Source: an uncultured Ruminiclostridium sp.
GTDB taxonomy: Bacteria; Bacillota; Clostridia; Oscillospirales; Ruminococcaceae
Assembly: GCA_947630175.1 (NCBI GenBank)
Contig: CANRGJ010000006.1
Location: 62,001 to 126,000 of the forward strand
DNA length: 64,000 nt
Direction of reading: 5' to 3'
Shown: piece after piece, positions 1-64,000 of the stretch
Position numbering within the stretch: the stretch's first letter is position 1
Layout of the letters: every line of letters begins with the position of its first letter
Notes under the pieces: generated by a model
Database searches by the model: none
What the model was told of the DNA's origin: nothing
Seen by the model: the letters and a program-made list of their open reading frames with translations, nothing else
Program-made: the position numbers and the translations under genes

Positions 1-137
1 ATACTGTTTACACTGTCGGTAAGCTGCCTGTCGATAGAGCTTGAAACAGCGATTTTAAAGACAATTAACAGAATTATAACTGCCAGGAGCATAAGCAGAT
101 TTTTTCTTATATCGTTTTTTAATACAAGCTTAAGCAA
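1..137 (-). CDS. ABC transporter permease-like protein, N-terminal fragment (cut by window edge)
   Basis: The reading frame starts at a TTG codon (137-135) that overlaps the stop codon of the upstream permease gene; a stop lies just upstream in the same frame, so TTG is the only sensible start. The 45 visible codons give a short basic N-terminus (KLVLKNDIRKN) followed by a strongly hydrophobic segment of about 20 residues and then a polar stretch. This is how the N-terminus of many ABC-2-type permeases looks. Translational coupling to the neighbouring permease supports a second membrane subunit of the same transporter. The function rests on context only; the rest lies outside the window. Confidence 0.6.
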   Translation of the reverse strand, partial: MLKLVLKNDIRKNLLMLLAVIILLIVFKIAVSSSIDRQLTDSVNS

Positions 138-1413
138 CTGTGCTCACCGACCTTCCTCTTACAGTACGGAACTGTATAATTCCGCAAATATAAGTAAGCA
201 GAAAGAAAGCTGCAGAGGCTGCAAGGTAAACCGCCGACATAACAGCGGCAATGGGTATTGCTGTCCCGAAAAAAACAGAAATATCCGATCGGTCAATAAA
301 AGAAGTTACATTGCCCAAAACCGCTTCGGTAAAATTACCCTTTGCTTCGGTAAGAGAAAAAATCAGCGGAATTATTCCGACAACACCCGATACTGCAAGA
401 GACACCATATCATGGGGCGAAAGCATAGATATAAGACCGAACAAGCAGGTCACTGTCAAAAAGTACAAATATTTTATGCCGAAAAGTATCAGCATATATT
501 TGCCCACAGTTATGGGATAAACTGAAAATTGCATTTGCGGCAGAACCTGTACAGGACAGCCGAGTACGGAAAAATCACCTAAATAGGGCAGCATAAGCAG
601 AAAATAAAGCAGTGAATAAATGCAATAACCTGCCGTAAACAGAATTATATGACCGAAAGATTGATTGACAATGAATTTTTTCAGACCGCATTTCATTGTT
701 TTGATACTATTGATATATCCGCTTCTGCGATGTGCGGCAAACATTCCGCAGCAGAGAAGCACCAAGAAAAATGTGAAAATATAGTCGCCATTAAAACGTT
801 TCAGAAAGTATTCCACGCCGCTTACAGGAGGAACGATGCTGGGTGAAACATTTATTTTTTTAAGTAGGTTCAATTCATAAGTACAGATTATCTTGTCTTT
901 ATCCAAGGTACTTGTTCTTTTCAGCATTTTTTCATTTGCGGCAATATGCTCATCTGTAAAATCGCTTAAAGTGCCATAAGGAGTGTATGCGCTCATCATA
1001 AAGCTCATAAAATCGAAATCTTCACCCATTGTGGCGGCATACTTTCCCGGTTCGGCTTCCTTAAGCTTTACCCAGAGAATAGCTGCGTCTGAATAAGTCT
1101 TATTTCCTCCGCTGAGAATACTGATTATATCCTCCTCATTGTCAGAGTCGGTATTGTTATTGCCGCTGCCGTCGTCAAGGCCCTTGTGATTAATATGTAT
1201 ATCATAAAAATCAGTGCGGGCTGTGTCCTCGTCTGCCTTAAGCTGTTCAAAAAAATCCTGAGGAGCTTTGTCCGATATATATTTTTCCTGCTGATTAAAA
1301 AATTTAAGCTCCTCTTGCGTACCTGAATAAATATAAAGAAAGGTTATCATAAAAATCAGAACAAAGGCAAATATACTACGAAAAAGGCAACTTCTTAATA
1401 TGCACCATAGCAT
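130..1413 (-). CDS. ABC-2-type transporter permease-like membrane protein
   Basis: This 427-residue protein has one N-terminal membrane segment (about residues 13-30), a large polar extracytoplasmic region (about 31-205) containing an Asp/Asn-rich patch near 80-95, and then about five further membrane segments (from about 210, 252, 305, 335 and 385). That topology is known from ABC-2-type permeases with a big outer loop between the first two helices. The start codon has an AAGGGGG ribosome binding site and overlaps the end of the ATPase gene by 19 bases, so the two are translationally coupled. The substrate cannot be read from the sequence; export of a peptide or lipid, or antimicrobial resistance, are the usual roles of such pairs. 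Confidence 0.75.
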   Translation of the reverse strand: MLWCILRSCLFRSIFAFVLIFMITFLYIYSGTQEELKFFNQQEKYISDKAPQDFFEQLKADEDTARTDFYDIHINHKGLDDGSGNNNTDSDNEEDIISILSGGNKTYSDAAILWVKLKEAEPGKYAATMGEDFDFMSFMMSAYTPYGTLSDFTDEHIAANEKMLKRTSTLDKDKIICTYELNLLKKINVSPSIVPPVSGVEYFLKRFNGDYIFTFFLVLLCCGMFAAHRRSGYINSIKTMKCGLKKFIVNQSFGHIILFTAGYCIYSLLYFLLMLPYLGDFSVLGCPVQVLPQMQFSVYPITVGKYMLILFGIKYLYFLTVTCLFGLISMLSPHDMVSLAVSGVVGIIPLIFSLTEAKGNFTEAVLGNVTSFIDRSDISVFFGTAIPIAAVMSAVYLAASAAFFLLTYICGIIQFRTVRGRSVSTVA

Positions 1414-2123
1414 GTTTTTTCCCCCTTTGTCATTTTAAGATAAAAACCGCTTATATCGCTATTTGGAACATCATTTGTATCACCGCTCCACAAAAGCTTT
1501 CCCTTTTCTATTATAAAAAGACTGTCAGTTATGTCTTCGATATCTGAAACGATATGGGTGGAAATTATCACAAGAGCGCTTCTGCCAAGCTCTTTGATAA
1601 TTCCCTTAAGTTCCAACCTTTCCGCTATGTCAAGTCCTGCGCTAGGCTCGTCAAGTATTATTACTGCAGGGTCAGAAATTATTGTCTGCGCAATGAAAAT
1701 GCGCTGCCGCATACCTCCCGACAGCTCCTTCATTTTCATATTTCCGCATTCTCCAACCCCAAGCCTTTGGAGCGCTTTTTCTATTAATTCAGGGATTGTT
1801 TTGGATGGAATACCTTTAAGTTCCGCATTATACCGCATAAATTCATTTACCTTAGCAGAGGGGAAATAGGGCTGATGCTGAAACAGCATTGCCATCTGCT
1901 CACGGTATTTTTCCCCTAAGGATATTATTTCTTCGCCATCAAGCTTTACTTCTCCAAAAGTAGGTGAGGCAGCAGTGGATATTATACTCATAAGGGTTGA
2001 CTTACCTGCTCCGTTTGGTCCTAAAAGGGTGTTTATTCCTTCGGTAAAGGTGCAGCTTATGTTATCTAAGATTTTTTTCTTTTTATACTGCTTTGTGATA
2101 TTGCAGATTTCGAGCCTTCTCAT
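1395..2123 (-). CDS. ABC transporter ATP-binding protein
   Basis: The 242 residues carry all marks of an ABC ATPase: Walker A GPNGAGKS at 35-42, a Q-loop region near 82, signature LSGGM at 134-138, Walker B VIILDEP at 154-160 and the switch histidine at 190. The family hydrolyses ATP to drive transport through partner permeases. The two genes downstream on the same strand overlap and encode membrane proteins, so this is the first gene of a three-gene transporter operon that runs off the left edge. A GAGGCGGG ribosome binding site precedes the ATG. The substrate is unknown. Confidence 0.93.
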   Translation of the reverse strand: MRRLEICNITKQYKKKKILDNISCTFTEGINTLLGPNGAGKSTLMSIISTAASPTFGEVKLDGEEIISLGEKYREQMAMLFQHQPYFPSAKVNEFMRYNAELKGIPSKTIPELIEKALQRLGVGECGNMKMKELSGGMRQRIFIAQTIISDPAVIILDEPSAGLDIAERLELKGIIKELGRSALVIISTHIVSDIEDITDSLFIIEKGKLLWSGDTNDVPNSDISGFYLKMTKGEKTCYGAY

Positions 2124-2210
2124 TTTCCCGCCTCTTTTTGCAAAAAATATTATTAAAGTAGTTTATATGATTTTATGAAGATTGTTCATACTGCTCCGCT
2201 TTGCTTTGTC

Positions 2211-2831
2211 CTAAAAGTTCCTCAAAGGAAATGCAGAACCGCTAAAAATATAGCTTCCAACAAGATCATAAATATGTGCGGTAATAATAACCCTTATGGT
2301 CCATATATGAAAATATTTTCATAAGTGCCTTGGTAATTAGTGGTATTGTTGTAAATGGTATGAATACTTTTGTACAGAATGACATCTAGCTCAGATACGT
2401 TCAAACAATCGTCAAGTATGTCTTGAAGGCATTTAATAATATTTATTTCCGTAGGCAGTTTTGATAGTATTTTTTATGGCCTATTCCTTATTGTAGGGAC
2501 AGATAAATCCTGCTAAAAGATATATATATACTGAACTATGCGATAGTATCGCATATACTTTTTCTTACCGCCCTGCTCTCGTGTGAAACATACGGTCCAC
2601 AGTTACTTCTCTTATTTTAATATCTATTATGTCCTTAAGCTTCATTCGGGTATATAAGCAAAGGTGCTGTTGTATTACTTTATATTCTCATAATTTTTTT
2701 CAAAATCACTGTTTGGCTTGCGCTGTATTGTACTCATAAACGCTGTTATCAAGCAAATCGTAGAAGCGGTCTGCGGAATATTATTGATCCATAACAAAAT
2801 TCTTGCCATATTTGGGCTGCATGACGCATTT
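2211..2831 (-). pseudogene. Decayed coding region between ABC operon and lipoprotein gene
   Basis: No intact gene fills the 814-base gap 2124-2937, but the minus strand still reads as protein in pieces. From 2831 leftwards one frame gives about 40 protein-like residues with one internal TAA, then further residues interrupted by stops, ending at 2565. A second piece (2473-2294) is an uninterrupted 59-codon run with amphipathic, Leu/Ile/Asn-rich sequence, and a third piece (2279-2211) continues in another frame. Frameshifts and stops between pieces indicate a broken gene or genes. I do not recognise the family. The gap is AT-rich and holds nothing else I can support. Confidence 0.4.
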
Positions 2832-2937
2832 TTCAATCTTATTTCATTTCCAAAGTGCAGGAGGATATAAAAAGCAGTTATAAAACTGTTAAAATTGCGA
2901 AAAGTGTTTTTTGTAACGGATTCATCTATTGCACTCT

Positions 2938-4101
2938 TTATTTTGTACAGTTAATAATCTCTCCTGTTTCTATATTATAAATGACTGCATTATCCTCGCT
3001 GTGATTAAGCAAGATAAACTTTTCGCCAATCATCATCGGACGGCTTTTTCCTGTCAGTCTGTCATTGAAAATAGTTTTTCTTTCAAAACTGTTTCCGTCA
3101 ACCTTAACGACATTAATAGTAACAGCGATTTCTTCCCCGAGATTTTCTTCATCAGTCACAGAAAAAGCGTAATAATCTCCCCTTGCGTAAAACACTTCAT
3201 CAAATTCCGACAGACCGTCTCCGATAACCTTTGGCTCTTCACCAAATTTAAAGCTGTACCATTTATCACCTTTCCAATAATCGAAATTATGTTTCTCGTC
3301 TTTTTGAGTATATATTTCTTTGCGGCATACTAAGGTTCCGTCGGAATATGCCGATATATAGTTCATTATCTCGTCACCGATTGTTTTGTTGTCCTTGGGT
3401 CTGTATTCTAGGCTTATGGTTTCTCTGCCTGAGAGATCGCTTTCTTTTATGCGTGATATCGTATTTTCAGGTAATGAACCATCATTGTTATCAATAAAAT
3501 AAATATAATCTCCTGCAATACAAAGAAATCCACTGCCGAGATATTGAAGCTCTTCGGTCAAGGGATTATATCTCACCATTTCGCTGCCTCTGTCTGAGCC
3601 GTAGATCCAGCCGTTATCTATTGTAAATTTATAGAACCCTCTGATAGCATGGATTTCGTTTTGTGACGGGTCATTTTCATTTGTCTGATATTTGAGGGTA
3701 ATTGTGTCTTTAAGGTCGCCTTTAAAATTGACTACATATAAATTAAAGCTTTCAGTGGCAATGCCTGTATTTTTATCATAATCTAATTCTTCTCCACGGG
3801 CTTGAACAACTATACCATCAGAGATGTATGCAAAATTACTGTTCTGCTCGGTTAAATCTTTTGCAATATTGGCAAAATCCACAATTTTTAAAGCGCTTCC
3901 CTCAGATATATCATACTCATATATTCCGTCTTCAAATTTGCAGTAGATGCAATTATCGGTGTATGAATATGTACCTTCGCAGAAATTTTGTCCGTTGCTG
4001 CGATTGTTGGTCACGTTGTCAAAATTGACTTGATAGTGTGAACAACCTGTAAAAATCATACTTTGCAAAACAATAAGTGATGAAGCGATAAATCTTTTCA
4101 T
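2938..4101 (-). CDS. Putative lipoprotein, beta-propeller-like (DUF5050-type)
   Basis: I place the start at the ATG at 4101 because a CGGAG ribosome binding site lies 7 bases before it and the protein then begins with a clean lipoprotein signal (MKRFIASSLIVLQ, then lipobox FTGC); an upstream in-frame ATG lacks this. The mature part is about 365 residues of repeated short strands with motifs such as YSYTDNCIYCKFEDGIYEY, GWIYGSDRG and GDYIYFIDNNDG. This repeat style is typical of DUF5050/prolyl-oligopeptidase-like propellers on Gram-positive lipoproteins. It is expected on the outer face of the membrane. Function is unknown; it stands alone between decayed DNA on both sides. Confidence 0.65.
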   Translation of the reverse strand: MKRFIASSLIVLQSMIFTGCSHYQVNFDNVTNNRSNGQNFCEGTYSYTDNCIYCKFEDGIYEYDISEGSALKIVDFANIAKDLTEQNSNFAYISDGIVVQARGEELDYDKNTGIATESFNLYVVNFKGDLKDTITLKYQTNENDPSQNEIHAIRGFYKFTIDNGWIYGSDRGSEMVRYNPLTEELQYLGSGFLCIAGDYIYFIDNNDGSLPENTISRIKESDLSGRETISLEYRPKDNKTIGDEIMNYISAYSDGTLVCRKEIYTQKDEKHNFDYWKGDKWYSFKFGEEPKVIGDGLSEFDEVFYARGDYYAFSVTDEENLGEEIAVTINVVKVDGNSFERKTIFNDRLTGKSRPMMIGEKFILLNHSEDNAVIYNIETGEIINCTK

Positions 4102-4160
4102 TTTTAACTCCGTTCTGCTGTTAAAATGCATGGGCAAATGCTGGTTGTGTAGGTTAAGTT

Positions 4161-4409
4161 TTATATATATTTTATTCTCTTATCACAAGCGAAAGAAACA
4201 TCTTTAGTAGTTGAATTTTCAGGAAGGTTAATTCCTCGTACAATTGCTACAACATCCATATAATTTTCCATGTATTCAAAACCATTATTTATTAAATTTT
4301 TAAAATTAATGTCTGTTTTAAACGATTTCCCCTTTTGTAATTGAAAAAAAGAGCTCCTCTGTTGCATTACAGAAACGATTGTCAATATTGTAAGATTTTG
4401 GAAGTCCAT
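4161..4409 (-). CDS. Doubtful small ORF or gene fragment
   Basis: An 82-codon frame without a recognisable ribosome binding site at its ATG. The last 37 residues (from MENYMDVVAIV to the end) look more protein-like than the first part, so this may be the tail of a decayed gene. I recognise no family. It lies in AT-rich DNA just upstream of the lipoprotein gene start and could equally be chance. The 288 bases to its right (4410-4697) contain only a long inverted repeat. Confidence 0.2.
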   Translation of the reverse strand: MDFQNLTILTIVSVMQQRSSFFQLQKGKSFKTDINFKNLINNGFEYMENYMDVVAIVRGINLPENSTTKDVSFACDKRIKYI

Positions 4410-4524
4410 TTACAGCAATAAATAATAATACTATCAACTTCACAAATAATCACTAAAATAATAATTAATATAGATTTAATTTTACTGTATATCATTTTCA
4501 CAATAATATAAATACATAGGAAAT

Positions 4525-4587
4525 AAAGTCCCACTCTTCATTTAATGTTATTTTTAATAACCAGAATTGTAAGAAGAGCAGGACTTT
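4525..4587. repeat. Imperfect 15-bp inverted repeat with 33-nt loop
   Basis: Bases 4525-4539 (AAAGTCCCACTCTTC) and 4573-4587 (GAAGAGCAGGACTTT) are inverted copies matching at 13 of 15 positions. The element sits about 110 bases past the stop of the secreted-protein gene at 4698-5228. It could be a transcription-end structure for that leftward gene or the remains of a small mobile element; there is no strong T-run directly after the stem. Confidence 0.4.
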
Positions 4588-4697
4588 GTCTGCTTTAATT
4601 TTGTTAATATTTGATTGAATTAAGGCATTATAAACAACTGTCTATAAATACTAAAAGTTCAAGCTGATGTTGGCTATACCAAACATCATTACACAAA

Positions 4698-5228
4698 TTA
4701 ACAGAAGAATTTGAACGCTCCTCCGTACCACATTCCATCATTAACAGATTTGTAGGTTCCACCTGCCTGTGCATATCTGGCAGTTTCGGATGAAAAATTA
4801 TAGCACAAACTTGTAAATGAGTCCCAATCAGATCCATACTCGGTATTCTCCGTTGTAGCAATCTTCTTGTCATCAGAAGTGAAAATGTTAATCATAAAGA
4901 AAAAGTAATCTCTATAATCTCTTCTTTGTGATTGGTAAGAAAATTTCATTTCTGCTTTTATGCTGCTTGTTACATTTAACTCAACTTCGCAGTAAGCGAT
5001 ATTATCTGTAATAAGGCTGGATACTCCCCACATGATATTGCGTGAATTGGTAGTTATACTTCCACCAATACCATTATAATTGCCCTCATATTTATGCTTC
5101 CCAGGGTGATAAGCTGTATTATGATAATAATCGACCGTATCTTTATAAGAACAAAAACTTATTTCAGGTTCTGAATCCGCCTGAACGGAATATGTTATCG
5201 TTGTAACTGTCACTAAAGCAATAATCAT
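4698..5228 (-). CDS. Secreted hypothetical protein with shortened signal peptide
   Basis: The 176-residue product starts with a hydrophobic stretch ending in SVQA/DS, a plausible signal-peptidase site, followed by a polar, Tyr/Asn/Ser-rich beta-type domain. The usual positively charged start of a signal peptide is missing from the ATG at 5228, and there is no good ribosome binding site. One extra A in the A-run at 5238-5242 would join the frame to an upstream ATG (5265) and restore the basic residues (MFLCKIYLK). This may be a real frameshift, a phase-variable tract or a sequence error. I do not recognise the domain. It is the last gene after the sigma factor and anti-sigma-like gene, downstream of another small secreted protein. 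Confidence 0.55.
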   Translation of the reverse strand: MIIALVTVTTITYSVQADSEPEISFCSYKDTVDYYHNTAYHPGKHKYEGNYNGIGGSITTNSRNIMWGVSSLITDNIAYCEVELNVTSSIKAEMKFSYQSQRRDYRDYFFFMINIFTSDDKKIATTENTEYGSDWDSFTSLCYNFSSETARYAQAGGTYKSVNDGMWYGGAFKFFC

Positions 5229-5298
5229 AGAAACAGCTTTTTAAATAAATTTTACATAAAAACATTTGACTTGAATTTTCTTAAAGCTTTTTGCTATT

Positions 5299-5745
5299 TT
5301 AGCCGATAACCTTTTCTTCGCTGTAAACGGTTATTGTTTCGCTCTTACCATTCTTATCTGTGAGAGTAAAAACAGATTGCAAACGGTATGTACCGCTTGA
5401 AAGACCACTTTTAGTGTTAGACAAGTTAACGGAAAGACCATTTACCGTTTTTAACCATGACGCTCCGTCAACAGTGTTCCATATCCAGAACCATCCGCTG
5501 TACTTTTGCAGGGTTTGCTCAACTGTTATCTTAGCAACATTATTTCCGGAAGCATAACTTTTGCAATCTGCTTTTGTTCCTATGACAGCCAACTCTGACA
5601 TAACATGGTTTGCAATGTCATATAACGGTGAAATACTTTCAGCAGAGGAATATGCTGTGGCAGCTTCCGCATACACAGGAAAGCAAAAGGCCAAACACAT
5701 ACAAATCACCAAAAAAACGGATGTAATGATTCTTTTTAATTGCAT
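5299..5745 (-). CDS. Small secreted protein of unknown function (possibly DUF6147-like)
   Basis: The 148-residue protein has a classical signal peptide (MQLKRIITSVFLVICMCLAF, cleavage likely after VYAEA near residue 28). The mature 120 residues form a single small domain with two features: a middle part with YASGNNVAKITVEQTLQKYS and a tail typical of a beta-sandwich (SGTYRLQSVFTLTD). This pattern is seen in small secreted Clostridia proteins (DUF6147-like), but I cannot confirm the family. An AGAAGG ribosome binding site precedes the ATG. It lies just downstream of the anti-sigma-like gene and probably belongs to the regulon or operon of that sigma factor. Confidence 0.75.
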   Translation of the reverse strand: MQLKRIITSVFLVICMCLAFCFPVYAEAATAYSSAESISPLYDIANHVMSELAVIGTKADCKSYASGNNVAKITVEQTLQKYSGWFWIWNTVDGASWLKTVNGLSVNLSNTKSGLSSGTYRLQSVFTLTDKNGKSETITVYSEEKVIG

Positions 5746-5833
5746 TTTAATCCTTCTTTCTTAAAATTTCTTGCTTTTTTGTCTCCTTTATTATAATTAT
5801 CTGTTTTTTTGCACGGAAAGATATCCCACTTTT

Positions 5834-6535
5834 TTATTTTTCTAAAACTTTGGCACTTTCTGCTAAAAAAATAAGTTCGTCCTTGGGCAAATTGCTATCA
5901 ATTTCTAAGATGTAATCGCCATTATCCCAAAATATAATTGAACTGTTGCTAAATTCAATATATAATCCTCCGTGACCGTTAATCTCTATATCTTCAAATT
6001 TATGCTTTTCTGTATTGAACTGTCCACCAAATGCTTTTTTAGGGTATTGACTAAAGGCTATTTCCTTTCCCGAAATATCGTTGCGGTATAGAGTGTATAC
6101 ACCAAGGTATAACGAAAAATTACGCTCAGTTAACTCAAACTTATTGGGCAAATCCGTCAGGCAGTATTCATATTCAATCGTTTCAGGGCAGTTTTCGGCA
6201 TTTATGGCAAAGAGCTCGGTATAATCGGTATATATCGTTCCGTGAAAGTTGTTCGAGATATAACAGAATATAAATCCCGCCATAAGTGTTGCACATATAA
6301 TTAAAACGAAAATAATTATAAGTCTTTTACTCAGACTTAAATGCGTATGCTTTGAATGCGAAATAGGTTGTGGGTTATTTGCAATATTGTGTGAATTTTT
6401 TTCAAACAAGTTAAATATGCGTTTCATAGCAATCCTATGGTGCAGAGAGACTTGGAATTGAGGCAAATTATCAAAGTAGAGTATTTCTTCGTCGTAAATT
6501 TTTGCCAACAAATCTCTCAAAATATTTTCGTTCAT
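5834..6535 (-). CDS. Membrane protein with DUF4367-like outer domain, putative anti-sigma factor
   Basis: The 233-residue protein has a soluble N-terminal part (1-70) that begins like the regulatory tails found next to sigma factors, a single membrane helix (about 71-93), and an outer C-terminal domain. That outer domain ends with the pattern GGLYIEF...IIFWDNGDYILEI...DELIFLAES, characteristic of DUF4367 domains. Its ATG overlaps the stop of the sigma factor gene by four bases, the common arrangement of a sigma factor and its membrane-bound inhibitor. Inference: it holds the sigma factor at the membrane until an outside signal arrives. No zinc-binding anti-sigma motif (HxxxCxxC) is visible. 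Confidence 0.75.
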   Translation of the reverse strand: MNENILRDLLAKIYDEEILYFDNLPQFQVSLHHRIAMKRIFNLFEKNSHNIANNPQPISHSKHTHLSLSKRLIIIFVLIICATLMAGFIFCYISNNFHGTIYTDYTELFAINAENCPETIEYEYCLTDLPNKFELTERNFSLYLGVYTLYRNDISGKEIAFSQYPKKAFGGQFNTEKHKFEDIEINGHGGLYIEFSNSSIIFWDNGDYILEIDSNLPKDELIFLAESAKVLEK

Positions 6536-7083
6536 CTAAGCCTCTCCTCCTTGAGAACAAATTCGTTTATGGCTTTTCTGGCTAAACGCAGCCGCTCTTT
6601 AACCGATGACTGAGAAATATTTAAGGCTTCGGCGGTATCAGCAGTGGAAAGTCCTATCATACAGCGAAGCGTAAGTACATCTCTCTGAAGCGTTGGCAAT
6701 GTTTTTATAAAGCTTTTTAGTTTTTCACTTGATATTTTTCCGATTATACTGTCTTCAAGAGAAGGTTGATTTTCATCATAAGAACTTTTCTCCGTGATTT
6801 CTTCAAACGATGTCTTATTCCTTTTGTTAAACATTTCAACAGATACATTTCTGACGATAATAACAGCATATTTAATTCTATCTTGCAAAGGAACTGCGAA
6901 AAAATTTCCCGGTTTTTCTGCAATCCTGCGAAACACCTCTTGAACAGCGTCCTCTGCATCGCTCTTATTATGTAAATTAAAATAGGCTATGTTGAGAAAT
7001 ATGTTTAAATTTTCTTTGTAAAATTCTTCCAATTCGTTTCTTTGGACATTATCTTCAATAGTTGAGAATATTGAAGCAATCAC
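6532..7083 (-). CDS. RNA polymerase sigma-70 family (ECF) sigma factor
   Basis: The product has a region-2 block near residues 30-62 with the core SDAEDAVQEVFRRI, and a region-4 helix-turn-helix near 133-175 (LPTLQRDVLTLRC, then ALNISQSSVKERLRLARKA). It is about 183 residues, normal for an ECF sigma factor. I choose the GTG at 7083 as start: GGGAGG lies 8 bases before it, whereas the GTG three codons upstream abuts that site. The adjacent, overlapping gene is a likely anti-sigma factor, and two small secreted proteins follow. A sigma-A-type promoter is present upstream. Confidence 0.85.
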   Translation of the reverse strand: MIASIFSTIEDNVQRNELEEFYKENLNIFLNIAYFNLHNKSDAEDAVQEVFRRIAEKPGNFFAVPLQDRIKYAVIIVRNVSVEMFNKRNKTSFEEITEKSSYDENQPSLEDSIIGKISSEKLKSFIKTLPTLQRDVLTLRCMIGLSTADTAEALNISQSSVKERLRLARKAINEFVLKEERLR

Positions 7084-7171
7084 CTTAAACACCTCCCTAT
7101 GGATTGTAGATACATATTATCATCACAATTAATTTTTGTGTGTCCTGCATAAAGCATTGCTTTGGGATTTT

Positions 7172-7200
7172 ATTATATCATTTTTTAATTATTTTGTATA
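7172..7200 (-). promoter_or_regulatory. Sigma-A-type promoter of the ECF sigma factor operon
   Basis: On the minus strand TATACA (7200-7195) is followed after 17 bases by TATAAT (7177-7172), with TG one base before the -10. About 90 bases of untranslated leader follow before the GTG start. Confidence 0.55.
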
Positions 7201-7252
7201 GAGATTTTTAAATGTTTATTATGTGATCAATTTAAAGGTTAAGATAATCACA

Positions 7253-7543
7253 ATGAACTCCAAAATGCATCATGAGGCAAAGAGAAAATCTACTAGCAAC
7301 AAAATTAAAACTAAATCTTTAGACGAACTATTGTAAAATGATGAAGGCGATATAACACAGAAAGATTTTTATACTTGGTCAATAGCTATAACAAATATTG
7401 TTCTAAAAAATAATAGAGAGCTGATGAAATTGATAATCGTTTTAAAACTGCATAAAAAGAAATTAAATGGCAGAAAGAAAAAGTTTGAATTTATCAGCGG
7501 TGTAGAAATAAAGAACACTCTGATGAAAAGCAGAACTTCATAG
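7253..7543 (+). pseudogene. Decayed small ORF in former mobile-element region
   Basis: A 97-codon plus-strand frame from ATG 7253 is broken by a single TAA at codon 28 and otherwise reads as a Lys-rich helical protein. No family is recognised. It lies between the sigma factor promoter and the recombinase remnant. The stretch 7544-7917 holds only one short open frame (7685-7882) without a ribosome binding site, which I take as further decayed sequence. Confidence 0.3.
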
Positions 7544-7917
7544 TTGAAAGTGTGATTTATTCTGGTATGATATTCACGATTGTATATGAGAAGATTTCTG
7601 TAAGCTGTACCTCTTTAGAAATCTGTTTAATGTTGAATTGGATAAAATCTACCTGTTGAAGATGGATTTTCCATAACAGATAACGTGCTGTACTACGTCA
7701 GCATTAAGATAAAAATCAGGGTCAAGGAACACTTTTCCGAAATGATAATAACTGTCCTTGACCTTTTTGAGTGTGTGATTAAATATGAGAAATGCATCAA
7801 AGCAGAAGGATACTTTTCTCAAAAACTTCTGGACATTGCGCCTGAATTATGGTACGATATTAATATAAGCAACTTGTTGTAATTCGGGTTGTTTCACTGA
7901 TGGAGAAAATGGTGAAA

Positions 7918-8570
7918 ATGAAACATCAGTATAACACAGCACTTTATTTAATCTCAGCTGCGATGATGAACTGAAAGGCGAAAGCGGCTGCGTAGAAACA
8001 TATGGAGCAATACTCACGCAATATTGTAAAGAGCAGAAAATGAGAATCGTAGGAGAATGCGTTAACGATGGATGAAGCGGCACGAACTTTAATAAATCGG
8101 ACTTTCAGTGCATGATTGTTGATATTGAGGAAGGGAAAGATTCATTGCGTTATTACAAATGACCTGTTAAGACTGGGCGGAAACTACATTCACATAGGTC
8201 AATACACCGACATCTACTTCCCGTCAAAGGATAGCGTTGAATGATAGAGTTAACAGTGATAAATGTGAAAGCGAAATAGTGCTGTTTCTGAAGATTCAAA
8301 ATGCAATGTATGCACGACATACCAGTAAAGAAGTTAAACACCGATGACAATACGTTTTCTGAGATGGGTGCACTACGGAGCTTATGCATCCATCAGCTAT
8401 AAAAAACGGAAAATCCGCAAGCCGCAGGACGAGTGGTTCAGGGTGGAAAATACCTACGAAGAGATTATCTCAAAAGAGGATTTAGAACAGGTGTAGGAGC
8501 AAATTGTTGAACGACGCAGACGGATGAAGGACACGACCACTTAGATTTTTGCGAGACCGTTCCCGACCTA
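7918..8570 (+). pseudogene. Decayed large serine recombinase (resolvase family)
   Basis: Reading across frameshifts and stops, the plus strand gives the order of a large serine recombinase. ATG 7918 begins YNTALYL, then after a shift LSCDDELKGESG, an NDG-stop-SGTNF block (GWSGTNF in intact relatives), then after another shift CVITNDLLRLGGNYIHIGQY and TDIYFP, the typical catalytic-domain core. Further on (about 8395-8550) come YKKRKIRKPQDEWFRVEN and EEIISKEDLEQV, typical of the recombinase domain. At least three frameshifts and several stops make it non-functional. Such enzymes move Tn4451-type and conjugative elements, so this marks a dead mobile element next to the change in base composition near 8.6 kb. 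Confidence 0.85.
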
Positions 8571-8673
8571 GAGAAAAAACAAAATTGCAACTGCGGGTTG
8601 CGAAATTTCCAATCCCGATTGGTGTACTGCCGCTTGATTTTCTGATATGATTTTATCAAGGAGGTCGGATAAG

Positions 8674-9516
8674 ATGACGATAGGCGAACAGATACAAAAT
8701 CTCCGTATCGCAAAGGCTCTGACGCAGGAACGTCTTGCGGAAATGCTGGAGGTTTCAAGGCAGTCTGTTTCCAAGTGGGAGCTCGGACAGGCTGTACCCG
8801 ATGTGGACAAAATAATCCGTATGAGCGAGCTTTTCGATGTTTCCACAGACACTATCCTGCTGCGCGATATGCCGCAGGAGAAACGAAACCCATTGCATTT
8901 GGGCACTATTTATTTAGTTGTAAAGGACTTTGATAAATCAGTGGATTTTTACGAGAAATTTCTCGGCATAACCGTTTCAGACCGCTGCCGCAGCGGCAAC
9001 CGCTTTGTCAACTTTTACTTTGACAACAAGTGCCTTTCACTGATGAACGAAAGCAATCTCTGCGGTCACTGCACGGACCCTGACAGCCCGTACAAATTTG
9101 TTCAGAACTACTGGGTGGAGAACCTGACGGCCGAGCATAAAAGAGTAAAAGCCCTTGATATAGGCGAGGTGACAGAAATACGCTCCGCCAACCCGTCCTA
9201 TTACTATTTCCATCTTTTCGACCCCGACAATAACGTTATCGAAGTGACAGGAGGAATAAGTATGGAAAAATGTCAGAGCTGTGGAATGACGCTGTCCGAG
9301 GGGCTGTTCGGCACCAATGCGGACGGCACCGCAAACCGTGAGTACTGCAAATACTGCTATCAGAAGGGAGCCTTTACCGCAGATAAGACCTTTGAGCAGG
9401 CGGTGGAAAGCAATATCCGTTTTCTTTTAGAGGACGGCGTTTGCAAGACGGAGCAGGAGGCAAGAGAAATGCTCACAAAGGAAATGCGTGAATTAAAGCG
9501 CTGGAAAAAGGCATAA
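8674..9516 (+). CDS. Three-domain regulator: XRE-type HTH, VOC/glyoxalase domain, zinc ribbon
   Basis: Start chosen at ATG 8674, with AAGGAGG about 9 bases upstream. Residues 3-62 are an XRE helix-turn-helix (ALTQERLAEMLEVSRQSVSKW). Residues 75-193 form a VOC-fold domain (LGTIYLVVKDFDKSVDFYEK to LFDPDNNVIEVTGG). Residues 197-280 are a zinc-ribbon module with C200, C203, C225 and C228 and a helical tail ending LKRWKKA, like the putative zinc-ribbon family found in small Firmicutes proteins. The VOC domain could bind a small ligand and the HTH bind DNA, but no ligand can be named. An internal ATG at 9262, preceded by AGGAGG (9249-9254), could yield the ribbon module alone. A shorter relative without VOC lies at 10837-11286. 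Confidence 0.85.
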   Translation: MTIGEQIQNLRIAKALTQERLAEMLEVSRQSVSKWELGQAVPDVDKIIRMSELFDVSTDTILLRDMPQEKRNPLHLGTIYLVVKDFDKSVDFYEKFLGITVSDRCRSGNRFVNFYFDNKCLSLMNESNLCGHCTDPDSPYKFVQNYWVENLTAEHKRVKALDIGEVTEIRSANPSYYYFHLFDPDNNVIEVTGGISMEKCQSCGMTLSEGLFGTNADGTANREYCKYCYQKGAFTADKTFEQAVESNIRFLLEDGVCKTEQEAREMLTKEMRELKRWKKA

Positions 9517-9590
9517 AAAGGTGGCGGATAAGTAGCCTTAAATTCGTCATAAAGGAAAAAAGCGAAGAGTCAGGCAAACAAGAATAAAAC

Positions 9591-9619
9591 AAAGGCGGCA
9601 AATAAAGCCGCCTTTTTAA
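9591..9619. terminator. Bidirectional rho-independent terminator
   Basis: AAAGGCGGC and GCCGCCTTT form a 9-bp stem with a short AAATAAA loop, followed by T-runs on both strands. It ends both the rightward regulator gene and the leftward galM gene. Confidence 0.85.
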
Positions 9620-9634
9620 TTTATTTTTTACTTA

Positions 9635-10678
9635 TCAATCCTCTTCCGATACCCCAAACTCATAAACAGTAACATGATGATAAACCTCACCCTTTTTCAG
9701 CACGCAGGAGGGGAACTGAGGCTTGTTCGGACTGTCGGGGCAGAACTGGGTCTCAAGACAAAATCCCGTGTGCTTTGTCAGCGGAACGCCGCCCTTGCCG
9801 ATTTCCTTGCCGTCCAGACCGTTTCCCGTATACAATTGCATAGCGGGCATATCGGTGTAGCAGGTGAGGGTCCTGCCGCTTGTTTTCTCCACGGCGTAAG
9901 CCGCCTTTGCAAGTTCCTCGTCCTTTTTCGCAGGGCGGAGTATGAAGTTGTGATCGTAACCCTCGGGGCTCAGCGCCTTTATCGGTCTGAGATAGGTGAA
10001 GTCGAACATCGTCCCCTTGACGTCCGCAATTTCCCCTGTGGGAATAAGCCCGTCGTCAACGGGAGTGTATTTGTCCGCAAAAATTTCCATCTCGGTGTCA
10101 AGCACCTTGCCTTCTCCCGCTAAATTAAAGTAAACGTGATTGGTAAGGTTCAAAATCGTGTCCTCGTCGCTCTCAGCGTCATAGGTGAGGGAAAGCTGAT
10201 TTTTCTCGTTCAGACAGTAGTCCACGGTTATCGCCACAGTGCCTGGGAAGTTCTCCTCTCCGTCAGGACTTGTGTAGCCGAACACCACGTGATCCTCGCC
10301 GCTGTTCTCGTCGCTCTCCGCCGCCAGCAGCTCCCACACTCTCTTGTTATAGCCCACCGAGCCGCCGTGCAGAGTGTTGGGACCGTCGTTTTTGTAAAGG
10401 GTATATTCAACGCCATTGAGGGTGAACTTTCCCCCACCTATCCTGTTTGCGAAGCGTCCTACCAGAGCGCCGTGGGAGGAAGTGCCGCTTATGTACCCGT
10501 CCATATCGTCATAGCCCAATACCACGTCCGCAAAATTTCCGTTTTTGTCGGGAGCTTTAATGCTCATAATAGCGCCGCTGTAATTTGTGAGCTTTACCTC
10601 CATACCATTGCTGTTGGTAAGGGTAAGCACCCACAGCTTGTATCCGTTGTGAAATCCCGCTTCTTCTTTTTTTATCAT
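9635..10678 (-). CDS. galM: Aldose 1-epimerase (mutarotase)
   Basis: The 347-residue protein matches the galactose mutarotase family from end to end: LTNYSGAIMSIKAPDKNG near the start, VLGYDD, the GRFANRIGGGKF motif with its conserved Arg, the NDGPNTLHGG motif with the substrate His, the LTNHVYFNL motif with the catalytic His, and ETQFCPDSPN near the end carrying the catalytic Glu. The enzyme interconverts alpha and beta anomers of galactose or glucose in the cytoplasm. The ATG at 10678 has AAAGGA 9 bases upstream; a TTG seven codons earlier lacks this. It is monocistronic with its own promoter and terminator. It fits with the alpha-galactosidase at 54.8 kb, though it is not linked to it. Confidence 0.95.
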   Translation of the reverse strand: MIKKEEAGFHNGYKLWVLTLTNSNGMEVKLTNYSGAIMSIKAPDKNGNFADVVLGYDDMDGYISGTSSHGALVGRFANRIGGGKFTLNGVEYTLYKNDGPNTLHGGSVGYNKRVWELLAAESDENSGEDHVVFGYTSPDGEENFPGTVAITVDYCLNEKNQLSLTYDAESDEDTILNLTNHVYFNLAGEGKVLDTEMEIFADKYTPVDDGLIPTGEIADVKGTMFDFTYLRPIKALSPEGYDHNFILRPAKKDEELAKAAYAVEKTSGRTLTCYTDMPAMQLYTGNGLDGKEIGKGGVPLTKHTGFCLETQFCPDSPNKPQFPSCVLKKGEVYHHVTVYEFGVSEED

Positions 10679-10722
10679 CTTATCATTTCCTTTCCGCAAA
10701 AAGTTAAGGTATATTTTACTAT

Positions 10723-10752
10723 ATTATAACTCAAAAGGCGGTGTGAGGTCAA
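10723..10752 (-). promoter_or_regulatory. Promoter of galM
   Basis: On the minus strand TTGACC (10752-10747), an 18-base spacer and TATAAT (10728-10723) form a near-consensus sigma-A promoter about 45 bases before the ATG. Confidence 0.75.
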
Positions 10753-10789
10753 GGGTATTGTGAAATAAAACCAAGCAATAGCAAATTGC

Positions 10790-10818
10790 TTTACATATAT
10801 GGCGTATCACGTTATAAT
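10790..10818 (+). promoter_or_regulatory. Promoter of the HTH/zinc-ribbon regulator gene
   Basis: TTTACA (10790-10795), a 17-base spacer and TATAAT (10813-10818). The likely transcription start is only about 12 bases before the ATG, so the leader holds little more than the ribosome binding site GGAGGTG. Confidence 0.8.
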
Positions 10819-10836
10819 ATCATTGGAGGTGTAAAT

Positions 10837-11286
10837 ATGAAAATAAATGAAATCATACTGGAGATCAGAACAAAAAATCATTTGACACAGGAAGACTTTG
10901 CAGGCAAGCTTTTTGTTACAAGACAAGCTGTATCACGCTGGGAAAACGGCGATTCTATTCCCAATATTGACACATTAAAGCTAATATCGGAATTATTCGG
11001 TATTTCCCTTGACGATTTGTTGAATGTGGAGCGCAACAAAATTTGTCAATGCTGCACATATCCGCTTAATAATTTTCACGAGCTGGGAACCAATGCGGAC
11101 GGAACATTGAGTACAGATTACTGTATTTACTGCTATAAGGACGGAAATTGGGTACAACCCGATTATACTGTACAGGACGTTATTGATTATACTGTTCCTT
11201 TTATGACCTCGCCGTCCATGAGCGCCGAGGAGGCAAGAAAATACTTGGAACAGCTTGTGCCCACATTGAAACGGTGGAAGAAATAA
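10837..11286 (+). CDS. XRE-type HTH regulator with C-terminal zinc ribbon
   Basis: ATG 10837 follows GGAGGTG at proper spacing. The 149-residue protein has an XRE helix-turn-helix at 3-62 (HLTQEDFAGKLFVTRQAVSRW) and a zinc-ribbon module at 66-149 with Cys70, Cys72/73, Cys96 and Cys99, the shared string LGTNADGT, and an ending LKRWKK. It has the same outer domains as the 280-residue protein at 8674-9516 but without the VOC domain between them, so the two are paralogues that gained or lost that insert. It probably binds DNA; whether the ribbon senses metal or redox state, or is only structural, cannot be told. It has its own promoter. Confidence 0.85.
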   Translation: MKINEIILEIRTKNHLTQEDFAGKLFVTRQAVSRWENGDSIPNIDTLKLISELFGISLDDLLNVERNKICQCCTYPLNNFHELGTNADGTLSTDYCIYCYKDGNWVQPDYTVQDVIDYTVPFMTSPSMSAEEARKYLEQLVPTLKRWKK

Positions 11287-11389
11287 AGAAATTGTAAACC
11301 TTGATATTGCTGCAAAAGGTTTATAGGTTTAAACAATATTGCTTTGATACTGCTCTGTCCTGTTTGCTCAGAAATTCCAAGTAATAAGA

Positions 11390-12007
11390 TCAAGGATCCT
11401 GCAAAATAAAATCAAAGCGTATCAGCTTCTTTTTATCGGGCAGGATTTTTTCTTCCGTCAAAATTTTTTTGTACCCCGCCTTGCGGAGCGTATCTTCAAG
11501 ACGCTTTTCGTCAATTTCTGTATGTACCGCGTCCAGTGCGTTAAAGGCGTGTTCGTAAGGAGACGCTGAAACAAAGGAACTGTCCGTATTTCCCTGTATC
11601 ACGCAGGAAAAATATTTAGACTTTACTTGCTTTGCAACTTTCAGCAAATTTTCATATCCTATATATTCCACAGCAAGGTCTGCTATAACCAACTCCGCTG
11701 TCGGCAAAGCGGAGCAGTCTTTTGTAAGGTCAGCACAAAAGGGAACAAACGCTTCAAGCTGAGAATAGCGCTCGGCACATTCTTTTAAGTAGTTTTCGTT
11801 TATATCAACGCCGTATATTTTCTTAAAATCCTTTCCCTCAGTGTGTTCAAGCCCGTTGCCACCGGCAACGCCAAGAATCATAACGCTGTCAACATTGTAA
11901 TTTTCAAGCTGCTTCTTCATAAAGCTGTTAAGCGCCTGCAATTGAGAAACGACTTTCATATGCTTTTCATAGGTATCAAGGGGAATATTTTTCCACGGAT
12001 TTTCCAT
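11390..12007 (-). CDS. SAM-dependent methyltransferase, class I
   Basis: The start is set at ATG 12007, with GGAGA four bases upstream; the longer open frame reaching 12076 runs back into the acyltransferase gene. The 205-residue protein has motif I VMILGVAGGNGLEH near residue 43, an acidic motif II (YGVDIN), and a central ADLAVEYIGY segment typical of Rossmann-fold methyltransferases. The substrate is not recognisable. The gene follows the MBOAT acyltransferase on the same strand after 49 bases that contain a GC-rich hairpin, so it may be partly co-transcribed. Confidence 0.8.
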   Translation of the reverse strand: MENPWKNIPLDTYEKHMKVVSQLQALNSFMKKQLENYNVDSVMILGVAGGNGLEHTEGKDFKKIYGVDINENYLKECAERYSQLEAFVPFCADLTKDCSALPTAELVIADLAVEYIGYENLLKVAKQVKSKYFSCVIQGNTDSSFVSASPYEHAFNALDAVHTEIDEKRLEDTLRKAGYKKILTEEKILPDKKKLIRFDFILQDP

Positions 12008-12028
12008 AGTTTCTCCTGTATAATTTAA

Positions 12029-12057
12029 GCCGCCGTAATTTGCACGGCGGCCTTTTT
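12029..12057. terminator. GC-rich hairpin between MBOAT and methyltransferase genes
   Basis: GCCGCCG (12029-12035) and CGGCGGC (12045-12051) form a 7-bp stem. A T5 run follows only on the plus strand; in the direction of the leftward genes the stem is followed by TTAAATTATA. It may therefore attenuate rather than fully stop the acyltransferase transcript. Confidence 0.5.
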
Positions 12058-13460
12058 CAGAAATTCCAATACGCAAACGGATTATTCGTATTATTCACCA
12101 GCATGATACTGCACACCGCAAGCAACACAACATTGCACACTATCTGCGCCGTACCGCTTATCGCCGCGCCGTTCGCCTTTGTGACTATCCACTTTTTCAG
12201 CGTGGGAATAACGGGGAAGCAGAACAGCACCGCCGCCGCAAACAGGAAAATATTGTTCATAAACGTAGTCTGCACTGCGATATTTGTAAGCGCATTTCCG
12301 TTTGCGCCCACCAGCCCCTTGAAGAACAGCCCAAGCCGTCCCATATCCTCAAAATAGAAGATACCGAAGCCTAAAACGATAACCAGCTTGCTGTACAAAT
12401 GGGTCAGCACCACGGGTATCTTTCTCATTCTCTTGTTGCCTATCTTTCGCTCTATGAAAATGAACACGCCGAAGTAAAGTCCCCAGATTATGTAATTCCA
12501 CGACGCTCCGTGCCACAGACCCGTGCAGAACCACACGAGAAACAGGCTGAGATACTGTCTTCTCTTGCCGAAGATGGGAACGTACAGCAGATAATCCCTG
12601 AAGAAGGAGCCGAGGGAAATATGCCACCTTTGCCAGAACTCGGTTATATTCTTGCAGATGAAAGGATAGTTGAAGTTTTCGTTGAAGTGAAAGCCGAAAA
12701 TGCGTCCAAGACCGATAGCCATATCGGAATATCCCGAAAAGTCAAACAAAATGTACAGAGCATAGCAGGCTACTCCGAACCAACAGCCGAAAACGGAAAG
12801 CGTCTCCATATTTCCGCCCAGCGTGTTTTCCACTATCGTGTAAAGATTGTTTGCCAGAATTACCTTTTTGCCAAGCCCCACGATAAAGCGGGTAACGCCC
12901 TGACTTATGTCCTCGGCAGTGGAGCGTCTGTCGTCTATCTCCTTTTCAATAACGCCGTATCTTACGATAGGACCTGCCACCAGCTGCGGGAACAGGGATA
13001 CGAACATAAGGAATTTCATCGGATTATGCTGGACCTTGACCTTTCCCCAGTAGGCGTCAAGAATATATGAGAGTATCTGGAAGGTGTAGAAGCTGATACC
13101 GATAGGCAGCGCTATATGGGGAGCAGGAATATCTATGGGCAATATAGCGTTCAGATTTTCCACCACAAAGTCGGTGTACTTGAACACGCCCAGCAGACCG
13201 AGGCTCACGATAAGCGATATGGCAACGCCCACCTTCGCCAGCTTTGTCCCTCGGTAATGCTCTATCACCAAGCCGCAGCAGTAGTTGATTATAGTGCTGT
13301 CTATCAGCAGGATTATCCAAAGCGGCTCGCCCCAGGCGTAGAATATCAGCGAAAAAATTATAAGCATCGCATTTTTCCAGCCGATAGGCTTGCCGATAAA
13401 ATACATCAGCAGGCAAAGCGGCAAAAATGCATACAGAAAAAACAGATCGGAAAAGACCAT
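12057..13460 (-). CDS. MBOAT-family membrane O-acyltransferase (AlgI/PatA-like)
   Basis: The 467-residue polytopic protein shows the MBOAT hallmarks: an N-terminal VFSDLFFLYAFLP start, PIGISFYTFQILSYI near 119-133, NITEFWQRWHISLGSFFRDY around 271-290 with conserved His280, and TGLWHGASWNYIIWG around 313-327 with the active-site His317. Members transfer acyl (often acetyl) groups from the cytoplasm onto extracellular polysaccharides or teichoic acids. AAAGGAG precedes the ATG. The usual AlgJ/AlgX-like esterase partner is not next to it; the next gene is a methyltransferase. The acceptor could be the surface polysaccharide made by the 40-52 kb cluster, but that is inference. Confidence 0.92.
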   Translation of the reverse strand: MVFSDLFFLYAFLPLCLLMYFIGKPIGWKNAMLIIFSLIFYAWGEPLWIILLIDSTIINYCCGLVIEHYRGTKLAKVGVAISLIVSLGLLGVFKYTDFVVENLNAILPIDIPAPHIALPIGISFYTFQILSYILDAYWGKVKVQHNPMKFLMFVSLFPQLVAGPIVRYGVIEKEIDDRRSTAEDISQGVTRFIVGLGKKVILANNLYTIVENTLGGNMETLSVFGCWFGVACYALYILFDFSGYSDMAIGLGRIFGFHFNENFNYPFICKNITEFWQRWHISLGSFFRDYLLYVPIFGKRRQYLSLFLVWFCTGLWHGASWNYIIWGLYFGVFIFIERKIGNKRMRKIPVVLTHLYSKLVIVLGFGIFYFEDMGRLGLFFKGLVGANGNALTNIAVQTTFMNNIFLFAAAVLFCFPVIPTLKKWIVTKANGAAISGTAQIVCNVVLLAVCSIMLVNNTNNPFAYWNF

Positions 13461-13576
13461 AGCTTATCTCCTTTTACGGGGAATTAAAATCCCCCTCTAT
13501 AAATAAAACGTATATAACACGAAAAAAGTCACAAAAAATATTATATTACAAAATTATTTTAAATGCAACCCCTGCA

Positions 13577-13605
13577 TTGACAATCCCGAAATAATTATAT
13601 ATAAT
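13577..13605 (+). promoter_or_regulatory. Promoter of nadA
   Basis: A full-consensus TTGACA (13577-13582) and TATAAT (13600-13605) are separated by 17 bases, about 39 bases before the ATG. Confidence 0.85.
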
Positions 13606-13643
13606 AAATAAAACAGCTTTCTGAGCATAGAAAGGACAATATT

Positions 13644-14561
13644 ATGACTATAAGAGAAATACAGGAAAGAATTTTAAAGCTGAAGGAGGAAAAGGATTTT
13701 TGTATCCTTGCTCACAGCTATATCAAAAGGGAAGTTATCGAGATAGCCGACATAGTTGGCGACAGCTTCAAGCTGAGCCGCGACGTATGCGGCGCAAAGC
13801 AGAAAAACATTCTTTTCTGCGGTGTTCACTTTATGGCGGAGACTGCCAAAATGCTGAATATGGACAAGCACGTTTACCTTGCCAACAGGATAGCGGGCTG
13901 TCCCATGGCGGAGCAGATGGAGCCTGAAATGCTGCTCTATATGAAAAAGCAGGAGCCTGACAGGGCGGTAGTTGCTTACATCAACACCACAGCGGCGCTG
14001 AAAGCCCACTGCGACGTATGTGTCACCAGCTCATCAGCGGTTCAGATAGTGAAGAAAATGCAGGCGGACAAGATACTCTTTATCCCCGACTGCAACTTAG
14101 GCGCTTACGTTAAGAAAAGCGTTCCCGAAAAGGACATAAAGCTGGTACAGGGCGGCTGTCCAATTCACGCCTCCGTCACCGTTGAGGAGGTTGAAGCGGC
14201 AAAAGCCGCACACCCCGAAGCTCTGCTTCTCGTCCACCCCGAATGTGTTCCCAAGGTAACTGAGAGGGCGGATTACGTGGGCTCGACCTCAGGCATAATC
14301 AACTACGCAAAAAAATCCGACGCAAAGCAGTTCATCATCGGCACCGAGTACGAGATAGCGGAAACTCTCCAGTACGAATGTCCCGACAAGGAATTTTTCG
14401 TTCTCTCCAAAAAGCTTGTCTGCCCCAATATGAAGCTCACCACACTGGTTGACGTGCTGAACGCCCTTGAACGCCCTGAAAACGCCTATGAAATCGAAAT
14501 GAGCGAGGAAGAGGCGGCGGCGTCAAGAAAGTGCATTGACGAAATGCTCCGTCTGGGTTAA
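13644..14561 (+). CDS. nadA: Quinolinate synthase A
   Basis: The 305-residue protein condenses iminoaspartate with dihydroxyacetone phosphate to quinolinate, the precursor of NAD. It has the three-domain NadA pattern: ILAHSYI and GDSF near the start, CGVHFMAETAK at 59-69, CPMAEQ with Cys86, VTSSSAVQI near 127-135, PDCNLG, GGCPIHASV with Cys172, HPEC with Cys201, GSTSGII at 213-219 and CPNMKLTT with Cys260. Cys86, Cys172 and Cys260 have the spacing of the three [4Fe-4S] ligands. A consensus promoter precedes it. nadB and nadC are not next to it, which is unusual since the three genes often form an operon. Its stop overlaps the stop of the convergent gene. Confidence 0.95.
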   Translation: MTIREIQERILKLKEEKDFCILAHSYIKREVIEIADIVGDSFKLSRDVCGAKQKNILFCGVHFMAETAKMLNMDKHVYLANRIAGCPMAEQMEPEMLLYMKKQEPDRAVVAYINTTAALKAHCDVCVTSSSAVQIVKKMQADKILFIPDCNLGAYVKKSVPEKDIKLVQGGCPIHASVTVEEVEAAKAAHPEALLLVHPECVPKVTERADYVGSTSGIINYAKKSDAKQFIIGTEYEIAETLQYECPDKEFFVLSKKLVCPNMKLTTLVDVLNALERPENAYEIEMSEEEAAASRKCIDEMLRLG

Positions 14562-15832
14562 CGCTTTTTCGCCAGATTTTTCAGCATACCTGACAGCCTG
14601 TTCAGCTCCTCCTCGGTGGGAACTTTGTCGTTATATCTCAGGCTGTCATAGCCGCTGACCGCGTCTTCAAGCTGCCCCCTCATATCATCACCATAAACCC
14701 TGCGCCCTTTGACAAGATGTTTTCCCGTCGTGTCCGAGGGCGCTGTTTCTTTCAGCTTTATCATATACGCCTTGTAGCCCATGCGGTATTTTTTTGTCGG
14801 GTCTTTTTCCCGCAGGAACGCCTTGTACGCCTTTTTGAAGGTATCCGTCCTGTAACTGCGGGCAGAGCCGCTTTCCTCGTAAACGTCGATATATTCGCTT
14901 GTCGCCGCCCGATATTCGTTTTTTATACCAAGCCGCATTTTAAGATTTCGCAGGAACCTTGCCAGTGCGTTTATCACAGGCTTTATCAGCAGGGCAATAA
15001 CCACCGCCGCCGCAATAATCATAACTATCTCAAGTATAATATTGCGCTGATATACCATATTGTCAGGATTTCCGAGATCGGAGTCGCCAAAATCAACGTT
15101 ATTTGCGGTCTGTCCCAATTTGCTTAAAAGCTCCAACAGCCACCTGACAAACGCCTTTATTCCGTCAAAGAGCAAGCTCGCCAGCGGCGGAGCCAGAAAG
15201 AAGAACAACAACAGCGCCGCCATAAATCCCAGCGTTCTTTTTACGTTGAACCTTACCACAGGCTTTGACAGGGAAATAACGCCGTTTCCCTTATAGGAAA
15301 CGCGTTCTACGTTGCGCAGGTTCAGTATCACCGCCGACAAAACGATGAACACAAGCGTCAGCGCAAATATTATGCCTGCGAAAATATGACCGTTAGTCTT
15401 TTCCTCATAGCACAGAGGATAGGTAAAAACGCCCTCTACGAAGAAAATCCCCATTATCGCAAAGGTAAGCGGTTCCGTCCCGTTTCCGAGACGACAGCCC
15501 AGTATATAGCACACGATAAGCGCAAGGGGGAAAAATATCATACTTATCGAATTGCTCCCGCTGAAGAGCAGCACCGCGGCACTGCCAACGACAATTGCGG
15601 CGCCGACCGCTATGCGCGCCATATTAACTATTGCGTACAGCTTGCCGTTTATCTTGTCCTGCAATATGCCGATAAATATGCCCAGAGCCCACGCAAGAGC
15701 CGCCGAAGCAAGGTAAATAAGCAGTAAAGCAGGCTGTACTGAGCCTTGATACGCTATCGCCATAGAAGTGATGAAAAGCGGCAGCGGCACAATAACTGCG
15801 GCGATGACGGACAGTATCCTTTCCGCTTTCAC
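14558..15832 (-). CDS. Polytopic membrane protein at the end of a MoxR/DUF58 operon, C-terminal part DUF4129-like
   Basis: The 424-residue protein has about six N-terminal membrane helices up to residue 235, a further helix near 270-290 (ILEIVMIIAAAVVIALLI), and a charged cytoplasmic tail. The tail (about 310-424) has the order FKKAYKAFLREKD, GYKAYMIKLKE and SYDSLRYNDKVPTEEELNRL, resembling the DUF4129 tails of transglutaminase-operon proteins. It is the last gene of the leftward operon, 22 bases after a DUF58 gene. It may stand in for the membrane partner of the second MoxR-DUF58 pair, which has no transglutaminase of its own. No enzymatic motif is visible. Its stop codon shares bases 14558-14560 with the nadA stop. 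Confidence 0.7.
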   Translation of the reverse strand: MKAERILSVIAAVIVPLPLFITSMAIAYQGSVQPALLLIYLASAALAWALGIFIGILQDKINGKLYAIVNMARIAVGAAIVVGSAAVLLFSGSNSISMIFFPLALIVCYILGCRLGNGTEPLTFAIMGIFFVEGVFTYPLCYEEKTNGHIFAGIIFALTLVFIVLSAVILNLRNVERVSYKGNGVISLSKPVVRFNVKRTLGFMAALLLFFFLAPPLASLLFDGIKAFVRWLLELLSKLGQTANNVDFGDSDLGNPDNMVYQRNIILEIVMIIAAAVVIALLIKPVINALARFLRNLKMRLGIKNEYRAATSEYIDVYEESGSARSYRTDTFKKAYKAFLREKDPTKKYRMGYKAYMIKLKETAPSDTTGKHLVKGRRVYGDDMRGQLEDAVSGYDSLRYNDKVPTEEELNRLSGMLKNLAKKR

Positions 15833-15854
15833 TGCTTATTCCCCCTTTCCCTTG

Positions 15855-16964
15855 TCAGTCGTTTTCCTCGGAACGTATCTTAGCCATAGCCCTTGTGATT
15901 ACGGCGCAGAAATCTGCGTCCGACTCGTTCCTCGGCGTGTAAACAAAAACGCCCTTTCCGTTTCTCTGCATTTTTCTAAGAATATCAGCCGTTTCCTGGG
16001 GCAATGTGGGAGTTATCACCACGATATCGGTAAAATTATCGGTCGGCAGACGAAGCAGAAGATCCTCCAGCCTTTCCTTGCAGTCAGGCTTCAGCCTTGC
16101 GAGCCTGCGAAGCTGCTGAACGCGAAATTCCTCCCCTGCTCTCACAGTCAGCTTTTCTTCATCGGGAACGTTTATCGCCAGGGCAAATTCCGCCCCCAGC
16201 CTGACGGACTGATCCAAAGCCAGCGCCGCCGCCTTTATCAAAAGCTCGCACACCTCTTCGTGAGCGACAGCTACGATATCTCCCCTGCGCTGAAAATTCA
16301 GCAGTATCATCACCCTTGCGCTGGTGGTATGGTCGTGATTTAACGCCAGCAGTCGTCCCGTCCTTGCAGAGCCGTTCCAGAAAATGCTGTTCATCGGCTC
16401 TCTGCCCGTGTATTCGTGAGCGCCGCTGATAAGGAACGGGTCCTCGCAGATAAAACGCCTTGCGATAGTGTCCCCGTACAGCAGTCTGCTGGACGGCTCG
16501 AACGCCTCCGCAGACAGCGGAGAGGGCAGAACCGTCAGCGTTTCCTTCACCTCCGCAGGCAGGGTAAAGCCTGAAAATCCGAACAAGTCCCCTCCGTAAA
16601 GGGAGTTCGCCCCAAGCTCAAATACCCCTCTGCGCCCGCATTTTATGTTTCTCGTTCTGGTGCATTTTTCCCGTGATTTCAGGGCAAAAACGCTGGGGAT
16701 ATAGCACATCTGTTCCTTGCTCGCCTGCGCCTTTACTCCGAAATCAAGGCAGTCGGGAGCGATTATCTCCGTCTTGACAAAGGGAAGCGGCAAGGGCTTG
16801 CTGTTGTTCAGCTCCTCTGTAAGGCACACGAGCTCGCCCTCGTACACCTCGCTTTTGTTCAGCTTTGCGCTGTAAGTGAGATTTTTCGTGCCGAATTTGA
16901 AGTAGATGAACGCCTCAACGCCAGCCGCGGCGGCGATCATCAGCAAAATTATGATTATTTCCAT
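15855..16964 (-). CDS. DUF58 domain protein (second copy in operon)
   Basis: Two short hydrophobic segments at the N-terminus (about 1-25) anchor the protein; an immunoglobulin-like region follows and the DUF58 core is near 180-330, with the signature EYTGREPMNSIFWNGSARTG. DUF58 proteins have a von Willebrand-A-like fold and occur next to MoxR ATPases. The start codon overlaps the stop of the MoxR gene by one base. Known family context suggests assembly or activation of membrane or secreted partners, but the exact role is undefined. It is the weaker-conserved of the two DUF58 proteins in this operon. Confidence 0.85.
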   Translation of the reverse strand: MEIIIILLMIAAAAGVEAFIYFKFGTKNLTYSAKLNKSEVYEGELVCLTEELNNSKPLPLPFVKTEIIAPDCLDFGVKAQASKEQMCYIPSVFALKSREKCTRTRNIKCGRRGVFELGANSLYGGDLFGFSGFTLPAEVKETLTVLPSPLSAEAFEPSSRLLYGDTIARRFICEDPFLISGAHEYTGREPMNSIFWNGSARTGRLLALNHDHTTSARVMILLNFQRRGDIVAVAHEEVCELLIKAAALALDQSVRLGAEFALAINVPDEEKLTVRAGEEFRVQQLRRLARLKPDCKERLEDLLLRLPTDNFTDIVVITPTLPQETADILRKMQRNGKGVFVYTPRNESDADFCAVITRAMAKIRSEEND

Positions 16965-17893
16965 CAGATATTTGCGTCCTCGGTGGGAACGGGCAGACGT
17001 TCGATTATCTCAGAAACCAGCTTTTCTCCGCTTGTCCCCCTGCATATCAGGCGGTGGGGAATAACGTATCCCGCCGCCTTCTGAACGTGGTCGGGCGTGA
17101 CGAAGGACGCTCCCTCCGCCGCCGCAAGCCCCTGGGACATTCTTTTCAGAGCCAGCATACCTCTTGTGCTGAGCCCAAGGGAAACGGACTCGTGTTCCCT
17201 CACCGCCGCCCCTATGTCAAGCATATAGTCCCTCACCGTTTCATTCACAGGGATATCTGCGGTTCGCTTTTGCATTTCTGTGAGCAGAGCGCCGTCCACT
17301 GCGGGCTGAAGACTGTCCACCGGGTGAGCGAAGCCTATCCCGTCAAGTATCTCCGCCTCCTGCGCCCTTGCGGGATAGCCGAGGCTCAGCCTTATCATAA
17401 ATCTGTCCAGCTGCGCCTCAGGCAGCGGGAAAGTCCCCGCCGTTTCCACAGGGTTCTGCGTCGCCATAACAATGAAAGGACTGGGCATTTTCAGCTCCTC
17501 GCCGTCGATGGTGGTCTGCTTTTCCTCCATACATTCCAGCAGTGCGGACTGAGTTCTGGGGGTAGCCCTGTTTATCTCGTCCGCAAGTAGGATATTTGTG
17601 AACACAGGACCCTTTCTCAGCACGAATTCCTGATTTTTCATATTGAAAAAATGTATTCCCGTAATGTCCGAGGGGAGCAGGTCAGGCGTCATCTGAACGC
17701 GCTTGAAATCACAGCCCAGCGTTTTCGCCAGCGACTTTGCAAGCACCGTCTTTCCCGTTCCCGGAACGTCCTCCAGCAAAACGTTCCCCCCTGCGAGAAC
17801 GGCGGCGGTGACGGCGGTTATTTCACCGTCCTTGCCCTTTATCACCTTTTTGACGTTTTCAATAATGCTGTCAGAATATTCCTTTACCGTCAT
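16964..17893 (-). CDS. MoxR-family AAA+ ATPase (second copy in operon)
   Basis: The 309-residue protein has Walker A (LEDVPGTGKTVLAK, GTGKT at 45-49), Walker B (ILLADEINRATPRTQ, near 101-115), the QNPVETAGTFPLPEAQLDRF sensor segment, and a C-terminal lid. MoxR ATPases act as chaperone-like motors that mature partner proteins, usually together with DUF58/VWA proteins. The ATG overlaps the transglutaminase gene stop (ATGA, four bases) and the stop overlaps the following DUF58 gene. It is clearly paralogous to the MoxR proteins at 21954 and 33699. Confidence 0.93.
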   Translation of the reverse strand: MTVKEYSDSIIENVKKVIKGKDGEITAVTAAVLAGGNVLLEDVPGTGKTVLAKSLAKTLGCDFKRVQMTPDLLPSDITGIHFFNMKNQEFVLRKGPVFTNILLADEINRATPRTQSALLECMEEKQTTIDGEELKMPSPFIVMATQNPVETAGTFPLPEAQLDRFMIRLSLGYPARAQEAEILDGIGFAHPVDSLQPAVDGALLTEMQKRTADIPVNETVRDYMLDIGAAVREHESVSLGLSTRGMLALKRMSQGLAAAEGASFVTPDHVQKAAGYVIPHRLICRGTSGEKLVSEIIERLPVPTEDANI

Positions 17894-20751
17894 TTTTTTG
17901 CTTTCCTTTCATTTTTCGTTTTGCCGAACAGCTTTATTCTCAGTCTCAGCCTTTGCATAAACTTCATATCTCCCGATATTTCACGGTACAGGGAGGAAAC
18001 GAAAGCGTACGCCGCACCTCTTTCCTCCTCGTCAAAAACAGGCTCCTTGTCAAATTCCGCTTTCTCGAACAGCGGTATCATCTCGCTGAAGGAAACAGAC
18101 CGCTTCAGCATTTTGTCCGCCCTGGCGGCAAATTCCGAGGGAGTTTCCCCGTTTCTCTGCACCGCCCCTTGCGTTTTCAGCAGAGTCAGCGTAAAGCCCA
18201 GCATATCGCTTACCGCCCTTTGCGGTTCGCCGCTTTTAAAGAATTTCATCTGCCGTTTTTCCTTTTTGCTCAGCAGCTTGAACGCACCCCTCACAGACAT
18301 AAATATAACGAATATCAGCAGCAGCGCTCCTGCAATAATAAGTATCAGCTTTATCGCCTGCGGATCTATTGCCGTTTCATTTTCATTTCCAACCGGCTCT
18401 GAGCTGTTTTCTCCCGTGGGAGTGGTGGCGGCGCTTGTCTGACTGCTTGAAGAAGTTGCGGTGGTGGTAGTAGTTACGCTTGTGGTGGTATCCTCAGCGG
18501 TTATCGACGTGGTCTCGGAGGGAGTTGTGGTCTCGTCCTCAGATGGCAGAGTCTCTGAGGGTTCGGTGACGTAGGACAGGTGGTCGCTTGCTGGTCTGCC
18601 GTCGGGGGGAGTGGGGTCGTAGGCTATCCAGCCCAGCCCGTCAAAATACACCTCTACCCATGCGTGCAGGTCTTTTTTGGTCAGAGAATATTTAAACGGA
18701 TTGTTTTCATCTCCCTGCTGTGCCTTTCCTCCTACGGTAAAGCCCGTGACATATCTTGCGGGAAGCCCCATTTCCCTCATAGCAAGGCACATAACTGTTG
18801 CAAACAGTGCGCAGTGCCCCTCCTTTGTCTTGGTGAGGAAATTATTAACATAAGAGCCATCTGAGAAATTGTCCGCTGTGAGGGAATAAGTGTAATCCTT
18901 ACCCGACGCCAGATATTTCTCCATATCCGCCGCTAACTGTCCCATATCGGGGAGGGGGAGGACGAAATCTGCATAAACATCTCTTGACAGCAACAGCGGT
19001 TCGCCCGAACTGTCACGCAGCAGCGGGAATTGATATATTCCGGGTGCCTCAGGAGAAACGGTTTGTTCAGCTGAAATATCAATGCTGTAACCGGAGTATT
19101 CCAGAAATTCGCTGATGAAATCGTCTATACATTCTTTTTCCTCCTGGGGAACGGAAGTGTAGTAATCGTAAACGAACTGACGGTATATCGGAACGTATCT
19201 TTGGTAATCATAAATGCTTGTGGGGATTGAGCTGTCCCAGTACGCCTGTACGTTCTGATAGCTGTCGGTCTGCGCCGCCAGCTGAGCCAGCCTTACCTTT
19301 TCAAGATCGTCCTGATACAGCACCGCCGTTTCCATTGATTTAACGCTGCCCTTGTCCGCCACTGCGGTAAAGTCGCCGTACACGTTAAAATACTTGTTTT
19401 CCCTGAACGTAAGTATATACGGCGTTCCCCCCATAAGCAGGGTGTTTATCCTCCTGAGATAATTCACCTTGACAGTGCGCGGGAGAATGTACTTCAGATT
19501 GTCATAATAATATCCGTCTGCCGAGGCTTTGTACATCAGATAATACTGTATTTCGGGAGTATAGGCGGACAGCACCGTGTCCATATCCACCTCTTTATCG
19601 TAGGGATACTCCATTTCATATTTAATGTTTTTATAGTCCAGACTTGAAATGGACTTCCAGTTGTTCCCGTCAAAATCGTAGCCCACGTCCCCCCGCAGGT
19701 ACATTTTGTCCCCTGTGGAGGTGTATACTTCCGCAACCGTTTCGTCGCTGTTCTCATCGTCATCATGCGATATACTGCCCGATATGTTAAGCTTTCCCCC
19801 GTCTGCGGAGAAAAATCCTCCGTAATCCGAGCCGCCCAATGAAACGTTGAAAGTATCATATATCCAGTCGCCGATATTGCCGCCCAACTCTGTGAACCAC
19901 TGTATTACCTCGTCAAATTTCAGCGAGCCGCCACGAGGAAAGGCGGAGCCTGCAATTGCGCCGCACAGGATAATTACGGTGGTTGTGATAATTGACTGAG
20001 GAACGTACCGCCCGAAATATCTCGTTTCGCTTTTTATCTTGTCTATTCCCTTGAGCCGCTTATTTTCCCTGCGGAAGAATTTGTCCTCCCTGAACACGTC
20101 GGGCAGCGTCCCCGCAGACAGCCTTACCCTTGCCGCTTCACAGCTTGCCGCAGCCCTCATTCCCACAAGGGCCGACACAAAGATGAGCATAGGCAGTGAA
20201 AAATGCAGCTCGTTGCCTAAAATTGCGGGAGCCGCCGATATTGCTACGACAGCGGCGGGGAAGTACCACTTGAATCTTCTCACCGAGCAAGCGCCGCATA
20301 CAGCGCCGAACACCATTCCTATCAGCACTACAAAGTCAAACGCCTTTTCCATAGCACTGGTGCCGAAATACACGCTGTTCTTCGACGCTATCGTAACCAC
20401 TGAATCGTAAAAGATAACTGCGGAGGAGCATATCGAGGAATAGAACGAATGTAACGCCCACCCCGCAAGGACAGCCGATATTATAACGACATATCTTGTC
20501 TTTATGCAGCTTAGCAGTATGAAAAATATAAGACAGCTGACCGCACTGCATACCGCTGCCGTGACGTTTGCCGATCTTGTAGTAAAAATACTTATGCACA
20601 AGATACCCGAAACGCTCAGCAGACACGCCAACAAGGCCCTTACGATGTAAATGCCGAAAAAGCGTTTATCGAAAGAGCCGTTTTCATTTATGAAATACGG
20701 GAAATTGAATATGGTAAGTGTACTGTCTTTGTCTTTGCTTTTGCTTTTCAT
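17890..20751 (-). CDS. Membrane transglutaminase-like protein with DUF4129-type tail
   Basis: The 953-residue protein begins with about six membrane helices (to about residue 265), continues with a long outer part holding the transglutaminase-like domain, then a Ser/Thr-rich linker (about 715-785, TTTT-type repeats), one more helix near 796-815, and a cytoplasmic tail of about 130 residues. The catalytic triad is complete: C647 in EGHCALFATV, H696 in DLHAWVEV and D712 in AYDPTPP. These proteins act outside the membrane as protease-like or crosslinking enzymes; the substrate is unknown. It lies between a MoxR-DUF58 pair upstream and another downstream, all on one transcript. Confidence 0.9.
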   Translation of the reverse strand: MKSKSKDKDSTLTIFNFPYFINENGSFDKRFFGIYIVRALLACLLSVSGILCISIFTTRSANVTAAVCSAVSCLIFFILLSCIKTRYVVIISAVLAGWALHSFYSSICSSAVIFYDSVVTIASKNSVYFGTSAMEKAFDFVVLIGMVFGAVCGACSVRRFKWYFPAAVVAISAAPAILGNELHFSLPMLIFVSALVGMRAAASCEAARVRLSAGTLPDVFREDKFFRRENKRLKGIDKIKSETRYFGRYVPQSIITTTVIILCGAIAGSAFPRGGSLKFDEVIQWFTELGGNIGDWIYDTFNVSLGGSDYGGFFSADGGKLNISGSISHDDDENSDETVAEVYTSTGDKMYLRGDVGYDFDGNNWKSISSLDYKNIKYEMEYPYDKEVDMDTVLSAYTPEIQYYLMYKASADGYYYDNLKYILPRTVKVNYLRRINTLLMGGTPYILTFRENKYFNVYGDFTAVADKGSVKSMETAVLYQDDLEKVRLAQLAAQTDSYQNVQAYWDSSIPTSIYDYQRYVPIYRQFVYDYYTSVPQEEKECIDDFISEFLEYSGYSIDISAEQTVSPEAPGIYQFPLLRDSSGEPLLLSRDVYADFVLPLPDMGQLAADMEKYLASGKDYTYSLTADNFSDGSYVNNFLTKTKEGHCALFATVMCLAMREMGLPARYVTGFTVGGKAQQGDENNPFKYSLTKKDLHAWVEVYFDGLGWIAYDPTPPDGRPASDHLSYVTEPSETLPSEDETTTPSETTSITAEDTTTSVTTTTTATSSSSQTSAATTPTGENSSEPVGNENETAIDPQAIKLILIIAGALLLIFVIFMSVRGAFKLLSKKEKRQMKFFKSGEPQRAVSDMLGFTLTLLKTQGAVQRNGETPSEFAARADKMLKRSVSFSEMIPLFEKAEFDKEPVFDEEERGAAYAFVSSLYREISGDMKFMQRLRLRIKLFGKTKNERKAKK

Positions 20752-20767
20752 TTAAGCTCCGTTTGTT

Positions 20768-21964
20768 TTAGTTGTCCCATATGGCATTAACTGCCTCAGC
20801 AATTTTTTCTTCGGAACAATCGGGCGATATGCAGGCGGCTTTTACGCCGCCAAGACGACCCAGCGCCGCCTTGCTTTCCTCCGATACCTCGGTGAGCAGG
20901 ACGGAAACTCTGTGTTCCTCCGAAAGATTTTTTATCACAGCGTACAGCTTTTCGTCCATGACAGGCGTTACAAGGATAACGGCGCTGTATTTGCGGTAGC
21001 CGTCAAAGCTTTCCCGCGCTATATCCGCAAGCTCAGGCCCATCGTCGTAGGTCTCAAGCCCCGCCGTCATCACCGCCGCGTCAAAAACTCCGTCTGTGGA
21101 GCTTACGGGAAAATATTCCGTTCCATTCTCACGGCTGTTGTAACAGCACAAGACCGTCTGCATCTCACGCTTTACCGCAAAAAGCATAGCCGCAAGACTG
21201 CTTTCCAGCGTCAGGTCGGAATAGTCCTCCCTCGCGTCGGGGTCGTTCCCAAAGCCTTTAAGGTCGCAGAAAACTGCAACGCTGTCGTCCTGCCCCTTTG
21301 TGTGCTGCCACACCATATAGTCCTCCTGCTTTGAGGACAGCTTCCAGTGTATGCGCTTTATATCGTCCCCGTCGGTATATTTGCGGACGTAGCTTTTTTC
21401 TCCCGCAGTGGAATTTATCGCCTTGAGATTTGTGTCGTCGCTTTGGGAAACCAACCGCTTGTCGTCGCCGCTTACGCTGAATATCTTTGGCAGTACGGTA
21501 ACCTTTTTGCTCAGTCCCAGCTTTTTCGTCAGCCTGAATATTCCGAACATATCGTAAACCGCCGCCTTGTCCAAGGTCAGCGTGTATTCTCCCCTGTGCT
21601 TCGTGCCGAAAACGATGTTGAAGCTGCGTGTTTTCAGCGGCGGCAATGAGAATATCATTCGTATATCCTTCTGCTCCGCCGATGCGGGCATAGACGCATA
21701 CAGAACTCCCGTGGACAGGGGCAGTATAAATCTGTCGGTTATAGGGATCCTTACCTTCAGATTTTCACCCCTTACAGGCATTTCCGCCCTGCTGTCCATC
21801 TGCACCTTCAAAGCGGCAAGCTGTATCAGCGCGATTATCAGCGACACCAGGGGAGCAGCTATTACCGTTATCAGCAATACCGAGGAAAAATGCCCCGCAT
21901 ACATCTGTGTTGCGGCTATGGATAACACCAGTATCAAAGCATATATCAAACGATTAACCGCCAT
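20768..21964 (-). CDS. DUF58 domain protein (first copy in operon)
   Basis: The 398-residue protein has two N-terminal membrane segments (about 4-45), a beta-rich middle, and the DUF58 core with the diagnostic string VRKYTDGDDIKRIHWKLSSK near 190-210, followed by a VWA-like fold (AVFCDLKGFGND). DUF58 proteins partner MoxR ATPases; the gene begins 11 bases inside the upstream moxR gene and is followed after 16 bases by the transglutaminase gene. The three form a standard MoxR-DUF58-transglutaminase set. Confidence 0.9.
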   Translation of the reverse strand: MAVNRLIYALILVLSIAATQMYAGHFSSVLLITVIAAPLVSLIIALIQLAALKVQMDSRAEMPVRGENLKVRIPITDRFILPLSTGVLYASMPASAEQKDIRMIFSLPPLKTRSFNIVFGTKHRGEYTLTLDKAAVYDMFGIFRLTKKLGLSKKVTVLPKIFSVSGDDKRLVSQSDDTNLKAINSTAGEKSYVRKYTDGDDIKRIHWKLSSKQEDYMVWQHTKGQDDSVAVFCDLKGFGNDPDAREDYSDLTLESSLAAMLFAVKREMQTVLCCYNSRENGTEYFPVSSTDGVFDAAVMTAGLETYDDGPELADIARESFDGYRKYSAVILVTPVMDEKLYAVIKNLSEEHRVSVLLTEVSEESKAALGRLGGVKAACISPDCSEEKIAEAVNAIWDN

Positions 21965-22928
21965 TGTTTTCCTGAGCCTTTCTCAGCGGGTGCATAAGGC
22001 TTTTTCTCACGTCCTCAAGCACCTTTTCGGGAGTTGCCCCCTTCATTCTCGCCTCCTGCTTGAGGTGTATCCTGTGGGGAAGAACAAAGGGTATCAGCGC
22101 AGACACGTCCTCAGGCACAACATAAGTTCGCCCTGAAATAAGTGCCAATGCCTGTGCGCTCCTCATCAGCGCCAAGGACGCTCTGGGGCTTGCCCCCAGC
22201 ATAATGTGAGGGTGTGTTCTCGTAGCGGACACGAACTGCACTATATACCGATTTATCGCCTCGTCCACGTTCACCTGTCCCGTAAGCATAGAGAACAGCT
22301 TTAGCTCCTCCGCCGTGCATACGGTGTTCACACTTTCCATAGGATCGCCTGAGGAACGGTTGGAGATTATTTTCAGCTCCTCTTCGGGAGAGGGGTAACC
22401 CACGCTTATCTTTATCATAAAACGGTCAAGCTGTGCTTCAGGCAGAGGGAAAGTCCCCACAAAGCCAAGCTCGTTCTGCGTTGCGATAACCATAAACGGC
22501 TTAGGCAGCGGATAGCTCACGCCGTCCACCGTCACATTATGCTCCTCCATCGCCTCCAGCAGTGCGGACTGCGTTTTTGGGGAGGTACGATTTATCTCGT
22601 CCGCCAGAAGAATGTTTGTCATAGACATTCCGGGGCGGAACTCAAACTTGTTGCTCTCCTTGTTGAACAGATTGAACCCTGTTATATCCGAGGCGGTGAC
22701 GTCAGGGGTGAACTGCGCCCGCTTGAACTGCAAGCCTGTCGCTTTTCCCAGCGCCTTTGCAAGGGTGGTCTTTCCAGTGCCCGGTACGTCCTCTATCAGA
22801 ACGTGACCCCCTGCCAGCAACGTTACCACCAGCATCGTGATGATATCTCTCTTTCCCACAATGACCTTTTCCACTTCGTCTATCGTGGCGTTCAGCTTTT
22901 TATATACCTGTTCACTGCTGATTTCCAT
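21954..22928 (-). CDS. MoxR-family AAA+ ATPase (first copy in operon)
   Basis: The 324-residue protein shows Walker A (EDVPGTGKTTLAKAL), Walker B (ILLADEINRTSPKTQSALLE), a QNELGFVGTFPLPEAQLDRF sensor block and a lid with GASPRASLALMRSAQ. It is the first gene of a six-gene leftward operon. AAAGGATAT lies before the ATG, and a good promoter lies about 75 bases upstream. In the family such ATPases remodel or insert partners (here the DUF58 and transglutaminase proteins). The same cassette recurs at 33.7-38 kb in opposite orientation. Confidence 0.93.
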   Translation of the reverse strand: MEISSEQVYKKLNATIDEVEKVIVGKRDIITMLVVTLLAGGHVLIEDVPGTGKTTLAKALGKATGLQFKRAQFTPDVTASDITGFNLFNKESNKFEFRPGMSMTNILLADEINRTSPKTQSALLEAMEEHNVTVDGVSYPLPKPFMVIATQNELGFVGTFPLPEAQLDRFMIKISVGYPSPEEELKIISNRSSGDPMESVNTVCTAEELKLFSMLTGQVNVDEAINRYIVQFVSATRTHPHIMLGASPRASLALMRSAQALALISGRTYVVPEDVSALIPFVLPHRIHLKQEARMKGATPEKVLEDVRKSLMHPLRKAQENNGG

Positions 22929-23000
22929 ATGTAAAATATCCTTTCATGGGATTTTCTTGTAGTGATAAATGGGATATTGCCGCTAAAAGCAATATAAAAA

Positions 23001-23029
23001 ATTATATCATACTTTTTATTTAAAATCAA
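23001..23029 (-). promoter_or_regulatory. Promoter of the six-gene MoxR/DUF58 operon
   Basis: On the minus strand TTGATT (23029-23024), 17 bases, TATAAT (23006-23001), with an extended TG before the -10. The leader then contains a small hairpin (ATATTGC/GCAATAT) before the ribosome binding site. Confidence 0.8.
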
Positions 23030-23083
23030 TGCCTTGCCGCAGTTTGTAACCGAATTGTAATTTTTGCCCGCATTAAAAAAAGA

Positions 23084-23111
23084 AAAAAAGGAGAGAAGCT
23101 CTCTCCTTTTT
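23084..23111 (-). terminator. Terminator of the GH74-like gene
   Basis: A 12-bp stem (AAAAAGGAGAGA with its complement) and tight loop, followed on the minus strand by a T-run, lies just past the stop of the leftward lipoprotein gene. Confidence 0.85.
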
Positions 23112-23127
23112 GTTTGATTTAAAAATT

Positions 23128-25353
23128 TCAGCTTTCAAGACTGCACACAGCAATACCCAGTCCAACCGTGCTGATATAGCACCTTCCGCATATGTTGCTG
23201 TCGCCCTTGATAAAGTGACCGTTGCCCATTCCGCCGAACTGATATTCGGTGGAAACTACGCTCCAGCTTTGTCCTCCGTCCACCGACCAGTAAATGCCCA
23301 GCGGGTCGTCAGCAGTGGGTCTGCCCCAGATATATATTGCCTCCTGCTCGTCTGATACGCCTTTTCCCACGCCCACGCCAAGACAGCCTGCGGCGCTGTC
23401 AAGCCTTGTGAACGTCTTTCCGTGGTCAGTTGACACCTGAAGTCCCATAGCGGGGATATACACCAAGCCCTCCTTATAAGGCGAAACGGTGACTCTCGAG
23501 CTGCTTGCAAAGAAGGTCAGCGTTTCGGTAAAGGTTTTTCCTCCGTCCTCGCTGACGTAGAAGGAACCGCTGCTGCTGGCATATACGTAGTCGGGATTTA
23601 CCGCGTCTGAAACGACGCTGCTGGTGATATAAATACCTGTTGACTGCTCCCAGGTCTCGCCATAGTCGTCGGTGTAGTAAAGTACCGCGGCTCCGTCAGG
23701 CGACCAGAAGAAACGCTTTCCGTCGGCGGTAACGCCGCATACGCCCTGATTTGCGCCGTTTGAGGGATTGCTCTTAGCCTGCTGCCAGGTCTTTCCCCCG
23801 TCAAGGGTGTACCAGAAGCCCACTGCCGAGCCGTCGCCGCCGCATTTTACCCATACGTCCCTGTTCTGCATAGCAACAGCTATATCGGTCATAGCGCCGG
23901 CCGCACTGCTGTGCATAGTGCCGTAGGTGAACGGGTCGTCGTTAACAAAGCCGTCATAGTCCAGCACGGCGGATATCAGCGGACCGTCTGGGAGAGATAC
24001 CAGTCCCATTGGGACCGTTTCCTCCAGCCCGCAGGAATCGAAATAAAATTCAGGCGCTTCGTCCCAGATATTTCCGCAGGCAAATATACCGTTGCCCGAC
24101 GTTACCTTTATCGCATTTTCGTTGAAAGGATCTATGCAAAGACAGCCACTCCAGTGTATAGCCGCCGAGTTTATCCAGCTGACTTCGCTTTCCTTGAATT
24201 TCATCGTGTCGTTTATGCAGGTCCAGCTCGCCCCGCCGTCCGAGGTGACATAGAACTGGTCGCCGAAAGCGCCGTTAGGCTGTTCCATCCAGATACATTC
24301 GGTGACCGCCACCATTTTGTTCGGGTCGGAGGGAGAAACTGCAATGTCGCCGAAGGATTGCTTTGAGGGGGAAATATCGGTAAATTCTCCGCTGGAAATG
24401 CTGTATTTTCTGATACCGCCCAGACTGCTCCCCCAAGGACCCTCGGTGTTTGCGTAGGTTATAAGGATATTGCCCTGTCCGTCAAGGCGCATACGCTGAG
24501 GGAACAGCCCCTGGGGAGCGCCCTCAACGCCTTTCCATGTCTCGCCGCCGTCCTCGCTCACCAGCATATTTTCCTGCTTCGTGGCGGAAATGCCCGCGAA
24601 TATCCTTGTGCATTTAGAGCCGTCGGAGGACTCAGGGTCGATAACTATCGTGCATACCCCGTTTCCGTTTATAGTATTGACGCTTGCCGCCTGAGCAAGT
24701 CCGTCCATCGTTTCCCAGGTCTTGCCGCCGTCAACGCTCTTTATCAGTCCGCCTGTTCTTCCGCCGACGTAAATTATATCGTTGTCAACGGGGTCTATCG
24801 CTATGCGCTCGCCGTTCTGGCGTCCCATTCCGTTTCCGCTGGCGGTTATCTTGTCGGTAACGTCCACTATCTCAAAATTCTCACCGTAATCCTCCGAGAT
24901 CATAACGCAGGTCTTTCCGTTGCTGAAATAGGACGTTCCCGCCAGAAGATACAGCTTGTTTGCCTCGTCAGGGTCAACTGCAAGTCCGTCTATTCCCATA
25001 AGACCCACGTTTTCCTCGCTTATGCGGTAGGCGAGGGACACCCATTTTTCCTTTTCCTTGTCCCAGCGGTAAGCTCCGCCTACGTCAGTTCTTGCATAAA
25101 ACAAGCCTTCCTCGCAGGTGGAGAAAACGCCTGTGACGTAACCGCCGCCGCCCATAGCCATCTGGCTGAAGCTCCATTCCCCGTCGGGGACTGATGGCGT
25201 CTGACTTTCACTGCCGCTGTCACTGCTTTGAGAGCCCTGCTGTGAATTATCGCCGCTTTGGTCGGGCGTATTTGTATTATTTGCGCAGGAGGTGAGCATA
25301 AACGCCGCTATCAGCAGCGCCAGTCCCCTTGCCGCATTTTTTCTTATGTTCAT
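23128..25353 (-). CDS. GH74-like xyloglucanase-type beta-propeller lipoprotein
   Basis: The 741-residue protein has a lipoprotein signal with lipobox LTSC (Cys23) and a Ser/Gln/Asp-rich linker (25-57), then two stacked propeller halves built from BNR-type repeats (SVDGGKTWE, SEDGGETWK, TSDGGASWT, TLDGGKTWQ, SVDGGQSW). The start of the propeller reads GGGGYVTGVFSTCEEG...YARTDVGGAYRWD, the GH74 hallmark, and D90 in ARTDVGG matches the first catalytic Asp of xyloglucanases. GH74 enzymes cut the beta-1,4-glucan backbone of xyloglucan. As a membrane-anchored outer enzyme it would supply galactose-bearing oligosaccharides; the alpha-galactosidase and galM elsewhere fit that theme only loosely. It is monocistronic with a terminator. 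Confidence 0.85.
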   Translation of the reverse strand: MNIRKNAARGLALLIAAFMLTSCANNTNTPDQSGDNSQQGSQSSDSGSESQTPSVPDGEWSFSQMAMGGGGYVTGVFSTCEEGLFYARTDVGGAYRWDKEKEKWVSLAYRISEENVGLMGIDGLAVDPDEANKLYLLAGTSYFSNGKTCVMISEDYGENFEIVDVTDKITASGNGMGRQNGERIAIDPVDNDIIYVGGRTGGLIKSVDGGKTWETMDGLAQAASVNTINGNGVCTIVIDPESSDGSKCTRIFAGISATKQENMLVSEDGGETWKGVEGAPQGLFPQRMRLDGQGNILITYANTEGPWGSSLGGIRKYSISSGEFTDISPSKQSFGDIAVSPSDPNKMVAVTECIWMEQPNGAFGDQFYVTSDGGASWTCINDTMKFKESEVSWINSAAIHWSGCLCIDPFNENAIKVTSGNGIFACGNIWDEAPEFYFDSCGLEETVPMGLVSLPDGPLISAVLDYDGFVNDDPFTYGTMHSSAAGAMTDIAVAMQNRDVWVKCGGDGSAVGFWYTLDGGKTWQQAKSNPSNGANQGVCGVTADGKRFFWSPDGAAVLYYTDDYGETWEQSTGIYITSSVVSDAVNPDYVYASSSGSFYVSEDGGKTFTETLTFFASSSRVTVSPYKEGLVYIPAMGLQVSTDHGKTFTRLDSAAGCLGVGVGKGVSDEQEAIYIWGRPTADDPLGIYWSVDGGQSWSVVSTEYQFGGMGNGHFIKGDSNICGRCYISTVGLGIAVCSLES

Positions 25354-25563
25354 ATTTTTCGCCTTTCTCTGATGATTTCGGTTTTATATTGGTATTTTAT
25401 CATAATGAAGCGTTTTTTTGTATTGCCATAAGCTACAAAAAAGGATTTTCTTTTTTGTATGAAATTACCGCCGAAAAATTTTTCCGTAAACATTTTTATT
25501 TTTTCACAGATATATCACAATCGGGGGATAAAATATACTTAGTAATCAGAAAGGACTGAAACC

Positions 25564-27483
25564 ATGCTTAAAAGATCGGTCTTATTTTTAACGGCGGCTT
25601 TTTTTATGACCTTGACGGGCTGTGCTGACGGCGGGAACGGCGTTTCCCAGTCCACGCAGTCAGGCGGGACTGAAAGCTCCTCCGACTCGTCCCAGACGGC
25701 GGAAAACACCTTGTCAAATCCCAACAAAAATTCGGGGGAAGTGACTTTCGGCAACACCTGCAAGATCCATTTCAACGGAGAAGTGAACATAGACGGCAAC
25801 GGCGCATGGTACGAAAACGGAACGCTTTCCCTCACCGACGGCGGCGTTTACGAGATAAGCGGAAAGCTGGAGGACGGCTGTGTTTATATAGAAACCGACG
25901 AAAACGTAAAGCTGGTGCTGGACAACGCTCATATAAGCAATTCCGACGGTGCGGCGATATACTGTTACAGCGCAAAAAATTTATATATAGAGCTTGAGGA
26001 GGGAACCGACAACTCCCTTTCCGACGGCGTGGAATATGCATTTTCAGGGAAAAACGAGTCCGAAGCGGACAGTGAGCCCAACGCCGCAGTTTACAGCAAA
26101 AGCGACCTTATTTTCTGCGGTAACGGAAATCTAACCGTTACAGGAAATTACAGCGGCGGTATACGCTGTAACGACGACCTCACCTTTGAAAGCGGAAACA
26201 TCACAGTCACCGCTGAAAATAACGGCGTAAGAGGCACTGACAGCGTCGTTCTTGAAAGTGGAACGCTAAACGTCACAGCGGGAAAGGACGGCATAAAGTC
26301 CACCAACGCCGATGACGAAACGAAAGGCTATGTTCTCATAAGCGGTGGGGAAATCACCGTTAATGCAGGCGAGGACGGCATACAAGCGGAGCGCGGTCTT
26401 TCCGTCACAGGCGGAAAGATAAACGTCACCACCACAGGCGAAGTGGCGTCAGGCGGAAACGACAGAGATTTCGGCGGCTGGGGTCACATCTGGGACGGCG
26501 GTGAAAGCACCTCCACGAACGACGAAGCCACATCAAAAGGCATAAAAAGCGGCGGCGATATGACGCTTAGCGGCGGTGAAATAACCGTAAATTCTACCGA
26601 TCACTGTGTTCATTCGGCGGGAACTTTGAACGTCACGTCGGGGACTTTTACCCTCTCCTCCTCATCGGGAAAGGGGATTTCCTCCCACGGCGATTTACAG
26701 ATAGACGGCGGCACCATCGACGTGCTGAACTCCACAGAGGGCATTGAAAGCAAGGCGCTGTTCACCATAAACGGCGGCGATATTTCAGTGACCTCCTCCG
26801 ACGACGGACTGAACAGCGGCGGCGGGAGCGACATCTTCGGCGTTAACAGCGGCGAAGAAAGCGCTGTTCACGATATGTTTATCAACGGCGGCAACATTTT
26901 CATCAACGCCGCAGGAGACGGCATTGATTCCAACGGCAACATCACCATAAACGGCGGCACAGTCTTTGTGAACGGACCTGTTGACGGAGCAAACGGCGCG
27001 CTTGACAGCGGCGACTTTAACAACAGCATTACCGTAAACGGCGGCACTCTTATCGCAATCGGCAGTATGCAGATGGCGGAAAACCCCTCCGATTCCTCAG
27101 CGCAGAACAGCGTCTGCGTTCAGGCAAACGTAAACGCAGGTGAAACGGTCGCCTTAGTGGATAACAGCGGCAATAATATAGCCGTTTTCACCGCCGCAAA
27201 GCAGGCTCAGCATATAATAATCTCGACTCCCGACATAAAGACGGGTGGCACTTACAGCCTTTACACAGGCGTTACTGCCGCAGGCGACAGCCTGAACGGA
27301 CTTTACGACAATTCCGCGTCCGTCGAGCTAAGCGGCGACCCTGTTTATACCTTCACAGCCGAAAGCACCGTTACCTCCTCAGGCGGGAACGGTGGATTTG
27401 GCGGCGGCGGAATGGGCGGACCCGGCGGCTTCGGCGGAGGACCCGGAGGCGGCTTCGGCGGCGGACCGGGCGGCAGACTTTAA
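25564..27483 (+). CDS. Carbohydrate-binding-domain lipoprotein (Cthe_2159-like beta-helix)
   Basis: The 639-residue protein has a lipoprotein signal (lipobox LTGC, Cys20), a Ser/Thr-rich linker, and from about residue 60 a long run of parallel beta-helix turns. These contain motifs such as GGVYEISGKLEDGCVYIE, LVLDNAHISNSDGAAIY, NGGDISVTSSDDGLNSGG and NGGTVFVNGPVDGANGALD. This is the pattern of the Cthe_2159-type carbohydrate-binding family, described as binding cellulose and acidic sugars. The C-terminal 33 residues are almost only Gly, Phe, Pro and Met (GGFGGGPGG type). AAGGACTG precedes the ATG. It lies beside the GH74-like gene but in the opposite direction, with 210 bases between them. 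Confidence 0.85.
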   Translation: MLKRSVLFLTAAFFMTLTGCADGGNGVSQSTQSGGTESSSDSSQTAENTLSNPNKNSGEVTFGNTCKIHFNGEVNIDGNGAWYENGTLSLTDGGVYEISGKLEDGCVYIETDENVKLVLDNAHISNSDGAAIYCYSAKNLYIELEEGTDNSLSDGVEYAFSGKNESEADSEPNAAVYSKSDLIFCGNGNLTVTGNYSGGIRCNDDLTFESGNITVTAENNGVRGTDSVVLESGTLNVTAGKDGIKSTNADDETKGYVLISGGEITVNAGEDGIQAERGLSVTGGKINVTTTGEVASGGNDRDFGGWGHIWDGGESTSTNDEATSKGIKSGGDMTLSGGEITVNSTDHCVHSAGTLNVTSGTFTLSSSSGKGISSHGDLQIDGGTIDVLNSTEGIESKALFTINGGDISVTSSDDGLNSGGGSDIFGVNSGEESAVHDMFINGGNIFINAAGDGIDSNGNITINGGTVFVNGPVDGANGALDSGDFNNSITVNGGTLIAIGSMQMAENPSDSSAQNSVCVQANVNAGETVALVDNSGNNIAVFTAAKQAQHIIISTPDIKTGGTYSLYTGVTAAGDSLNGLYDNSASVELSGDPVYTFTAESTVTSSGGNGGFGGGGMGGPGGFGGGPGGGFGGGPGGRL

Positions 27484-27530
27484 AAAACGATTCTATTATT
27501 TTGATAGTGTTCATAGTGTTCCTCTCACAC

Positions 27531-27566
27531 TGCGGCGGCACAGAAAAACGTGCCGCCGCAAATTTT
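27531..27566 (+). terminator. Rho-independent terminator after the carbohydrate-binding gene
   Basis: An 11-bp GC-rich stem (TGCGGCGGCAC/GTGCCGCCGCA) with an A-rich loop and AATTTT afterwards, 48 bases after the stop codon. Confidence 0.85.
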
Positions 27567-27575
27567 CATTAAAAA

Positions 27576-27603
27576 TGAACCTTTGTCGAAAAATTCCCGT
27601 CTA
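27576..27603 (+). promoter_or_regulatory. ECF-type promoter in front of the sigma factor gene
   Basis: TGAACC (27576-27581), exactly 16 bases, then CGTCTA (27598-27603). This matches the general ECF promoter pattern (-35 with AAC, 16-17 bases, -10 starting CGT) known from SigM/SigW/SigX-type factors. It is directly upstream of an ECF-like gene, which suggests autoregulation. Confidence 0.7.
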
Positions 27604-27647
27604 TATATACGAAATCGGTTTCAAAAACGCAAAAAGGAGGTGAGGAT

Positions 27648-28937
27648 ACGGAAGAATTTGAAGAACTGCTCAAAGCGGCAAAAACAGCGGCAGAGCGCTT
27701 TGTGAGATTTAAAGTGGGAAATAAGACCGACGCCGACGACATTTTGCAGGAGGTCTATCTTACCGCATATCAGAAATTTCCCACGCTGAAAAACAAAGAC
27801 TCGTTCAAAGCGTGGCTGATAAGTATTGCCCGCAATAAATGCAATGACTATTTCAGAGAAAAAGCGGCAAGGCTGGAAATACCCATAGAAACGCTCACTG
27901 AAAAGCGCCTTTCCTACGGAAAGCAGGGCGTTTCACAAATAAGCACAGTCAGGGAAACTCTTGAGATTTTAGGGGACAAAGACAAGCAGATACTTTACTT
28001 ATATTTCTGGAAGGAGCTTCCCCAGGCTGAAATAGCAAAACGGCTGGATATTCCCGTTGGAACGGTGAAAAGCCGCCTTTATACCGCAAAGCGGAATTTC
28101 AAAGACAAATATCCCGCCAATATACCGAAAGGAGAAAGCAATATGAAGAAACTGCCTGAAATACTGCCTGAATACAAAATAGAGCAACTGCCCACAGAGC
28201 CTTTTCAGTGCGTCTGGGAGGAGCTTATGGGCTGGCTCATCGTTCCCAGAACAGGCGAAAAACTGAGCTGGGGACTTTACGATATGCCCTCCCGCAAAAG
28301 GACGGAGTGGACGGAAATGGAAGTAGTCGGCAAAGCCGAGGTCCACGGTATAGAGGGCGTTGAAACAGTGGCGATACAGCACGACGCCGAAAACTATTAC
28401 CGCACGGGGAGCATAAAGGAGTGCGAATGGCGCTTTATAAATCAGCTCACCGACACCCACTGCCGCACCCTTGCGGAAAGCCACGTTGACGAAAACGGCG
28501 TGCGCCGTGTGCATACGTTCCTTGACGGAGATGAATTTATGCAAAACTGGGGCTACGGCGAGGATAACTGCGGCAAGGAAACGCATATCAGACGAAAGGG
28601 TATACTGAGCCGTGAGGGAAACGTAATAACAGGCGTTCCGAAACCGAATTTGCAGTCTATGGACGTGGTGGGAAGATATAAGGTGACCATTGGCGGCAGG
28701 GAATACGACACCGTTTGCGTAATGGACATCGAAACCTTTGACGACAGCATAGTTACCGAAAGCTATATCGACAAAAACGGCAGAACGGTATTGTGGCGCA
28801 GATTCAATCATGACAACTGGGCGGCAGACAGATACAAAAAAAGCTGGAGCGAAATGCTCCCCGAAAACGAATGGCTTTTCGTCAACGGAGAGACCTACGT
28901 TCATTGGTACGACTGCATAACCGACTATATTCTTTGA
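27648..28937 (+). CDS. ECF-like sigma factor with large C-terminal extension, probable ACG start
   Basis: Region 2 (DADDILQEVYLTAYQKF, then FKAWLISIARNKCNDYFREK) and region 4 (LGDKDKQILYLYFWKELPQ, AEIAKRLDIPVGTVKSRLYT) are clear. A normal ATG is missing. The homologous-looking N-terminus (EEFEELLKAAKTAAERFV) precedes the first GTG (27702), and AAAGGAGG stands 7 bases before the ACG at 27648, whereas no ribosome binding site precedes the GTG. The likely start is therefore ACG, perhaps a mutated ATG. After region 4 (about residue 168) comes a soluble domain of about 260 residues without membrane helices, rich in Trp and acidic residues (PEYKIEQLPTEPFQCVWEEL, GLYDMPSRKRTEW). An ECF-type promoter lies upstream. 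No anti-sigma gene is adjacent. Confidence 0.8.
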   Translation, partial: TEEFEELLKAAKTAAERFVRFKVGNKTDADDILQEVYLTAYQKFPTLKNKDSFKAWLISIARNKCNDYFREKAARLEIPIETLTEKRLSYGKQGVSQISTVRETLEILGDKDKQILYLYFWKELPQAEIAKRLDIPVGTVKSRLYTAKRNFKDKYPANIPKGESNMKKLPEILPEYKIEQLPTEPFQCVWEELMGWLIVPRTGEKLSWGLYDMPSRKRTEWTEMEVVGKAEVHGIEGVETVAIQHDAENYYRTGSIKECEWRFINQLTDTHCRTLAESHVDENGVRRVHTFLDGDEFMQNWGYGEDNCGKETHIRRKGILSREGNVITGVPKPNLQSMDVVGRYKVTIGGREYDTVCVMDIETFDDSIVTESYIDKNGRTVLWRRFNHDNWAADRYKKSWSEMLPENEWLFVNGETYVHWYDCITDYIL

Positions 28938-28944
28938 TAGAAAC

Positions 28945-28975
28945 AAAAGCGGCAGGATTTTTCTGCCGCTTTTTA
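28945..28975 (+). terminator. Terminator of the sigma factor gene
   Basis: An 11-bp stem (AAAAGCGGCAG/CTGCCGCTTTT) with a 7-base loop and T-run, right after the stop codon. Confidence 0.85.
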
Positions 28976-29056
28976 TTAAATCATTTTCACCCTTTCCCAC
29001 TCTCTGCATAAAATGGTACAGAAGCAAAGGCTTCAAGAAAGGAGAAATTCTGAACC

Positions 29057-29242
29057 ATGAATGAGCATATTTGCTCCTGTGAGCGTGAGAACAGCGTCAG
29101 GAGAGTGGGCTACGCCTACGTTCCAGTTCAGCGTATGGGCAAGGTCTATTCACCCCAGAAGGCGATAATGCAGGGAACCGTCTTTCCCGAGCTGGATATT
29201 CCCATAGGAGTTTACGAAAGGGGACTGTGCGATGGAAAATAA
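29057..29242 (+). CDS. cotJA: Spore coat-associated protein CotJA
   Basis: This 61-residue protein has the CotJA core: ...RVGYAYVPVQRMGKVYSPQKA and a PELDIPIGVYERG tail. It lies in the conserved order cotJA-cotJB-cotJC. In Bacillus subtilis these three proteins sit in the inner layers of the spore coat, made in the mother cell under sigma-E. AAAGGAG is found 12 bases before the ATG. Its end overlaps cotJB by 11 bases. It is evidence that the organism forms spores. Confidence 0.9.
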   Translation: MNEHICSCERENSVRRVGYAYVPVQRMGKVYSPQKAIMQGTVFPELDIPIGVYERGLCDGK

Positions 29243-29486
29243 CAACTGCCGCAGACTGCTCCAGGCAGTAAACGAGGCAAGCTTTTTTATGCAGGACCTG
29301 AAGCTGTACCTGGACACTCACCCCGACGACGAGACCGCCGTGCAGATGTTCAGAGAGGCGGTAAAGCAGTATAAAGCCTGCAAGGAAGCGTTTGAGGAAA
29401 ACTGCTGGCCCCTGAGAGCAGAGAGCAGCGGCAAAAACTGCGATTGGGACTGGCTTTGCGGAGCATGGCCTCCCGCAAAGGTGTAA
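29232..29486 (+). CDS. cotJB: Spore coat protein CotJB
   Basis: The 84-residue protein has the CotJB pattern RRLLQAVNEASFFMQDLKLYLDTHP and the tail CKEAFEENCWPLRA, with a Trp/Cys-rich end. Such proteins help place CotJC in the coat. The gene overlaps cotJA and is 12 bases from cotJC. Confidence 0.9.
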   Translation: MENNNCRRLLQAVNEASFFMQDLKLYLDTHPDDETAVQMFREAVKQYKACKEAFEENCWPLRAESSGKNCDWDWLCGAWPPAKV

Positions 29487-29498
29487 GGAGGGCTGCAA

Positions 29499-30056
29499 AT
29501 GTTTGTATTTGAAAAAAGAACCCAGATACCCGTAAGGATAGCCAACAAAAATCCCAGACTGGCGGGGATAATCCTCAGTCAGTACGGAGGACCCGACGGC
29601 GAACTCGCTGCCTCCCTTCGCTACCTCTCCCAGCGCTTCACAATGCCTGACAATATGGGCATAGCGCTGCTCACCGATATAGGCACCGAAGAGCTTGCTC
29701 ACCTTGAGATAGTGGGCTCGGTAGTTTCCCAGCTTACCTCAGGCGAGGGTGCAAAGTCCTTTGACCGCTACGGCAAGGGGGATTATTACGTAGACCATTC
29801 CAACGCCGTTTATCCCGCAAGCGCCGCAGGCGTGCCTTTCACCGCCGCATATATCCAGAGCAAGGGCGACCCTATCGCCGACCTTATGGAGGACTTGGCG
29901 GCAGAGCAGAAAGCCCGTGCCACCTACGACAACATTCTCCGCCTTTCCGACGACCCTGACGTTAACAACGTGATGAAATTCCTCAGAGAGCGTGAGATAG
30001 TACACTTCCAGAGGTTTGGCGAACTGCTTGACGCATACCAGAGCAAGATAAAATAA
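29499..30056 (+). CDS. cotJC: Spore coat protein CotJC, manganese-catalase family
   Basis: The 185-residue protein belongs to the dimanganese catalase family: RYLSQRFTMPDN near residues 47-58, the metal-ligand segment LTDIGTEELAHLEIVGSVV near 62-82 with Glu and His ligands, YIQSKGDPIADLMEDLAAEQKARATYDN near 122-149, and REIVHFQRFGELL near 168-180. It would remove hydrogen peroxide, or act structurally, in the spore coat. It is shorter than stand-alone Mn-catalases, as usual for CotJC. GTAAGGAGGG precedes the ATG. A terminator follows. Confidence 0.93.
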   Translation: MFVFEKRTQIPVRIANKNPRLAGIILSQYGGPDGELAASLRYLSQRFTMPDNMGIALLTDIGTEELAHLEIVGSVVSQLTSGEGAKSFDRYGKGDYYVDHSNAVYPASAAGVPFTAAYIQSKGDPIADLMEDLAAEQKARATYDNILRLSDDPDVNNVMKFLREREIVHFQRFGELLDAYQSKIK

Positions 30057-30064
30057 CGAAAAAA

Positions 30065-30097
30065 CAAGCCGCTGTCAAAGCGGCTTGCTTTTCTTTA
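30065..30097 (+). terminator. Terminator of the cotJABC operon
   Basis: Stem CAAGCCGCT/AGCGGCTTG with a GTCAA loop, followed by CTTTTCTTT. Confidence 0.85.
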
Positions 30098-30138
30098 TTG
30101 AGAGGAAATCAGTCCTTGAACGTCATATGAAAGTAAAA

Positions 30139-30396
30139 TCAGCTCGTTTGCTCCACAGCGTCAGGAGCATTTTCCCTTTCCCGTTTTACAACATACCCTT
30201 TTTTCAGCCTGTCATAGACCACCTGCCCCTGAAAGGCAATCTTTTTCATAAATTTTCTTATATCGTCAATGTCCCTTTGTATGCTGCGTTCGTTAACGCC
30301 GCTGCTTTGCGCCGCACTTGACTTGCTTATGACTTCTCCGTTCATCAGCCTTGTGTACAGGTCGAGAACACGCATTATCTTGTCGTCTTTTTCCAT
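30139..30396 (-). CDS. Small HTH protein, like the N-terminal part of a WYL-type regulator
   Basis: ATG 30396 is preceded by AAGGAGC at good spacing. The 85-residue protein reads like an HTH_11/DeoR-type winged helix (MRVLDLYTRLMNGEVISKSS, then AQSSGVNERSIQRDIDDIRKF), which in most relatives is followed by a WYL ligand-binding domain. Here nothing follows; the frame ends after 85 residues with a charged tail (VVKRERENAPDAVEQTS). It may be a complete small regulator or the stub of a truncated one. It is divergent from the XRE regulator at 30563 and both promoters lie in an AT-rich region with repeated motifs. Confidence 0.7.
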   Translation of the reverse strand: MEKDDKIMRVLDLYTRLMNGEVISKSSAAQSSGVNERSIQRDIDDIRKFMKKIAFQGQVVYDRLKKGYVVKRERENAPDAVEQTS

Positions 30397-30428
30397 TCCC
30401 AAGCTCCTTCCGCCGAAAAATAAGAAAT

Positions 30429-30529
30429 TATAGTATAATTTATCAAAAAAATTATATTTATAGTATATCACAACTTTTATAAAATATCAATAGGCTCTGT
30501 ATAATCTTTTTTAATATTTATATACTATA
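30429..30529. promoter_or_regulatory. AT-rich divergent regulatory region with three TATAGTATA-type motifs
   Basis: TATAGTATA occurs at 30429-30437 and 30459-30467, exactly 30 bases apart, and its reverse complement TATACTATA at 30521-30529. They lie between two divergent regulator genes, so they could be operator sites for one of them, or simply parts of promoter -10 regions in very AT-rich DNA. Confidence 0.35.
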
Positions 30530-30562
30530 TATAGAATATAGGAAAAGAAAGGCGGAGCAGAT

Positions 30563-30895
30563 ATGAGCAGTTTGTCGGTAGAGATCGGTCGCAGGATAAG
30601 AAATTACCGCCTGCAGCAAGGGCTGAGCCAGGAGGAGCTTGCGGAAAAGTGCGGGCTTCACCCCACGTATATCGGTCAGGTGGAGCGTGGAGAAAAGAAC
30701 GCCACGCTGGAAAGCGTCAGCAGGATAGCGGGCGGACTTTCGCTTCCCCTCAGCAGACTTTTTGAAAATCTGGGAGGAAGCAGTACGCAGGACGACATTC
30801 CCGCTATGACCTATGAGCTTATGCTGTCCGTACCTGTTGACAAACAGCGGATAATGCTTGAGATACTAAAACAGATAATCCGCCTTCATTCATAA
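30563..30895 (+). CDS. XRE-family transcriptional regulator
   Basis: The 110-residue protein has an N-terminal XRE helix-turn-helix at 6-62 (IGRRIRNYRLQQGLSQEELA, then HPTYIGQVERGEKNATLESV), close in style to ArsR-independent single-domain regulators with the GLHPTYIGQVERG motif. The remaining 45 residues (TYELMLSVPVDKQRIMLEIL) are probably a dimerisation helix. AAGGCGGAG precedes the ATG. The target is unknown; the divergent small HTH gene may be one. Confidence 0.85.
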   Translation: MSSLSVEIGRRIRNYRLQQGLSQEELAEKCGLHPTYIGQVERGEKNATLESVSRIAGGLSLPLSRLFENLGGSSTQDDIPAMTYELMLSVPVDKQRIMLEILKQIIRLHS

Positions 30896-30914
30896 CCCAT
30901 TCCACCTTTTATGC

Positions 30915-30943
30915 TTGACAAATATCCTGTGATATGTTATATT
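30915..30943 (+). promoter_or_regulatory. Promoter of the zinc-ribbon membrane protein gene
   Basis: TTGACA (30915-30920), 17 bases, TATATT (30938-30943), about 50 bases before the ATG. Confidence 0.8.
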
Positions 30944-30992
30944 TAAAACAAATACCGACGAAAAACGTCGAAACAGGAGAGGAGTTTTAATT

Positions 30993-31859
30993 ATGTTTTG
31001 TCCCAACTGCGGAACAAAGCTGGAGGAAAATGCGCTGTGCTGTCCCTCCTGCGGAACGGCTGTGCCGCCTGAAAATCCCGTACAGCAAGCCGATCCTCTG
31101 TTCCCCGACCCTACTGTGATACCGCAGGATATACCCGAAGTCGACCCCTCCACCTTGGTGGAAGACCTTTCTCCGAAAGAAGAGGAACAGACCACCGCTT
31201 TTGAACAGCAGTCTGTTTATCCTACCCAGAACCCCTACCCCACCCAAAACCCTTATCCCACACCGAACGCTTTCGGACAGGACGATCAGGGCTTTCCCAC
31301 CGTGCAGAACCCTCAGAATATTCCGCCCTATCAGAACATAGTTCCCATAGAGATACCAAGAAGATCTAATATTCCTATGGGCATTTTAGGCGCAATTCTG
31401 TTCTCACTTATCGCCTGCGTTATCTGGGTGATAATCGGAACGTTGGGCTTTATCTCGTACATTGGCGGTCTTGCGATGGGCTTTTGCTGTGTTATCGGCT
31501 ACAAGACGCTTGGAAAGAAGTTCGACATTTACGGCGTTATCACCTGCATAGTGGTCATTCTTGCGGCAGTCCTCGCCTGCAACATCTTTGTTGAGGTAAT
31601 GTCGATATTCAACGACGCTGACGCCGCCGATATAGCAAGACAGCTTGGCTACAACGGCTTTGCCGACGTTTATTTCCACTTTTTTGAATTTATGAGCACC
31701 GTTGATTACGCCTTGACCTATGTTGGGGAAACACAGACCCTCACCTCGATGTTCGTGCGTGACCTGCTGATAAGCTACGTTTTCTCGGGGATCGCCTTTG
31801 CAGTTGTCGCAATACCCGCTTTCAAAGCCAGAAACAATCTTCCCGGCGCAAATCGCTGA
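30993..31859 (+). CDS. Membrane protein with N-terminal double-Cys zinc ribbon
   Basis: The 288-residue protein starts with FCPNCGTKLEENALCCPSCG (ligands Cys3, Cys6, Cys17, Cys20), a zinc-ribbon. A Pro/Gln-rich linker follows with repeats of NPYPTQ (about 75-90), then four to five membrane helices from about 128 (GILGAILFSLIACVIWVII onwards) and a short basic tail. Topology puts the ribbon in the cytoplasm. No enzyme motif is seen. It has its own promoter and terminator. Unlike the 56-60.9 kb array, the ribbon here is at the N-terminus, so it belongs to another family. Confidence 0.8.
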   Translation: MFCPNCGTKLEENALCCPSCGTAVPPENPVQQADPLFPDPTVIPQDIPEVDPSTLVEDLSPKEEEQTTAFEQQSVYPTQNPYPTQNPYPTPNAFGQDDQGFPTVQNPQNIPPYQNIVPIEIPRRSNIPMGILGAILFSLIACVIWVIIGTLGFISYIGGLAMGFCCVIGYKTLGKKFDIYGVITCIVVILAAVLACNIFVEVMSIFNDADAADIARQLGYNGFADVYFHFFEFMSTVDYALTYVGETQTLTSMFVRDLLISYVFSGIAFAVVAIPAFKARNNLPGANR

Positions 31860-31871
31860 GCTTTGATTACA

Positions 31872-31911
31872 TAAAAAATCCGCCGTCTGTTCGCAGGCGG
31901 CGGATTTTTAT
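31872..31911. terminator. Bidirectional terminator
   Basis: AAAAATCCGCCG pairs with CGGCGGATTTTT around a short loop, with A/T-runs on both sides. It serves the convergent genes ending at 31859 and 31932. Confidence 0.9.
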
Positions 31912-31931
31912 GTAACAAAAAGTTTTTGCAA

Positions 31932-33116
31932 TTACTTGCGCTTTCTTGAAATGATAATGCCTGCGGCGGCAAATGCGGCAGGGAGCAAAGCGAGAACAAC
32001 GCCTGTGGGCTCATTCTTGTCAGTGCTTGTACCGTTTTGTGTATTGCCGTTTTCAGCGTTCGTGCCTGTTGTGGTTTCGGCGGGGTTAGCGATTTCATCG
32101 GAAGAAGTGCTTTCATCTGAAGCTTCCGTAGCGGTCGTATCATCGGAGTTTGCGGGGTCGTTATCTTCGTCTTCATTGTCAAGAGCCACAAAGTTGTAGT
32201 TATTGTCTTTTGCATAAGCTTCGGCATAAGAGCCTGTGTAGCCGTAAATGGTGGAGAGACTGCTGTATGAAAATACATTATCTTCTATTAACGTAACGCT
32301 TTTGGGAATCGTTATTTTTGTCAGCGACACACATCTTGAAAATGCACAATACTCTATTGTTGTCACACTGTCGGGGATAATTACCTCCGTCATCTGATTG
32401 CACGGATGAAACGCATAGGCGCCTATTGTCGTTACGCCGTCGGGTATCGTGTATGTATTGGCTTTTGCATACGGAAATTTTACAATAGTCTTTCCGTCTT
32501 TGGTATACAAAACTCCGTCTATATCCTTGTAATTCTTATTATTTTCATCTACATAGATAGCTTTTAAATTTTCGCAAGTAACAGAAACAACAAGTGAAAA
32601 ACCAAATGCGTCCTCTCCTATCGTTGTTACACTTGCCGGAATGGTTATTTCCGTCAACGAGGTGCAGCCGCCGAGCGCCCCAAATCCTATTGTGGTCAGA
32701 CCTTCGGGGAGAGTTATTTCTGTCAAATGAGAACATAGGTTCAATGCATAGTCGCCTATCGTAGTCAGACTGTTAGGAAGTGTTATTTTCGATATGGAAC
32801 AGTTATAGAACGCGGCATACCCTATTGTTGTCACGCCTTCGGGAATATTTACCGCTGTCAGTGTTTTGCACATACTGAATGCATCATCACCTATCGCTGT
32901 CACTTTTTTTCCCTCAATTTCAGAAGGAATTGTGATTTCTGCATCATTGCCGCTATAACCTGTTACAGCCAGCGTTCCGTCCTCTAATTCCTCATAGCTG
33001 AATCCCTGATATTCGCCTGTATCCCCTGCCGCTGCAAATGCTGTCTGTGGTATGACCGCTGCCGCAACAGCCAGAGATACGGCGCAAGCCATCAATTTTT
33101 TAAATTTCATCTTCAT
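31932..33116 (-). CDS. BspA-type leucine-rich-repeat surface protein with NEPTG C-terminal anchor
   Basis: The 394-residue protein has a signal peptide (LMACAVSLAVAAAVIPQTAFA, cleavage near residue 28) and about eight BspA/LRR_5 repeats of 23 residues (for example EITLPEGLTTIGFGALGGCT and AVNIPEGVTTIGYAAFYNCS) spread over residues 60-300. A Thr/Asp/Glu/Ser-rich stalk follows. The end reads NEPTGVVLALLPAAF, a hydrophobic stretch and RKRK, like a sortase sorting signal. The C-terminus closely resembles that of the protein at 45293-45886. BspA proteins bind host or bacterial surfaces. A perfect promoter lies upstream. Confidence 0.9.
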   Translation of the reverse strand: MKMKFKKLMACAVSLAVAAAVIPQTAFAAAGDTGEYQGFSYEELEDGTLAVTGYSGNDAEITIPSEIEGKKVTAIGDDAFSMCKTLTAVNIPEGVTTIGYAAFYNCSISKITLPNSLTTIGDYALNLCSHLTEITLPEGLTTIGFGALGGCTSLTEITIPASVTTIGEDAFGFSLVVSVTCENLKAIYVDENNKNYKDIDGVLYTKDGKTIVKFPYAKANTYTIPDGVTTIGAYAFHPCNQMTEVIIPDSVTTIEYCAFSRCVSLTKITIPKSVTLIEDNVFSYSSLSTIYGYTGSYAEAYAKDNNYNFVALDNEDEDNDPANSDDTTATEASDESTSSDEIANPAETTTGTNAENGNTQNGTSTDKNEPTGVVLALLPAAFAAAGIIISRKRK

Positions 33117-33161
33117 AAGCTCCTCTCAAAAAATTAAAATACAAGCATATCGCTTTCCTGA

Positions 33162-33190
33162 ATTATAACATTATATTTTCATTTTGTCAA
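33162..33190 (-). promoter_or_regulatory. Promoter of the LRR surface-protein gene
   Basis: On the minus strand TTGACA (33190-33185), 17 bases, TATAAT (33167-33162): full consensus, indicating strong basal expression. Confidence 0.88.
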
Positions 33191-33265
33191 GTAATATCGT
33201 CACAAAATGTAAAGTATATCATCATAATATGTCGTGTAAATTTCACTACACATTTGATATAATTA

Positions 33266-33280
33266 TATCATTAAATGATA
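33266..33280. promoter_or_regulatory. Perfect 15-bp palindrome TATCATTAAATGATA, candidate operator
   Basis: The palindrome lies just downstream of a TG-extended TATAAT (33257-33262) and 18 bases before the ribosome binding site of the XRE regulator gene at 33304. Its place at the transcription start is typical of an autoregulatory operator. Confidence 0.45.
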
Positions 33281-33303
33281 AAATAACTATCAAAGGAGGA
33301 AGT

Positions 33304-33603
33304 ATGCTTTATTATCTTTGCGAGCGTATCACTGAATTGCGAAAGACTTTCGGGATAACTCAATCTGACCTTGCACGGCGGCTTGACGTAACACGAAGCT
33401 CCGTCAACTCTTGGGAAATGGGCTTATCTATCCCCCAGCTAAAGCACATTGTCGAGATGTCCAAAATCTTCAACACCACCGTTGACGGCTTGCTCAACAC
33501 TTCTCAGCGAGTGGTAATAGACATAACCGACCTTTCCGAAAAGGAACAGCAGGCGGTATTCGGCATAGTGGACTGCCTGAAGAACAAAGCCGAACAACAG
33601 TAA
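33304..33603 (+). CDS. XRE-family transcriptional regulator (99 residues)
   Basis: ATG 33304 is preceded by AAAGGAGG. The protein has an XRE helix-turn-helix at 5-60 (ITELRKTFGITQSDLARRLD, then VTRSSVNSWEMGLSIPQLKHI), followed by a short acidic/helical tail (DLSEKEQQAVFGIVDCLKNK) as seen in small phage-like or house-keeping repressors. A 15-bp palindrome precedes the gene. It stands between the LRR gene (divergent) and the third MoxR cassette and may regulate either or only itself. Confidence 0.85.
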   Translation: MLYYLCERITELRKTFGITQSDLARRLDVTRSSVNSWEMGLSIPQLKHIVEMSKIFNTTVDGLLNTSQRVVIDITDLSEKEQQAVFGIVDCLKNKAEQQ

Positions 33604-33638
33604 AACAGCCGAGCATTTTAAATGACGGCTGTTTTTTT
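33604..33638 (+). terminator. Terminator after the XRE regulator gene
   Basis: AACAGCCG/CGGCTGTT stem followed by a T7 run, immediately after the stop codon. Confidence 0.85.
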
Positions 33639-33641
33639 ATA

Positions 33642-33670
33642 TTGATTTTTTTCAAAAATAGTATTATACT
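33642..33670 (+). promoter_or_regulatory. Promoter of the third MoxR cassette
   Basis: TTGATT (33642-33647), 17 bases, TATACT (33665-33670), about 28 bases before the moxR start. Confidence 0.75.
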
Positions 33671-33698
33671 GAAATAAGAAACAAAAGGAGGCGTTCCT

Positions 33699-34646
33699 AT
33701 GGATCCGTCAAAAGCTCACAACGTCACCGCCCAGGTGAACAAGGTCATTCTCGGCAAGGAAAAAGAGGTGGAGGAGGTAATGCTCACCTTTCTTGCCGAC
33801 GGACATATTTTGCTTGAGGACATTCCCGGCGTGGGAAAGACCACCCTTGCCCTTGCCTTTTCAAAGGCTATGGCTTTGGACTGCCGCCGTGTGCAGTTTA
33901 CTCCCGACGTAATGCCCTCGGATCTGACGGGATTTTCCGTTTACCGCCGTGACGAGGAACGCTTCGTTTATCAGCAGGGAAGCGTGTTCTGCAACCTGCT
34001 CCTTGCCGACGAGATAAACAGGACTTCACCAAAGACCCAGTCCGCCCTGCTTGAGGTTATGGAGGAACGGCGTGTTTCGGTGGAGGGAGTGACCCGTGAC
34101 GTACCAAAGCCTTTTCTTGTAATAGCCACACAGAACCCGTTCGGCACGGCGGGAACACAGCTCCTGCCTCCTGCGCAGGTGGACCGCTTTATGTCCACGC
34201 TGACCTTAGGCTATCCCGACAGGGAACACGAGCTTGAAATGGCTATGACCGTGGGAGAGGAACAGCGTGCCGACAGCGTGGTAACCGTTATGACAAGGGA
34301 AGAATTATTGCAGGCACAGCACGATATACACACCGTTTTCATAAAAGAAGAGGTGGGGAACTACATACTTGATTTAGTTACCGCCACCAGAGCCCACCGC
34401 TATATTGAGCGTGGCGCAAGCCCCAGAGCGACTATCGCCCTTGTAAAGCTGTCCAAAAGCGCCGCATGGTACAAGGGGCGCGATTACGTCACTCCCGCAG
34501 ATGCGGCGGAGCAGTTCGTCTACGCCGTTTCCCACAGGATAACGCTTAATTCCTCCGCCAGAATGGACGGAATGACAAAGGCGGCGGTGCTGAACGAAAT
34601 ACTTTCCTCCGTGAAAAAGCCGCCTATGGGAGAAAAGGGCAGATGA
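33699..34646 (+). CDS. MoxR-family AAA+ ATPase (third locus)
   Basis: The 315-residue protein has Walker A (LEDIPGVGKTTLALAF), Walker B (LLLADEINRTSPKTQSALLE), sensor block QNPFGTAGTQLLPPAQVDRF and lid motif GASPRATIALVKLSKSA. AAAAGGAGG precedes the ATG. Its stop overlaps the ATG of the DUF58 gene (ATGA). In the family, MoxR works with DUF58 and transglutaminase-like partners encoded in the same order. Compared with the other two copies it has GVGKT in place of GTGKT and LLPPAQVD in place of PLPEAQLD, so it is a separate lineage rather than a recent duplicate. Confidence 0.93.
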   Translation: MDPSKAHNVTAQVNKVILGKEKEVEEVMLTFLADGHILLEDIPGVGKTTLALAFSKAMALDCRRVQFTPDVMPSDLTGFSVYRRDEERFVYQQGSVFCNLLLADEINRTSPKTQSALLEVMEERRVSVEGVTRDVPKPFLVIATQNPFGTAGTQLLPPAQVDRFMSTLTLGYPDREHELEMAMTVGEEQRADSVVTVMTREELLQAQHDIHTVFIKEEVGNYILDLVTATRAHRYIERGASPRATIALVKLSKSAAWYKGRDYVTPADAAEQFVYAVSHRITLNSSARMDGMTKAAVLNEILSSVKKPPMGEKGR

Positions 34647-35680
34647 GCAGGATAGTTTTCGGACTGCTTGCCGTTCTCACCTATTATCTTGCGGGAATGT
34701 ACCTTTCGTTGCCGCTGATGATACTCGGCTTTGCGGAGCTTTTCCTGCTGGTATTTCTCATATTCCTGCCCCGCTATCTGAAAAAACATCTGTCCGTTGA
34801 ATTTATCAAGAAAAGCGAAACGGCGGAGCTTGGCGGTGAAATGCGCTGTCACCTTGTGATACATAACACAGGGAAGCTCCCCGTCAGCAGAGCAAGACTA
34901 CGCTTAAAGCTGAAATATGCGGGGGAAACAAAGGAAGTCACCCGCCGCCTTTATCTCGGGGCGGAAAAGGGCGACAGCGAAACGGAATTTTCTTTCCGCG
35001 CCGAATACTGCGGCTTGATACAGATAAAGGCGGATAAACTTCGGGTATACGATTATATGTCCCTTTACTCCTCCTCAAAGCCGCTGGACGCATATATGGA
35101 GGCGGCAGTTTTCCCTGTAAGCAGTCCGCTTGCCATAGACCTGCCCGCCGAGGCGTTTGACAACACAGGCGTTTCAGAGCTTACAGCAGACAAAATGGGA
35201 GAAAACAACGACGAGATACGCCAAATACGGGAGTACCGCACGGGCGACTCCAACCGCCACGTCCACTGGAATTTGAGCGCCAAGACCGACAAGCTGTGGA
35301 TAAAGGAATATCAGAAGGACACCGACCTTACGGCGGGGATATTGCTTTCCTGCGGCGGTGAGATCACAACTCAACAGCAAAGCGCATTTTACAGCCTGTT
35401 CTTTTCCCTTGCGCTGGGACTTTTGCAAAGCGCCGCTTTGGTGAAGGTCTGCTGGTACGACGGCGGGAAAGGCGGCTATATCTTCGACGAAGCGGCAAAC
35501 GCCGAGCAGTTGCAGGAATTGCTGGTAAGACTTTACAGAAGTAATCTATCCAAGGCGGATAACGCTCCCGCTTTTGAATATCTTTTCAGATTGACCACAG
35601 ACCTTGAGCTTTACGACAAGGAAAAGCAAATACGCCGCTTTACTGCGGAGGAGATACTGACAGGAAATATCACCCTTTGA
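34643..35680 (+). CDS. DUF58 domain protein (third locus)
   Basis: The 345-residue protein has two N-terminal membrane segments (about 5-42), a beta-rich domain, and the DUF58 core signature IREYRTGDSNRHVHWNLSAK near 193-212. It starts four bases inside the moxR gene and ends 15 bases before the transglutaminase gene. The same order occurs once in the 15-23 kb operon. Role as in the family: a VWA-like partner of MoxR; the substrate is unknown. Confidence 0.9.
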   Translation: MSRIVFGLLAVLTYYLAGMYLSLPLMILGFAELFLLVFLIFLPRYLKKHLSVEFIKKSETAELGGEMRCHLVIHNTGKLPVSRARLRLKLKYAGETKEVTRRLYLGAEKGDSETEFSFRAEYCGLIQIKADKLRVYDYMSLYSSSKPLDAYMEAAVFPVSSPLAIDLPAEAFDNTGVSELTADKMGENNDEIRQIREYRTGDSNRHVHWNLSAKTDKLWIKEYQKDTDLTAGILLSCGGEITTQQQSAFYSLFFSLALGLLQSAALVKVCWYDGGKGGYIFDEAANAEQLQELLVRLYRSNLSKADNAPAFEYLFRLTTDLELYDKEKQIRRFTAEEILTGNITL

Positions 35681-35695
35681 GAAAGGAGGAGCAAA

Positions 35696-37966
35696 ATGGC
35701 AAAATTCAAGCTGAACCCGGCCGTTTCAAAGAAGAAGGAAAATGAACCCCTGCCTCTCGTTATGCTTATTTTCCTGCTCGCGGGAGTTTTGGGAATACTT
35801 TTGCTTTTTCGCTCCCCCGCCGCCAACGATTACAGCGCGGCATTGGTACTGCCCTTTACGGCTGTTCTCTGCTGGGCGATATGGTTTACCTACAACAAAA
35901 GCAAAACGGCTTTCTGGCTGCTTGCGGCTGCCTGTACGGTTGGCTGTTTCCTTGCGCTTTTTATTTTTCACAGGACCTTCGGACTTCAGATCTTTCACAC
36001 GGTGCGCCTGCTCTTTACCAACGATTCCCTTGAAACGACGGATCTCACCGCCCTTGCTATGCTTTTGTCCGTAATTTTGTCCTTCGGGATTTTCGGGATA
36101 GAATGTCCCGGGCGCAGTCACGCCCTGCTTTACCTTTTCACCACGGCGCTGTTGCTGTTCGCTCCCATAATCGACATAAAGGCGAATATCGAAACTGCGT
36201 TTTTGCTTTTGCTGTTTCAGCTTTCCTTCTGGGCGGTAATGTCCGTTACTCAGGAAAATAAAAAGAGAACGCTTTTCACCAAGGGCAGACTGCGCCTTGC
36301 GGGAAACAGCGCCCTTGCCCTGACCCTTGCTCTGATAATAGCTTTCCTTGCCGCATTCCCACTTGTGGCGTCATCATCTTCATTGTTTTTCGATTCCGTT
36401 TATACTGTGGAGGGATTTATCTACCGTTCCTTTGACAACCTGACGGGACGCTCCGAGCAGCTTGTTGCGGGAGGACAGATAAATAACGGCAACAACTACC
36501 CCACAGGCACTCCTCACCTTGAAGTAACAGTAGACAGTCTTCCCACCGAGAGCATATATCTTCGCGGCTTCAGCGGCGGAGACTACAAAAACGGAAACTG
36601 GACGAATACAAGCGATTTCATTCCCATGTCCGTCTATTACCACGATGAAACCATTTTTTATCCCGCAGATCTGGAGCTGATGATGTATGAGCTGAACCGC
36701 AGTGAGGACAAGGAGCACACTATTACTATCCGTCACCTAAGCGGAGATTACAGCGTATTTTACAGACCGTATTTCAGCTCCGACCTGCTTCCTTATGATG
36801 AGGAGGACTATCATTTTTTTAGTGACAATGCGCCTGAGGATTACGAAGGTTATTCCTACAACTTCACAGAGCAGAAGAATCTTCTCACCTATAATGATTA
36901 TAACAGATTGGACGATACGGAGCTTCCGCAGCTGCTTGAGAGAAGAAGAGACTATATGGAATATGCTGAAAGCCGATTTACCGCATATCCGAGAGAGGAT
37001 CTGCCCAGACTTTCCACTCTCGTGGCGGAGAATCCCCTTACCGAGCTTGACGACATAACCGCCTTTATCCTGTATACCCTGAACAGCAACGCCGAGTACA
37101 GCCTTACTCCCGGCTGGACGCCCTGGGGAAAGGAGATAGCGGAATATTTCCTGTTCGAGCGAAAGGCGGGCTACTGCCAGCACTTTGCGCTGGTGGCAAC
37201 GCTGATGTACAGAATGTACGGCGTTCCCGCCCGCTACGTCACGGGATACAGAGTTGACCCCGACGATTTTTATTCTGCTTCCGACAATGAGTTTAAGGCA
37301 ACTGTCACCGACGCCTCCGCCCACGCCTGGGTGGAGATATATCTAATGCAGTACGGCTGGGTGCCTGTGGAGGTAACTCCCGCCGCCAACGCTTCGACCC
37401 TCTATCCGGGACTCAGCGGCATAAGGCTGAATATGCTGATGTTCCAGCACGGCTGGGGTCAATCAGGCTCAGTCCAGCAGGCCTCCGACAGCGGGAACAT
37501 TGCTCAGCAGTCCGACATAACCTCTCTCCTTTCAGGAATGAACGTTGACCTTGACGCCTTACTGCCGCCGCTTGGTATAGCCCTTGGGGTATGCGTGCTT
37601 ATTGCGGCTCCTCTGTTCATTATCCTGCGGCGCAGACGAAAGCTGAAAAAGCGGGAAACGGAGGATTGCCGTGCGGCGTTTTACCGAATGACCCAGGCAT
37701 TGAACCTCTGCGGTGAAATGACAGATTACGACGGCTGGGAAACGGACTACGCACAGCGCCTATCCAAGACCGTTCCAGACATAACCGACGAGGAAGCAAA
37801 GCAAATGCTTTCCGCCGTCAGCAAAGCCGCCTGCGGAAATACCCCCGTGAACGCCGAGGAAGAAGCAATAACCCGAAGCGTCGCCCGCCGCGTCTGCGAT
37901 TACGCCTATCAGCATATGGACCTGCCCAGAAAGCTGTTTTTCAAATATATTAAGGCGTATGTTTAA
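35696..37966 (+). CDS. Membrane transglutaminase-like protein (third locus)
   Basis: The 756-residue protein has about seven N-terminal membrane helices (to about residue 235), an outer region with the transglutaminase-like core, a single helix near 625-645 (IALGVCVLIAAPLFIILRRR), and a cytoplasmic DUF4129-like tail. The core shows C494 (GYCQHFALVATLMY) and H543 (ASAHAWVEIY); the third triad position is Glu559 in WVPVEVTPA instead of the common Asp in DPTP. That change is known in some family members but may alter activity. AAAGGAGG precedes the ATG. Last gene of the three-gene operon, followed by a hairpin. Confidence 0.9.
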   Translation: MAKFKLNPAVSKKKENEPLPLVMLIFLLAGVLGILLLFRSPAANDYSAALVLPFTAVLCWAIWFTYNKSKTAFWLLAAACTVGCFLALFIFHRTFGLQIFHTVRLLFTNDSLETTDLTALAMLLSVILSFGIFGIECPGRSHALLYLFTTALLLFAPIIDIKANIETAFLLLLFQLSFWAVMSVTQENKKRTLFTKGRLRLAGNSALALTLALIIAFLAAFPLVASSSSLFFDSVYTVEGFIYRSFDNLTGRSEQLVAGGQINNGNNYPTGTPHLEVTVDSLPTESIYLRGFSGGDYKNGNWTNTSDFIPMSVYYHDETIFYPADLELMMYELNRSEDKEHTITIRHLSGDYSVFYRPYFSSDLLPYDEEDYHFFSDNAPEDYEGYSYNFTEQKNLLTYNDYNRLDDTELPQLLERRRDYMEYAESRFTAYPREDLPRLSTLVAENPLTELDDITAFILYTLNSNAEYSLTPGWTPWGKEIAEYFLFERKAGYCQHFALVATLMYRMYGVPARYVTGYRVDPDDFYSASDNEFKATVTDASAHAWVEIYLMQYGWVPVEVTPAANASTLYPGLSGIRLNMLMFQHGWGQSGSVQQASDSGNIAQQSDITSLLSGMNVDLDALLPPLGIALGVCVLIAAPLFIILRRRRKLKKRETEDCRAAFYRMTQALNLCGEMTDYDGWETDYAQRLSKTVPDITDEEAKQMLSAVSKAACGNTPVNAEEEAITRSVARRVCDYAYQHMDLPRKLFFKYIKAYV

Positions 37967-37975
37967 AAAACAAAA

Positions 37976-38005
37976 ATACGCTCCCGCAAAGAGCGCATTT
38001 TATTT
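37976..38005 (+). terminator. Terminator of the third MoxR cassette
   Basis: CGCTC/GAGCG stem (extended by AT pairs around one mismatch), 7-base loop, then ATTTTATTTGTATTT. Confidence 0.7.
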
Positions 38006-38073
38006 GTATTTACTTAATTTTTGAAACTACTCTGTTTTAATCAGCAAAAAACCGCACCCTTTCCTGAACTCCC

Positions 38074-38235
38074 TGCTCGCAATTTTACGGTTTTGCGTAG
38101 CAAAATGAATTTCCTTAAGGGAAATTCAAGAAAAATTGCGCCAGAAAAAGAGCTGAGGACGAGCCGTCAGGCGACAGACGAAGCCTTTTTCCATTTGCAA
38201 AAATGCCTCTCGAATGAGGGGAATTTTCCTAATGG
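38074..38235. repeat. Structured 162-bp repeat, copy 1
   Basis: Direct repeat of the element at 38244-38405, spaced 170 bases start to start, more than 90 percent alike by eye. The first part folds on paper into a three-way junction: outer stem GCAATTTT/AAAATTGC enclosing hairpins TTTTGC-GTA-GCAAAA and GAATTTCC-TTAAG-GGAAATTC. A second hairpin (CCTCTC/GAGGGG) lies near the end. Short open frames running through it (KIAPEKELRTSRQ type) lack ribosome binding sites and I take them as by-products. Confidence 0.8.
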
Positions 38236-38243
38236 CAGCACCT

Positions 38244-38405
38244 TGCTCGCAATTTTACGGTTTTGCGCAGCAAAATGAATTTCCTTAAGGGAAATTCAAG
38301 AAAAATTGCGCCAGAAAAAGAGCTGAGGACGAGCCGACAGGCGACGTACAAAGCCTTTTTTCATTTGCAAAAATGCTCCTCAAATGAGGAGCATTTTCCT
38401 AATGG
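38244..38405. repeat. Structured 162-bp repeat, copy 2, abutting tRNA-Arg
   Basis: Second copy with the same fold. The loop of the first hairpin differs (GCA in place of GTA), while stems are kept. The terminal hairpin is perfect here (ATGCTCCTCA/TGAGGAGCAT). The copy ends at the base next to the CCA end of the tRNA gene. The remainder of the gap 37967-38405 holds only the upstream terminator and the 8-base spacer between copies. Confidence 0.8.
38369..38398 (-). terminator. Terminator of tRNA-Arg inside repeat copy 2
   Basis: On the minus strand a perfect 10-bp stem ATGCTCCTCA/TGAGGAGCAT with a 2-base loop is followed by TTTTT, 10-40 bases after the tRNA 3' end. Confidence 0.75.
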
Positions 38406-38481
38406 TGGCCTGCCCGGCCGGAGTCGAACCGGCAGTCTTCGGAGTCGGAGTCCGACGCATTATCCATTGTGCTACGGGCAG
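38406..38481 (-). tRNA. tRNA-Arg (anticodon CCG), CCA encoded
   Basis: The minus strand gives a 76-nt cloverleaf. Acceptor stem CTGCCCG/CGGGCAG, anticodon stem TCGGA/TCCGA with loop CTCCGAC (anticodon CCG at loop positions 3-5), T-stem GCCGG/CCGGC with loop TTCGACT, discriminator G, and an encoded CCA. It reads the CGG arginine codon. The D-stem (GCAC/ATGC) is the weakest part. A promoter and terminator of its own flank it. Confidence 0.95.
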
Positions 38482-38485
38482 AAAT

Positions 38486-38510
38486 AAAGGCGGCTTTGTG
38501 ACCGCCTTTT
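38486..38510 (-). terminator. Terminator of the aminotransferase gene
   Basis: AAAGGCGG/CCGCCTTT stem with T-rich flanks on both sides. It lies between the aminotransferase stop and the tRNA and overlaps the start region of the tRNA promoter. Confidence 0.75.
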
Positions 38511-38539
38511 ATTTTACCATAAAATCAGCTGAAATGCAA
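38511..38539 (-). promoter_or_regulatory. Promoter of tRNA-Arg
   Basis: On the minus strand TTGCAT (38539-38534), 17 bases, TG-extended TAAAAT (38516-38511). The transcript would start near 38504, inside the terminator hairpin of the gene before, so that hairpin does not form in the tRNA transcript. Confidence 0.65.
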
Positions 38540-38542
38540 GCC

Positions 38543-39814
38543 TTATTTCTCCAGCACTTCGATAGCCGCCAGCTTTGCGGAGGTGCAGAATATCTCCATC
38601 GCCTTGGAAAGCTCTTCAACGGTGGGGAAGGTGGGCGCAATCCTTATATTGTTGTCCTGCGGGTCCTTTCCGTAGGGGAAGGTAGCCCCCGCATTGGTCA
38701 GCACGACCCCCGCCTCTTTGCAAAGCTGCACCGTTCTCTTTGCCGTTCCGGGAAGTCCGTTGAAGGACACGAAATACCCGCCGTTGGGCTTGTGCCATTG
38801 ACCGATGCCCAGCGGCTCTATCTGCGTTTCCAGAGCGTAGAGGACTACCTTGAATTTAGGAGCGATAATCGCCCTGTGCATTTTCATATGCTCCTGTATC
38901 CCCTCGTAGTCCTTGAAAAATCTTGCGTGGCGCAGCTGATTCAGCTTGTCGTAGCCGATAGTCTGATAGCTCATCTGCTCTTTTATGAAATTTATGTTCG
39001 CCTCGCTTGCAGCAAGCACCGCAAGCCCGCCGCCGGGGAAGCTGATCTTTGAGGTGGAAGTAAATATGTACACCATATTTTCCTTGCCCGTTTTCTTGCA
39101 CTCGTCAAGAATGTTCAGCAGCTTGTCGGGAGTATCGGTGAGATGATGAACGCAGTAGGCGTGGTCCCAGAATATCCTGAAATCGTCCGCTTTCGGGCTC
39201 AGGTTCGCAAACCGCCTTACCACCTCGTCGGAATAGGTTATCCCCGAAGGATTGGAGTACATCGGAACGCACCATATACCCTTTATCTCCTCGTCCTCGC
39301 TGACCAGTTTTTCCACCATATCCATATCGGGACCGTCGCTCTTGTAAGGCACAGTTATCATCTCGATACCCATGCTTTCGCATATTGCGAAATGCCTGTC
39401 ATATCCCGGAGCAGGGCAGAGGAATTTAACGTGTTCATATTTGCCCCAAGGCTTTTTTCCGCCCAGAACGCCCAGGAGCATAGCCCTCGCGATACTGTCG
39501 TACATCATACAAAGGCTGGAGTTCCCGCCTACGATAAGCTCATATCTTCCCACGCCCAGCATAGGCATAAACAGCCTTTTCGCCTCGTAAATGCCGTCAA
39601 GCACGCCGTAGTTGCGGCAGTCGATACCGTTTTCGCTGACAAATTCGCCGTCAAGACAGTGCAAAAGCATATCCTCGCTCAAGTCAAGCTGTATAGGCGC
39701 AGGCTTGCCCCTTGACATATCCAGCTTCAACCCCATAGCCTTGTACTTCTCATACTGCTCAAGGACCGTTTTCTTTTCCTTTTGCAGCTCTTCCTTTGTC
39801 ATATCCTTATACAT
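38543..39814 (-). CDS. PLP-dependent aminotransferase, class I fold (aspartate-type, PF12897-like)
   Basis: The 423-residue protein begins MYKDMTKEELQKEKKTVLEQ (ATG 39814 with GGAGG 7 bases upstream). It shows the fold-type-I core: LDMSRGKPAP, NYGVLDG, GGNSSLCMMYD for phosphate binding, SNPSGITYSD, the WDHAYCVH segment with the pyridoxal Asp, TSTSKISFPGGG with the PLP-binding Lys256, and NNIRIAPTFP with the substrate-binding Arg. It matches the group of aminotransferases annotated as aspartate or alanine-glyoxylate-like, common in Firmicutes; the amino acid substrate cannot be fixed. Own promoter and terminator. Confidence 0.88.
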   Translation of the reverse strand: MYKDMTKEELQKEKKTVLEQYEKYKAMGLKLDMSRGKPAPIQLDLSEDMLLHCLDGEFVSENGIDCRNYGVLDGIYEAKRLFMPMLGVGRYELIVGGNSSLCMMYDSIARAMLLGVLGGKKPWGKYEHVKFLCPAPGYDRHFAICESMGIEMITVPYKSDGPDMDMVEKLVSEDEEIKGIWCVPMYSNPSGITYSDEVVRRFANLSPKADDFRIFWDHAYCVHHLTDTPDKLLNILDECKKTGKENMVYIFTSTSKISFPGGGLAVLAASEANINFIKEQMSYQTIGYDKLNQLRHARFFKDYEGIQEHMKMHRAIIAPKFKVVLYALETQIEPLGIGQWHKPNGGYFVSFNGLPGTAKRTVQLCKEAGVVLTNAGATFPYGKDPQDNNIRIAPTFPTVEELSKAMEIFCTSAKLAAIEVLEK

Positions 39815-39850
39815 AAAAATTCCTCCCGAAATCATTTTTTACTAAATAAC

Positions 39851-39879
39851 ATTATATTTCATAAACGGAAAAATTGCAA
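39851..39879 (-). promoter_or_regulatory. Promoter of the aminotransferase gene
   Basis: On the minus strand TTGCAA (39879-39874), 17 bases, TATAAT (39856-39851), about 40 bases before the start codon. Confidence 0.8.
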
Positions 39880-40091
39880 GTTATTTTTCCAAATCCTGCA
39901 AAATTTATTTGCCGTGACAGATATAGTCCTTGTAAAGCGCATATGGCGGGAAATGGCGAAAAATCCGCCGTTTTGCCGAATACGTTCAGCAGGTTTAAGG
40001 GGGCGGAACAAACGAAGTTGACAATTTTATACTGTTTGCACAGCCATTTTTACACATTCCTGCCAAATTTCGTGAAAATGCGCAAAAATGC

Positions 40092-40120
40092 TTTACAAAA
40101 TAAAAATTTTGTACTATAAT
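40092..40120 (+). promoter_or_regulatory. Promoter of the sugar transferase gene
   Basis: TTTACA (40092-40097), 17 bases, TATAAT (40115-40120). The 341-base gap 39836-40176 holds this promoter and the divergent aminotransferase promoter; no further structure in it is convincing. Confidence 0.8.
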
Positions 40121-40176
40121 AAATCACAAGGAACGCAAACAAAGAATGCCTTATACGGCTGTAAGGAGCGTAAAAA

Positions 40177-40893
40177 TTGTATCTGGAAAAAGAGATACCG
40201 TTGACGAGAAGCGAAGCGCAGGCGGTCGCTGAAAAGCCCGTAGCGCCTCAGCAGACCAAAGCGGTGGTTGAATCTAAGCCCGTATATGATTTTTTCAAGC
40301 GGGCGTTTGACATATTTTGCGCTGTTGTCGGACTTGTACTGTCAAGCCCGTTATTTTTGGTGTTTACGATTCTTGTCGCGGCGGAACGAAGCGGAAAGCA
40401 TATTTTCTTCAGCCAGAGGCGGCTGGGAAAGGGCGGAAAAATAATACATATCTACAAATTCCGCAGTATGGTGGACGACGCCGAAAATGTTGAGAAGTGG
40501 CTGAACAAAGCTCAGCTGAAGCAATATTACAGCGAATACAAGGTGGAAAACGACCCCCGTGTCACAAAGGTGGGGCATTTTCTCCGCAGAACGGGACTTG
40601 ACGAGTTGCCGCAATTGATAAATATACTGAAAGGCGATCTCAGCCTTGTAGGACCAAGACCGATACAGGAATCGGAAACCGCACTTTACGGTGCGGACAA
40701 GGATCTGCTCCTTTCGGTAAAGCCGGGATTGACAGGATACTGGCAGGCATACTGCTCAGGCGACACTACATATACAAACAAAAAACGTCAGCGTATGGAG
40801 CTTTTTTACGTCAAGCACCGCAACTTCGGCTGGGACATAAAAATATGCTTTGCCACGGCAGGCGCTATCATAAGAAAGATAAAGCGCGGCTAA
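40177..40893 (+). CDS. Undecaprenyl-phosphate sugar phosphotransferase (polysaccharide-initiating)
   Basis: The 238-residue protein starts at TTG with AAGGAG upstream. A polar N-terminus of about 40 residues precedes one re-entrant membrane helix (about 46-68, FDIFCAVVGLVLSSPLFLVF). The catalytic domain follows: FSQRRLGKGGKIIHIYKFRS, MVDDAE with the Asp-Glu pair, NDPRVTKVGHFLRRTGLDELP and LVGPRPIQESE. These are the marks of monotopic phosphoglycosyl transferases (WbaP/EpsL/PglC type), which move a sugar phosphate from UDP-sugar to undecaprenyl phosphate and start a surface polysaccharide. It opens the 40-52 kb cluster. Confidence 0.93.
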   Translation: MYLEKEIPLTRSEAQAVAEKPVAPQQTKAVVESKPVYDFFKRAFDIFCAVVGLVLSSPLFLVFTILVAAERSGKHIFFSQRRLGKGGKIIHIYKFRSMVDDAENVEKWLNKAQLKQYYSEYKVENDPRVTKVGHFLRRTGLDELPQLINILKGDLSLVGPRPIQESETALYGADKDLLLSVKPGLTGYWQAYCSGDTTYTNKKRQRMELFYVKHRNFGWDIKICFATAGAIIRKIKRG

Positions 40894-40909
40894 AAAAAAA
40901 CAAAAAGTA

Positions 40910-40935
40910 AAGGCGCAGGCTGCGGTCTGCGCCTT
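40910..40935 (+). terminator. Hairpin after the sugar transferase gene
   Basis: AAGGCGCAG/CTGCGCCTT, 9 bp, without a T-run; it precedes the stronger terminator at 40959. Confidence 0.5.
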
Positions 40936-40958
40936 GAGTGTATCAAGGGTACCGGAAA

Positions 40959-41001
40959 CTTTATGAGGGAACCGCAGTGGGTTCCCTCATAAAGCATTTT
41001 T
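40959..41001. terminator. Strong bidirectional terminator (15-bp stem)
   Basis: CTTTATGAGGGAACC and GGTTCCCTCATAAAG form a perfect 15-bp stem around a 6-base loop, followed by CATTTTT on the plus strand. It ends the sugar transferase transcript and the opposite Ig-like gene. Confidence 0.85.
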
Positions 41002-41013
41002 GTAAATTCAGCG

Positions 41014-42588
41014 TTATTCTATATCGTGCAGATCGTCGTCTTCATCTTCGTCGTCCAACGAGTTTATCAATGTTTTCTTGTAGCGCTTGTACAGGAATAT
41101 CGTTATTCCCGCCGCAGCGATACAGATAAGGCTTTCGATAATTATTATCAGCGGGCTGAAAGCGGTGCTTTCCTTGGCATTGACCGTTATGATGCAGGTG
41201 GCTTCCGCCTGACCGCCGTTCAGCAGCAGTGTTATAATTGCTTCGCCCGGGGTCTTGGCGGTAACAACTCCGTCTATCTGACCTACCGCCGCCACAAGGG
41301 GATTTGAGCTTTCATAGCTTATATCGGTGACTGAAGCGTCCTTCGGCTCATACAGATAGTCCAGCGAATATTCCTCTCCCGCTGTAAGCACTACTGTGGG
41401 GAAGGAAAAAGTCACCTTGTTTATCGCAAGCTGTCCCACCAGAGCCTCATAGCTTTCCATTCTGGTTAGGACGTTATTGTTGAACAGCAGGTACATTACC
41501 GTATCTCCGCCCAGCGTGAACTGACAAGGCGCGTATTCCGCACCCTGGATATAAATTGACAGAGCCTTCTGCTCTACCTGCTGGAACAGGAAATATCCGT
41601 TCAGGTCTGTTACCGTGCTGAGATTATCCACCACAAGATGTACGCCTGAAATAGGCTTTCCGTTTCCGTCATACAAATATCCCGAAAGGGAAGCTGTGAC
41701 GAACGCCACGTCTGCCGAAACGGTAACATTGACATAAGCGCTTTGTCCGCCGCCCTCTATGTGTATCCTTGTCTGACCCTCGCCAACGGCGGTCATAAGT
41801 CCGTTTCCGTCAACGGTCACCACGGCGGTGTCTTCAGAAGTATAGATTATCGCATATCCTTCCGCGGCATCTTCAGGAAACAGTCTTGCGTTTATCTGCG
41901 CCGCCGCGCCTACGTTAAGGGTAAATTCGGACTGCTCCACCTCTAAGGAATCGGGCGTCTTGACAGGGTCTGTAACTCCGATTATCGCGGAAGCGTTCAG
42001 CCCTCCCGTAATGACGTAAACAGTTGCAATACCCGGTCCTACCGCGGTTATGTATCCTAATTCGTCGACCGTCACCACATTTGTGTCAGAGCTGGAAAAT
42101 GTGACGGGAGGATATCCTTCCGCATTTTCAAGCTGATACGTAAGCTGCACGCTGTCGCCTGTCAGCATATTGTACTCGTAAAATCCCAAAGTAATAGTTG
42201 CATATACTACGGGAGGAGTTGTCGTATCCGAACCCGAATCAGACGGCGTCGTGGTGTCGCTCACGGGAGGAGGATCCGTCACAGGCGGCGGAGTTGTGGG
42301 AGGAGTCACAGGCGGAGGAGGCGTGGGAGTAGTAGTGACAGGCGGCTCAATGGGAGGAGTCGTGGTAGGCGGCTCGGGGTCGGTTACGGGCGGCTCTGTC
42401 TCCTCTGTGGTGCTTTCTTCAGGCGGCTCGTCCTCTGTCGTTTCACTGGTGATGTGAGGAAAAGGTCCGAAAAAGTTCGGCTCAGACGGCTCCGAATATG
42501 CATATACCGACGCCGATATCCCCGCCAGCAAAGCGGCTGCGGTGATAACGGGCAGTACGCGGTTCAGTTTTTTCCTAAATTTCAGCAT
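41014..42588 (-). CDS. Surface protein with Pro/Thr-rich stalk and BIG2 Ig-like repeats
   Basis: The 524-residue protein has a signal peptide (to about residue 31, ISASVYA), a Pro/Thr/Glu-rich stalk (about 50-125, TTPPIEPPVTTT type), and three bacterial Ig-like (BIG2) units at about 130-205, 212-293 and 393-470. A carboxypeptidase-regulatory-like unit (LSGYLYDGNGKPISGVHLVV) lies between the second and third. A C-terminal membrane helix (about 478-500) and an acidic cytoplasmic tail (DDEDEDDD) follow. The stalk near the N-terminus and anchor at the C-terminus suggest a cell-wall-spanning protein. It lies inside the polysaccharide cluster but runs opposite to it, only 29 bases from the start of the divergent glycosyltransferase gene. 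Confidence 0.88.
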   Translation of the reverse strand: MLKFRKKLNRVLPVITAAALLAGISASVYAYSEPSEPNFFGPFPHITSETTEDEPPEESTTEETEPPVTDPEPPTTTPPIEPPVTTTPTPPPPVTPPTTPPPVTDPPPVSDTTTPSDSGSDTTTPPVVYATITLGFYEYNMLTGDSVQLTYQLENAEGYPPVTFSSSDTNVVTVDELGYITAVGPGIATVYVITGGLNASAIIGVTDPVKTPDSLEVEQSEFTLNVGAAAQINARLFPEDAAEGYAIIYTSEDTAVVTVDGNGLMTAVGEGQTRIHIEGGGQSAYVNVTVSADVAFVTASLSGYLYDGNGKPISGVHLVVDNLSTVTDLNGYFLFQQVEQKALSIYIQGAEYAPCQFTLGGDTVMYLLFNNNVLTRMESYEALVGQLAINKVTFSFPTVVLTAGEEYSLDYLYEPKDASVTDISYESSNPLVAAVGQIDGVVTAKTPGEAIITLLLNGGQAEATCIITVNAKESTAFSPLIIIIESLICIAAAGITIFLYKRYKKTLINSLDDEDEDDDLHDIE

Positions 42589-42617
42589 AAAAAATTCTTC
42601 CTTTTTAACGGTGATTT

Positions 42618-43700
42618 ATGAAAAAAATTTTAATGATCGCTTCAGCGGTTTCCCATTTTGAAAACTTCCATATTCCGTATATCAAAGCTCTCAGCGAGCA
42701 GGGAAACGTCATACACACTGCGGCTTTGGAAAGCTATAAGAACCCCTTTGTGCAGCGGCACGTACAGCTTCCTTTCCGCAAAAAGCTGTTCCACCCCAGC
42801 AATATAAAGGTGATATTCGTTCTTGCAAAGCTTATGCGTAAGGAAAAGTATGACGTCGTATGCACTAACTCAACTCTTGCAGGCTTTTGCGGGCGTATGG
42901 CGCTGATACTTTCAGGCTGCAAAGGCACTGCCGCGCTCCACATCTGCCACGGCTATCTGTTTTCCGACGGCAAGGGGCTTAAAAACAAAGTGTATTTGTT
43001 TTTCGAGAAGCTGGTCCGCCGCCGCACGGACCGCCTTGCGGTGATGAACGGTGAGGATCTTGCCATAGCGGAAAAATATTCCCTAGGCAGGAGCATTATA
43101 TATATAAATGGTATGGGACTTGACGGTTCAAAATTTCCCCAATTGCCTGTACAAAAGACCTCAGCCCTGCGAAAGGAGCTTGGCGCAGGAGAGAATACCA
43201 CGCTTTTCCTTTGCGCCGCAGAATTTTCCCCCCGCAAAAATCAGCGGGTGATACTTCATGCCTGCTCCCTGCTGAAAGACAAGGACTATATCATAGCCTT
43301 TGCAGGAAGCGGAGAACTGCTTGAAGACTGCAAGGCGCTTGCAAAGGAGCTTGATGTTGAAAAGCACGTCCGCTTTCTGGGACTTCGTAGCGATATGAAC
43401 TGCCTTTTCCGCGCCGCCGACTGTCTCGTTTCCGCCAGCATTTACGAAGGAATGCCCTTCAACGTTATGGAAGCGCTTTACTGCGGCGACAACGTTATCC
43501 TCAGCGACGCAAAGGGCAATCGTGACCTTGCGGACGGATCGCAGCTTTATCCCTGCGGCGATTTTAAGGCGTTGTCCCTGCTTATGGAAAAAGCAAGCCC
43601 TCTTGCTGAGCATAAAAACCGTCTTGATAAAAAATATCTTCTTGCCGACGCTCTGGAAAAAAATATCGGACTTTACGACATGGAAAATATTTCACCCTGA
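42618..43700 (+). CDS. Glycosyltransferase family 4
   Basis: The 360-residue protein is a GT-B-fold transferase. The N-domain (KKILMIASAVSHFENFHIPY, VCTNSTLAGFCGRMA, LHICHGYLFSDGKGL) is of the EpsD/capsule type. The C-domain has AAEFSPRKNQRVILHA, FAGSGELLEDCKALA and the donor-binding SIYEGMPFNVMEALYCG motif with the typical EX7E-like pair. It adds one sugar to the growing lipid-linked repeat in the cytoplasm. The ATG has only a weak GGTGA site. Its promoter must lie in or before the 29-base divergent gap. Confidence 0.92.
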   Translation: MKKILMIASAVSHFENFHIPYIKALSEQGNVIHTAALESYKNPFVQRHVQLPFRKKLFHPSNIKVIFVLAKLMRKEKYDVVCTNSTLAGFCGRMALILSGCKGTAALHICHGYLFSDGKGLKNKVYLFFEKLVRRRTDRLAVMNGEDLAIAEKYSLGRSIIYINGMGLDGSKFPQLPVQKTSALRKELGAGENTTLFLCAAEFSPRKNQRVILHACSLLKDKDYIIAFAGSGELLEDCKALAKELDVEKHVRFLGLRSDMNCLFRAADCLVSASIYEGMPFNVMEALYCGDNVILSDAKGNRDLADGSQLYPCGDFKALSLLMEKASPLAEHKNRLDKKYLLADALEKNIGLYDMENISP

Positions 43701-43858
43701 CAATATATGTCAATCGTCGCAAATGCTTTCAGAATGACATATTTTAGCATTTTCCCGTATATATAATTATACACTAAAATTATACTTTTGTCCAGTACCT
43801 TGAAGAAAAAGGAAAAATCAAAAAAGTTTCACAGCATTTTTCACAAATCGAAAAAAGA

Positions 43859-43893
43859 AAAATTGTTTATTTATAATGCAATTTAACAATTTT
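43859..43893. repeat. 9-bp inverted repeat AAAATTGTT/AACAATTTT
   Basis: It lies in the 319-base gap between the glycosyltransferase and the EpsG-like gene, just upstream of the promoter at 43917. With 17 bases in the loop it could be an AT-rich operator or a weak terminator. Confidence 0.35.
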
Positions 43894-43916
43894 GAGTCAA
43901 AAATGAAAAAAGGGTA

Positions 43917-43962
43917 TTGACTATCAAAAACGATGGTGTTATAATCAAACTATCAAAAACGA
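43917..43962 (+). promoter_or_regulatory. Promoter of the EpsG-like gene flanked by 14-bp direct repeats
   Basis: TTGACT (43917-43922), 17 bases, TATAAT (43940-43945). The sequence ACTATCAAAAACGA is found at 43920-43933 (over the -35/spacer) and again at 43949-43962 (over the transcription start), 29 bases apart. Repeats in these places are typical operator pairs. Confidence 0.7.
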
Positions 43963-44019
43963 CCGAAGTATTTACATACGGTCTTGACAAAAAAGAAAGT
44001 GGTGACGGGTGGGTAGCTG

Positions 44020-45243
44020 ATGCTTGTATACTTGATAAACATTCTCCTTATTATGGTATGGGCATTGGTTTTCCGCATCGGCAAGCGCACAGTATTAAAA
44101 AAGATACTTTACGTTTGCGTCTGCTTTATCCAGCTTTACCTCATTTCTGCACTCCGCTATCAGGTCGGCGGTGACTATGGTATGTACACCGATGGTTTTT
44201 TCAGTATGGTAGTGAGTACGTCAAGGTACGGTTTTTTTGAATCGCTGTCCTACAAGGACTGGGAAATAGGATATATTTTCATTTGCAAGGTCATTGGTCT
44301 TTTCACTTCGGACTATAAGATCTTCATAATGATAATATCTATTTTCCCGCTGATAGGTCCCGCCTATCTGATAGCGAGATATTCAAAGAATACATTCGTT
44401 TCAATGTTTTTGTACGTTAACCTTTACCTCTTCTATATGGATATGAACTTTGTCCGTCAGGCGATAGCGATGTCCATTATGTGCTTTGCGTACAGCTTCA
44501 TAGTTGAGAAAAAGTTCTGGCGTTTCCTGTTGGTGACAGTCATAGCGGCGTTGTTCCACCTCACAGTGCTTTATATGATACCTGTTTTCATAATGTGCAT
44601 ACTGAAGGTGAACACAAGAAAGTTGTTGCTGTACCTTTTCGGATTGCTTTTCTACTACATTCTTTCCGACGGGCTTCTGAACATAGTGCTTTCAAAGTTC
44701 CATATGGAATACAGCAATTCGGTTTTCATTGAAAACGGCGTTTACGTGCGTTATGCATTCTATCCGCTGCTGATATGTGCGGCGATGGTTCTCCTTTCCT
44801 ATTACCTGAAGAACATTACTCCTCAGATGAACGTTCTCATTCATATGACCCTGCTGATGGGCTTCTGGCAGATAGTGATGACCAAGCACGCATTATTTGA
44901 GCGATTTTCATATTACACGATGCTTTTCGTAGTGATCGCAGTTCCCGAAGCGATAAGGGAATTTACCTTACAGTACAGGGCAAACCTCACTGAGAAATAT
45001 TCGGAAAGCTATCATGGAGCCGAGGAGGACAAGACCCGAAGAGTCAAAGTAAAGGTCAATGCCAAGGCAAACAAAATGGTTATAATAATAACCGCATCGG
45101 TTTTGGTTCTGGCATTCGCCTACAATATGATGGGTCTTATCATTCCGGAAAAGGGAGTTCACAGCGTTCTCCCGTATAAGACCAGCTTAGGCTGGGATAT
45201 CCCCAGCATAGACGGTCTGTTTAAATCAGGTAATAGCGTTTAA
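44020..45243 (+). CDS. EpsG-family (Wzy-like) polysaccharide polymerase membrane protein
   Basis: The 407-residue protein has about ten membrane helices. Family marks are LYLISALRYQVGGDYGMYTDGF near residue 38-59 and the short YLFYMDMNFVRQAIAMSIM segment near 143-162, as in EpsG/Wzy. Such proteins polymerise or process exopolysaccharide repeat units at the outer face. The last 70 residues are basic and end with another membrane segment. The ribosome binding site before the ATG is weak (GGTGGGTAG). The gene has its own promoter with a direct-repeat pair. No separate flippase gene is seen in the window. Confidence 0.85.
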   Translation: MLVYLINILLIMVWALVFRIGKRTVLKKILYVCVCFIQLYLISALRYQVGGDYGMYTDGFFSMVVSTSRYGFFESLSYKDWEIGYIFICKVIGLFTSDYKIFIMIISIFPLIGPAYLIARYSKNTFVSMFLYVNLYLFYMDMNFVRQAIAMSIMCFAYSFIVEKKFWRFLLVTVIAALFHLTVLYMIPVFIMCILKVNTRKLLLYLFGLLFYYILSDGLLNIVLSKFHMEYSNSVFIENGVYVRYAFYPLLICAAMVLLSYYLKNITPQMNVLIHMTLLMGFWQIVMTKHALFERFSYYTMLFVVIAVPEAIREFTLQYRANLTEKYSESYHGAEEDKTRRVKVKVNAKANKMVIIITASVLVLAFAYNMMGLIIPEKGVHSVLPYKTSLGWDIPSIDGLFKSGNSV

Positions 45244-45292
45244 AAAGCGTTATTCGATAAAACAAAAAATATTTTTTGGAGGAATACTTACG

Positions 45293-45886
45293 ATGAAGAA
45301 AGTTCTTTCCGCTGCAATTGCTCTGACTGCTGTTGCAGCAATGAGCGTTTCCGCTCTGGCAATCGATCCAGGCGCTACCAATGGTTCTGCTGACGGTACT
45401 GCTGATGCAACCGGTAAGGTAGAAACCAGCGTTGCTACTATTGAAGGCCTTAACGAAGGCGACAAGGTAACTGTTGTTGTAGAAGCAGTTTCTACTGTTG
45501 AAGACGCTGTTCAGACTGCTGTTGAAGGCGAGGCTGGCAAGGGCACTAAGGTGAACACATCTGTTACTATCACTGGCGTTACACTTGGCGATGGTCAGAC
45601 CGCTACTGTTACTGTTGCTTATGATGGTGCTTCCAACAAGGTTGTTTATGTAAGCGATGATGGTGAAACTGTTGAAGTGATTGATCTTACTGTATCCGAT
45701 GACAAGAAGACTGCTTCTTTCAAGACCACTCACTTCTCTACCTTCTATCTGGTAACTGTTCCTGAAGTAGGCACCCCCGGCGATGATGAAGGCGATGACA
45801 AGAACGAGCCTACCGGCGTTGTTCTGGCTATCGTTCCTGCTGCCGTAGCTGCTGCCGCAGTAGTTGTTTCCAAGAAGAGAAAGTAA
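45293..45886 (+). CDS. Surface protein with NEPTG C-terminal anchor, highly expressed type
   Basis: The 197-residue protein has a signal peptide (MKKVLSAAIALTAVAAMSVS, cleavage after ALA near 23), a Thr/Val/Asp-rich beta-type domain (about 30-165, VETSVATIEGLNEGDKVTVV), and a C-terminus NEPTGVVLAIVPAAV, hydrophobic stretch, KKRK. This matches the tail of the LRR protein at 31932-33116. Codon use is very biased (GCT, GTT, ACT, AAG, GAA), unlike the GCC/GCG-rich neighbours, which suggests heavy expression rather than foreign origin. GGAGG lies 10 bases before the ATG. A strong terminator follows. I do not recognise the domain. Confidence 0.85.
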   Translation: MKKVLSAAIALTAVAAMSVSALAIDPGATNGSADGTADATGKVETSVATIEGLNEGDKVTVVVEAVSTVEDAVQTAVEGEAGKGTKVNTSVTITGVTLGDGQTATVTVAYDGASNKVVYVSDDGETVEVIDLTVSDDKKTASFKTTHFSTFYLVTVPEVGTPGDDEGDDKNEPTGVVLAIVPAAVAAAAVVVSKKRK

Positions 45887-45915
45887 TTTCCCGAATAAGG
45901 AATAACTGAACAAAC

Positions 45916-45953
45916 AACAGTGCAGTGCACAATAAGCACTGCACTGTTTTTTT
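45916..45953 (+). terminator. Strong terminator after the surface protein gene
   Basis: AACAGTGCAGTGC/GCACTGCACTGTT, 13 bp, with a 7-base loop and a T7 run. Confidence 0.92.
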
Positions 45954-45975
45954 AAGAGAAAAGCTAAGGCGCACC

Positions 45976-46001
45976 GCCCGTTCCCGTCTGCGGGAACGGG
46001 C
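45976..46001 (+). promoter_or_regulatory. Perfect 11-bp GC hairpin in the leader of the COG5610-like gene
   Basis: GCCCGTTCCCG-TCTG-CGGGAACGGGC, flanked by AAGGC and GCCTT which could extend it. It lies 28 bases before the start codon at 46030 and has no T-run, so a role in translation or mRNA stability is more likely than termination. Confidence 0.55.
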
Positions 46002-46029
46002 AGGGACTGCCTTACGTTCAAGGATCTAT

Positions 46030-47286
46030 ATGCAGGTTACATATAATAACACGGTAATAACCGAAAAGGACCCGGTGGCTCAGGCGGTCACCCAAAGCGT
46101 GACTGCGCCCGTTATGTGCGATTTTATCGGCTGGGTGCTGAAAAGCGCCGAGCAAAAAGGCATAAAGCGGCTGTACTTTCTTGCCAGAGACGGCTGGATA
46201 ATGCACAAAACCGCACAAAAAATTGCTGAAAAGTCGGGACTTGACGTTGAACTAAATTATCTCTACTGTTCGAGAATGTCCCTGCGAAACGCTGCCCTCT
46301 GCGATTTAGGCGAGGAGGCGTACCGCTACCTGCTGGAGGGGGGCTTTGCCCTGACCCCCGCGGTAATACTCGGCAGATTAAGGCTCAGCGAAGAACAGCG
46401 CAAAAGCGTATATCTTGATATAAACTATGACGGCGACGAGAATACGGAAATGGGAAAAGCGGCGGCGGCCGACTTTTGTGGCAAATTGAGAAAAAGCGCC
46501 GTGTACAACGCCCTGATGAGAGAAATTTCCCTTTCCTGCAAAGAAAACGCACTTTTTTACCTGCGTCAGGAGGGACTTACGTCCGACGTTCCCTACGCAT
46601 TGGTAGACAGCGGCTGGACGGGTTCTGTCCAGCGTATGCTGAGAGTGCTGACGGGAAGACCGCAGACAGGCTTTTACTTTGGCTTGTACGGCAGACCTGA
46701 CAGCGCAGACGGCGAATTTAACGCCTATCTTTTTGACAAAAGCACAGACGTGCGCCTTGTTTCCCGCTTCAACAACCACTTGTTCGAGGCGGTATGCGGC
46801 GCTCCACACGGAATGACCGTGGGATATGAGGTGAGAGAGGAAAGGGCATATCCAGTTTTCAACAATGAGAACAGCCTTAATTCCCAAAGCTCATTACTGC
46901 TCACACAGGAGCAAACAATTTACGACTACATAGAGGGCAAATTTATCCTGCCCGATGAAATAAAGACGATGAAACAGCGGCAGAGCTTTGCGTTTCCCCT
47001 GCTTGACAAGCTGATGTTCACCCCCGAAAGGGAGGTTGCGGAACGGTACGGCTCTCTGCTCTTTTCCGACGACCCCGCCGAGCTGTACAGTTTTCCTCTG
47101 GCGGCAAGGCTTGAGGACACTAAAAGATTATACCTTCTCCCCAGACTGAAAGAGAAATATTTCCGCAGGGACAAGCTTACAAGACCCGTATACTGGGGCT
47201 ACGCCACGGCGATACTCAGCGGCAAGGGCGGCTTTTGCCGATTTAATCTGCGGCTGTGGGAGATATTGTGGCTGCTCAAACGATAA
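46030..47286 (+). CDS. COG5610-like polysaccharide-cluster protein (no HAD domain)
   Basis: Start set at ATG 46030, with AAGGAT 7 bases upstream; the longer frame begins inside the terminator region. The 418-residue protein has the module found in COG5610 proteins: GIKRLYFLARDGWIMHKTAQ near 43-62, YLYCSRMSLRNAAL, and ALVDSGWTGSVQRMLRVLTG near 193-212, then GYEV and a helical C-terminus. The phrase FLARDG and a D-GW-GS motif recur in the 666-residue protein at 48121, where they follow an N-terminal HAD domain. Role unknown; such genes occur in capsule and glycan clusters and may act on a sugar or phosphate of the repeat unit. Confidence 0.75.
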   Translation: MQVTYNNTVITEKDPVAQAVTQSVTAPVMCDFIGWVLKSAEQKGIKRLYFLARDGWIMHKTAQKIAEKSGLDVELNYLYCSRMSLRNAALCDLGEEAYRYLLEGGFALTPAVILGRLRLSEEQRKSVYLDINYDGDENTEMGKAAAADFCGKLRKSAVYNALMREISLSCKENALFYLRQEGLTSDVPYALVDSGWTGSVQRMLRVLTGRPQTGFYFGLYGRPDSADGEFNAYLFDKSTDVRLVSRFNNHLFEAVCGAPHGMTVGYEVREERAYPVFNNENSLNSQSSLLLTQEQTIYDYIEGKFILPDEIKTMKQRQSFAFPLLDKLMFTPEREVAERYGSLLFSDDPAELYSFPLAARLEDTKRLYLLPRLKEKYFRRDKLTRPVYWGYATAILSGKGGFCRFNLRLWEILWLLKR

Positions 47287-47299
47287 ATTGGAGAGAACG

Positions 47300-48100
47300 A
47301 TGAAGATTTCCGTTATAATGCCTGTTTACGACCCCGACAGGGAACAGCTCAGGCAAGCCGTAAGCTCCGTTTTGGAGCAGGATATGAGGGACTTTGAGTT
47401 TATCATCTGCGACGATGGTTCAAAGCCTTATGTCAGGGAAATAATAACGGAAGAATTTTCCGACAGCAGGATAAAATATCTGCGAAACGAAAAAAACGGC
47501 GGCTGCGCCTATGCCCTTAACCGCTGCATAGAGGCGGCGCAAGGCGAGCTTCTGATACGCCAGGACGCCGATGATTATTCTCTTCCGGGAAGATTTTCCG
47601 CCTTGAAACAGGCGTACGAGCAGACGAACTTTGACATTATAGCCACGAATATAATTTTGTTTGATGAAAACGGGGAGTGGGGACACAGAGATTATCCCGC
47701 CACTCCCGATAAGAACGATTTTCTTTTTGCAGTGCCTTTTATGCACGGCGCCTGCGCTCTGAAAAGATCATCGGCGGTAAAGGCGGGAATGTACCCCGTA
47801 TCCGAAAAGACCGCCAGATGTGAGGAATACGCCTTGTTTATGACTATGTATTCTATGGGAGCAAGGGGAATGAACCTTCCACAGCGTCTTTACGCCTTTC
47901 GTGAGGACAGCGCCGCCGCACAGCGCCGCCGTTATTCCGACAAGATAAAGGAAGTAAGGGTCAAGGCGGAGGGCTTCAGAAAGCTGAAATTGTACCCGAA
48001 AGGCATAATTTACCTTGCAAAGCCGCTGATAGTGGGACTGATACCCCGCAAGCCGCTTGCTTGGATAAAGGACAAGGTATTTCACAGACGAAGCGACTGA
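47300..48100 (+). CDS. Glycosyltransferase family 2
   Basis: Start at ATG 47300, where GGAGAG stands four bases before it. The 266-residue protein has the GT2 fold: ISVIMPVYDPDREQLRQAVS, EFIICDDGSKPY, NGGCAYALNRCIEAAQGELL, and the DXD-type RQDADDYSLPGRF motif near 94-106 for nucleotide-sugar binding. FMHGACALKRSSAVKAGMYP and CEEYALFMTMY give the acceptor region. It adds one sugar to a lipid-linked glycan in the cytoplasm. No strong membrane helix is present beyond a hydrophobic C-terminal patch. It sits between the two COG5610-like genes. Confidence 0.93.
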   Translation: MKISVIMPVYDPDREQLRQAVSSVLEQDMRDFEFIICDDGSKPYVREIITEEFSDSRIKYLRNEKNGGCAYALNRCIEAAQGELLIRQDADDYSLPGRFSALKQAYEQTNFDIIATNIILFDENGEWGHRDYPATPDKNDFLFAVPFMHGACALKRSSAVKAGMYPVSEKTARCEEYALFMTMYSMGARGMNLPQRLYAFREDSAAAQRRRYSDKIKEVRVKAEGFRKLKLYPKGIIYLAKPLIVGLIPRKPLAWIKDKVFHRRSD

Positions 48101-48120
48101 TAAGGAAAGGGGGAAGAACA

Positions 48121-50121
48121 GTGAGCCTGAAGCAGGGACTTTACAATGCTTTAGTAGCAAAGCAGCCGCCTATAAAGCGGCTTTATATCCGCTATAAAAA
48201 GCAGGGCGCATCTCCTGTTCAAAAGGCGATCTATCTTTTCAAGCTGAACTTCTCCTACTATATTTTAGGCGACAAGCGGCTCGCCCGCTATTCCCATATC
48301 TCAAAGCCGTACTGCAAAGGACCCGAATCCGCAAAGGACGGCATAATTCCCCCCGAAAAGCTGGCGGAGCAGCTCTGCAAATTTGACGCAGTTTCCTTTG
48401 ATATTTTCGACACTCTGATATACCGACCATTTGCCGACCCCACGGACCTTTTTCACATTGTGGGAGCAAATGTGGGAATACTGAATTTTGCGGAAACAAG
48501 GATACTTTTCGAGCAGAAAGCGAGAGAGGAAAAATTCAAACAAAGCGGCAGTTACGAAATCAACATAGACGACATATACAGCCTTATGGGAAGCTATGGA
48601 AGCCGTTTTTCCAAAGCAAAGGATATCGAGCTTGAAGCGGAGACTGACCTTTGCTTTCCAAATCCTTATATGAAAAGGGTATGGGATATTTTAAGGGAGA
48701 AAAAAGTCCGCCTTATCATCACCTCCGATATGTATTTAAAGGCTGATTTTTTGGAAAAGCTGCTGATAAAGAACGGCTTTGACGGATTTGAAAAGCTGTT
48801 CGTTTCCAACGAATACTGGCTTTCAAAATATGAGGGCGGACTTTACGCAAAGGTAAAGGAATATCTTGCGTCAGACAACGTCGCCCACGTGGGGGACAAT
48901 GAGAAAAGCGATATTGAAAACAGCAAACAATGCGGCTTTACACCGTTCCTCTCGTTAAATCCCAACACTGCGGGAGATATGTTCCGTCCCCTTGATTTAA
49001 TGAGCAGGATAACAGGCTCTGCCTATGCGGGACTTGTGAACGCACGTTTTCACTGCGGGCTCGAAAGCTATCCTATGCTTTACGAGTACGGCTATGCTTA
49101 CAGCGGTATATTTGCGCTTGGCTACTGCAATTATATAAGAAAACTCCAGCTTGAAACAGGAGCCGACAAGGTGCTTTTCCTTGCAAGAGACGGCGACCTG
49201 CTGAAAAAAATATATGACAAGTTATACCCCGACAGCGATACCGAATACTTTTTGTGGTCGCGGCTTGCGGCAGTGAAACTGTGTTTTGAGGAAAATACTC
49301 TTGACTTTATCCGCCGTTTCGTATATCATAAGTGTAGAGGAATTTACACCATAAAGCAGATATTTGCGGATATGGAGCTTTCCGAGCTGCAAAGCGGATT
49401 TTCCTCAGAGGACAGAATAGCGGAAAAAAGCGACGCTCCCGCCATTGCGGAATATCTTATGCAAAACCGTGACAGGATAAGGGAAATATACGCCCCGATG
49501 ATGAAGGGCGCAAGACTGTACCTTTCACAAAAGCTGAACGGCAGCAAAAAGGCTCTTGCGGCAGACGTGGGCTGGGCGGGAAGCGGCGCAGAAGCTATTT
49601 TCGTTCTTGCCAAAAAGTGGGGTATAGATACCGAGATTATCGGAGTCATCGCAGGCACGAACGACAGCTTTTCTCAGCAGACAAACGCCTGCGAGCCGCT
49701 GCTCCAAGGCGGGAAGCTGTATTCCTACTGCTTTTCTCAGCGGCACAACAGAAATATTTATCTCAGACACGATTCCTCGGCGGGACACAATATGTTTTTT
49801 GAAATGCTGTTAGGCTCTCCTACGCCGTCGCTGAAAGGCTTTGACGAAAGCGGCGCTCCCGTTTATTCCCCGAACGAGGAGGGAAATCAGGAAACGGTAA
49901 AGCTGATTCACAAGGGAGCCATGGATTTTGCGGAGGACTTTTCCGCAGCATTTAAAAATTACCCGTATATGCTGGATATAAGCGGAAACGATGCATACGC
50001 CCCGTTTTTAAATGCAATAGAGGACGGCGGAAAATATTTCCAAACCGTTTTGGGAAACTGCAAATTCAATATGGACGTGAGCGTTCAGAGCAATGAAACT
50101 GTAAGCGCTCAGCTTAAATGA
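48121..50121 (+). CDS. COG5610-like protein: HAD hydrolase domain plus FLARDG module
   Basis: I start it at GTG 48121 (GGGGGAAG upstream), 20 bases after the GT2 stop; an upstream ATG lies inside that gene. The 666-residue protein begins with about 85 basic residues, then a HAD domain with motif I SFDIFDTLIYRP (D94), TSDMYLKADFLEKLL as motif II, and VGDNEKSDIENSKQ as motif IV. The second module (about 335-600) has KVLFLARDGDLLKKIYDKL, FLWSRLAAVKL and ADVGWAGSGAEA. This layout is known from COG5610 proteins in surface-glycan clusters. HAD enzymes are usually phosphatases; the substrate is unknown. Confidence 0.85.
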   Translation: MSLKQGLYNALVAKQPPIKRLYIRYKKQGASPVQKAIYLFKLNFSYYILGDKRLARYSHISKPYCKGPESAKDGIIPPEKLAEQLCKFDAVSFDIFDTLIYRPFADPTDLFHIVGANVGILNFAETRILFEQKAREEKFKQSGSYEINIDDIYSLMGSYGSRFSKAKDIELEAETDLCFPNPYMKRVWDILREKKVRLIITSDMYLKADFLEKLLIKNGFDGFEKLFVSNEYWLSKYEGGLYAKVKEYLASDNVAHVGDNEKSDIENSKQCGFTPFLSLNPNTAGDMFRPLDLMSRITGSAYAGLVNARFHCGLESYPMLYEYGYAYSGIFALGYCNYIRKLQLETGADKVLFLARDGDLLKKIYDKLYPDSDTEYFLWSRLAAVKLCFEENTLDFIRRFVYHKCRGIYTIKQIFADMELSELQSGFSSEDRIAEKSDAPAIAEYLMQNRDRIREIYAPMMKGARLYLSQKLNGSKKALAADVGWAGSGAEAIFVLAKKWGIDTEIIGVIAGTNDSFSQQTNACEPLLQGGKLYSYCFSQRHNRNIYLRHDSSAGHNMFFEMLLGSPTPSLKGFDESGAPVYSPNEEGNQETVKLIHKGAMDFAEDFSAAFKNYPYMLDISGNDAYAPFLNAIEDGGKYFQTVLGNCKFNMDVSVQSNETVSAQLK

Positions 50122-50139
50122 TAGAACAGGAAGGGAAAA

Positions 50140-50913
50140 ATGTTTAAGTTAGAAGAACAAATGAAATATTTCGGCTTTTTAAAGGAAGTCGTAAAGAGGG
50201 ACATTAAGAAAAAGTATTATAAATCTGCCCTGGGTGTTGTGTGGACAGTCCTCAATCCTTTGTTGTCTATGCTGGTAATTACGATAGTATTTTCAACGCT
50301 GTTCAAAAGAAATATCGAAAATTACCCCATATATCTTCTTTGCGGACAGCTTATGTTTGGTTTCATAAGCGGAGCAGGAAGCAGCGGACTGAATGCTATT
50401 TTGAGTAACGCAAGTTATATTCGTGTGGTATATATGCCGAAATATATATTTGTTCTTTCCAGAGTCATAGAGGGCTTTGTGGATCTGCTGTTTTCTCTTA
50501 TAGCCTTGTTTTTGGTCATGATATTTACAGGCGCTCCAATAACCTGGAATTTGCTGATATTGCCTCTGCTTTTTGTACTGGCGTTTATGTTTGCTCTTGG
50601 ATGGGCGCTGATATTTGCTACTTACGGAACATTTCTCCGCGACCTGCAGCATCTTTACGGCATTTTCCGAACTCTTTGGATGTGGGTGTCCGCCATATTC
50701 TATCCTGTGTCTATTATTCCCTCCACATACAGATTCATTTTTGATCTTAATCCTTTAATACATTACATCAGCATAATGAGGTCAATATGTCATGAGGGTG
50801 TAATGCCGACTGAAAAATCACTGATAATCGCCTCTTGCTATTCGGTCCTTATGCTTGCAATGGGAATATCGGTATTCAAGGCAAACGAAAACAAATTCCT
50901 GCTATATATATAA
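50140..50913 (+). CDS. ABC-2-type polysaccharide/teichoic-acid exporter permease (Wzm/TagG-like)
   Basis: The 257-residue protein has the Wzm/TagG pattern: cytoplasmic start ending in VKRDIKKKYYKSALGVVWT, VLNPLLSMLVITIVFSTLFK near 36-55, and six membrane helices with LMFGFISGAGSSGLNAI and SAIFYPVSIIPSTYRFIFD between them. It exports lipid-linked glycan through the membrane with the ATPase encoded next. GGAAGGGA precedes the ATG. Codon use is more AT-rich than in the preceding genes. Confidence 0.92.
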   Translation: MFKLEEQMKYFGFLKEVVKRDIKKKYYKSALGVVWTVLNPLLSMLVITIVFSTLFKRNIENYPIYLLCGQLMFGFISGAGSSGLNAILSNASYIRVVYMPKYIFVLSRVIEGFVDLLFSLIALFLVMIFTGAPITWNLLILPLLFVLAFMFALGWALIFATYGTFLRDLQHLYGIFRTLWMWVSAIFYPVSIIPSTYRFIFDLNPLIHYISIMRSICHEGVMPTEKSLIIASCYSVLMLAMGISVFKANENKFLLYI

Positions 50914-50932
50914 ATAATTGTGAGGTAACAAA

Positions 50933-51676
50933 ATGAGTGATACAGCGGTAAAGGTGGAAAATGTTTCCATGATGTTCAACCTCAGCCGAAAACGTGAGGA
51001 ACGTCTGAAAGAATACGTTATAAACCTGCTGAAAAGAAAACTGTTTTTCGATGAATTCTGGGCGCTTCGGGATATTTCCTTCGAGGTGAAAAAGGGCGAT
51101 ACCTTAGGCATCGTGGGAACCAACGGTTCAGGCAAAACAACACTGCTCCGACTTGTGGCGGGAATTATGCAGCCTACCAAGGGCAAGATAACTACGGAGG
51201 GTTCAATAGCACCGCTGTTTGCTATTGGAACAGGCTTTGATCACTCATTGACCGCAAGGGAAAATATTTATCTTGTAGGAGCGCTGCGTGGATACTCAAG
51301 GGCATATATGAAAAAGCGTTTTGACGAGATAATAGATTTTGCGGAGCTTGAGGATTTTGTTGACGTTCCTGTCAAGAATTTTTCTTCAGGTATGACTTCA
51401 AGACTTGCCTTTGCGATAGCAACACTTGTGCAGACCGACATACTGATAGCCGACGAGGTCTTGGCGGTGGGTGACGCTAAATTCCGCCAGAAAAGTGTGG
51501 ACAGAATGGCAAAAATGCGTTCAAACGGCGCAACAGTGCTGTTCGTTTCTCACTCCTCCAGCCAGGTCCAGAAGATATGCCGCAATGCAATATGGCTCGA
51601 CCACGGCAAACTGGTTATGTCAGGCTCCTCAAAAGAGGTGTGTGATGCTTATGCAGATTATTGTAAGAAGCAGTAA
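50933..51676 (+). CDS. ABC polysaccharide exporter ATP-binding protein (Wzt/TagH-like)
   Basis: The 247-residue ATPase shows Walker A GIVGTNGSGKTTLLRL near 61-76, the GTGFDHSLTARENIYLVGAL segment typical of Wzt/TagH, signature NFSSGMTSRLAFAIA near 143-157 and Walker B ILIADEVLAVGD near 164-175. It has no long C-terminal sugar-binding domain, unlike Wzt proteins that recognise capped O-antigen. It forms a pair with the permease 20 bases upstream. A terminator follows. Confidence 0.94.
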   Translation: MSDTAVKVENVSMMFNLSRKREERLKEYVINLLKRKLFFDEFWALRDISFEVKKGDTLGIVGTNGSGKTTLLRLVAGIMQPTKGKITTEGSIAPLFAIGTGFDHSLTARENIYLVGALRGYSRAYMKKRFDEIIDFAELEDFVDVPVKNFSSGMTSRLAFAIATLVQTDILIADEVLAVGDAKFRQKSVDRMAKMRSNGATVLFVSHSSSQVQKICRNAIWLDHGKLVMSGSSKEVCDAYADYCKKQ

Positions 51677-51682
51677 ATGATG

Positions 51683-51708
51683 TCCCGCTGTACTACGGCG
51701 GGATTTTT
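51683..51708 (+). terminator. Terminator after the exporter genes
   Basis: TCCCGC/GCGGGA stem, then TTTTTG. Confidence 0.75.
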
Positions 51709-51751
51709 GCTTATTGTCCTTCTGCTAAAAATGAATTTGTGCCTTACCATC

Positions 51752-51781
51752 TTGACAAAAAACAGCGCATTGTGCTAAAAT
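51752..51781 (+). promoter_or_regulatory. Promoter of the Ser/Thr/Pro-rich surface protein gene
   Basis: TTGACA (51752-51757), 18 bases, TG-extended TAAAAT (51776-51781), about 48 bases before the ATG. Confidence 0.7.
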
Positions 51782-51829
51782 ATATAAAGAATATGCCGTG
51801 CAAAAACTCTGATCCTACAGAAAGGACTG

Positions 51830-52450
51830 ATGAAACAAGTGAAAAAGCTCAAGCCTTTTATATATATGCTGACGGTCGCATTGGCAGTGATGTTTGCGGT
51901 ATGCGCTTACGCCGAGGACGCTCCCGCACCGGAAGCGTCGGATTCAAGCAGCAGCGAGGTCACTCCTGCTGACGAGCCCGAGCCTGAAGTTACCACGCCC
52001 GAATCGAGCGAATCTTCCGCAACTCCTGAACCAACTCCCGAGCCTTCTTCTGAGCCTACTACCGTTCCGGAGCCCGAGCCTACCACCACTCCCGCACCCC
52101 AGATATCTCTGGACACCGACCCTGTTGTCACCGAAACTTCTACCACTACCACCACTCAGACCACAGCGGCGGACACGTCGGATACTACCACCTTGGAAAC
52201 CTCCGACACTTCCGACACGTCAGACACCTCCGACACAAGCGGCACGTCAGATACAGCGCTGACGTCCGACAACAGCACTACTCCTCCTGTGGTAAGCGCC
52301 GCACCCACAACTCCTATTGCGGGAAACCCCGACGATTATATGGGAACTTCGCTTCTGATAGGCGGGATCGTCCTGCTGCTAGTCCTTGCGGTGGCAATTC
52401 CCCCAATCGTGAGAAAAGTACGCAAGAGCATAATTTACAAATACGACTGA
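51830..52450 (+). CDS. Ser/Thr/Pro-rich membrane-anchored surface protein
   Basis: The 206-residue protein has a signal peptide (KKLKPFIYMLTVALAVMFAV, cleavage after YAE near 29), a disordered stalk of about 135 residues made of Ser, Thr, Pro, Glu and Asp with TSDTSDTSD-type repeats, and a C-terminal membrane helix (about 172-192, LLIGGIVLLLVLAVAIPPIV) with a basic tail. Such mucin-like stalks hold a protein off the membrane or act as a spacer in the wall. No folded domain is visible. Its ribosome binding site is AGAAAGGACTG. Confidence 0.75.
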   Translation: MKQVKKLKPFIYMLTVALAVMFAVCAYAEDAPAPEASDSSSSEVTPADEPEPEVTTPESSESSATPEPTPEPSSEPTTVPEPEPTTTPAPQISLDTDPVVTETSTTTTTQTTAADTSDTTTLETSDTSDTSDTSDTSGTSDTALTSDNSTTPPVVSAAPTTPIAGNPDDYMGTSLLIGGIVLLLVLAVAIPPIVRKVRKSIIYKYD

Positions 52451-52463
52451 TTAAAATAAAGAA

Positions 52464-52498
52464 AATAAAGCCTTGATTAAATCAAGGCTTTATTTTTA
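52464..52498. terminator. Bidirectional terminator
   Basis: An AT-rich stem around AAAGCCTTGATT/AATCAAGGCTTT with T-runs on both strands. It ends the surface-protein gene and the opposite spmB gene, whose stop lies at its edge. Confidence 0.9.
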
Positions 52499-53023
52499 TG
52501 CTCCCAGAAAGATCCGCACCGCCGCAGCGCTGAGTATCCACCCGCAAACGTCTCCCACCAGCGCCGCCGCCAGAGCGTAGCGTATTTTTTTCACCTTCGT
52601 TGCGGAAAAATACACTGCTATCGTGTAAAACGTAGTCTCACTGCTCCCCAGCATAACGGAGGCGACTCTCCCCGCAAAGCTGTCTGCTCCCGTTTGGGTG
52701 AGAATGTTTTCGTAAAGCGCAACTGCTCCACTTCCCGAAAAGGGACGGAGTATCACCAGCGGAGTACACTCGGCGGGAAATCCGAAAAGCTCCGTGACAG
52801 GCTTCAGCCATTCCGTCAGCAATTCCACCCCGCCGCAGGCTCTGAACATTCCCACGCAGGTCACCAGAGCCATAAGAGAGGGGAAAATGTCCCTGACCGT
52901 CCCAAGCCCTTCCTCAACGCCCTTGAGAAATTCGCTGAAAACGTCCGTCTTTTTTGCCAGACCGAATATGAAAACAGCGGCAAATATCAAAGGGACCGCA
53001 TAATCGCCTATATTGAAGTTCAA
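52496..53023 (-). CDS. spmB: Spore maturation protein B
   Basis: The 175-residue protein has about four to five membrane helices and the nucleoside-recognition (Gate) core: FPSLMALVTCVGMFRACGGVE near 49-69, PVTELFGFPAECTPLVILRPFSGSGAVALYENIL near 76-109 and SSETTFYTIAVYFSATKVKK near 127-146. This is the SpmB pattern. In Bacillus subtilis spmA and spmB are needed for full dehydration of the spore core. The start overlaps the spmA stop by four bases. It agrees with the cotJ genes that this organism makes spores. Confidence 0.92.
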   Translation of the reverse strand: MNFNIGDYAVPLIFAAVFIFGLAKKTDVFSEFLKGVEEGLGTVRDIFPSLMALVTCVGMFRACGGVELLTEWLKPVTELFGFPAECTPLVILRPFSGSGAVALYENILTQTGADSFAGRVASVMLGSSETTFYTIAVYFSATKVKKIRYALAAALVGDVCGWILSAAAVRIFLGA

Positions 53024-53625
53024 AGCCCTGCACCCCTTCTGCGGGCGGCAGCCCCCATTATTTTAGCGGCAGTTACCGTCAGCGCCGCGTTTATCAATGA
53101 TACCACCCACACAGCGGGAAGTATCTCCATAGGCGCAGCCGAGCCGTGCTGGAGCCGCAAAGCCGCTACTGTAGTGGGAATAAGCTGAAGGCTAGCGGTA
53201 TTAAGGACTACGAATAGTATCATATTGTCCGTCGCTCTTTCCCCCGACTTTTCCTCTTTTTCCAGCGCCCTCATCGCCGCCAGACCGAAAGGAGTTGAAG
53301 CGTTCCCCAAGCCAAGCAGGTTCGCCGTTATGTTCAGCACGATGAACTGCATAGCCTCTCCTTTCGGTGAAATTCCGTGGAAAAGCCGCCGCAAAACAGG
53401 GCTGAGCGCCTTTGCCGTCAGCTTTGTAAGCCCCGACGTCTGCGCCACCCGCATTACCCCACTCCAAAGGCAGATTATCCCGCAAAGGGTTATGCAAAGG
53501 GTCACCGCTTCTCCGCAGGCGGAAACTGCGGCATTGCTTACCGCTGCCGCGTCGCCCCGTATAAATCCTATAATCACCGACAGAATGATAAGTCCGCCGA
53601 AAACCCATTTCATCATAACGCTCAC
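53020..53625 (-). CDS. spmA: Spore maturation protein A
   Basis: The start is taken as GTG 53625, seven bases after AGGAG; alternative ATGs lie three codons on. The 201-residue protein shows the nucleoside-recognition domain of SpmA: CIIALWSGVMRVAQTSG-like segment near 48-60 (here LCGIICLWSGVMRVAQTSGL), RRLFHGISPKGEAMQF and NITANLLGLGNASTPFGLAAM near 101-121. It has about four membrane helices. Together with SpmB it acts in the late stage of spore core dehydration. Transcribed leftwards with spmB. Confidence 0.92.
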   Translation of the reverse strand: MSVMMKWVFGGLIILSVIIGFIRGDAAAVSNAAVSACGEAVTLCITLCGIICLWSGVMRVAQTSGLTKLTAKALSPVLRRLFHGISPKGEAMQFIVLNITANLLGLGNASTPFGLAAMRALEKEEKSGERATDNMILFVVLNTASLQLIPTTVAALRLQHGSAAPMEILPAVWVVSLINAALTVTAAKIMGAAARRRGAGL

Positions 53626-53678
53626 TTCCGTTCTCCTCAAAATTTATGCGGAAAAAGGCGGCTGTATGCCGAAAAACA

Positions 53679-53707
53679 TTGACTTTAAGGGCGGATTGTG
53701 ATAAAAT
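53679..53707 (+). promoter_or_regulatory. Promoter of the aldo/keto reductase gene
   Basis: TTGACT (53679-53684), 17 bases, TG-extended TAAAAT (53702-53707), about 50 bases before the start. Confidence 0.75.
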
Positions 53708-53758
53708 TAAAAATGGATTATTATGCGTATTCCTATAAAACGAAAGGAAGAAACCGTT

Positions 53759-54760
53759 ATGTCAGCTTACACCGCTTCACTTAACCGATATGAAAAAATG
53801 AAATACAACCGCTGCGGAAAATCGGGCTTAAAGCTCCCCGCCGTCAGCCTCGGCTTATGGCAGAACTTCGGCTACGGCTCCGACTTTGCTACTGCCGAAA
53901 AAATGGTCCGCACCGCCTTTGATTTGGGAATAACTCACTTTGACCTTGCCAACAACTACGGTCACCCTTACAACGGCTCCGCCGAGGAAAATTTCGGCAG
54001 GATACTGAACAACGGGCTGAAAGCCTACCGTGATGAAATAATAGTTTCCACCAAGGCGGGATACGAGATGTGGGAAGGACCCTATGGGGACAAAAACGGC
54101 TCCCGCAAGTACCTCACCGCAAGCCTTGACCAAAGCCTAAAACGCCTTGATTTGGATTATGTGGACATTTTCTATCACCATATTTTCGACCCCTCAACTC
54201 CCCTTGAGGAAACAGCCCTTGCCCTTGACAACGCTGTAAGACAGGGAAAAGCCCTGTACGTGGGTATTTCCAACTACAACAGCGCCCAGACCGCCGAAAT
54301 TTCCGCAATATTCAAGGAGCTTCACACTCCCTTTATCGTAAATCAGCCGTCATATTCAATGTTCAGACGCTGGGTGGAGGAGGACGGACTGGATAAGCTG
54401 GCGGTGGAGCAGGGCTTTGGCTTGGCGGTATTTTCGCCGCTTTTCCAGGGACTTCTCACCGACCGCTACTTAAACGGTATCCCCGCCGACAGCCGCATAG
54501 GCAAGGGAAGTACATGGATAGGGAACGAGCTTACCGAAACGCGTTTAAATCAGATAAAAGCGCTTAACGAAGTGGCTCAGAGCAGAGGACAAAAGCTGTC
54601 CCAGATGGCGTTGTCATGGGTATTGAACAATCCCGCCGTCGCCACCGTTATTATCGGAGCGTCAAAGCCTGAACAGATAGCCGAAAACGCAGAAGCGGCA
54701 AACGCCCCCGAATTTACCGCCGAGGAGCTTGCCAAGATCGAGGAAATATTGAAACAGTGA
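53759..54760 (+). CDS. Aldo/keto reductase (YghZ/GSP69-like)
   Basis: Start set at ATG 53759 with AAAGGAAG 9 bases before. The 333-residue TIM-barrel protein has catalytic residues visible: FDLANNYGHPYNGSAEENFG (Asp, Tyr), VSTKAGYEMW (Lys) and DIFYHHIFDP (His). It ends with QMALSWVLNNPAVATVIIGA, binding NADP. The segment LKLPAVSLGLWQNFG and the AEENFGRIL pattern are those of the YghZ group, which reduces aldehydes such as methylglyoxal or sugar-derived ones. It is 43 bases from the alpha-galactosidase gene and probably co-transcribed with it. Confidence 0.92.
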   Translation: MSAYTASLNRYEKMKYNRCGKSGLKLPAVSLGLWQNFGYGSDFATAEKMVRTAFDLGITHFDLANNYGHPYNGSAEENFGRILNNGLKAYRDEIIVSTKAGYEMWEGPYGDKNGSRKYLTASLDQSLKRLDLDYVDIFYHHIFDPSTPLEETALALDNAVRQGKALYVGISNYNSAQTAEISAIFKELHTPFIVNQPSYSMFRRWVEEDGLDKLAVEQGFGLAVFSPLFQGLLTDRYLNGIPADSRIGKGSTWIGNELTETRLNQIKALNEVAQSRGQKLSQMALSWVLNNPAVATVIIGASKPEQIAENAEAANAPEFTAEELAKIEEILKQ

Positions 54761-54803
54761 ACACTGTTTTTCAAAAAATACAACAAACAAGGAGAAAGAA
54801 AAA

Positions 54804-55979
54804 ATGAGCACACCTCTTGCACAAAGACCGCCTATGGGCTGGAACAGCTGGAACACCTTCGGATTTAACGTCAGCGAGGAGCTGATAAAGGGCATAGCCG
54901 ACAAATTCATCGAGCTTGGGCTCAAGGACGCAGGCTATGAATACATAGTTATAGACGACTGCTGGAGCGAAAGGGAACGCGACGAAAACGGCAGAATAGT
55001 CCCCGACAAAAACAAATTCCCCAACGGAATAAAAGCCGTCGCCGATTACGTTCACTCAAAAGGACTGAAATTCGGAATTTATTCCTGTGCGGGAACTCAC
55101 ACCTGCGCAGGCTTCCCCGGCAGCTTTGACCACGAATTTGTGGACGCCGCCACCTTTGCGGAGTGGGGAGTCGACTATCTGAAATACGACTACTGCTACC
55201 GTCCTATCCATTCGGTAGGCGAAAACCTTTACAAGCGTATGGGAATGGCTCTGCGCAACTGCGGACGCGACATAGTCCTTTCCGCCTGCAACTGGGGCAA
55301 CGACGACGTATGGCGTTGGATAAGAGAGAGTGGCGCGCAGCTTTATCGTTCCACAGGAGACATTCAGGACAACTGGCAGTCGATAAAGCACATCGTCCTC
55401 AGTCAGCTTGACCGTGAGTGCTACGGCGGCACCTACTGCTGGAACGATATGGATATGCTGGTAGTGGGAATGCACGGCAAGGGAGACAACGCCGAAGTTT
55501 TAGGCGGCGCGGGCAAGCTTGCAGGCTGCACCGACACCGAGTACAAGACCCACTTTGCTCTCTGGGCAATTATGAACAGCGCGCTTATGATAGGCTGCGA
55601 CGTCAGGAACGCAAGCGAGGAAGCGCTGAATATACTGAAAAACAAAGACATAATCGCAATAAATCAGGACGCCGAGGGCAGAGGACCCTACTGCATAAGG
55701 CAGTGGAACAATCCCGACAACGTTTTTGCCCTTATCAGACCCCTTTTCGGCGGCGATTACGCTATCGGAATGTTCAATCTCAGCGACAATCCCTCCGAGA
55801 TGTCCCTCCAGTTCTTTGATATAGGACTTCCCGTTGCCAGTGGCTTCGGACTGCAATTCTACAACTGCCATACAGGCAAGGACGAGGGCGTATTCACCGA
55901 GCGCCGTTCAGTTAGAGTCGAGCCTCACGACTGCTATATGTACCGCTGCAAGCTGGTAAAACTTAATAAAGAAAGCTGA
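54804..55979 (+). CDS. Alpha-galactosidase, glycoside hydrolase family 27
   Basis: The 391-residue protein starts RPPMGWNSWNTFGFNVSEEL, the GH27 hallmark, followed by YIVIDDCWSER, LKFGIYSCAGTHTCAGFPGS and the nucleophile segment YLKYDYCYRP. The acid/base Asp lies in RSTGDIQDNW and WNDMDMLVVG follows. A beta-sandwich C-terminal domain closes it. It removes terminal alpha-galactose from oligosaccharides such as those of galactomannan or raffinose type. No signal peptide: it acts in the cytoplasm on imported sugars. AAGGAGAAAG precedes the ATG. Confidence 0.96.
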   Translation: MSTPLAQRPPMGWNSWNTFGFNVSEELIKGIADKFIELGLKDAGYEYIVIDDCWSERERDENGRIVPDKNKFPNGIKAVADYVHSKGLKFGIYSCAGTHTCAGFPGSFDHEFVDAATFAEWGVDYLKYDYCYRPIHSVGENLYKRMGMALRNCGRDIVLSACNWGNDDVWRWIRESGAQLYRSTGDIQDNWQSIKHIVLSQLDRECYGGTYCWNDMDMLVVGMHGKGDNAEVLGGAGKLAGCTDTEYKTHFALWAIMNSALMIGCDVRNASEEALNILKNKDIIAINQDAEGRGPYCIRQWNNPDNVFALIRPLFGGDYAIGMFNLSDNPSEMSLQFFDIGLPVASGFGLQFYNCHTGKDEGVFTERRSVRVEPHDCYMYRCKLVKLNKES

Positions 55980-55984
55980 TAAAA

Positions 55985-56179
55985 ATGCAATGCAAAAAAT
56001 GCGGCAAGCCCGAGCTTTCAGGCGACGAGCTTGCCATATACCGAAAGCTGGTGAACAGGGGAGCTACCGAGTTCCTCTGTATCGACTGCCTTGCGGAATT
56101 TTTCAAGTGCGACCGCGCGGACATTGAGGAGCGCATAAGATACTACCGTGAAAGCGGCACCTGCACCCTTTTCGTGTGA
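55985..56179 (+). CDS. Small Cys-rich protein, putative zinc-binding
   Basis: The 64-residue protein has MQCKKCGKPEL at the start (Cys3, Cys6) and FLCIDCLAEFFKCDRADIEE (Cys32, Cys35, Cys42) in the middle, giving a CxxC...CxxC zinc-binding pattern, and ends CTLFV. It starts six bases after the alpha-galactosidase stop and ends about nine bases before the first membrane/zinc-ribbon gene. Position suggests it is made on the same transcript as one or both. I know of no defined function for it. Confidence 0.75.
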   Translation: MQCKKCGKPELSGDELAIYRKLVNRGATEFLCIDCLAEFFKCDRADIEERIRYYRESGTCTLFV

Positions 56180-56188
56180 GAATTGCCT

Positions 56189-57022
56189 ATGGACAAAAAC
56201 GTATTCTCTTTCAAGCAGCTGTTTTTGATATTCTTCACCTTTGCTCTTACCATAGCGACTTTAGTGATGAAGCTGGTGGGCAAAACGGTGATGATAGACT
56301 ATTATCTCTATCTTCTGTTCCTCCACGTTTATCACATAGCGCTGTGCTATATTATAAACAATCGCCTGAACGACGTGATAAACAAGCTGGACACTGACGC
56401 CCTCACAGGCGTGCGCCGCTTTCTCGGTCATATGGAAATGCTGACGGCGCTTATCGTTGTGAACGTTGTCACCGAGGGGATAATGCAGCTTCCGATAGCT
56501 TTGTACCGAATATGCGAGGACCCCGCCCGCGGACTTTCGATGATACTTTTTATCCCGTGGCTTTTGGAATCCTTTATCGGAAACGTGACCTATGCGGGGG
56601 AAATGTATTACGCCTGGTATCTGCCATACTGCATAGCTATGCTTTTCATCAGTATGCACATTATCGGAAAATATCATAAAGCGCGCAAGATAATTGCCGC
56701 TATGGAGCTTGATGAGCTTATCAGCAAAAACGCCCCTTGGCGCAAAGAGATAAGGGAAAAAGAGCGCCTGCTTGCCGAAACAGGTCTTTCCGACACGGAA
56801 AAAAGCGCAGTCGACCCCGCCCTGCTTGCCAAGATACCCCAGGATGAGCTTGTCCCCGACGAGGAGGAGCTTCAATACATTTTGCAGCAAAGAAAGCGCC
56901 CCGACAACCCCGACGAAATAGAGCAGGACTGGACCTGTCAGGCGTGCGGCTCGGATAATCCCGCCAAAGCGGAGGAATGTGTTTTCTGCGGAGCAAAACG
57001 GGAACAGAGAGAGGGGAAATAA
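56189..57022 (+). CDS. Membrane protein with C-terminal zinc ribbon, array member 1
   Basis: Start at ATG 56189 (a TTG two codons earlier is possible; the ribosome binding site is weak). The 277-residue protein has about five membrane helices in residues 1-170, then a cytoplasmic region with the shared peptide KIPQDELVPDEEELQYILQQ, and a ribbon TCQACGSDN...EECVFCGAKRE (CxxC-11-CxxC). Its membrane half is most like array member 5 (FSFK start, FIPWL, KYHKARKI). The last 60 residues are nearly identical to those of member 2, also at DNA level. No enzyme motif is visible. Only three bases separate it from the next gene. Function unknown. Confidence 0.8.
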   Translation: MDKNVFSFKQLFLIFFTFALTIATLVMKLVGKTVMIDYYLYLLFLHVYHIALCYIINNRLNDVINKLDTDALTGVRRFLGHMEMLTALIVVNVVTEGIMQLPIALYRICEDPARGLSMILFIPWLLESFIGNVTYAGEMYYAWYLPYCIAMLFISMHIIGKYHKARKIIAAMELDELISKNAPWRKEIREKERLLAETGLSDTEKSAVDPALLAKIPQDELVPDEEELQYILQQRKRPDNPDEIEQDWTCQACGSDNPAKAEECVFCGAKREQREGK

Positions 57023-57025
57023 GCT

Positions 57026-57736
57026 ATGCTCACTGCAAGAAATATAGTGGCTGTCATTGTCATGCTGACGTTATGTCTTTTCCTTGGACGTTTCGTATAT
57101 TTGATAGGGCTGATATTTTGTGTGTTTGAGATAACGCTTATCGTCATAGCTGTGCGCAGGTGTGCGGATTATAAAAGGTACGCCGATGATTTCACTTACG
57201 CAAAAAAAACGGAAAAGTATTATGACTCTGCCGAAACTGCCTTTACGATGATGGTGGCGTGCGGCGCCTTTGCAGTCGCAGAGATCCTTCGTGACATTAT
57301 TGTATTTCATAGTATAGTTCGTGTATTGAACAATCCGGGCTTGTGGTATCTTCTTTTTGTTGCGGGAAATATCTTTTTCTTCCTTATCGCAGGCGATAAG
57401 GTAAAGAAAATGAAAATGCAAAAGTCAACTCTTGAAAACCCGCCTGTCATAAGCCCCGAAAAATTTTTCTCCGAAATAGTCGGGCAAAAGGAAGTTTCAG
57501 ACGACCACGAGATAGGCAGAGCCTATGTCAGCGAAAAGCTGCTCTCAGAAATACCTCAGGACGAGCTTGTCCCCGACGAAGAAGAACTTCAATATATTTT
57601 ACAGCAAAGAAAGCGTCCCGATAACCCCGACGAGGCGGAGCAGGACTGGACCTGTCAGATGTGCGGCTCGGATAATCCCGCCAGAGTGGAGGAATGTGTT
57701 TTCTGCGGCGCAAAACGGGAGAAGGGAGAAAACTAA
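57026..57736 (+). CDS. Membrane protein with C-terminal zinc ribbon, array member 2
   Basis: The 236-residue protein has about four helices in residues 1-130 (two at the N-terminus, AFTMMVACGAFAVAEILRDI, LWYLLFVAGNIFFFLIAGD), then FFSEIVGQKEVSDDHEIG, LLSEIPQDELVPDEEELQYI and a ribbon TCQMCGSDN...EECVFCGAKRE. Its membrane half and the FFSEIVGQKEVS peptide are shared with member 3, its C-terminal 60 residues with member 1. The gene thus looks like a mosaic of both neighbours. Starts three bases after member 1, with GAGAGGGGAAAT upstream. Confidence 0.82.
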   Translation: MLTARNIVAVIVMLTLCLFLGRFVYLIGLIFCVFEITLIVIAVRRCADYKRYADDFTYAKKTEKYYDSAETAFTMMVACGAFAVAEILRDIIVFHSIVRVLNNPGLWYLLFVAGNIFFFLIAGDKVKKMKMQKSTLENPPVISPEKFFSEIVGQKEVSDDHEIGRAYVSEKLLSEIPQDELVPDEEELQYILQQRKRPDNPDEAEQDWTCQMCGSDNPARVEECVFCGAKREKGEN

Positions 57737-57741
57737 AACTT

Positions 57742-58458
57742 ATGTTCAGCATTAAAAGTTTAATTCCCATATTACTCTCTGTTCTCCTTTGTATCGTTAT
57801 GAATAACGCCGTCTATCTGCTGGGTGTTATGGCGTGCCTTGTTGAGGTGCCGTTCATAATAATGGCAATAGAGGGCTGCAAAAAATATAAAAAGCACGCA
57901 GGGAGCGTTTCTTATATAAAAAATGTAATATCCTGCTACGAAGTGGCGGGAACGTGTTTTGCGATAGCAGCTGTGGCAGCTGTATTCTCCCTTATATGGT
58001 TTATCTTTCAGATGTTTTCAGACTTCCTCGGCATTTTTGTTGACCCCAACTTCTGGTACGTTTTGCTGACGGTGGGAAACGTTTATCTGTTCATTAAAAC
58101 GGGAGATTATATTCAGCATATGAAACGGGAAAAGACTGAGCTGGAACACCCTGCCATTTCCAAATCGGACGAATTTTTCTCCGAAATAGTCGGACAAAAG
58201 GAAGTGTCAGTTGACGACGACGAGATAGGCAGAGCCGCTGTCAGCAAAAAGCTGCTTTCAAAAATCCCGCAGGACGAGCTTGTCCCCGACCTTCAGGAGG
58301 TAAGAGAGCTTTTGCAGAAAAGCGCCGTTCCCCTTGAAACGCCTGAAAAAGAAATATGGATATGTCCCATATGTGGTACAGAAAATAACGCAGCCGAGAG
58401 CGACTGCTCCGTTTGCGGCACAGAAAGAGAACAGGGAAAGGAAAGAAATAATGCTTAA
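57742..58458 (+). CDS. Membrane protein with C-terminal zinc ribbon, array member 3
   Basis: Start at ATG 57742 (GGGAG upstream), five bases after member 2; an earlier in-frame start would lie in that gene. The 238-residue protein has about four helices (LLSVLLCIVMNNAVYLLGVM, VAGTCFAIAAVAAVFSLIWF, FWYVLLTVGNVYLFI), then DEFFSEIVGQKEVSVDDDEIG, SKIPQDELVPDLQEVRELL and ribbon WICPICGTEN...DCSVCGTERE. It is closest to members 2 and 4 in layout. The stop lies eight bases inside the next gene, so translation is coupled. Function unknown. Confidence 0.82.
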   Translation: MFSIKSLIPILLSVLLCIVMNNAVYLLGVMACLVEVPFIIMAIEGCKKYKKHAGSVSYIKNVISCYEVAGTCFAIAAVAAVFSLIWFIFQMFSDFLGIFVDPNFWYVLLTVGNVYLFIKTGDYIQHMKREKTELEHPAISKSDEFFSEIVGQKEVSVDDDEIGRAAVSKKLLSKIPQDELVPDLQEVRELLQKSAVPLETPEKEIWICPICGTENNAAESDCSVCGTEREQGKERNNA

Positions 58459-59206
58459 ACTGCGAAATATTATTGCGGCAGTCATCACAATGGTGTTCTG
58501 TTTGATGGCAGACCCCAGCGGAGGACCTCCCGGCAGCCTTGCTACCACAATGGGTTATCTGATGTTCGTGTATATAATGATATTTGTCGGTCTTACGGTG
58601 TACAAAGCAAGGCACTTTGACGAGCATATCACAGACAGCGACTATTTAAAAAGGACTGAAAAATATCATGAGGCGGCGGGCTCAGGACTTATAATAATGG
58701 CGATATTAGCCTTGAATGGGCTTATATGGCTGTTCCCGCTGGTAATGTTCCTCAACCTGCCCGCAGTCGTTATGAACGCGCGCTTCTGGCAGGCAATTCT
58801 CACCATAGCCGCTTTATTTATTTTTATAAGATCAAGCGATGTCGTTCACGAGATGAAAAAGAAAAAAGCGCTGTATGAAAATCCCCATATTTCAAATTCT
58901 GACGAATATTTTTCAGCCATAGCCGCCGACAAGGACGTTTCCTATCAGGACAGCGCCGAGATAGGAAAGATAAAGGCAAGCGGCGAGCTGCTTTCTCAGA
59001 TAACGGACGACGAGCTTGTCCCGCAGGCAAGCTCCGACGAGCTAAAGCAGGACGATACCTTATTTGTCAGCAATATAAGCGAGGCAGACGAAGAAAAGCC
59101 TGCCGAACCTCAGCAGGAGGAAAAGACCGTGCATTGCAAAGTATGCGGCTCCGAAAATCCCGACACGTTCAGCGAATGTGTTTTTTGCGGAGCAGCGTTG
59201 AAATAA
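58451..59206 (+). CDS. Membrane protein with C-terminal zinc ribbon, array member 4
   Basis: Start at ATG 58451 with GGAAAGGAAAG upstream and an 8-base overlap with member 3. The 251-residue protein has about four helices (IIAAVITMVFCLMADPSGGP, MGYLMFVYIMIFVGLTVYKA, LIIMAILALNGLIWLFPLVM, FWQAILTIAALFIFI), a cytoplasmic linker with SDEYFSAIAADKDVSYQDSA, QITDDELVPQ in place of IPQDELVP, a Glu/Pro-rich stretch, and ribbon VHCKVCGSEN...ECVFCGAALK. It keeps the order helices, EYFS peptide, DELVP peptide, ribbon. Function unknown. Confidence 0.82.
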   Translation: MLKLRNIIAAVITMVFCLMADPSGGPPGSLATTMGYLMFVYIMIFVGLTVYKARHFDEHITDSDYLKRTEKYHEAAGSGLIIMAILALNGLIWLFPLVMFLNLPAVVMNARFWQAILTIAALFIFIRSSDVVHEMKKKKALYENPHISNSDEYFSAIAADKDVSYQDSAEIGKIKASGELLSQITDDELVPQASSDELKQDDTLFVSNISEADEEKPAEPQQEEKTVHCKVCGSENPDTFSECVFCGAALK

Positions 59207-59237
59207 AAGAAAAAGCGTTAAGCTGAAAGGAATCACT

Positions 59238-60341
59238 ATGTTCTCATTCAAAGAAACAGCCCTTCTGATAGGGTCGCTGGCGTTAGTCATCATCTATTCC
59301 ACTGTAAGACTTATCTGGGGCGACGAGATAAATACCCTGCCGCTGTGTTTGTTTATCCTGCTTGTGATAATAGCGTTTGCGGTATTTGCCTTTGCGCTCC
59401 TCAACAGGTCGAAAAAGCTGCTCAAGACCCATAAGCGGGAGGTGTTTGAAAGCGCCGCCAAGACTATGAGCATTATGGAAACGCTGTTCACAGTCATTAT
59501 AGTAAATCTTCTTTTCTGCATAATCGACCTGATAAAGGGCATAGCGTTACCGTCGGAAAGCCTTGATTATATGCTGAAAATGACCCTGTTCCTGCCATGG
59601 CTTTCCGAGGTGATGAAGGGGAACAACGTCGCTTTTTCCTACTCCTTTACTTGGCAGATAGTGCTGACGCTTTTTTCAATGCTGTTGATGACTGCGACCT
59701 CCGCAAAATATTTCAAGGCGAGAAAGATATACAACGCCCTCGTTTCCGTCCCCGAAAAGCCACAGCAGGAAAAGGTGTTTGCAGAGGCTGAACAGCAAAA
59801 CGGCATAGTCCTTGTTTCCGACGAATTCAAGGAGACCGAGGAACAGCTTATCGCCGAGATACCCCACGAGGAAATGATACCCAACGAGGCGTATTTCAAA
59901 CGCCGTATGAGAGAGGTGTCCGACACAGTTCAGGTGCCTGAAATAAAAGCAAGGACCTGCCCGGTCTGCGGCTCCGAGAACGAAGGCTATAAAACGGTTT
60001 GCGAATTTTGCGGAGCAAAGCTGGACGAACTTGACGGCGACCTTCTGTACACCGCTGAGGAGGAAAAGGAGCAACCGCCTGCTCCCGTCAGGGAAAAGGC
60101 GGACGACGGTATTTCCTTCTCTCACCTTATGGTGGACGACAGCGAGGAGCAGACCGAGGAAACGCCTGCTCCCGCCGAAGAGGAAGACGTTTCAATCGAA
60201 AGCCTGATGATATCCGACGAGGAAAAAGCAGAAGAAGCTCCGCAGGAGGAAGCTCAGCCCGAACAGCCGCAAAACGCCGATACATACGACGATGTTTCAA
60301 TAGACGAGTTTATTGCTGACGACAACGAAAAAGAAAATTAA
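59238..60341 (+). CDS. Membrane protein with internal zinc ribbon and acidic tail, array member 5
   Basis: The 367-residue protein begins MFSFKETALLIGSLALVIIY, has about five helices in residues 1-155 resembling member 1 (FLPWLSEVMKG, KYFKARKIYN), then EIPHEEMIPNEAYF as the form of the shared peptide and ribbon RTCPVCGSEN...CEFCGAKLDE near 236-260. About 105 residues follow that are very acidic, with two similar units (DDGISFSHLMVDDSEEQTEE, EDVSIESLMISDEEKAEE, DDVSIDEFIADDNEKEN). Such tails often act as binding strips. It is the longest array member. AAAGGAATC precedes the ATG. Confidence 0.82.
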   Translation: MFSFKETALLIGSLALVIIYSTVRLIWGDEINTLPLCLFILLVIIAFAVFAFALLNRSKKLLKTHKREVFESAAKTMSIMETLFTVIIVNLLFCIIDLIKGIALPSESLDYMLKMTLFLPWLSEVMKGNNVAFSYSFTWQIVLTLFSMLLMTATSAKYFKARKIYNALVSVPEKPQQEKVFAEAEQQNGIVLVSDEFKETEEQLIAEIPHEEMIPNEAYFKRRMREVSDTVQVPEIKARTCPVCGSENEGYKTVCEFCGAKLDELDGDLLYTAEEEKEQPPAPVREKADDGISFSHLMVDDSEEQTEETPAPAEEEDVSIESLMISDEEKAEEAPQEEAQPEQPQNADTYDDVSIDEFIADDNEKEN

Positions 60342-60351
60342 AGAGGTAATT

Positions 60352-60900
60352 ATGAGTATTTTCAACGACAGCTTTTCTATCCTGACGTTTTTTTCGCTGA
60401 TATTCTGCCTTATCATTGTGGGAGCAGCGGCGGCGGTGTTTGTGAATTTCCGTTCTCGCACCGAACGCTTCCTCAATCAGCCAAGCCAACAGAATTATGC
60501 GGCCGCAAAGGACCTTTACGTTATTTCTATCGTCTGCATTGTACTACTTTCGATCTACCTGCTGAACAACGCTCTCGGCGTGATTTTCGATTTTTTCCGC
60601 CTGCTGGTGGGAGCAGATGAAACGGTCGGAAGATCCGATTTGTTTATAAGTATGGGAAAATGCGCCGCCTTCGTGACCCTGATCGTAATAGGAGCAAAGT
60701 CGGTATTTTCCTTCTCCGAAGCAAAGGCGCTTTATTTCAGGCTTTACCCGCCGCTGATACCGAAAGGTCAGCCTGCTGACAGCTCCGAAAAAATCTACAC
60801 CACCGCCGCCATTTATGATGAAAAGATATGCCCCTCCTGCGGCAAGGCAAACGACGGCAGAAGCAACTCCTGTGTTTCCTGCGGCACGGAGCTGAAATAA
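60352..60900 (+). CDS. Membrane protein with C-terminal zinc ribbon, array member 6
   Basis: Start at ATG 60352 with GAGG at proper spacing, ten bases after member 5. The 182-residue protein has three to four helices (SILTFFSLIFCLIIVGAAAA, LYVISIVCIVLLSIYLLN, AAFVTLIVIGAKSVFSF), a short linker without the DELVP peptide, and a C-terminal ribbon KICPSCGKAN...SCVSCGTELK. It is the shortest and most divergent member and the last one before a strong terminator. The array members together form one operon from 55985 or earlier to 60900. Confidence 0.8.
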   Translation: MSIFNDSFSILTFFSLIFCLIIVGAAAAVFVNFRSRTERFLNQPSQQNYAAAKDLYVISIVCIVLLSIYLLNNALGVIFDFFRLLVGADETVGRSDLFISMGKCAAFVTLIVIGAKSVFSFSEAKALYFRLYPPLIPKGQPADSSEKIYTTAAIYDEKICPSCGKANDGRSNSCVSCGTELK

Positions 60901-60922
60901 ATACTCCCTCAATCCACAACGC

Positions 60923-60958
60923 AAAAACCGTTCACTTTTGTGAACGGTTTTTATTTTT
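60923..60958 (+). terminator. Terminator of the zinc-ribbon array
   Basis: A perfect 13-bp stem AAAAACCGTTCAC/GTGAACGGTTTTT with a 4-base loop, followed by ATTTTT. Confidence 0.93.
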
Positions 60959-61054
60959 CGTACAACTATCGCATTAACGTTTTAAGAATACACTGATAGT
61001 GGGCAAAAAGAATTTGCGTTATGCCCGAAAAATCAGAAAAGGAAAGGATAAGCG

Positions 61055-61996
61055 ATGAATTTACTTAAACGGCGGCTCTCATGCGTTGTGATGGCAATAA
61101 TAGTCCTGCTCACAGCGTCCTGCGTTCCCGCCGAAAATAAAAAGGAGGATAAGCTGAACGTGACGGTCACCACCACTATGCTTTACGACCTTGCAAGGCA
61201 GATAGGCGGGAAGTACGTCAACGTTCAGGGGCTTATGGGAAGCGGCGTTGACCCGCACCAGTACCGCGCCTCGGCGGGGGACATTGTGAAAATGCAGAGA
61301 GCAGACGTAGTCGTCTACAACGGACTTCACCTTGAGGGGAAAATGGGCGACGTTTTCGCCTCCCTTGAGGATTACGGCAAAACGGTGATATGCGCCGCCG
61401 ACGGGATAGATGAATCAATGCTGATAAAGCACGACGGCGTTTACGACCCGCACATATGGTTCGATGTTTCTTTGTGGAAGCTGGCGGCAAAAGAGGTAGC
61501 AAACGGTCTTTCCAAAGCCGACCCCGACAACGCCGCCCACTATGCGGAAAATTTTGAAGTGTACGATAAACAGCTCACCGAGCTTGACAAGTACATCAGG
61601 AAAAGAGCAGAGGAGCTTGATGAAAACCAGCGTGTGCTCATCACTGCTCACGATGCGTTCAGCTATTTCGGCAAGGCTTACGGCTTTAAGGTAATGGGCA
61701 TACAGGGCGTCAGCACCGCCGCCGAGGCAGGAACGGCAGACGTTATAGCTCTGGCTCAGTTCATAGCTGACAACAGGATAAAGGCTGTCTTTGTTGAAAC
61801 CAGCCTGCCTGTAAAGGCAATAGAGGCGCTGTGCGAGGCGGTAAGAGCAAGGGGCTTTGAAACCTCCCTTGGCGGCAGCCTTTACAGCGACTCTCTCGGA
61901 GATGAGACCAACGGAACGAACACCTATATCGGAGCGTTCCGACACAATACGGACACTGTAATAGACGGACTTAAAGGAGATGATGAAATTGAATGA
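61055..61996 (+). CDS. Metal ABC transporter substrate-binding lipoprotein (TroA/ZnuA cluster A-I)
   Basis: The 313-residue protein has a lipoprotein signal with lipobox TASC (Cys23). It is a cluster A-I metal-binding protein: ligands His68 (VDPHQYRAS), His133 (DPHIWFDV), His199 (TAHDAFSYFG) and Asp279 (LYSDSLGDE). The order His-His-His-Asp and the absence of a His-rich loop are like TroA of Treponema, which binds zinc and manganese. Two permease genes downstream also follow the TroABCD/MntABCD layout rather than ZnuABC. The metal cannot be decided from sequence. GGAAAGGA precedes the ATG. No clear metal-regulator box is seen in the 154-base upstream gap. Confidence 0.92.
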   Translation: MNLLKRRLSCVVMAIIVLLTASCVPAENKKEDKLNVTVTTTMLYDLARQIGGKYVNVQGLMGSGVDPHQYRASAGDIVKMQRADVVVYNGLHLEGKMGDVFASLEDYGKTVICAADGIDESMLIKHDGVYDPHIWFDVSLWKLAAKEVANGLSKADPDNAAHYAENFEVYDKQLTELDKYIRKRAEELDENQRVLITAHDAFSYFGKAYGFKVMGIQGVSTAAEAGTADVIALAQFIADNRIKAVFVETSLPVKAIEALCEAVRARGFETSLGGSLYSDSLGDETNGTNTYIGAFRHNTDTVIDGLKGDDEIE

Positions 61997-62714
61997 GGAA
62001 TATGCGGTGAACGTGAGGGGACTGACCGTTGCTTACGACTCAAGGGCGGTGCTGTCCGACGTTAATATAGATATAAAAAGAGGAAAAATAACCGCCATAA
62101 TGGGTCCCAACGGGGCGGGAAAAACCACTCTTTTAAAGGCAATGCTGAAGCTGATACCAAAGTCCTGCGGCTCGGTAACCTGGAACGAGGTGGACGGCAG
62201 ACCGCCCGTCATAGGCTATGTTCCCCAGAGCGAAAGCGTGGACTGGGACTTTCCCGCCACCGTATGGGACGTGGTGACTATGGGCTGTTATAAAAGGCTG
62301 GGCTGGATAAAACGCCCGAAAAAAGAGGACAGAGAATTGAGCCTTCAGATGCTGAAAAAAATGGGAATGGAAAAATGCGCCGACAGGCAGATAAGCTGTC
62401 TTTCAGGCGGACAGCAGCAGCGCGCGTTTATCGCCAGAGCGCTTGTCCAGCAGGCGGATATTTACTTTATGGATGAACCCTTCAAGGGCGTGGACGTCGC
62501 CACGGAAAAAACGATAGTGGAGCTTTTCAGAGAGCTGAAAAACGAGGGGAAAACGGTGGTCGCCGTACATCACGACCTTTCCACCGCCGCAGATTATTTT
62601 GACGAGGCGGTGCTGATAAACCGCAGAGTGATAATGCAGGGAAACGTCAAAGCGGCGCTGACTCAGGAGAACCTGTCCCTTACATACCGAGGAACGACAG
62701 GAGGAGAGCCGTGA
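61980..62714 (+). CDS. Metal ABC transporter ATP-binding protein (TroB/MntB-like)
   Basis: The 244-residue ATPase has Walker A MGPNGAGKTTLLKAML near 39-54, signature CLSGGQQQRAFIARALVQ and Walker B YFMDEPFKGVDVATE. PVIGYVPQSESVDWDFPATV with the VDWDFP segment is typical of the zinc/manganese importer ATPases. It overlaps the substrate-binding gene by 17 bases. The first ATGs at 61980/61983 abut the AAAGGAG site, so TTG at 61989, with 9 bases spacing, may be the real start. Confidence 0.94.
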   Translation: MMKLNEEYAVNVRGLTVAYDSRAVLSDVNIDIKRGKITAIMGPNGAGKTTLLKAMLKLIPKSCGSVTWNEVDGRPPVIGYVPQSESVDWDFPATVWDVVTMGCYKRLGWIKRPKKEDRELSLQMLKKMGMEKCADRQISCLSGGQQQRAFIARALVQQADIYFMDEPFKGVDVATEKTIVELFRELKNEGKTVVAVHHDLSTAADYFDEAVLINRRVIMQGNVKAALTQENLSLTYRGTTGGEP

Positions 62715-63616
62715 ATATTTTTGAACTTCTTTGCGACCACACCGTTCTGGTGGTGGTATTCGGCTCGGCGCTTCTGGGTATGGTAAGCGGGTTGCTGGGC
62801 ATGTTTTCTGTCCTCCGCCGTCAGAGCCTTTTAGGGGACGGAGTGAGCCACGCGGCGCTTCCCGGCGTTGCGGCGGCGTTCCTGCTCACGGGAACTAAGG
62901 ACAGCGGAACGCTTTTGCTTGGAGCGCTTTTATCGGGACTTACCGCGGCGGGACTTATCTTTTCCTCTGTGAAAAAGTCGAAGGTGAAATTCGACGCCGC
63001 GCTCGCCACAATTATGTCCTCCTTCTTCGGCTTGGGAACGGTACTGCTCACCTGCGCGCAAAAGCTCCCCAACGCAACTCAGGCGGGACTTCACAGCTTT
63101 ATTTACGGGCAGGCGTCCTCAATGCTGGAGCGTGACGCTCTGGTAACGATAATTTGCGGAGGAGCAATACTTGCCGTCGTTCTTCTGCTCTGGAAGGAAA
63201 TAAAGGTGTTCGTTTTCGACAGGGATTTTGCCTTACAGCTGGGAATACCCTGCGGCAGGATAAATCTTATCCTCTCGTTTCTCACCGTCCTCGGCGTGAT
63301 CATCGGCATACAAACGGTGGGAGTAGTTCTGATGAGCGCAATGCTCATCGCTCCTGCCGCCGCCGCAAGACAGTGGTGCGACAAGCTGTGGGTTATGGCT
63401 GTTCTTTCCGCCCTGTTCGGCGGTATATCGGGGGCGGCGGGAGCATTAGCTGGAGCATTGGCGCCGGGAATACCCACAGGTCCGTCAATAGTGATAGCGG
63501 CGTCTGCACTGGCAGTGTTGAGCCTTTTGTTTGCCCCTAAAAGAGGAGTTTTGTACCGCATATACCTGCGGCACAAGGCTATGAAAAAGGAGGAAAGCTA
63601 TGGATGCGGGAATTGA
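62711..63616 (+). CDS. Metal ABC transporter permease (TroC/MntC-like)
   Basis: The 301-residue protein starts at GTG 62711 with AGGAGG upstream and overlaps the ATPase stop by four bases. It has about eight membrane helices and the ABC-3 family marks VLRRQSLLGDGVSHAALPGV near 36-55 and LITxx-type FVFDRDFALQLGIPCGRIN near 170-188. The family carries zinc, manganese or iron inwards. It overlaps the second permease gene by 17 bases. Confidence 0.93.
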   Translation: MNIFELLCDHTVLVVVFGSALLGMVSGLLGMFSVLRRQSLLGDGVSHAALPGVAAAFLLTGTKDSGTLLLGALLSGLTAAGLIFSSVKKSKVKFDAALATIMSSFFGLGTVLLTCAQKLPNATQAGLHSFIYGQASSMLERDALVTIICGGAILAVVLLLWKEIKVFVFDRDFALQLGIPCGRINLILSFLTVLGVIIGIQTVGVVLMSAMLIAPAAAARQWCDKLWVMAVLSALFGGISGAAGALAGALAPGIPTGPSIVIAASALAVLSLLFAPKRGVLYRIYLRHKAMKKEESYGCGN

Positions 63617-64000
63617 GATACAGCTTATAGCAACATTAACAGCGGCAGGCTGTGCGATACCGGGGAGCTTTCTGGTACTGCGCCGAATGAGTATGACCGC
63701 CGACAGCATAACTCACACCATACTTTTAGGAATAGTCCTCGCCTTTTTCGTGACAAACGACCTTTCCTCCCCGTTTCTCATTATAGGTGCGGCTTTGACA
63801 GGACCCGTCACGGTATGGCTGACTGAGCTTATCGTAAAGACAAGGCTTTTGTCCGAGGACAGCGCCACGGGGATAGTTTTCCCCCTGCTTTTCTCCATAG
63901 CGGTGATACTGATAACCCGCTACGCAGGCTCTGCTCACCTTGACACGGATTCGGTGCTTTTAGGGGAGCTTGCCTTTGCTCCCTTTGACAGAATGATAGT
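63600..64000 (+). CDS. Second metal ABC transporter permease (TroD/MntD-like), cut by window end
   Basis: A frame from ATG 63600, with AAGGAGG 7 bases upstream, runs to the window end without a stop (133 codons). It has ABC-3 permease features: the start IQLIATLTAAGCAIPGSFLV, LRRMSMTADSITHTILLGIV matching the VLRRQSLLGDGVSHAAL position of the first permease, and further helices (TEL, IVFPLLFSIAVILITRYAG). It is paralogous to the gene just before it. Two permeases after ATPase and binding protein give the TroABCD/SitABCD order. Confidence 0.92.
   Translation, partial: MDAGIEIQLIATLTAAGCAIPGSFLVLRRMSMTADSITHTILLGIVLAFFVTNDLSSPFLIIGAALTGPVTVWLTELIVKTRLLSEDSATGIVFPLLFSIAVILITRYAGSAHLDTDSVLLGELAFAPFDRMI

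Follow-up and report, generated by a model that had tools for sequence, protein, structure and literature searches.

Tandem genes for small membrane proteins with C-terminal zinc ribbons in Ruminiclostridium

Six adjacent genes, each encoding several predicted membrane helices followed by a zinc ribbon, lie within a stretch of 64,000 nucleotides from an uncultured Ruminiclostridium sp. (the whole of which is referred to as the window) and raise the question of whether such paralogues, kept side by side, make up a dedicated system and what this system might do.

Six genes and their surroundings

All six open reading frames begin where a preliminary description had placed them and are packed on the + strand between 56189 and 60900, with intergenic spacings of 3, 5, -8, 31 and 10 bases. 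The first, m1 (56189-57022, 277 aa), encodes four to five predicted membrane helices and then a C-terminal zinc ribbon, and is followed by the mosaic m2 (57026-57736, 236 aa), m3 (57742-58458, 238 aa), m4 (58451-59206, 251 aa) and m5 (59238-60341, 367 aa), the last continuing past its ribbon in a long acidic stretch. These five are referred to as type A; m6 (60352-60900, 182 aa), with three predicted helices ahead of its C-terminal ribbon, is type C. Hydropathy yields three to five candidate helices per protein, as had been proposed, and the reported IPQDELVP-like peptide of five members and FFSEIVGQKEVS-like peptide of three are both present. The features said to unite m1 and m5 are likewise real, but the separate subtypes built on them merge into one family of five type A members and one of type C. 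A strong terminator had been expected at the array end, where a terminator-like stem-loop (60923-60952, + strand) indeed has the longest stem, 13 pairs, among the + strand sites of this kind in 52400-64000. In a check for riboswitches, no Rfam family reached its gathering score within 52000-64000, and no conserved partner, enzyme or regulator was seen inside the array.

Upstream lie a GH27-type alpha-galactosidase gene (Pfam Melibiase_2; 54804-55979, + strand) and p0 (55985-56179, + strand), which encodes the 64-aa CxxC/CxxC protein initially described as preceding the six. Rather than to the array, p0 belongs with GH27: it is found at 24 of the 26 GH27 loci examined, whether or not an array is present (partially in G073, and by tblastn in G005, G064 and G080), and 12 of 17 family-wide p0 matches adjoin GH27. 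These 26 loci come from 34 GH27 places in all, those in G052, G055, G057, G062, G066, G074, G075 and G082 being left out. The linkage at array-free loci rules out p0 as an array member; its sequence is 100% identical in G005 and G084. Downstream of the terminator, a Zn/Mn-type ABC transporter is encoded on the + strand (61055-63616), comprising a binding protein (61055-61996), an ATPase (61980-62714) and a permease (62711-63616).

Recurrence at two loci and a common membrane domain

An array at the GH27 locus was found in 13 of 71 genomes of the genus, with one to six genes each; it follows GH27 in 12 of these and stands on a cut contig in the remaining one. A second locus, beside a sugar-epimerase gene, holds runs of three to eight related, mostly ribbon-tailed genes in at least five of the 71 genomes, including G060. 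No genome with arrays at both loci was seen among the 71; since the second array was located only through type C profile hits (E<=1e-8), the count of five is a lower bound and the apparent exclusivity is not proof. The arrays thus recur with conserved neighbours, as a dedicated system would lead one to expect, and the objection that relatives might be scattered single genes fails. Copy number varies from one to eight genes, however, which argues against a fixed complex; with one to six genes at the first locus, up to eight at the second and a common two-gene A+C form (in G001, G008, G086 and G016), no fixed six-subunit assembly is required. G015 lies inside the array clade and has no array. 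In a sample of 394 genomes from the order, full-length matches are confined to one genus, although this is a weak test of absence elsewhere because scoring covered at most six candidates for each genome and overlooked G060 despite its second array. Two further candidates were dropped as array members, namely G021_7512 (135 aa, N-terminal ribbon) and G056_4268 (without ribbon or relative). A phage or plasmid origin was likewise rejected for the two members searched, as neither m1 among phages nor m6 among plasmids found a match.

The membrane part matches no Pfam or NCBIfam model at cut-off. BLAST aligns members m1 to m5 with each other outside the ribbon as well, and m6 is tied to them by profile, its match to type A starting at about its second helix. 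Profile comparison establishes that types A and C have one membrane domain in common: with the ribbons removed, hhalign gives 97.7% (E 1.4e-12), as opposed to 3.3% or less in 15 control comparisons. Part of the second array also matches the membrane domains of the first locus with ribbons removed. Homology of the whole second array, in contrast, is argued against by its set IIa (21.6% with type A, 6.3% with type C) and its set IId (no higher than 2.9% in any pairing), in hhalign comparisons that left out three genes, two in G052 and one in G057. The topology is based on hydropathy. In m1 to m5, the loop after helix 2 contains four to seven K and R residues and the other non-tail loops zero to two, so that, by the positive-inside rule, the ribbons probably face the cytoplasm. 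Taken literally, the five hydropathy segments of m1 would place its ribbon outside; in the structure model of m3, the first two segments are fused into one long helix.

Ribbon tails and their exchange

Nearly all family members end in a zinc ribbon, the residues of which are kept while the membrane parts diverge. Across 31 aligned members, the ribbon positions C, C, G, N, C, C and G are invariant at a mean column identity of 17%; this alignment left out the ribbonless G051 copy, two third-subtype genes of G042 and G051, and the G005 copies. All six window members read CxxC-x10-CxxC, which corrects the originally claimed spacing of 11, with N as the fourth residue past the second Cys. Several ribbons can occur in one protein, with two in G042 and G051 (for the latter under a strict pattern, a looser one giving three) and five in the G084 counterpart of m5, and one G051 array member has none.

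As a fold, the ribbon is generic and widespread, and small membrane proteins with such tails are, to our knowledge, common and largely uncharacterised. With several helices and a short four-cysteine ribbon, the array proteins resemble the PF13240/PF13248/PF12773 class. Of the 19 PF13240 matches in the genome at E<=0.01, six fall in the array; elsewhere, seven ribbon proteins have at least two predicted helices. These seven differ from the tandem, C-terminally ribboned and tail-exchanging array in that the ribbon is N-terminal in six, and none has a second such gene within its locus of about 3 kb. Since six of the 19 matches are found here and the other helix-bearing ribbon genes are single, the clustering exceeds chance.

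In spacing and N position, and in m1 to m3 through a W placed two residues ahead of the first Cys, the ribbons also resemble RanBP2-type fingers (PF00641; NUP153, RanBP2, TRABID, ZRANB2). The array differs from these by its bacterial membrane context, and of the window members only m1 exceeds the Pfam cut-off of 27 bits (28.4, 23.7, 24.8, 10.5, 12.4 and 17.2 bits for m1 to m6). In the m3 model, pLDDT is 80-93 for blocks within residues 11-130 and 67-78 for the ribbon. The modelled ribbon superposes on RanBP2-type fingers, the closest with TMt 0.83-0.88 and an rmsd of 0.4-0.5 over 25-26 columns at E 0.65-3.3, and Foldseek E values for the ribbon matches are weak overall (0.5-3.3); for 3gj4_B, TMt is 0.87 and rmsd 0.5 over 25 columns. 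Ubiquitin or Ran binding goes with TF or LV pairs after the second Cys; all six members have GS, GT or GK there and lack the TF typical of ubiquitin-binding NZF fingers. For the type A ribbon with its flanking residues, archaeal ArnA is among the best PDB sequence matches (5a8i_A, E 2.9e-5; 8s05_C, a relative, E 7.8e-6), but the similarity is confined to the ribbon, at profile positions 234-271. CD225/dispanin (PF04505), suggested by weak hits, was discarded: m6 scores 15.4 bits against a cut-off of 27.1, and of the 14 type C members two reach E<=0.05, the better one at 0.0051.

Identity between m1 and m2 is 16% in the membrane part and 88% in the tail, and between m1 and its G084 orthologue 83% and 58%, respectively. 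At the DNA level, m2 is a mosaic with a linker 89% like m3 and a tail 88% like m1, while the sister species G005 has no m2 and an m1 tail that is an m1/m2 hybrid. Judged from these sequences, tails have been exchanged between paralogues, which strengthens the earlier idea of a common tail; such exchange could, however, be a by-product of repeat recombination and not of selection for a common partner. Between G000 and G005, dN/dS amounts to 0.08-0.26 in five array genes and 0-0.10 in eight neighbours, and the array genes compared are thus, by this measure, under purifying selection, yet evolve faster than the neighbours. In view of this rate, an in-frame stop that interrupts the m4 orthologue of G005 and the ribbonless G051 copy, some members are dispensable.

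Candidate roles

We favour, at a probability of roughly 0.4, a modular membrane platform, in which diverging membrane domains would carry a common, exchangeable zinc-ribbon connector. Through tandem duplication, one family of small polytopic proteins would provide paralogous bundles that either assemble together or work side by side as diversified modules at the membrane. On flexible tails, these would offer interchangeable ribbons, structured by zinc, for docking to a single cytoplasmic partner shared by all, be it protein or RNA. Counting against this reading are the missing conserved partner, enzyme or regulator within the array, the variable copy number and the dispensable members. With diversified modules and interchangeable ribbons, we propose that the array may work as a membrane-anchored docking or sensing platform, the input side of which diversifies while the output connector is common.

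It is improbable that the array is instead a metal homeostasis accessory, its ribbons buffering or sensing cytoplasmic zinc at the membrane and tuning the downstream importer. Of the 13 array genomes, 12 have an orthologue of the importer binding protein (63-100% identical), as do none of the 58 others, and G015 lacks both array and orthologue; yet the co-occurrence is restricted to one clade and is therefore mostly shared ancestry. At the eight resolved loci, the importer directly follows the array in five (G000, G005, G084, G063 and G001) and stands apart in three (G086, G008 and G081), where other genes adjoin the array, so that the two are not always adjacent. Importers near contig starts in G042, G064 and G080 were not counted as linkage; the arrays of G064 and G080 seem to resume at the ends of different contigs (L106, L111), suggesting separation. 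In addition, the terminator stands between array and importer, no importer gene is labelled within 12-14 kb around the second array, and both Zn and Mn models score the transporter, none at cut-off.

Protection against envelope stress or antimicrobial peptides, with paralogues shielding the membrane and ribbons recruiting a phage-shock-type effector, may be conceived by analogy to YdjG/YdjH/YdjI-PspA of Bacillus subtilis but appears unlikely. Fast divergence and copy-number change would suit an arms race, and an SPFH protein bearing ribbon motifs at its C-terminus is encoded next to further ribbon proteins in the same genome (L096). Ribbon-bearing membrane proteins recur in phage-shock systems (PMC11237479), where membrane-linked proteins, some with ribbons, anchor a cytoplasmic effector (PMC11237479, PMC8581546). 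Ydj proteins do so for PspA (PMC8581546), in a paper whose text contains no term starting with "zinc". The array differs in that no PspA, SPFH or TPM domain was found in the seven array-region proteins or the neighbours scanned, its membrane domain was not seen to match those proteins, and no stress regulator was recognised beside it. Among nine proteins scanned against PADLOC-DB 2.0.0, only two had any match, to short parts of unrelated models (best E 0.007), and anti-phage defence was likewise rejected.

The array could also be no dedicated system but an ordinary ribbon-tailed gene undergoing duplication and drift within a single lineage, its copies held together by tandem-repeat recombination. 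Confinement to one genus in the sampled order, dN/dS above that of the neighbours, the broken and ribbonless members and the absence from G015 fit this view. We nevertheless regard it as doubtful, given the invariant ribbon residues in 31 members, dN/dS well under 1, the arrays at two loci and the repeated A+C unit.

Such ribbon-tailed membrane arrays were not found described in the literature searched. As a tentative extension of the modular platform, they may constitute an undescribed, dedicated gut-clostridial module of one to eight genes at two alternative loci (GH27-p0 or sugar-epimerase), with diversifying membrane inputs and a shuffled or multiplied cytoplasmic zinc-finger output, for membrane surveillance or metal-dependent signalling. 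Taken together, one genus offers natural variation that single genes do not give, in the form of orthologues, paralogues, tail swaps, ribbon multiplication from one to five and ribbon loss. Such variation opens to testing which half of the proteins holds specificity and which partner the ribbon binds. Should the common-connector reading be true, the array would show that diversified membrane modules can, in bacteria, share one interchangeable intracellular zinc finger.

Architecture of the array and the relationship of its products

The six consecutive genes of the preliminary description (m1-m6, 56189-60900) lie at the positions assigned to them, all on the plus strand and with intergenic gaps of 3, 5, -8, 31 and 10 bases, and the array is closed, as described, by a terminator-like hairpin at 60923-60952. 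Their products combine 3-5 hydrophobic segments with a C-terminal ribbon as anticipated, but the spacing is CxxC-x10-CxxC in all six rather than the CxxC-11-CxxC originally given. The proposed subtypes reduce to two types of one family, with m1-m5 as type A and m6 as type C. While m1 to m5 match each other by BLAST outside the ribbon as well (e.g., m1 with m5, E 3e-21; m2 with m3, E 1e-60), the BLAST match of m6 to them is confined to the ribbon. Its membrane part is matched, however, by a type A profile built without m6, and ribbon-free alignments of both types scored 97.7% in hhalign (E 1.4e-12), with type C aligning to type A from about its own second helix onward. Since 15 control comparisons with SpmA, SpmB and permeases reached at most 3.3%, m1-m6 are a single family.

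Modelled from a 12-row alignment, m3 (mean pLDDT 72.5) has helices 4-47, 56-91 and 102-135, then a linker without order and finally a small ribbon, which superposes on RanBP2-type fingers at weak Foldseek E-values; the m5 model (mean pLDDT 57) has helices 4-30, 34-64, 67-103 and 131-169. Of the window members, m1 alone scores above the Pfam cut-off for the RanBP2-type finger. The best PDB sequence matches of the type A profile (8s05_C, ArnA 5a8i_A and 9hcj_00, named as a RanBP2-type zinc finger; E 7.8e-6 to 4.2e-5) are ribbon matches. By hydropathy and the positive-inside rule, the distribution of charges suggests that four-helix type A proteins have an N-in/C-in topology and type C proteins an N-out/C-in one; a fifth hydrophobic segment scored in m1 would upset the former if real.

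In the window's own genome (G000, 2.70 Mb in 46 contigs, the window being C6:62001-126000), PF13240 has 19 matches at E≤0.01, six of them in the array. The loci of the remaining matches include seven further ribbon proteins with at least two predicted helices, each single in its locus and with the ribbon N-terminal in six and C-terminal in one (L090). The ribbon-plus-membrane architecture is therefore ordinary; the run of six is not. Elsewhere in this genome, an SPFH/Band-7 protein whose C-terminus bears several ribbon motifs (L096, ~C1:367786-369126) is encoded next to two further ribbon proteins, one Tim44-like, a gene group that resembles, by analogy, a YdjGHI-type envelope module.

Distribution of the array and of a partly related second array

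Among 71 genomes of the genus, profiles for type C (A3) and type A (A4) matched at E≤1e-8 in 18 and 12 genomes, respectively. Multi-gene arrays indeed recur, and an array of the window's kind is found in 13 genomes. Its gene order is AAAAAC in G000, AAAAC with a broken third gene in G005 (a MAG of uncultured Ruminiclostridium sp. isolate Lapin-020, of rabbit origin by its isolate name), AAACC with five ribbons on the third product in G084, and AACC in G063. G042 carries at least four genes, G064 at least two, and G051 six, one without ribbon, on a cut contig that lacks the GH27 gene. G001, G008, G086 and G016 have one A and one C, and G081 has a single C; in G080, one A lies close to the end of its contig and a C is on a different one. 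The G008 contig shares its length and gene coordinates with a record titled Bacteroides sp. (JAMPHV010000053.1; L032/L039), which is probably a mislabelled assembly.

In a quick 26-row tree of the GH27 gene found upstream of the array, all 12 array loci having GH27 fall within one 14-row group (SH-aLRT 95); its other two rows, G015 and a second GH27 locus from G081, have no array. G021, just outside this group, lacks the array; the loci of G022, G056 and G073 end too early to judge. In a sample of 394 genomes of the order, searched at limited sensitivity, no match outside the genus extended beyond the ribbon end of the profiles, with such ribbon-end matches in five genomes for A4 and three for A3.

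The remaining five A3-positive genomes carry tandem runs at another locus, adjoining a sugar-epimerase gene (Pfam Epimerase in G052), presumably galE. This second array comprises eight genes in G052 (L101, 3044-7850; six CxxC/CxxC ribbons, one CxC variant and one product without ribbon), five in G057 (one without ribbon) and three each in G055, G060 and G062. Its far neighbour encodes a 1587-1860-residue protein with a similar start in four of the five genomes, some copies being cut by the stretch, and a different gene in G060; the one scanned, from G052, has collagen-binding and SpaA domains. When membrane parts were compared in hhalign, the final pair of genes scored 90% against type C (E 1.6e-6) and 67% against type A. 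The first gene scored 97.7% against this pair, but in direct comparison only 22% against type A and 6% against type C. For four further genes (set IId), no compared set scored above 2.9%, so that a relationship is shown for one part of the second array and not for the other. No type A match at E≤1e-8 was found in these five genomes, and no second array was seen in the 13 array genomes.

Neighbouring genes

The upstream GH27 gene encodes an alpha-galactosidase. Between it and the array lies p0 (55985-56179), for which Pfam and NCBIfam gave no match above cut-off. It precedes the array at 11 of the 12 loci with the 5' end on the contig (exception G081), occurs at 24 of the 26 GH27 loci examined in the genus, and its matches adjoin GH27 in 12 of 17 places family-wide. 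By genomic association, p0 is a small CxxC partner of the alpha-galactosidase, tied to GH27 across the family. In G005 and G084, p0 is conserved at 100% identity. A distant relative (32-43% identical; G000:C17:6837-7016) sits between genes for BrxL and a NifS/DndA-like cysteine desulfurase in a compact three-gene unit that may be defence-related. Such units were checked by Pfam at L077 (57-2864; here also TIGR02688 above the NCBIfam cut-off) and L081 (363-3172), and are probable, from protein starts, at L078-L080, L080 being cut by its contig.

Beyond the terminator, the genes of an ABC importer (61055-63616) reach their highest scores against models for Zn (AztC) and Mn (MntA) transport, every one of them under its own cut-off. 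An orthologue of its binding protein (63-100% identical) is present in 12 of the 13 array genomes, the exception being G016 (76% complete), and in none of the 58 others, where the matches found were 24-30% identical. Since the array genomes form a single clade, their co-occurrence with the importer is weak evidence of array function. The importer directly adjoins the array in G000, G005, G084, G063 and G001, and does not in G086, G008 and G081.

Tail exchange and a possible membrane platform

Within the array, m2 is a mosaic, with 119 linker bases 89% identical to m3 and 179 tail bases 88% identical to m1. Over the membrane part, m1 and m2 share 16% identity, against 88% over the tail, whereas m1 and its G084 orthologue share 83% and 58%. 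G005 lacks m2, and its m1 is a hybrid: at the 56 sites that differ between m1 and m2 of the window, the first 28 follow m1, the last four m2, and the others are mixed. Together, these patterns indicate that neighbouring tails have recombined; m2 may have been lost in G005 or gained in the window genome. The dN/dS values between G000 and G005 (0.076-0.257 for m1, m3, m4, m5 and m6; 0-0.098 for eight neighbours) are those of a family under constraint, yet faster evolving than its surroundings.

The G084 counterpart of m5 (L033, 9275-10801) carries five near-identical ribbons, spaced 58-60 residues apart, a recent internal amplification. Separate genes distant from the array in G016 (L107, 5836-6894) and G001 (L108, 5432-6523) encode a type-A-like membrane domain without ribbon, ending in an acidic tail with repeated IFGTG-like motifs.

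Literature searches over open-licence papers listed no description of such arrays. The nearest working analogy is offered by PSP-type proteins, which are membrane-linked and in some cases bear zinc ribbons (PMC11237479, PMC8581546). The best-supported reading is that of a modular membrane platform, with putative oligomerisation, partner and biological role, in which the membrane domains would be free to diverge and the ribbon connector would be retained and exchanged.
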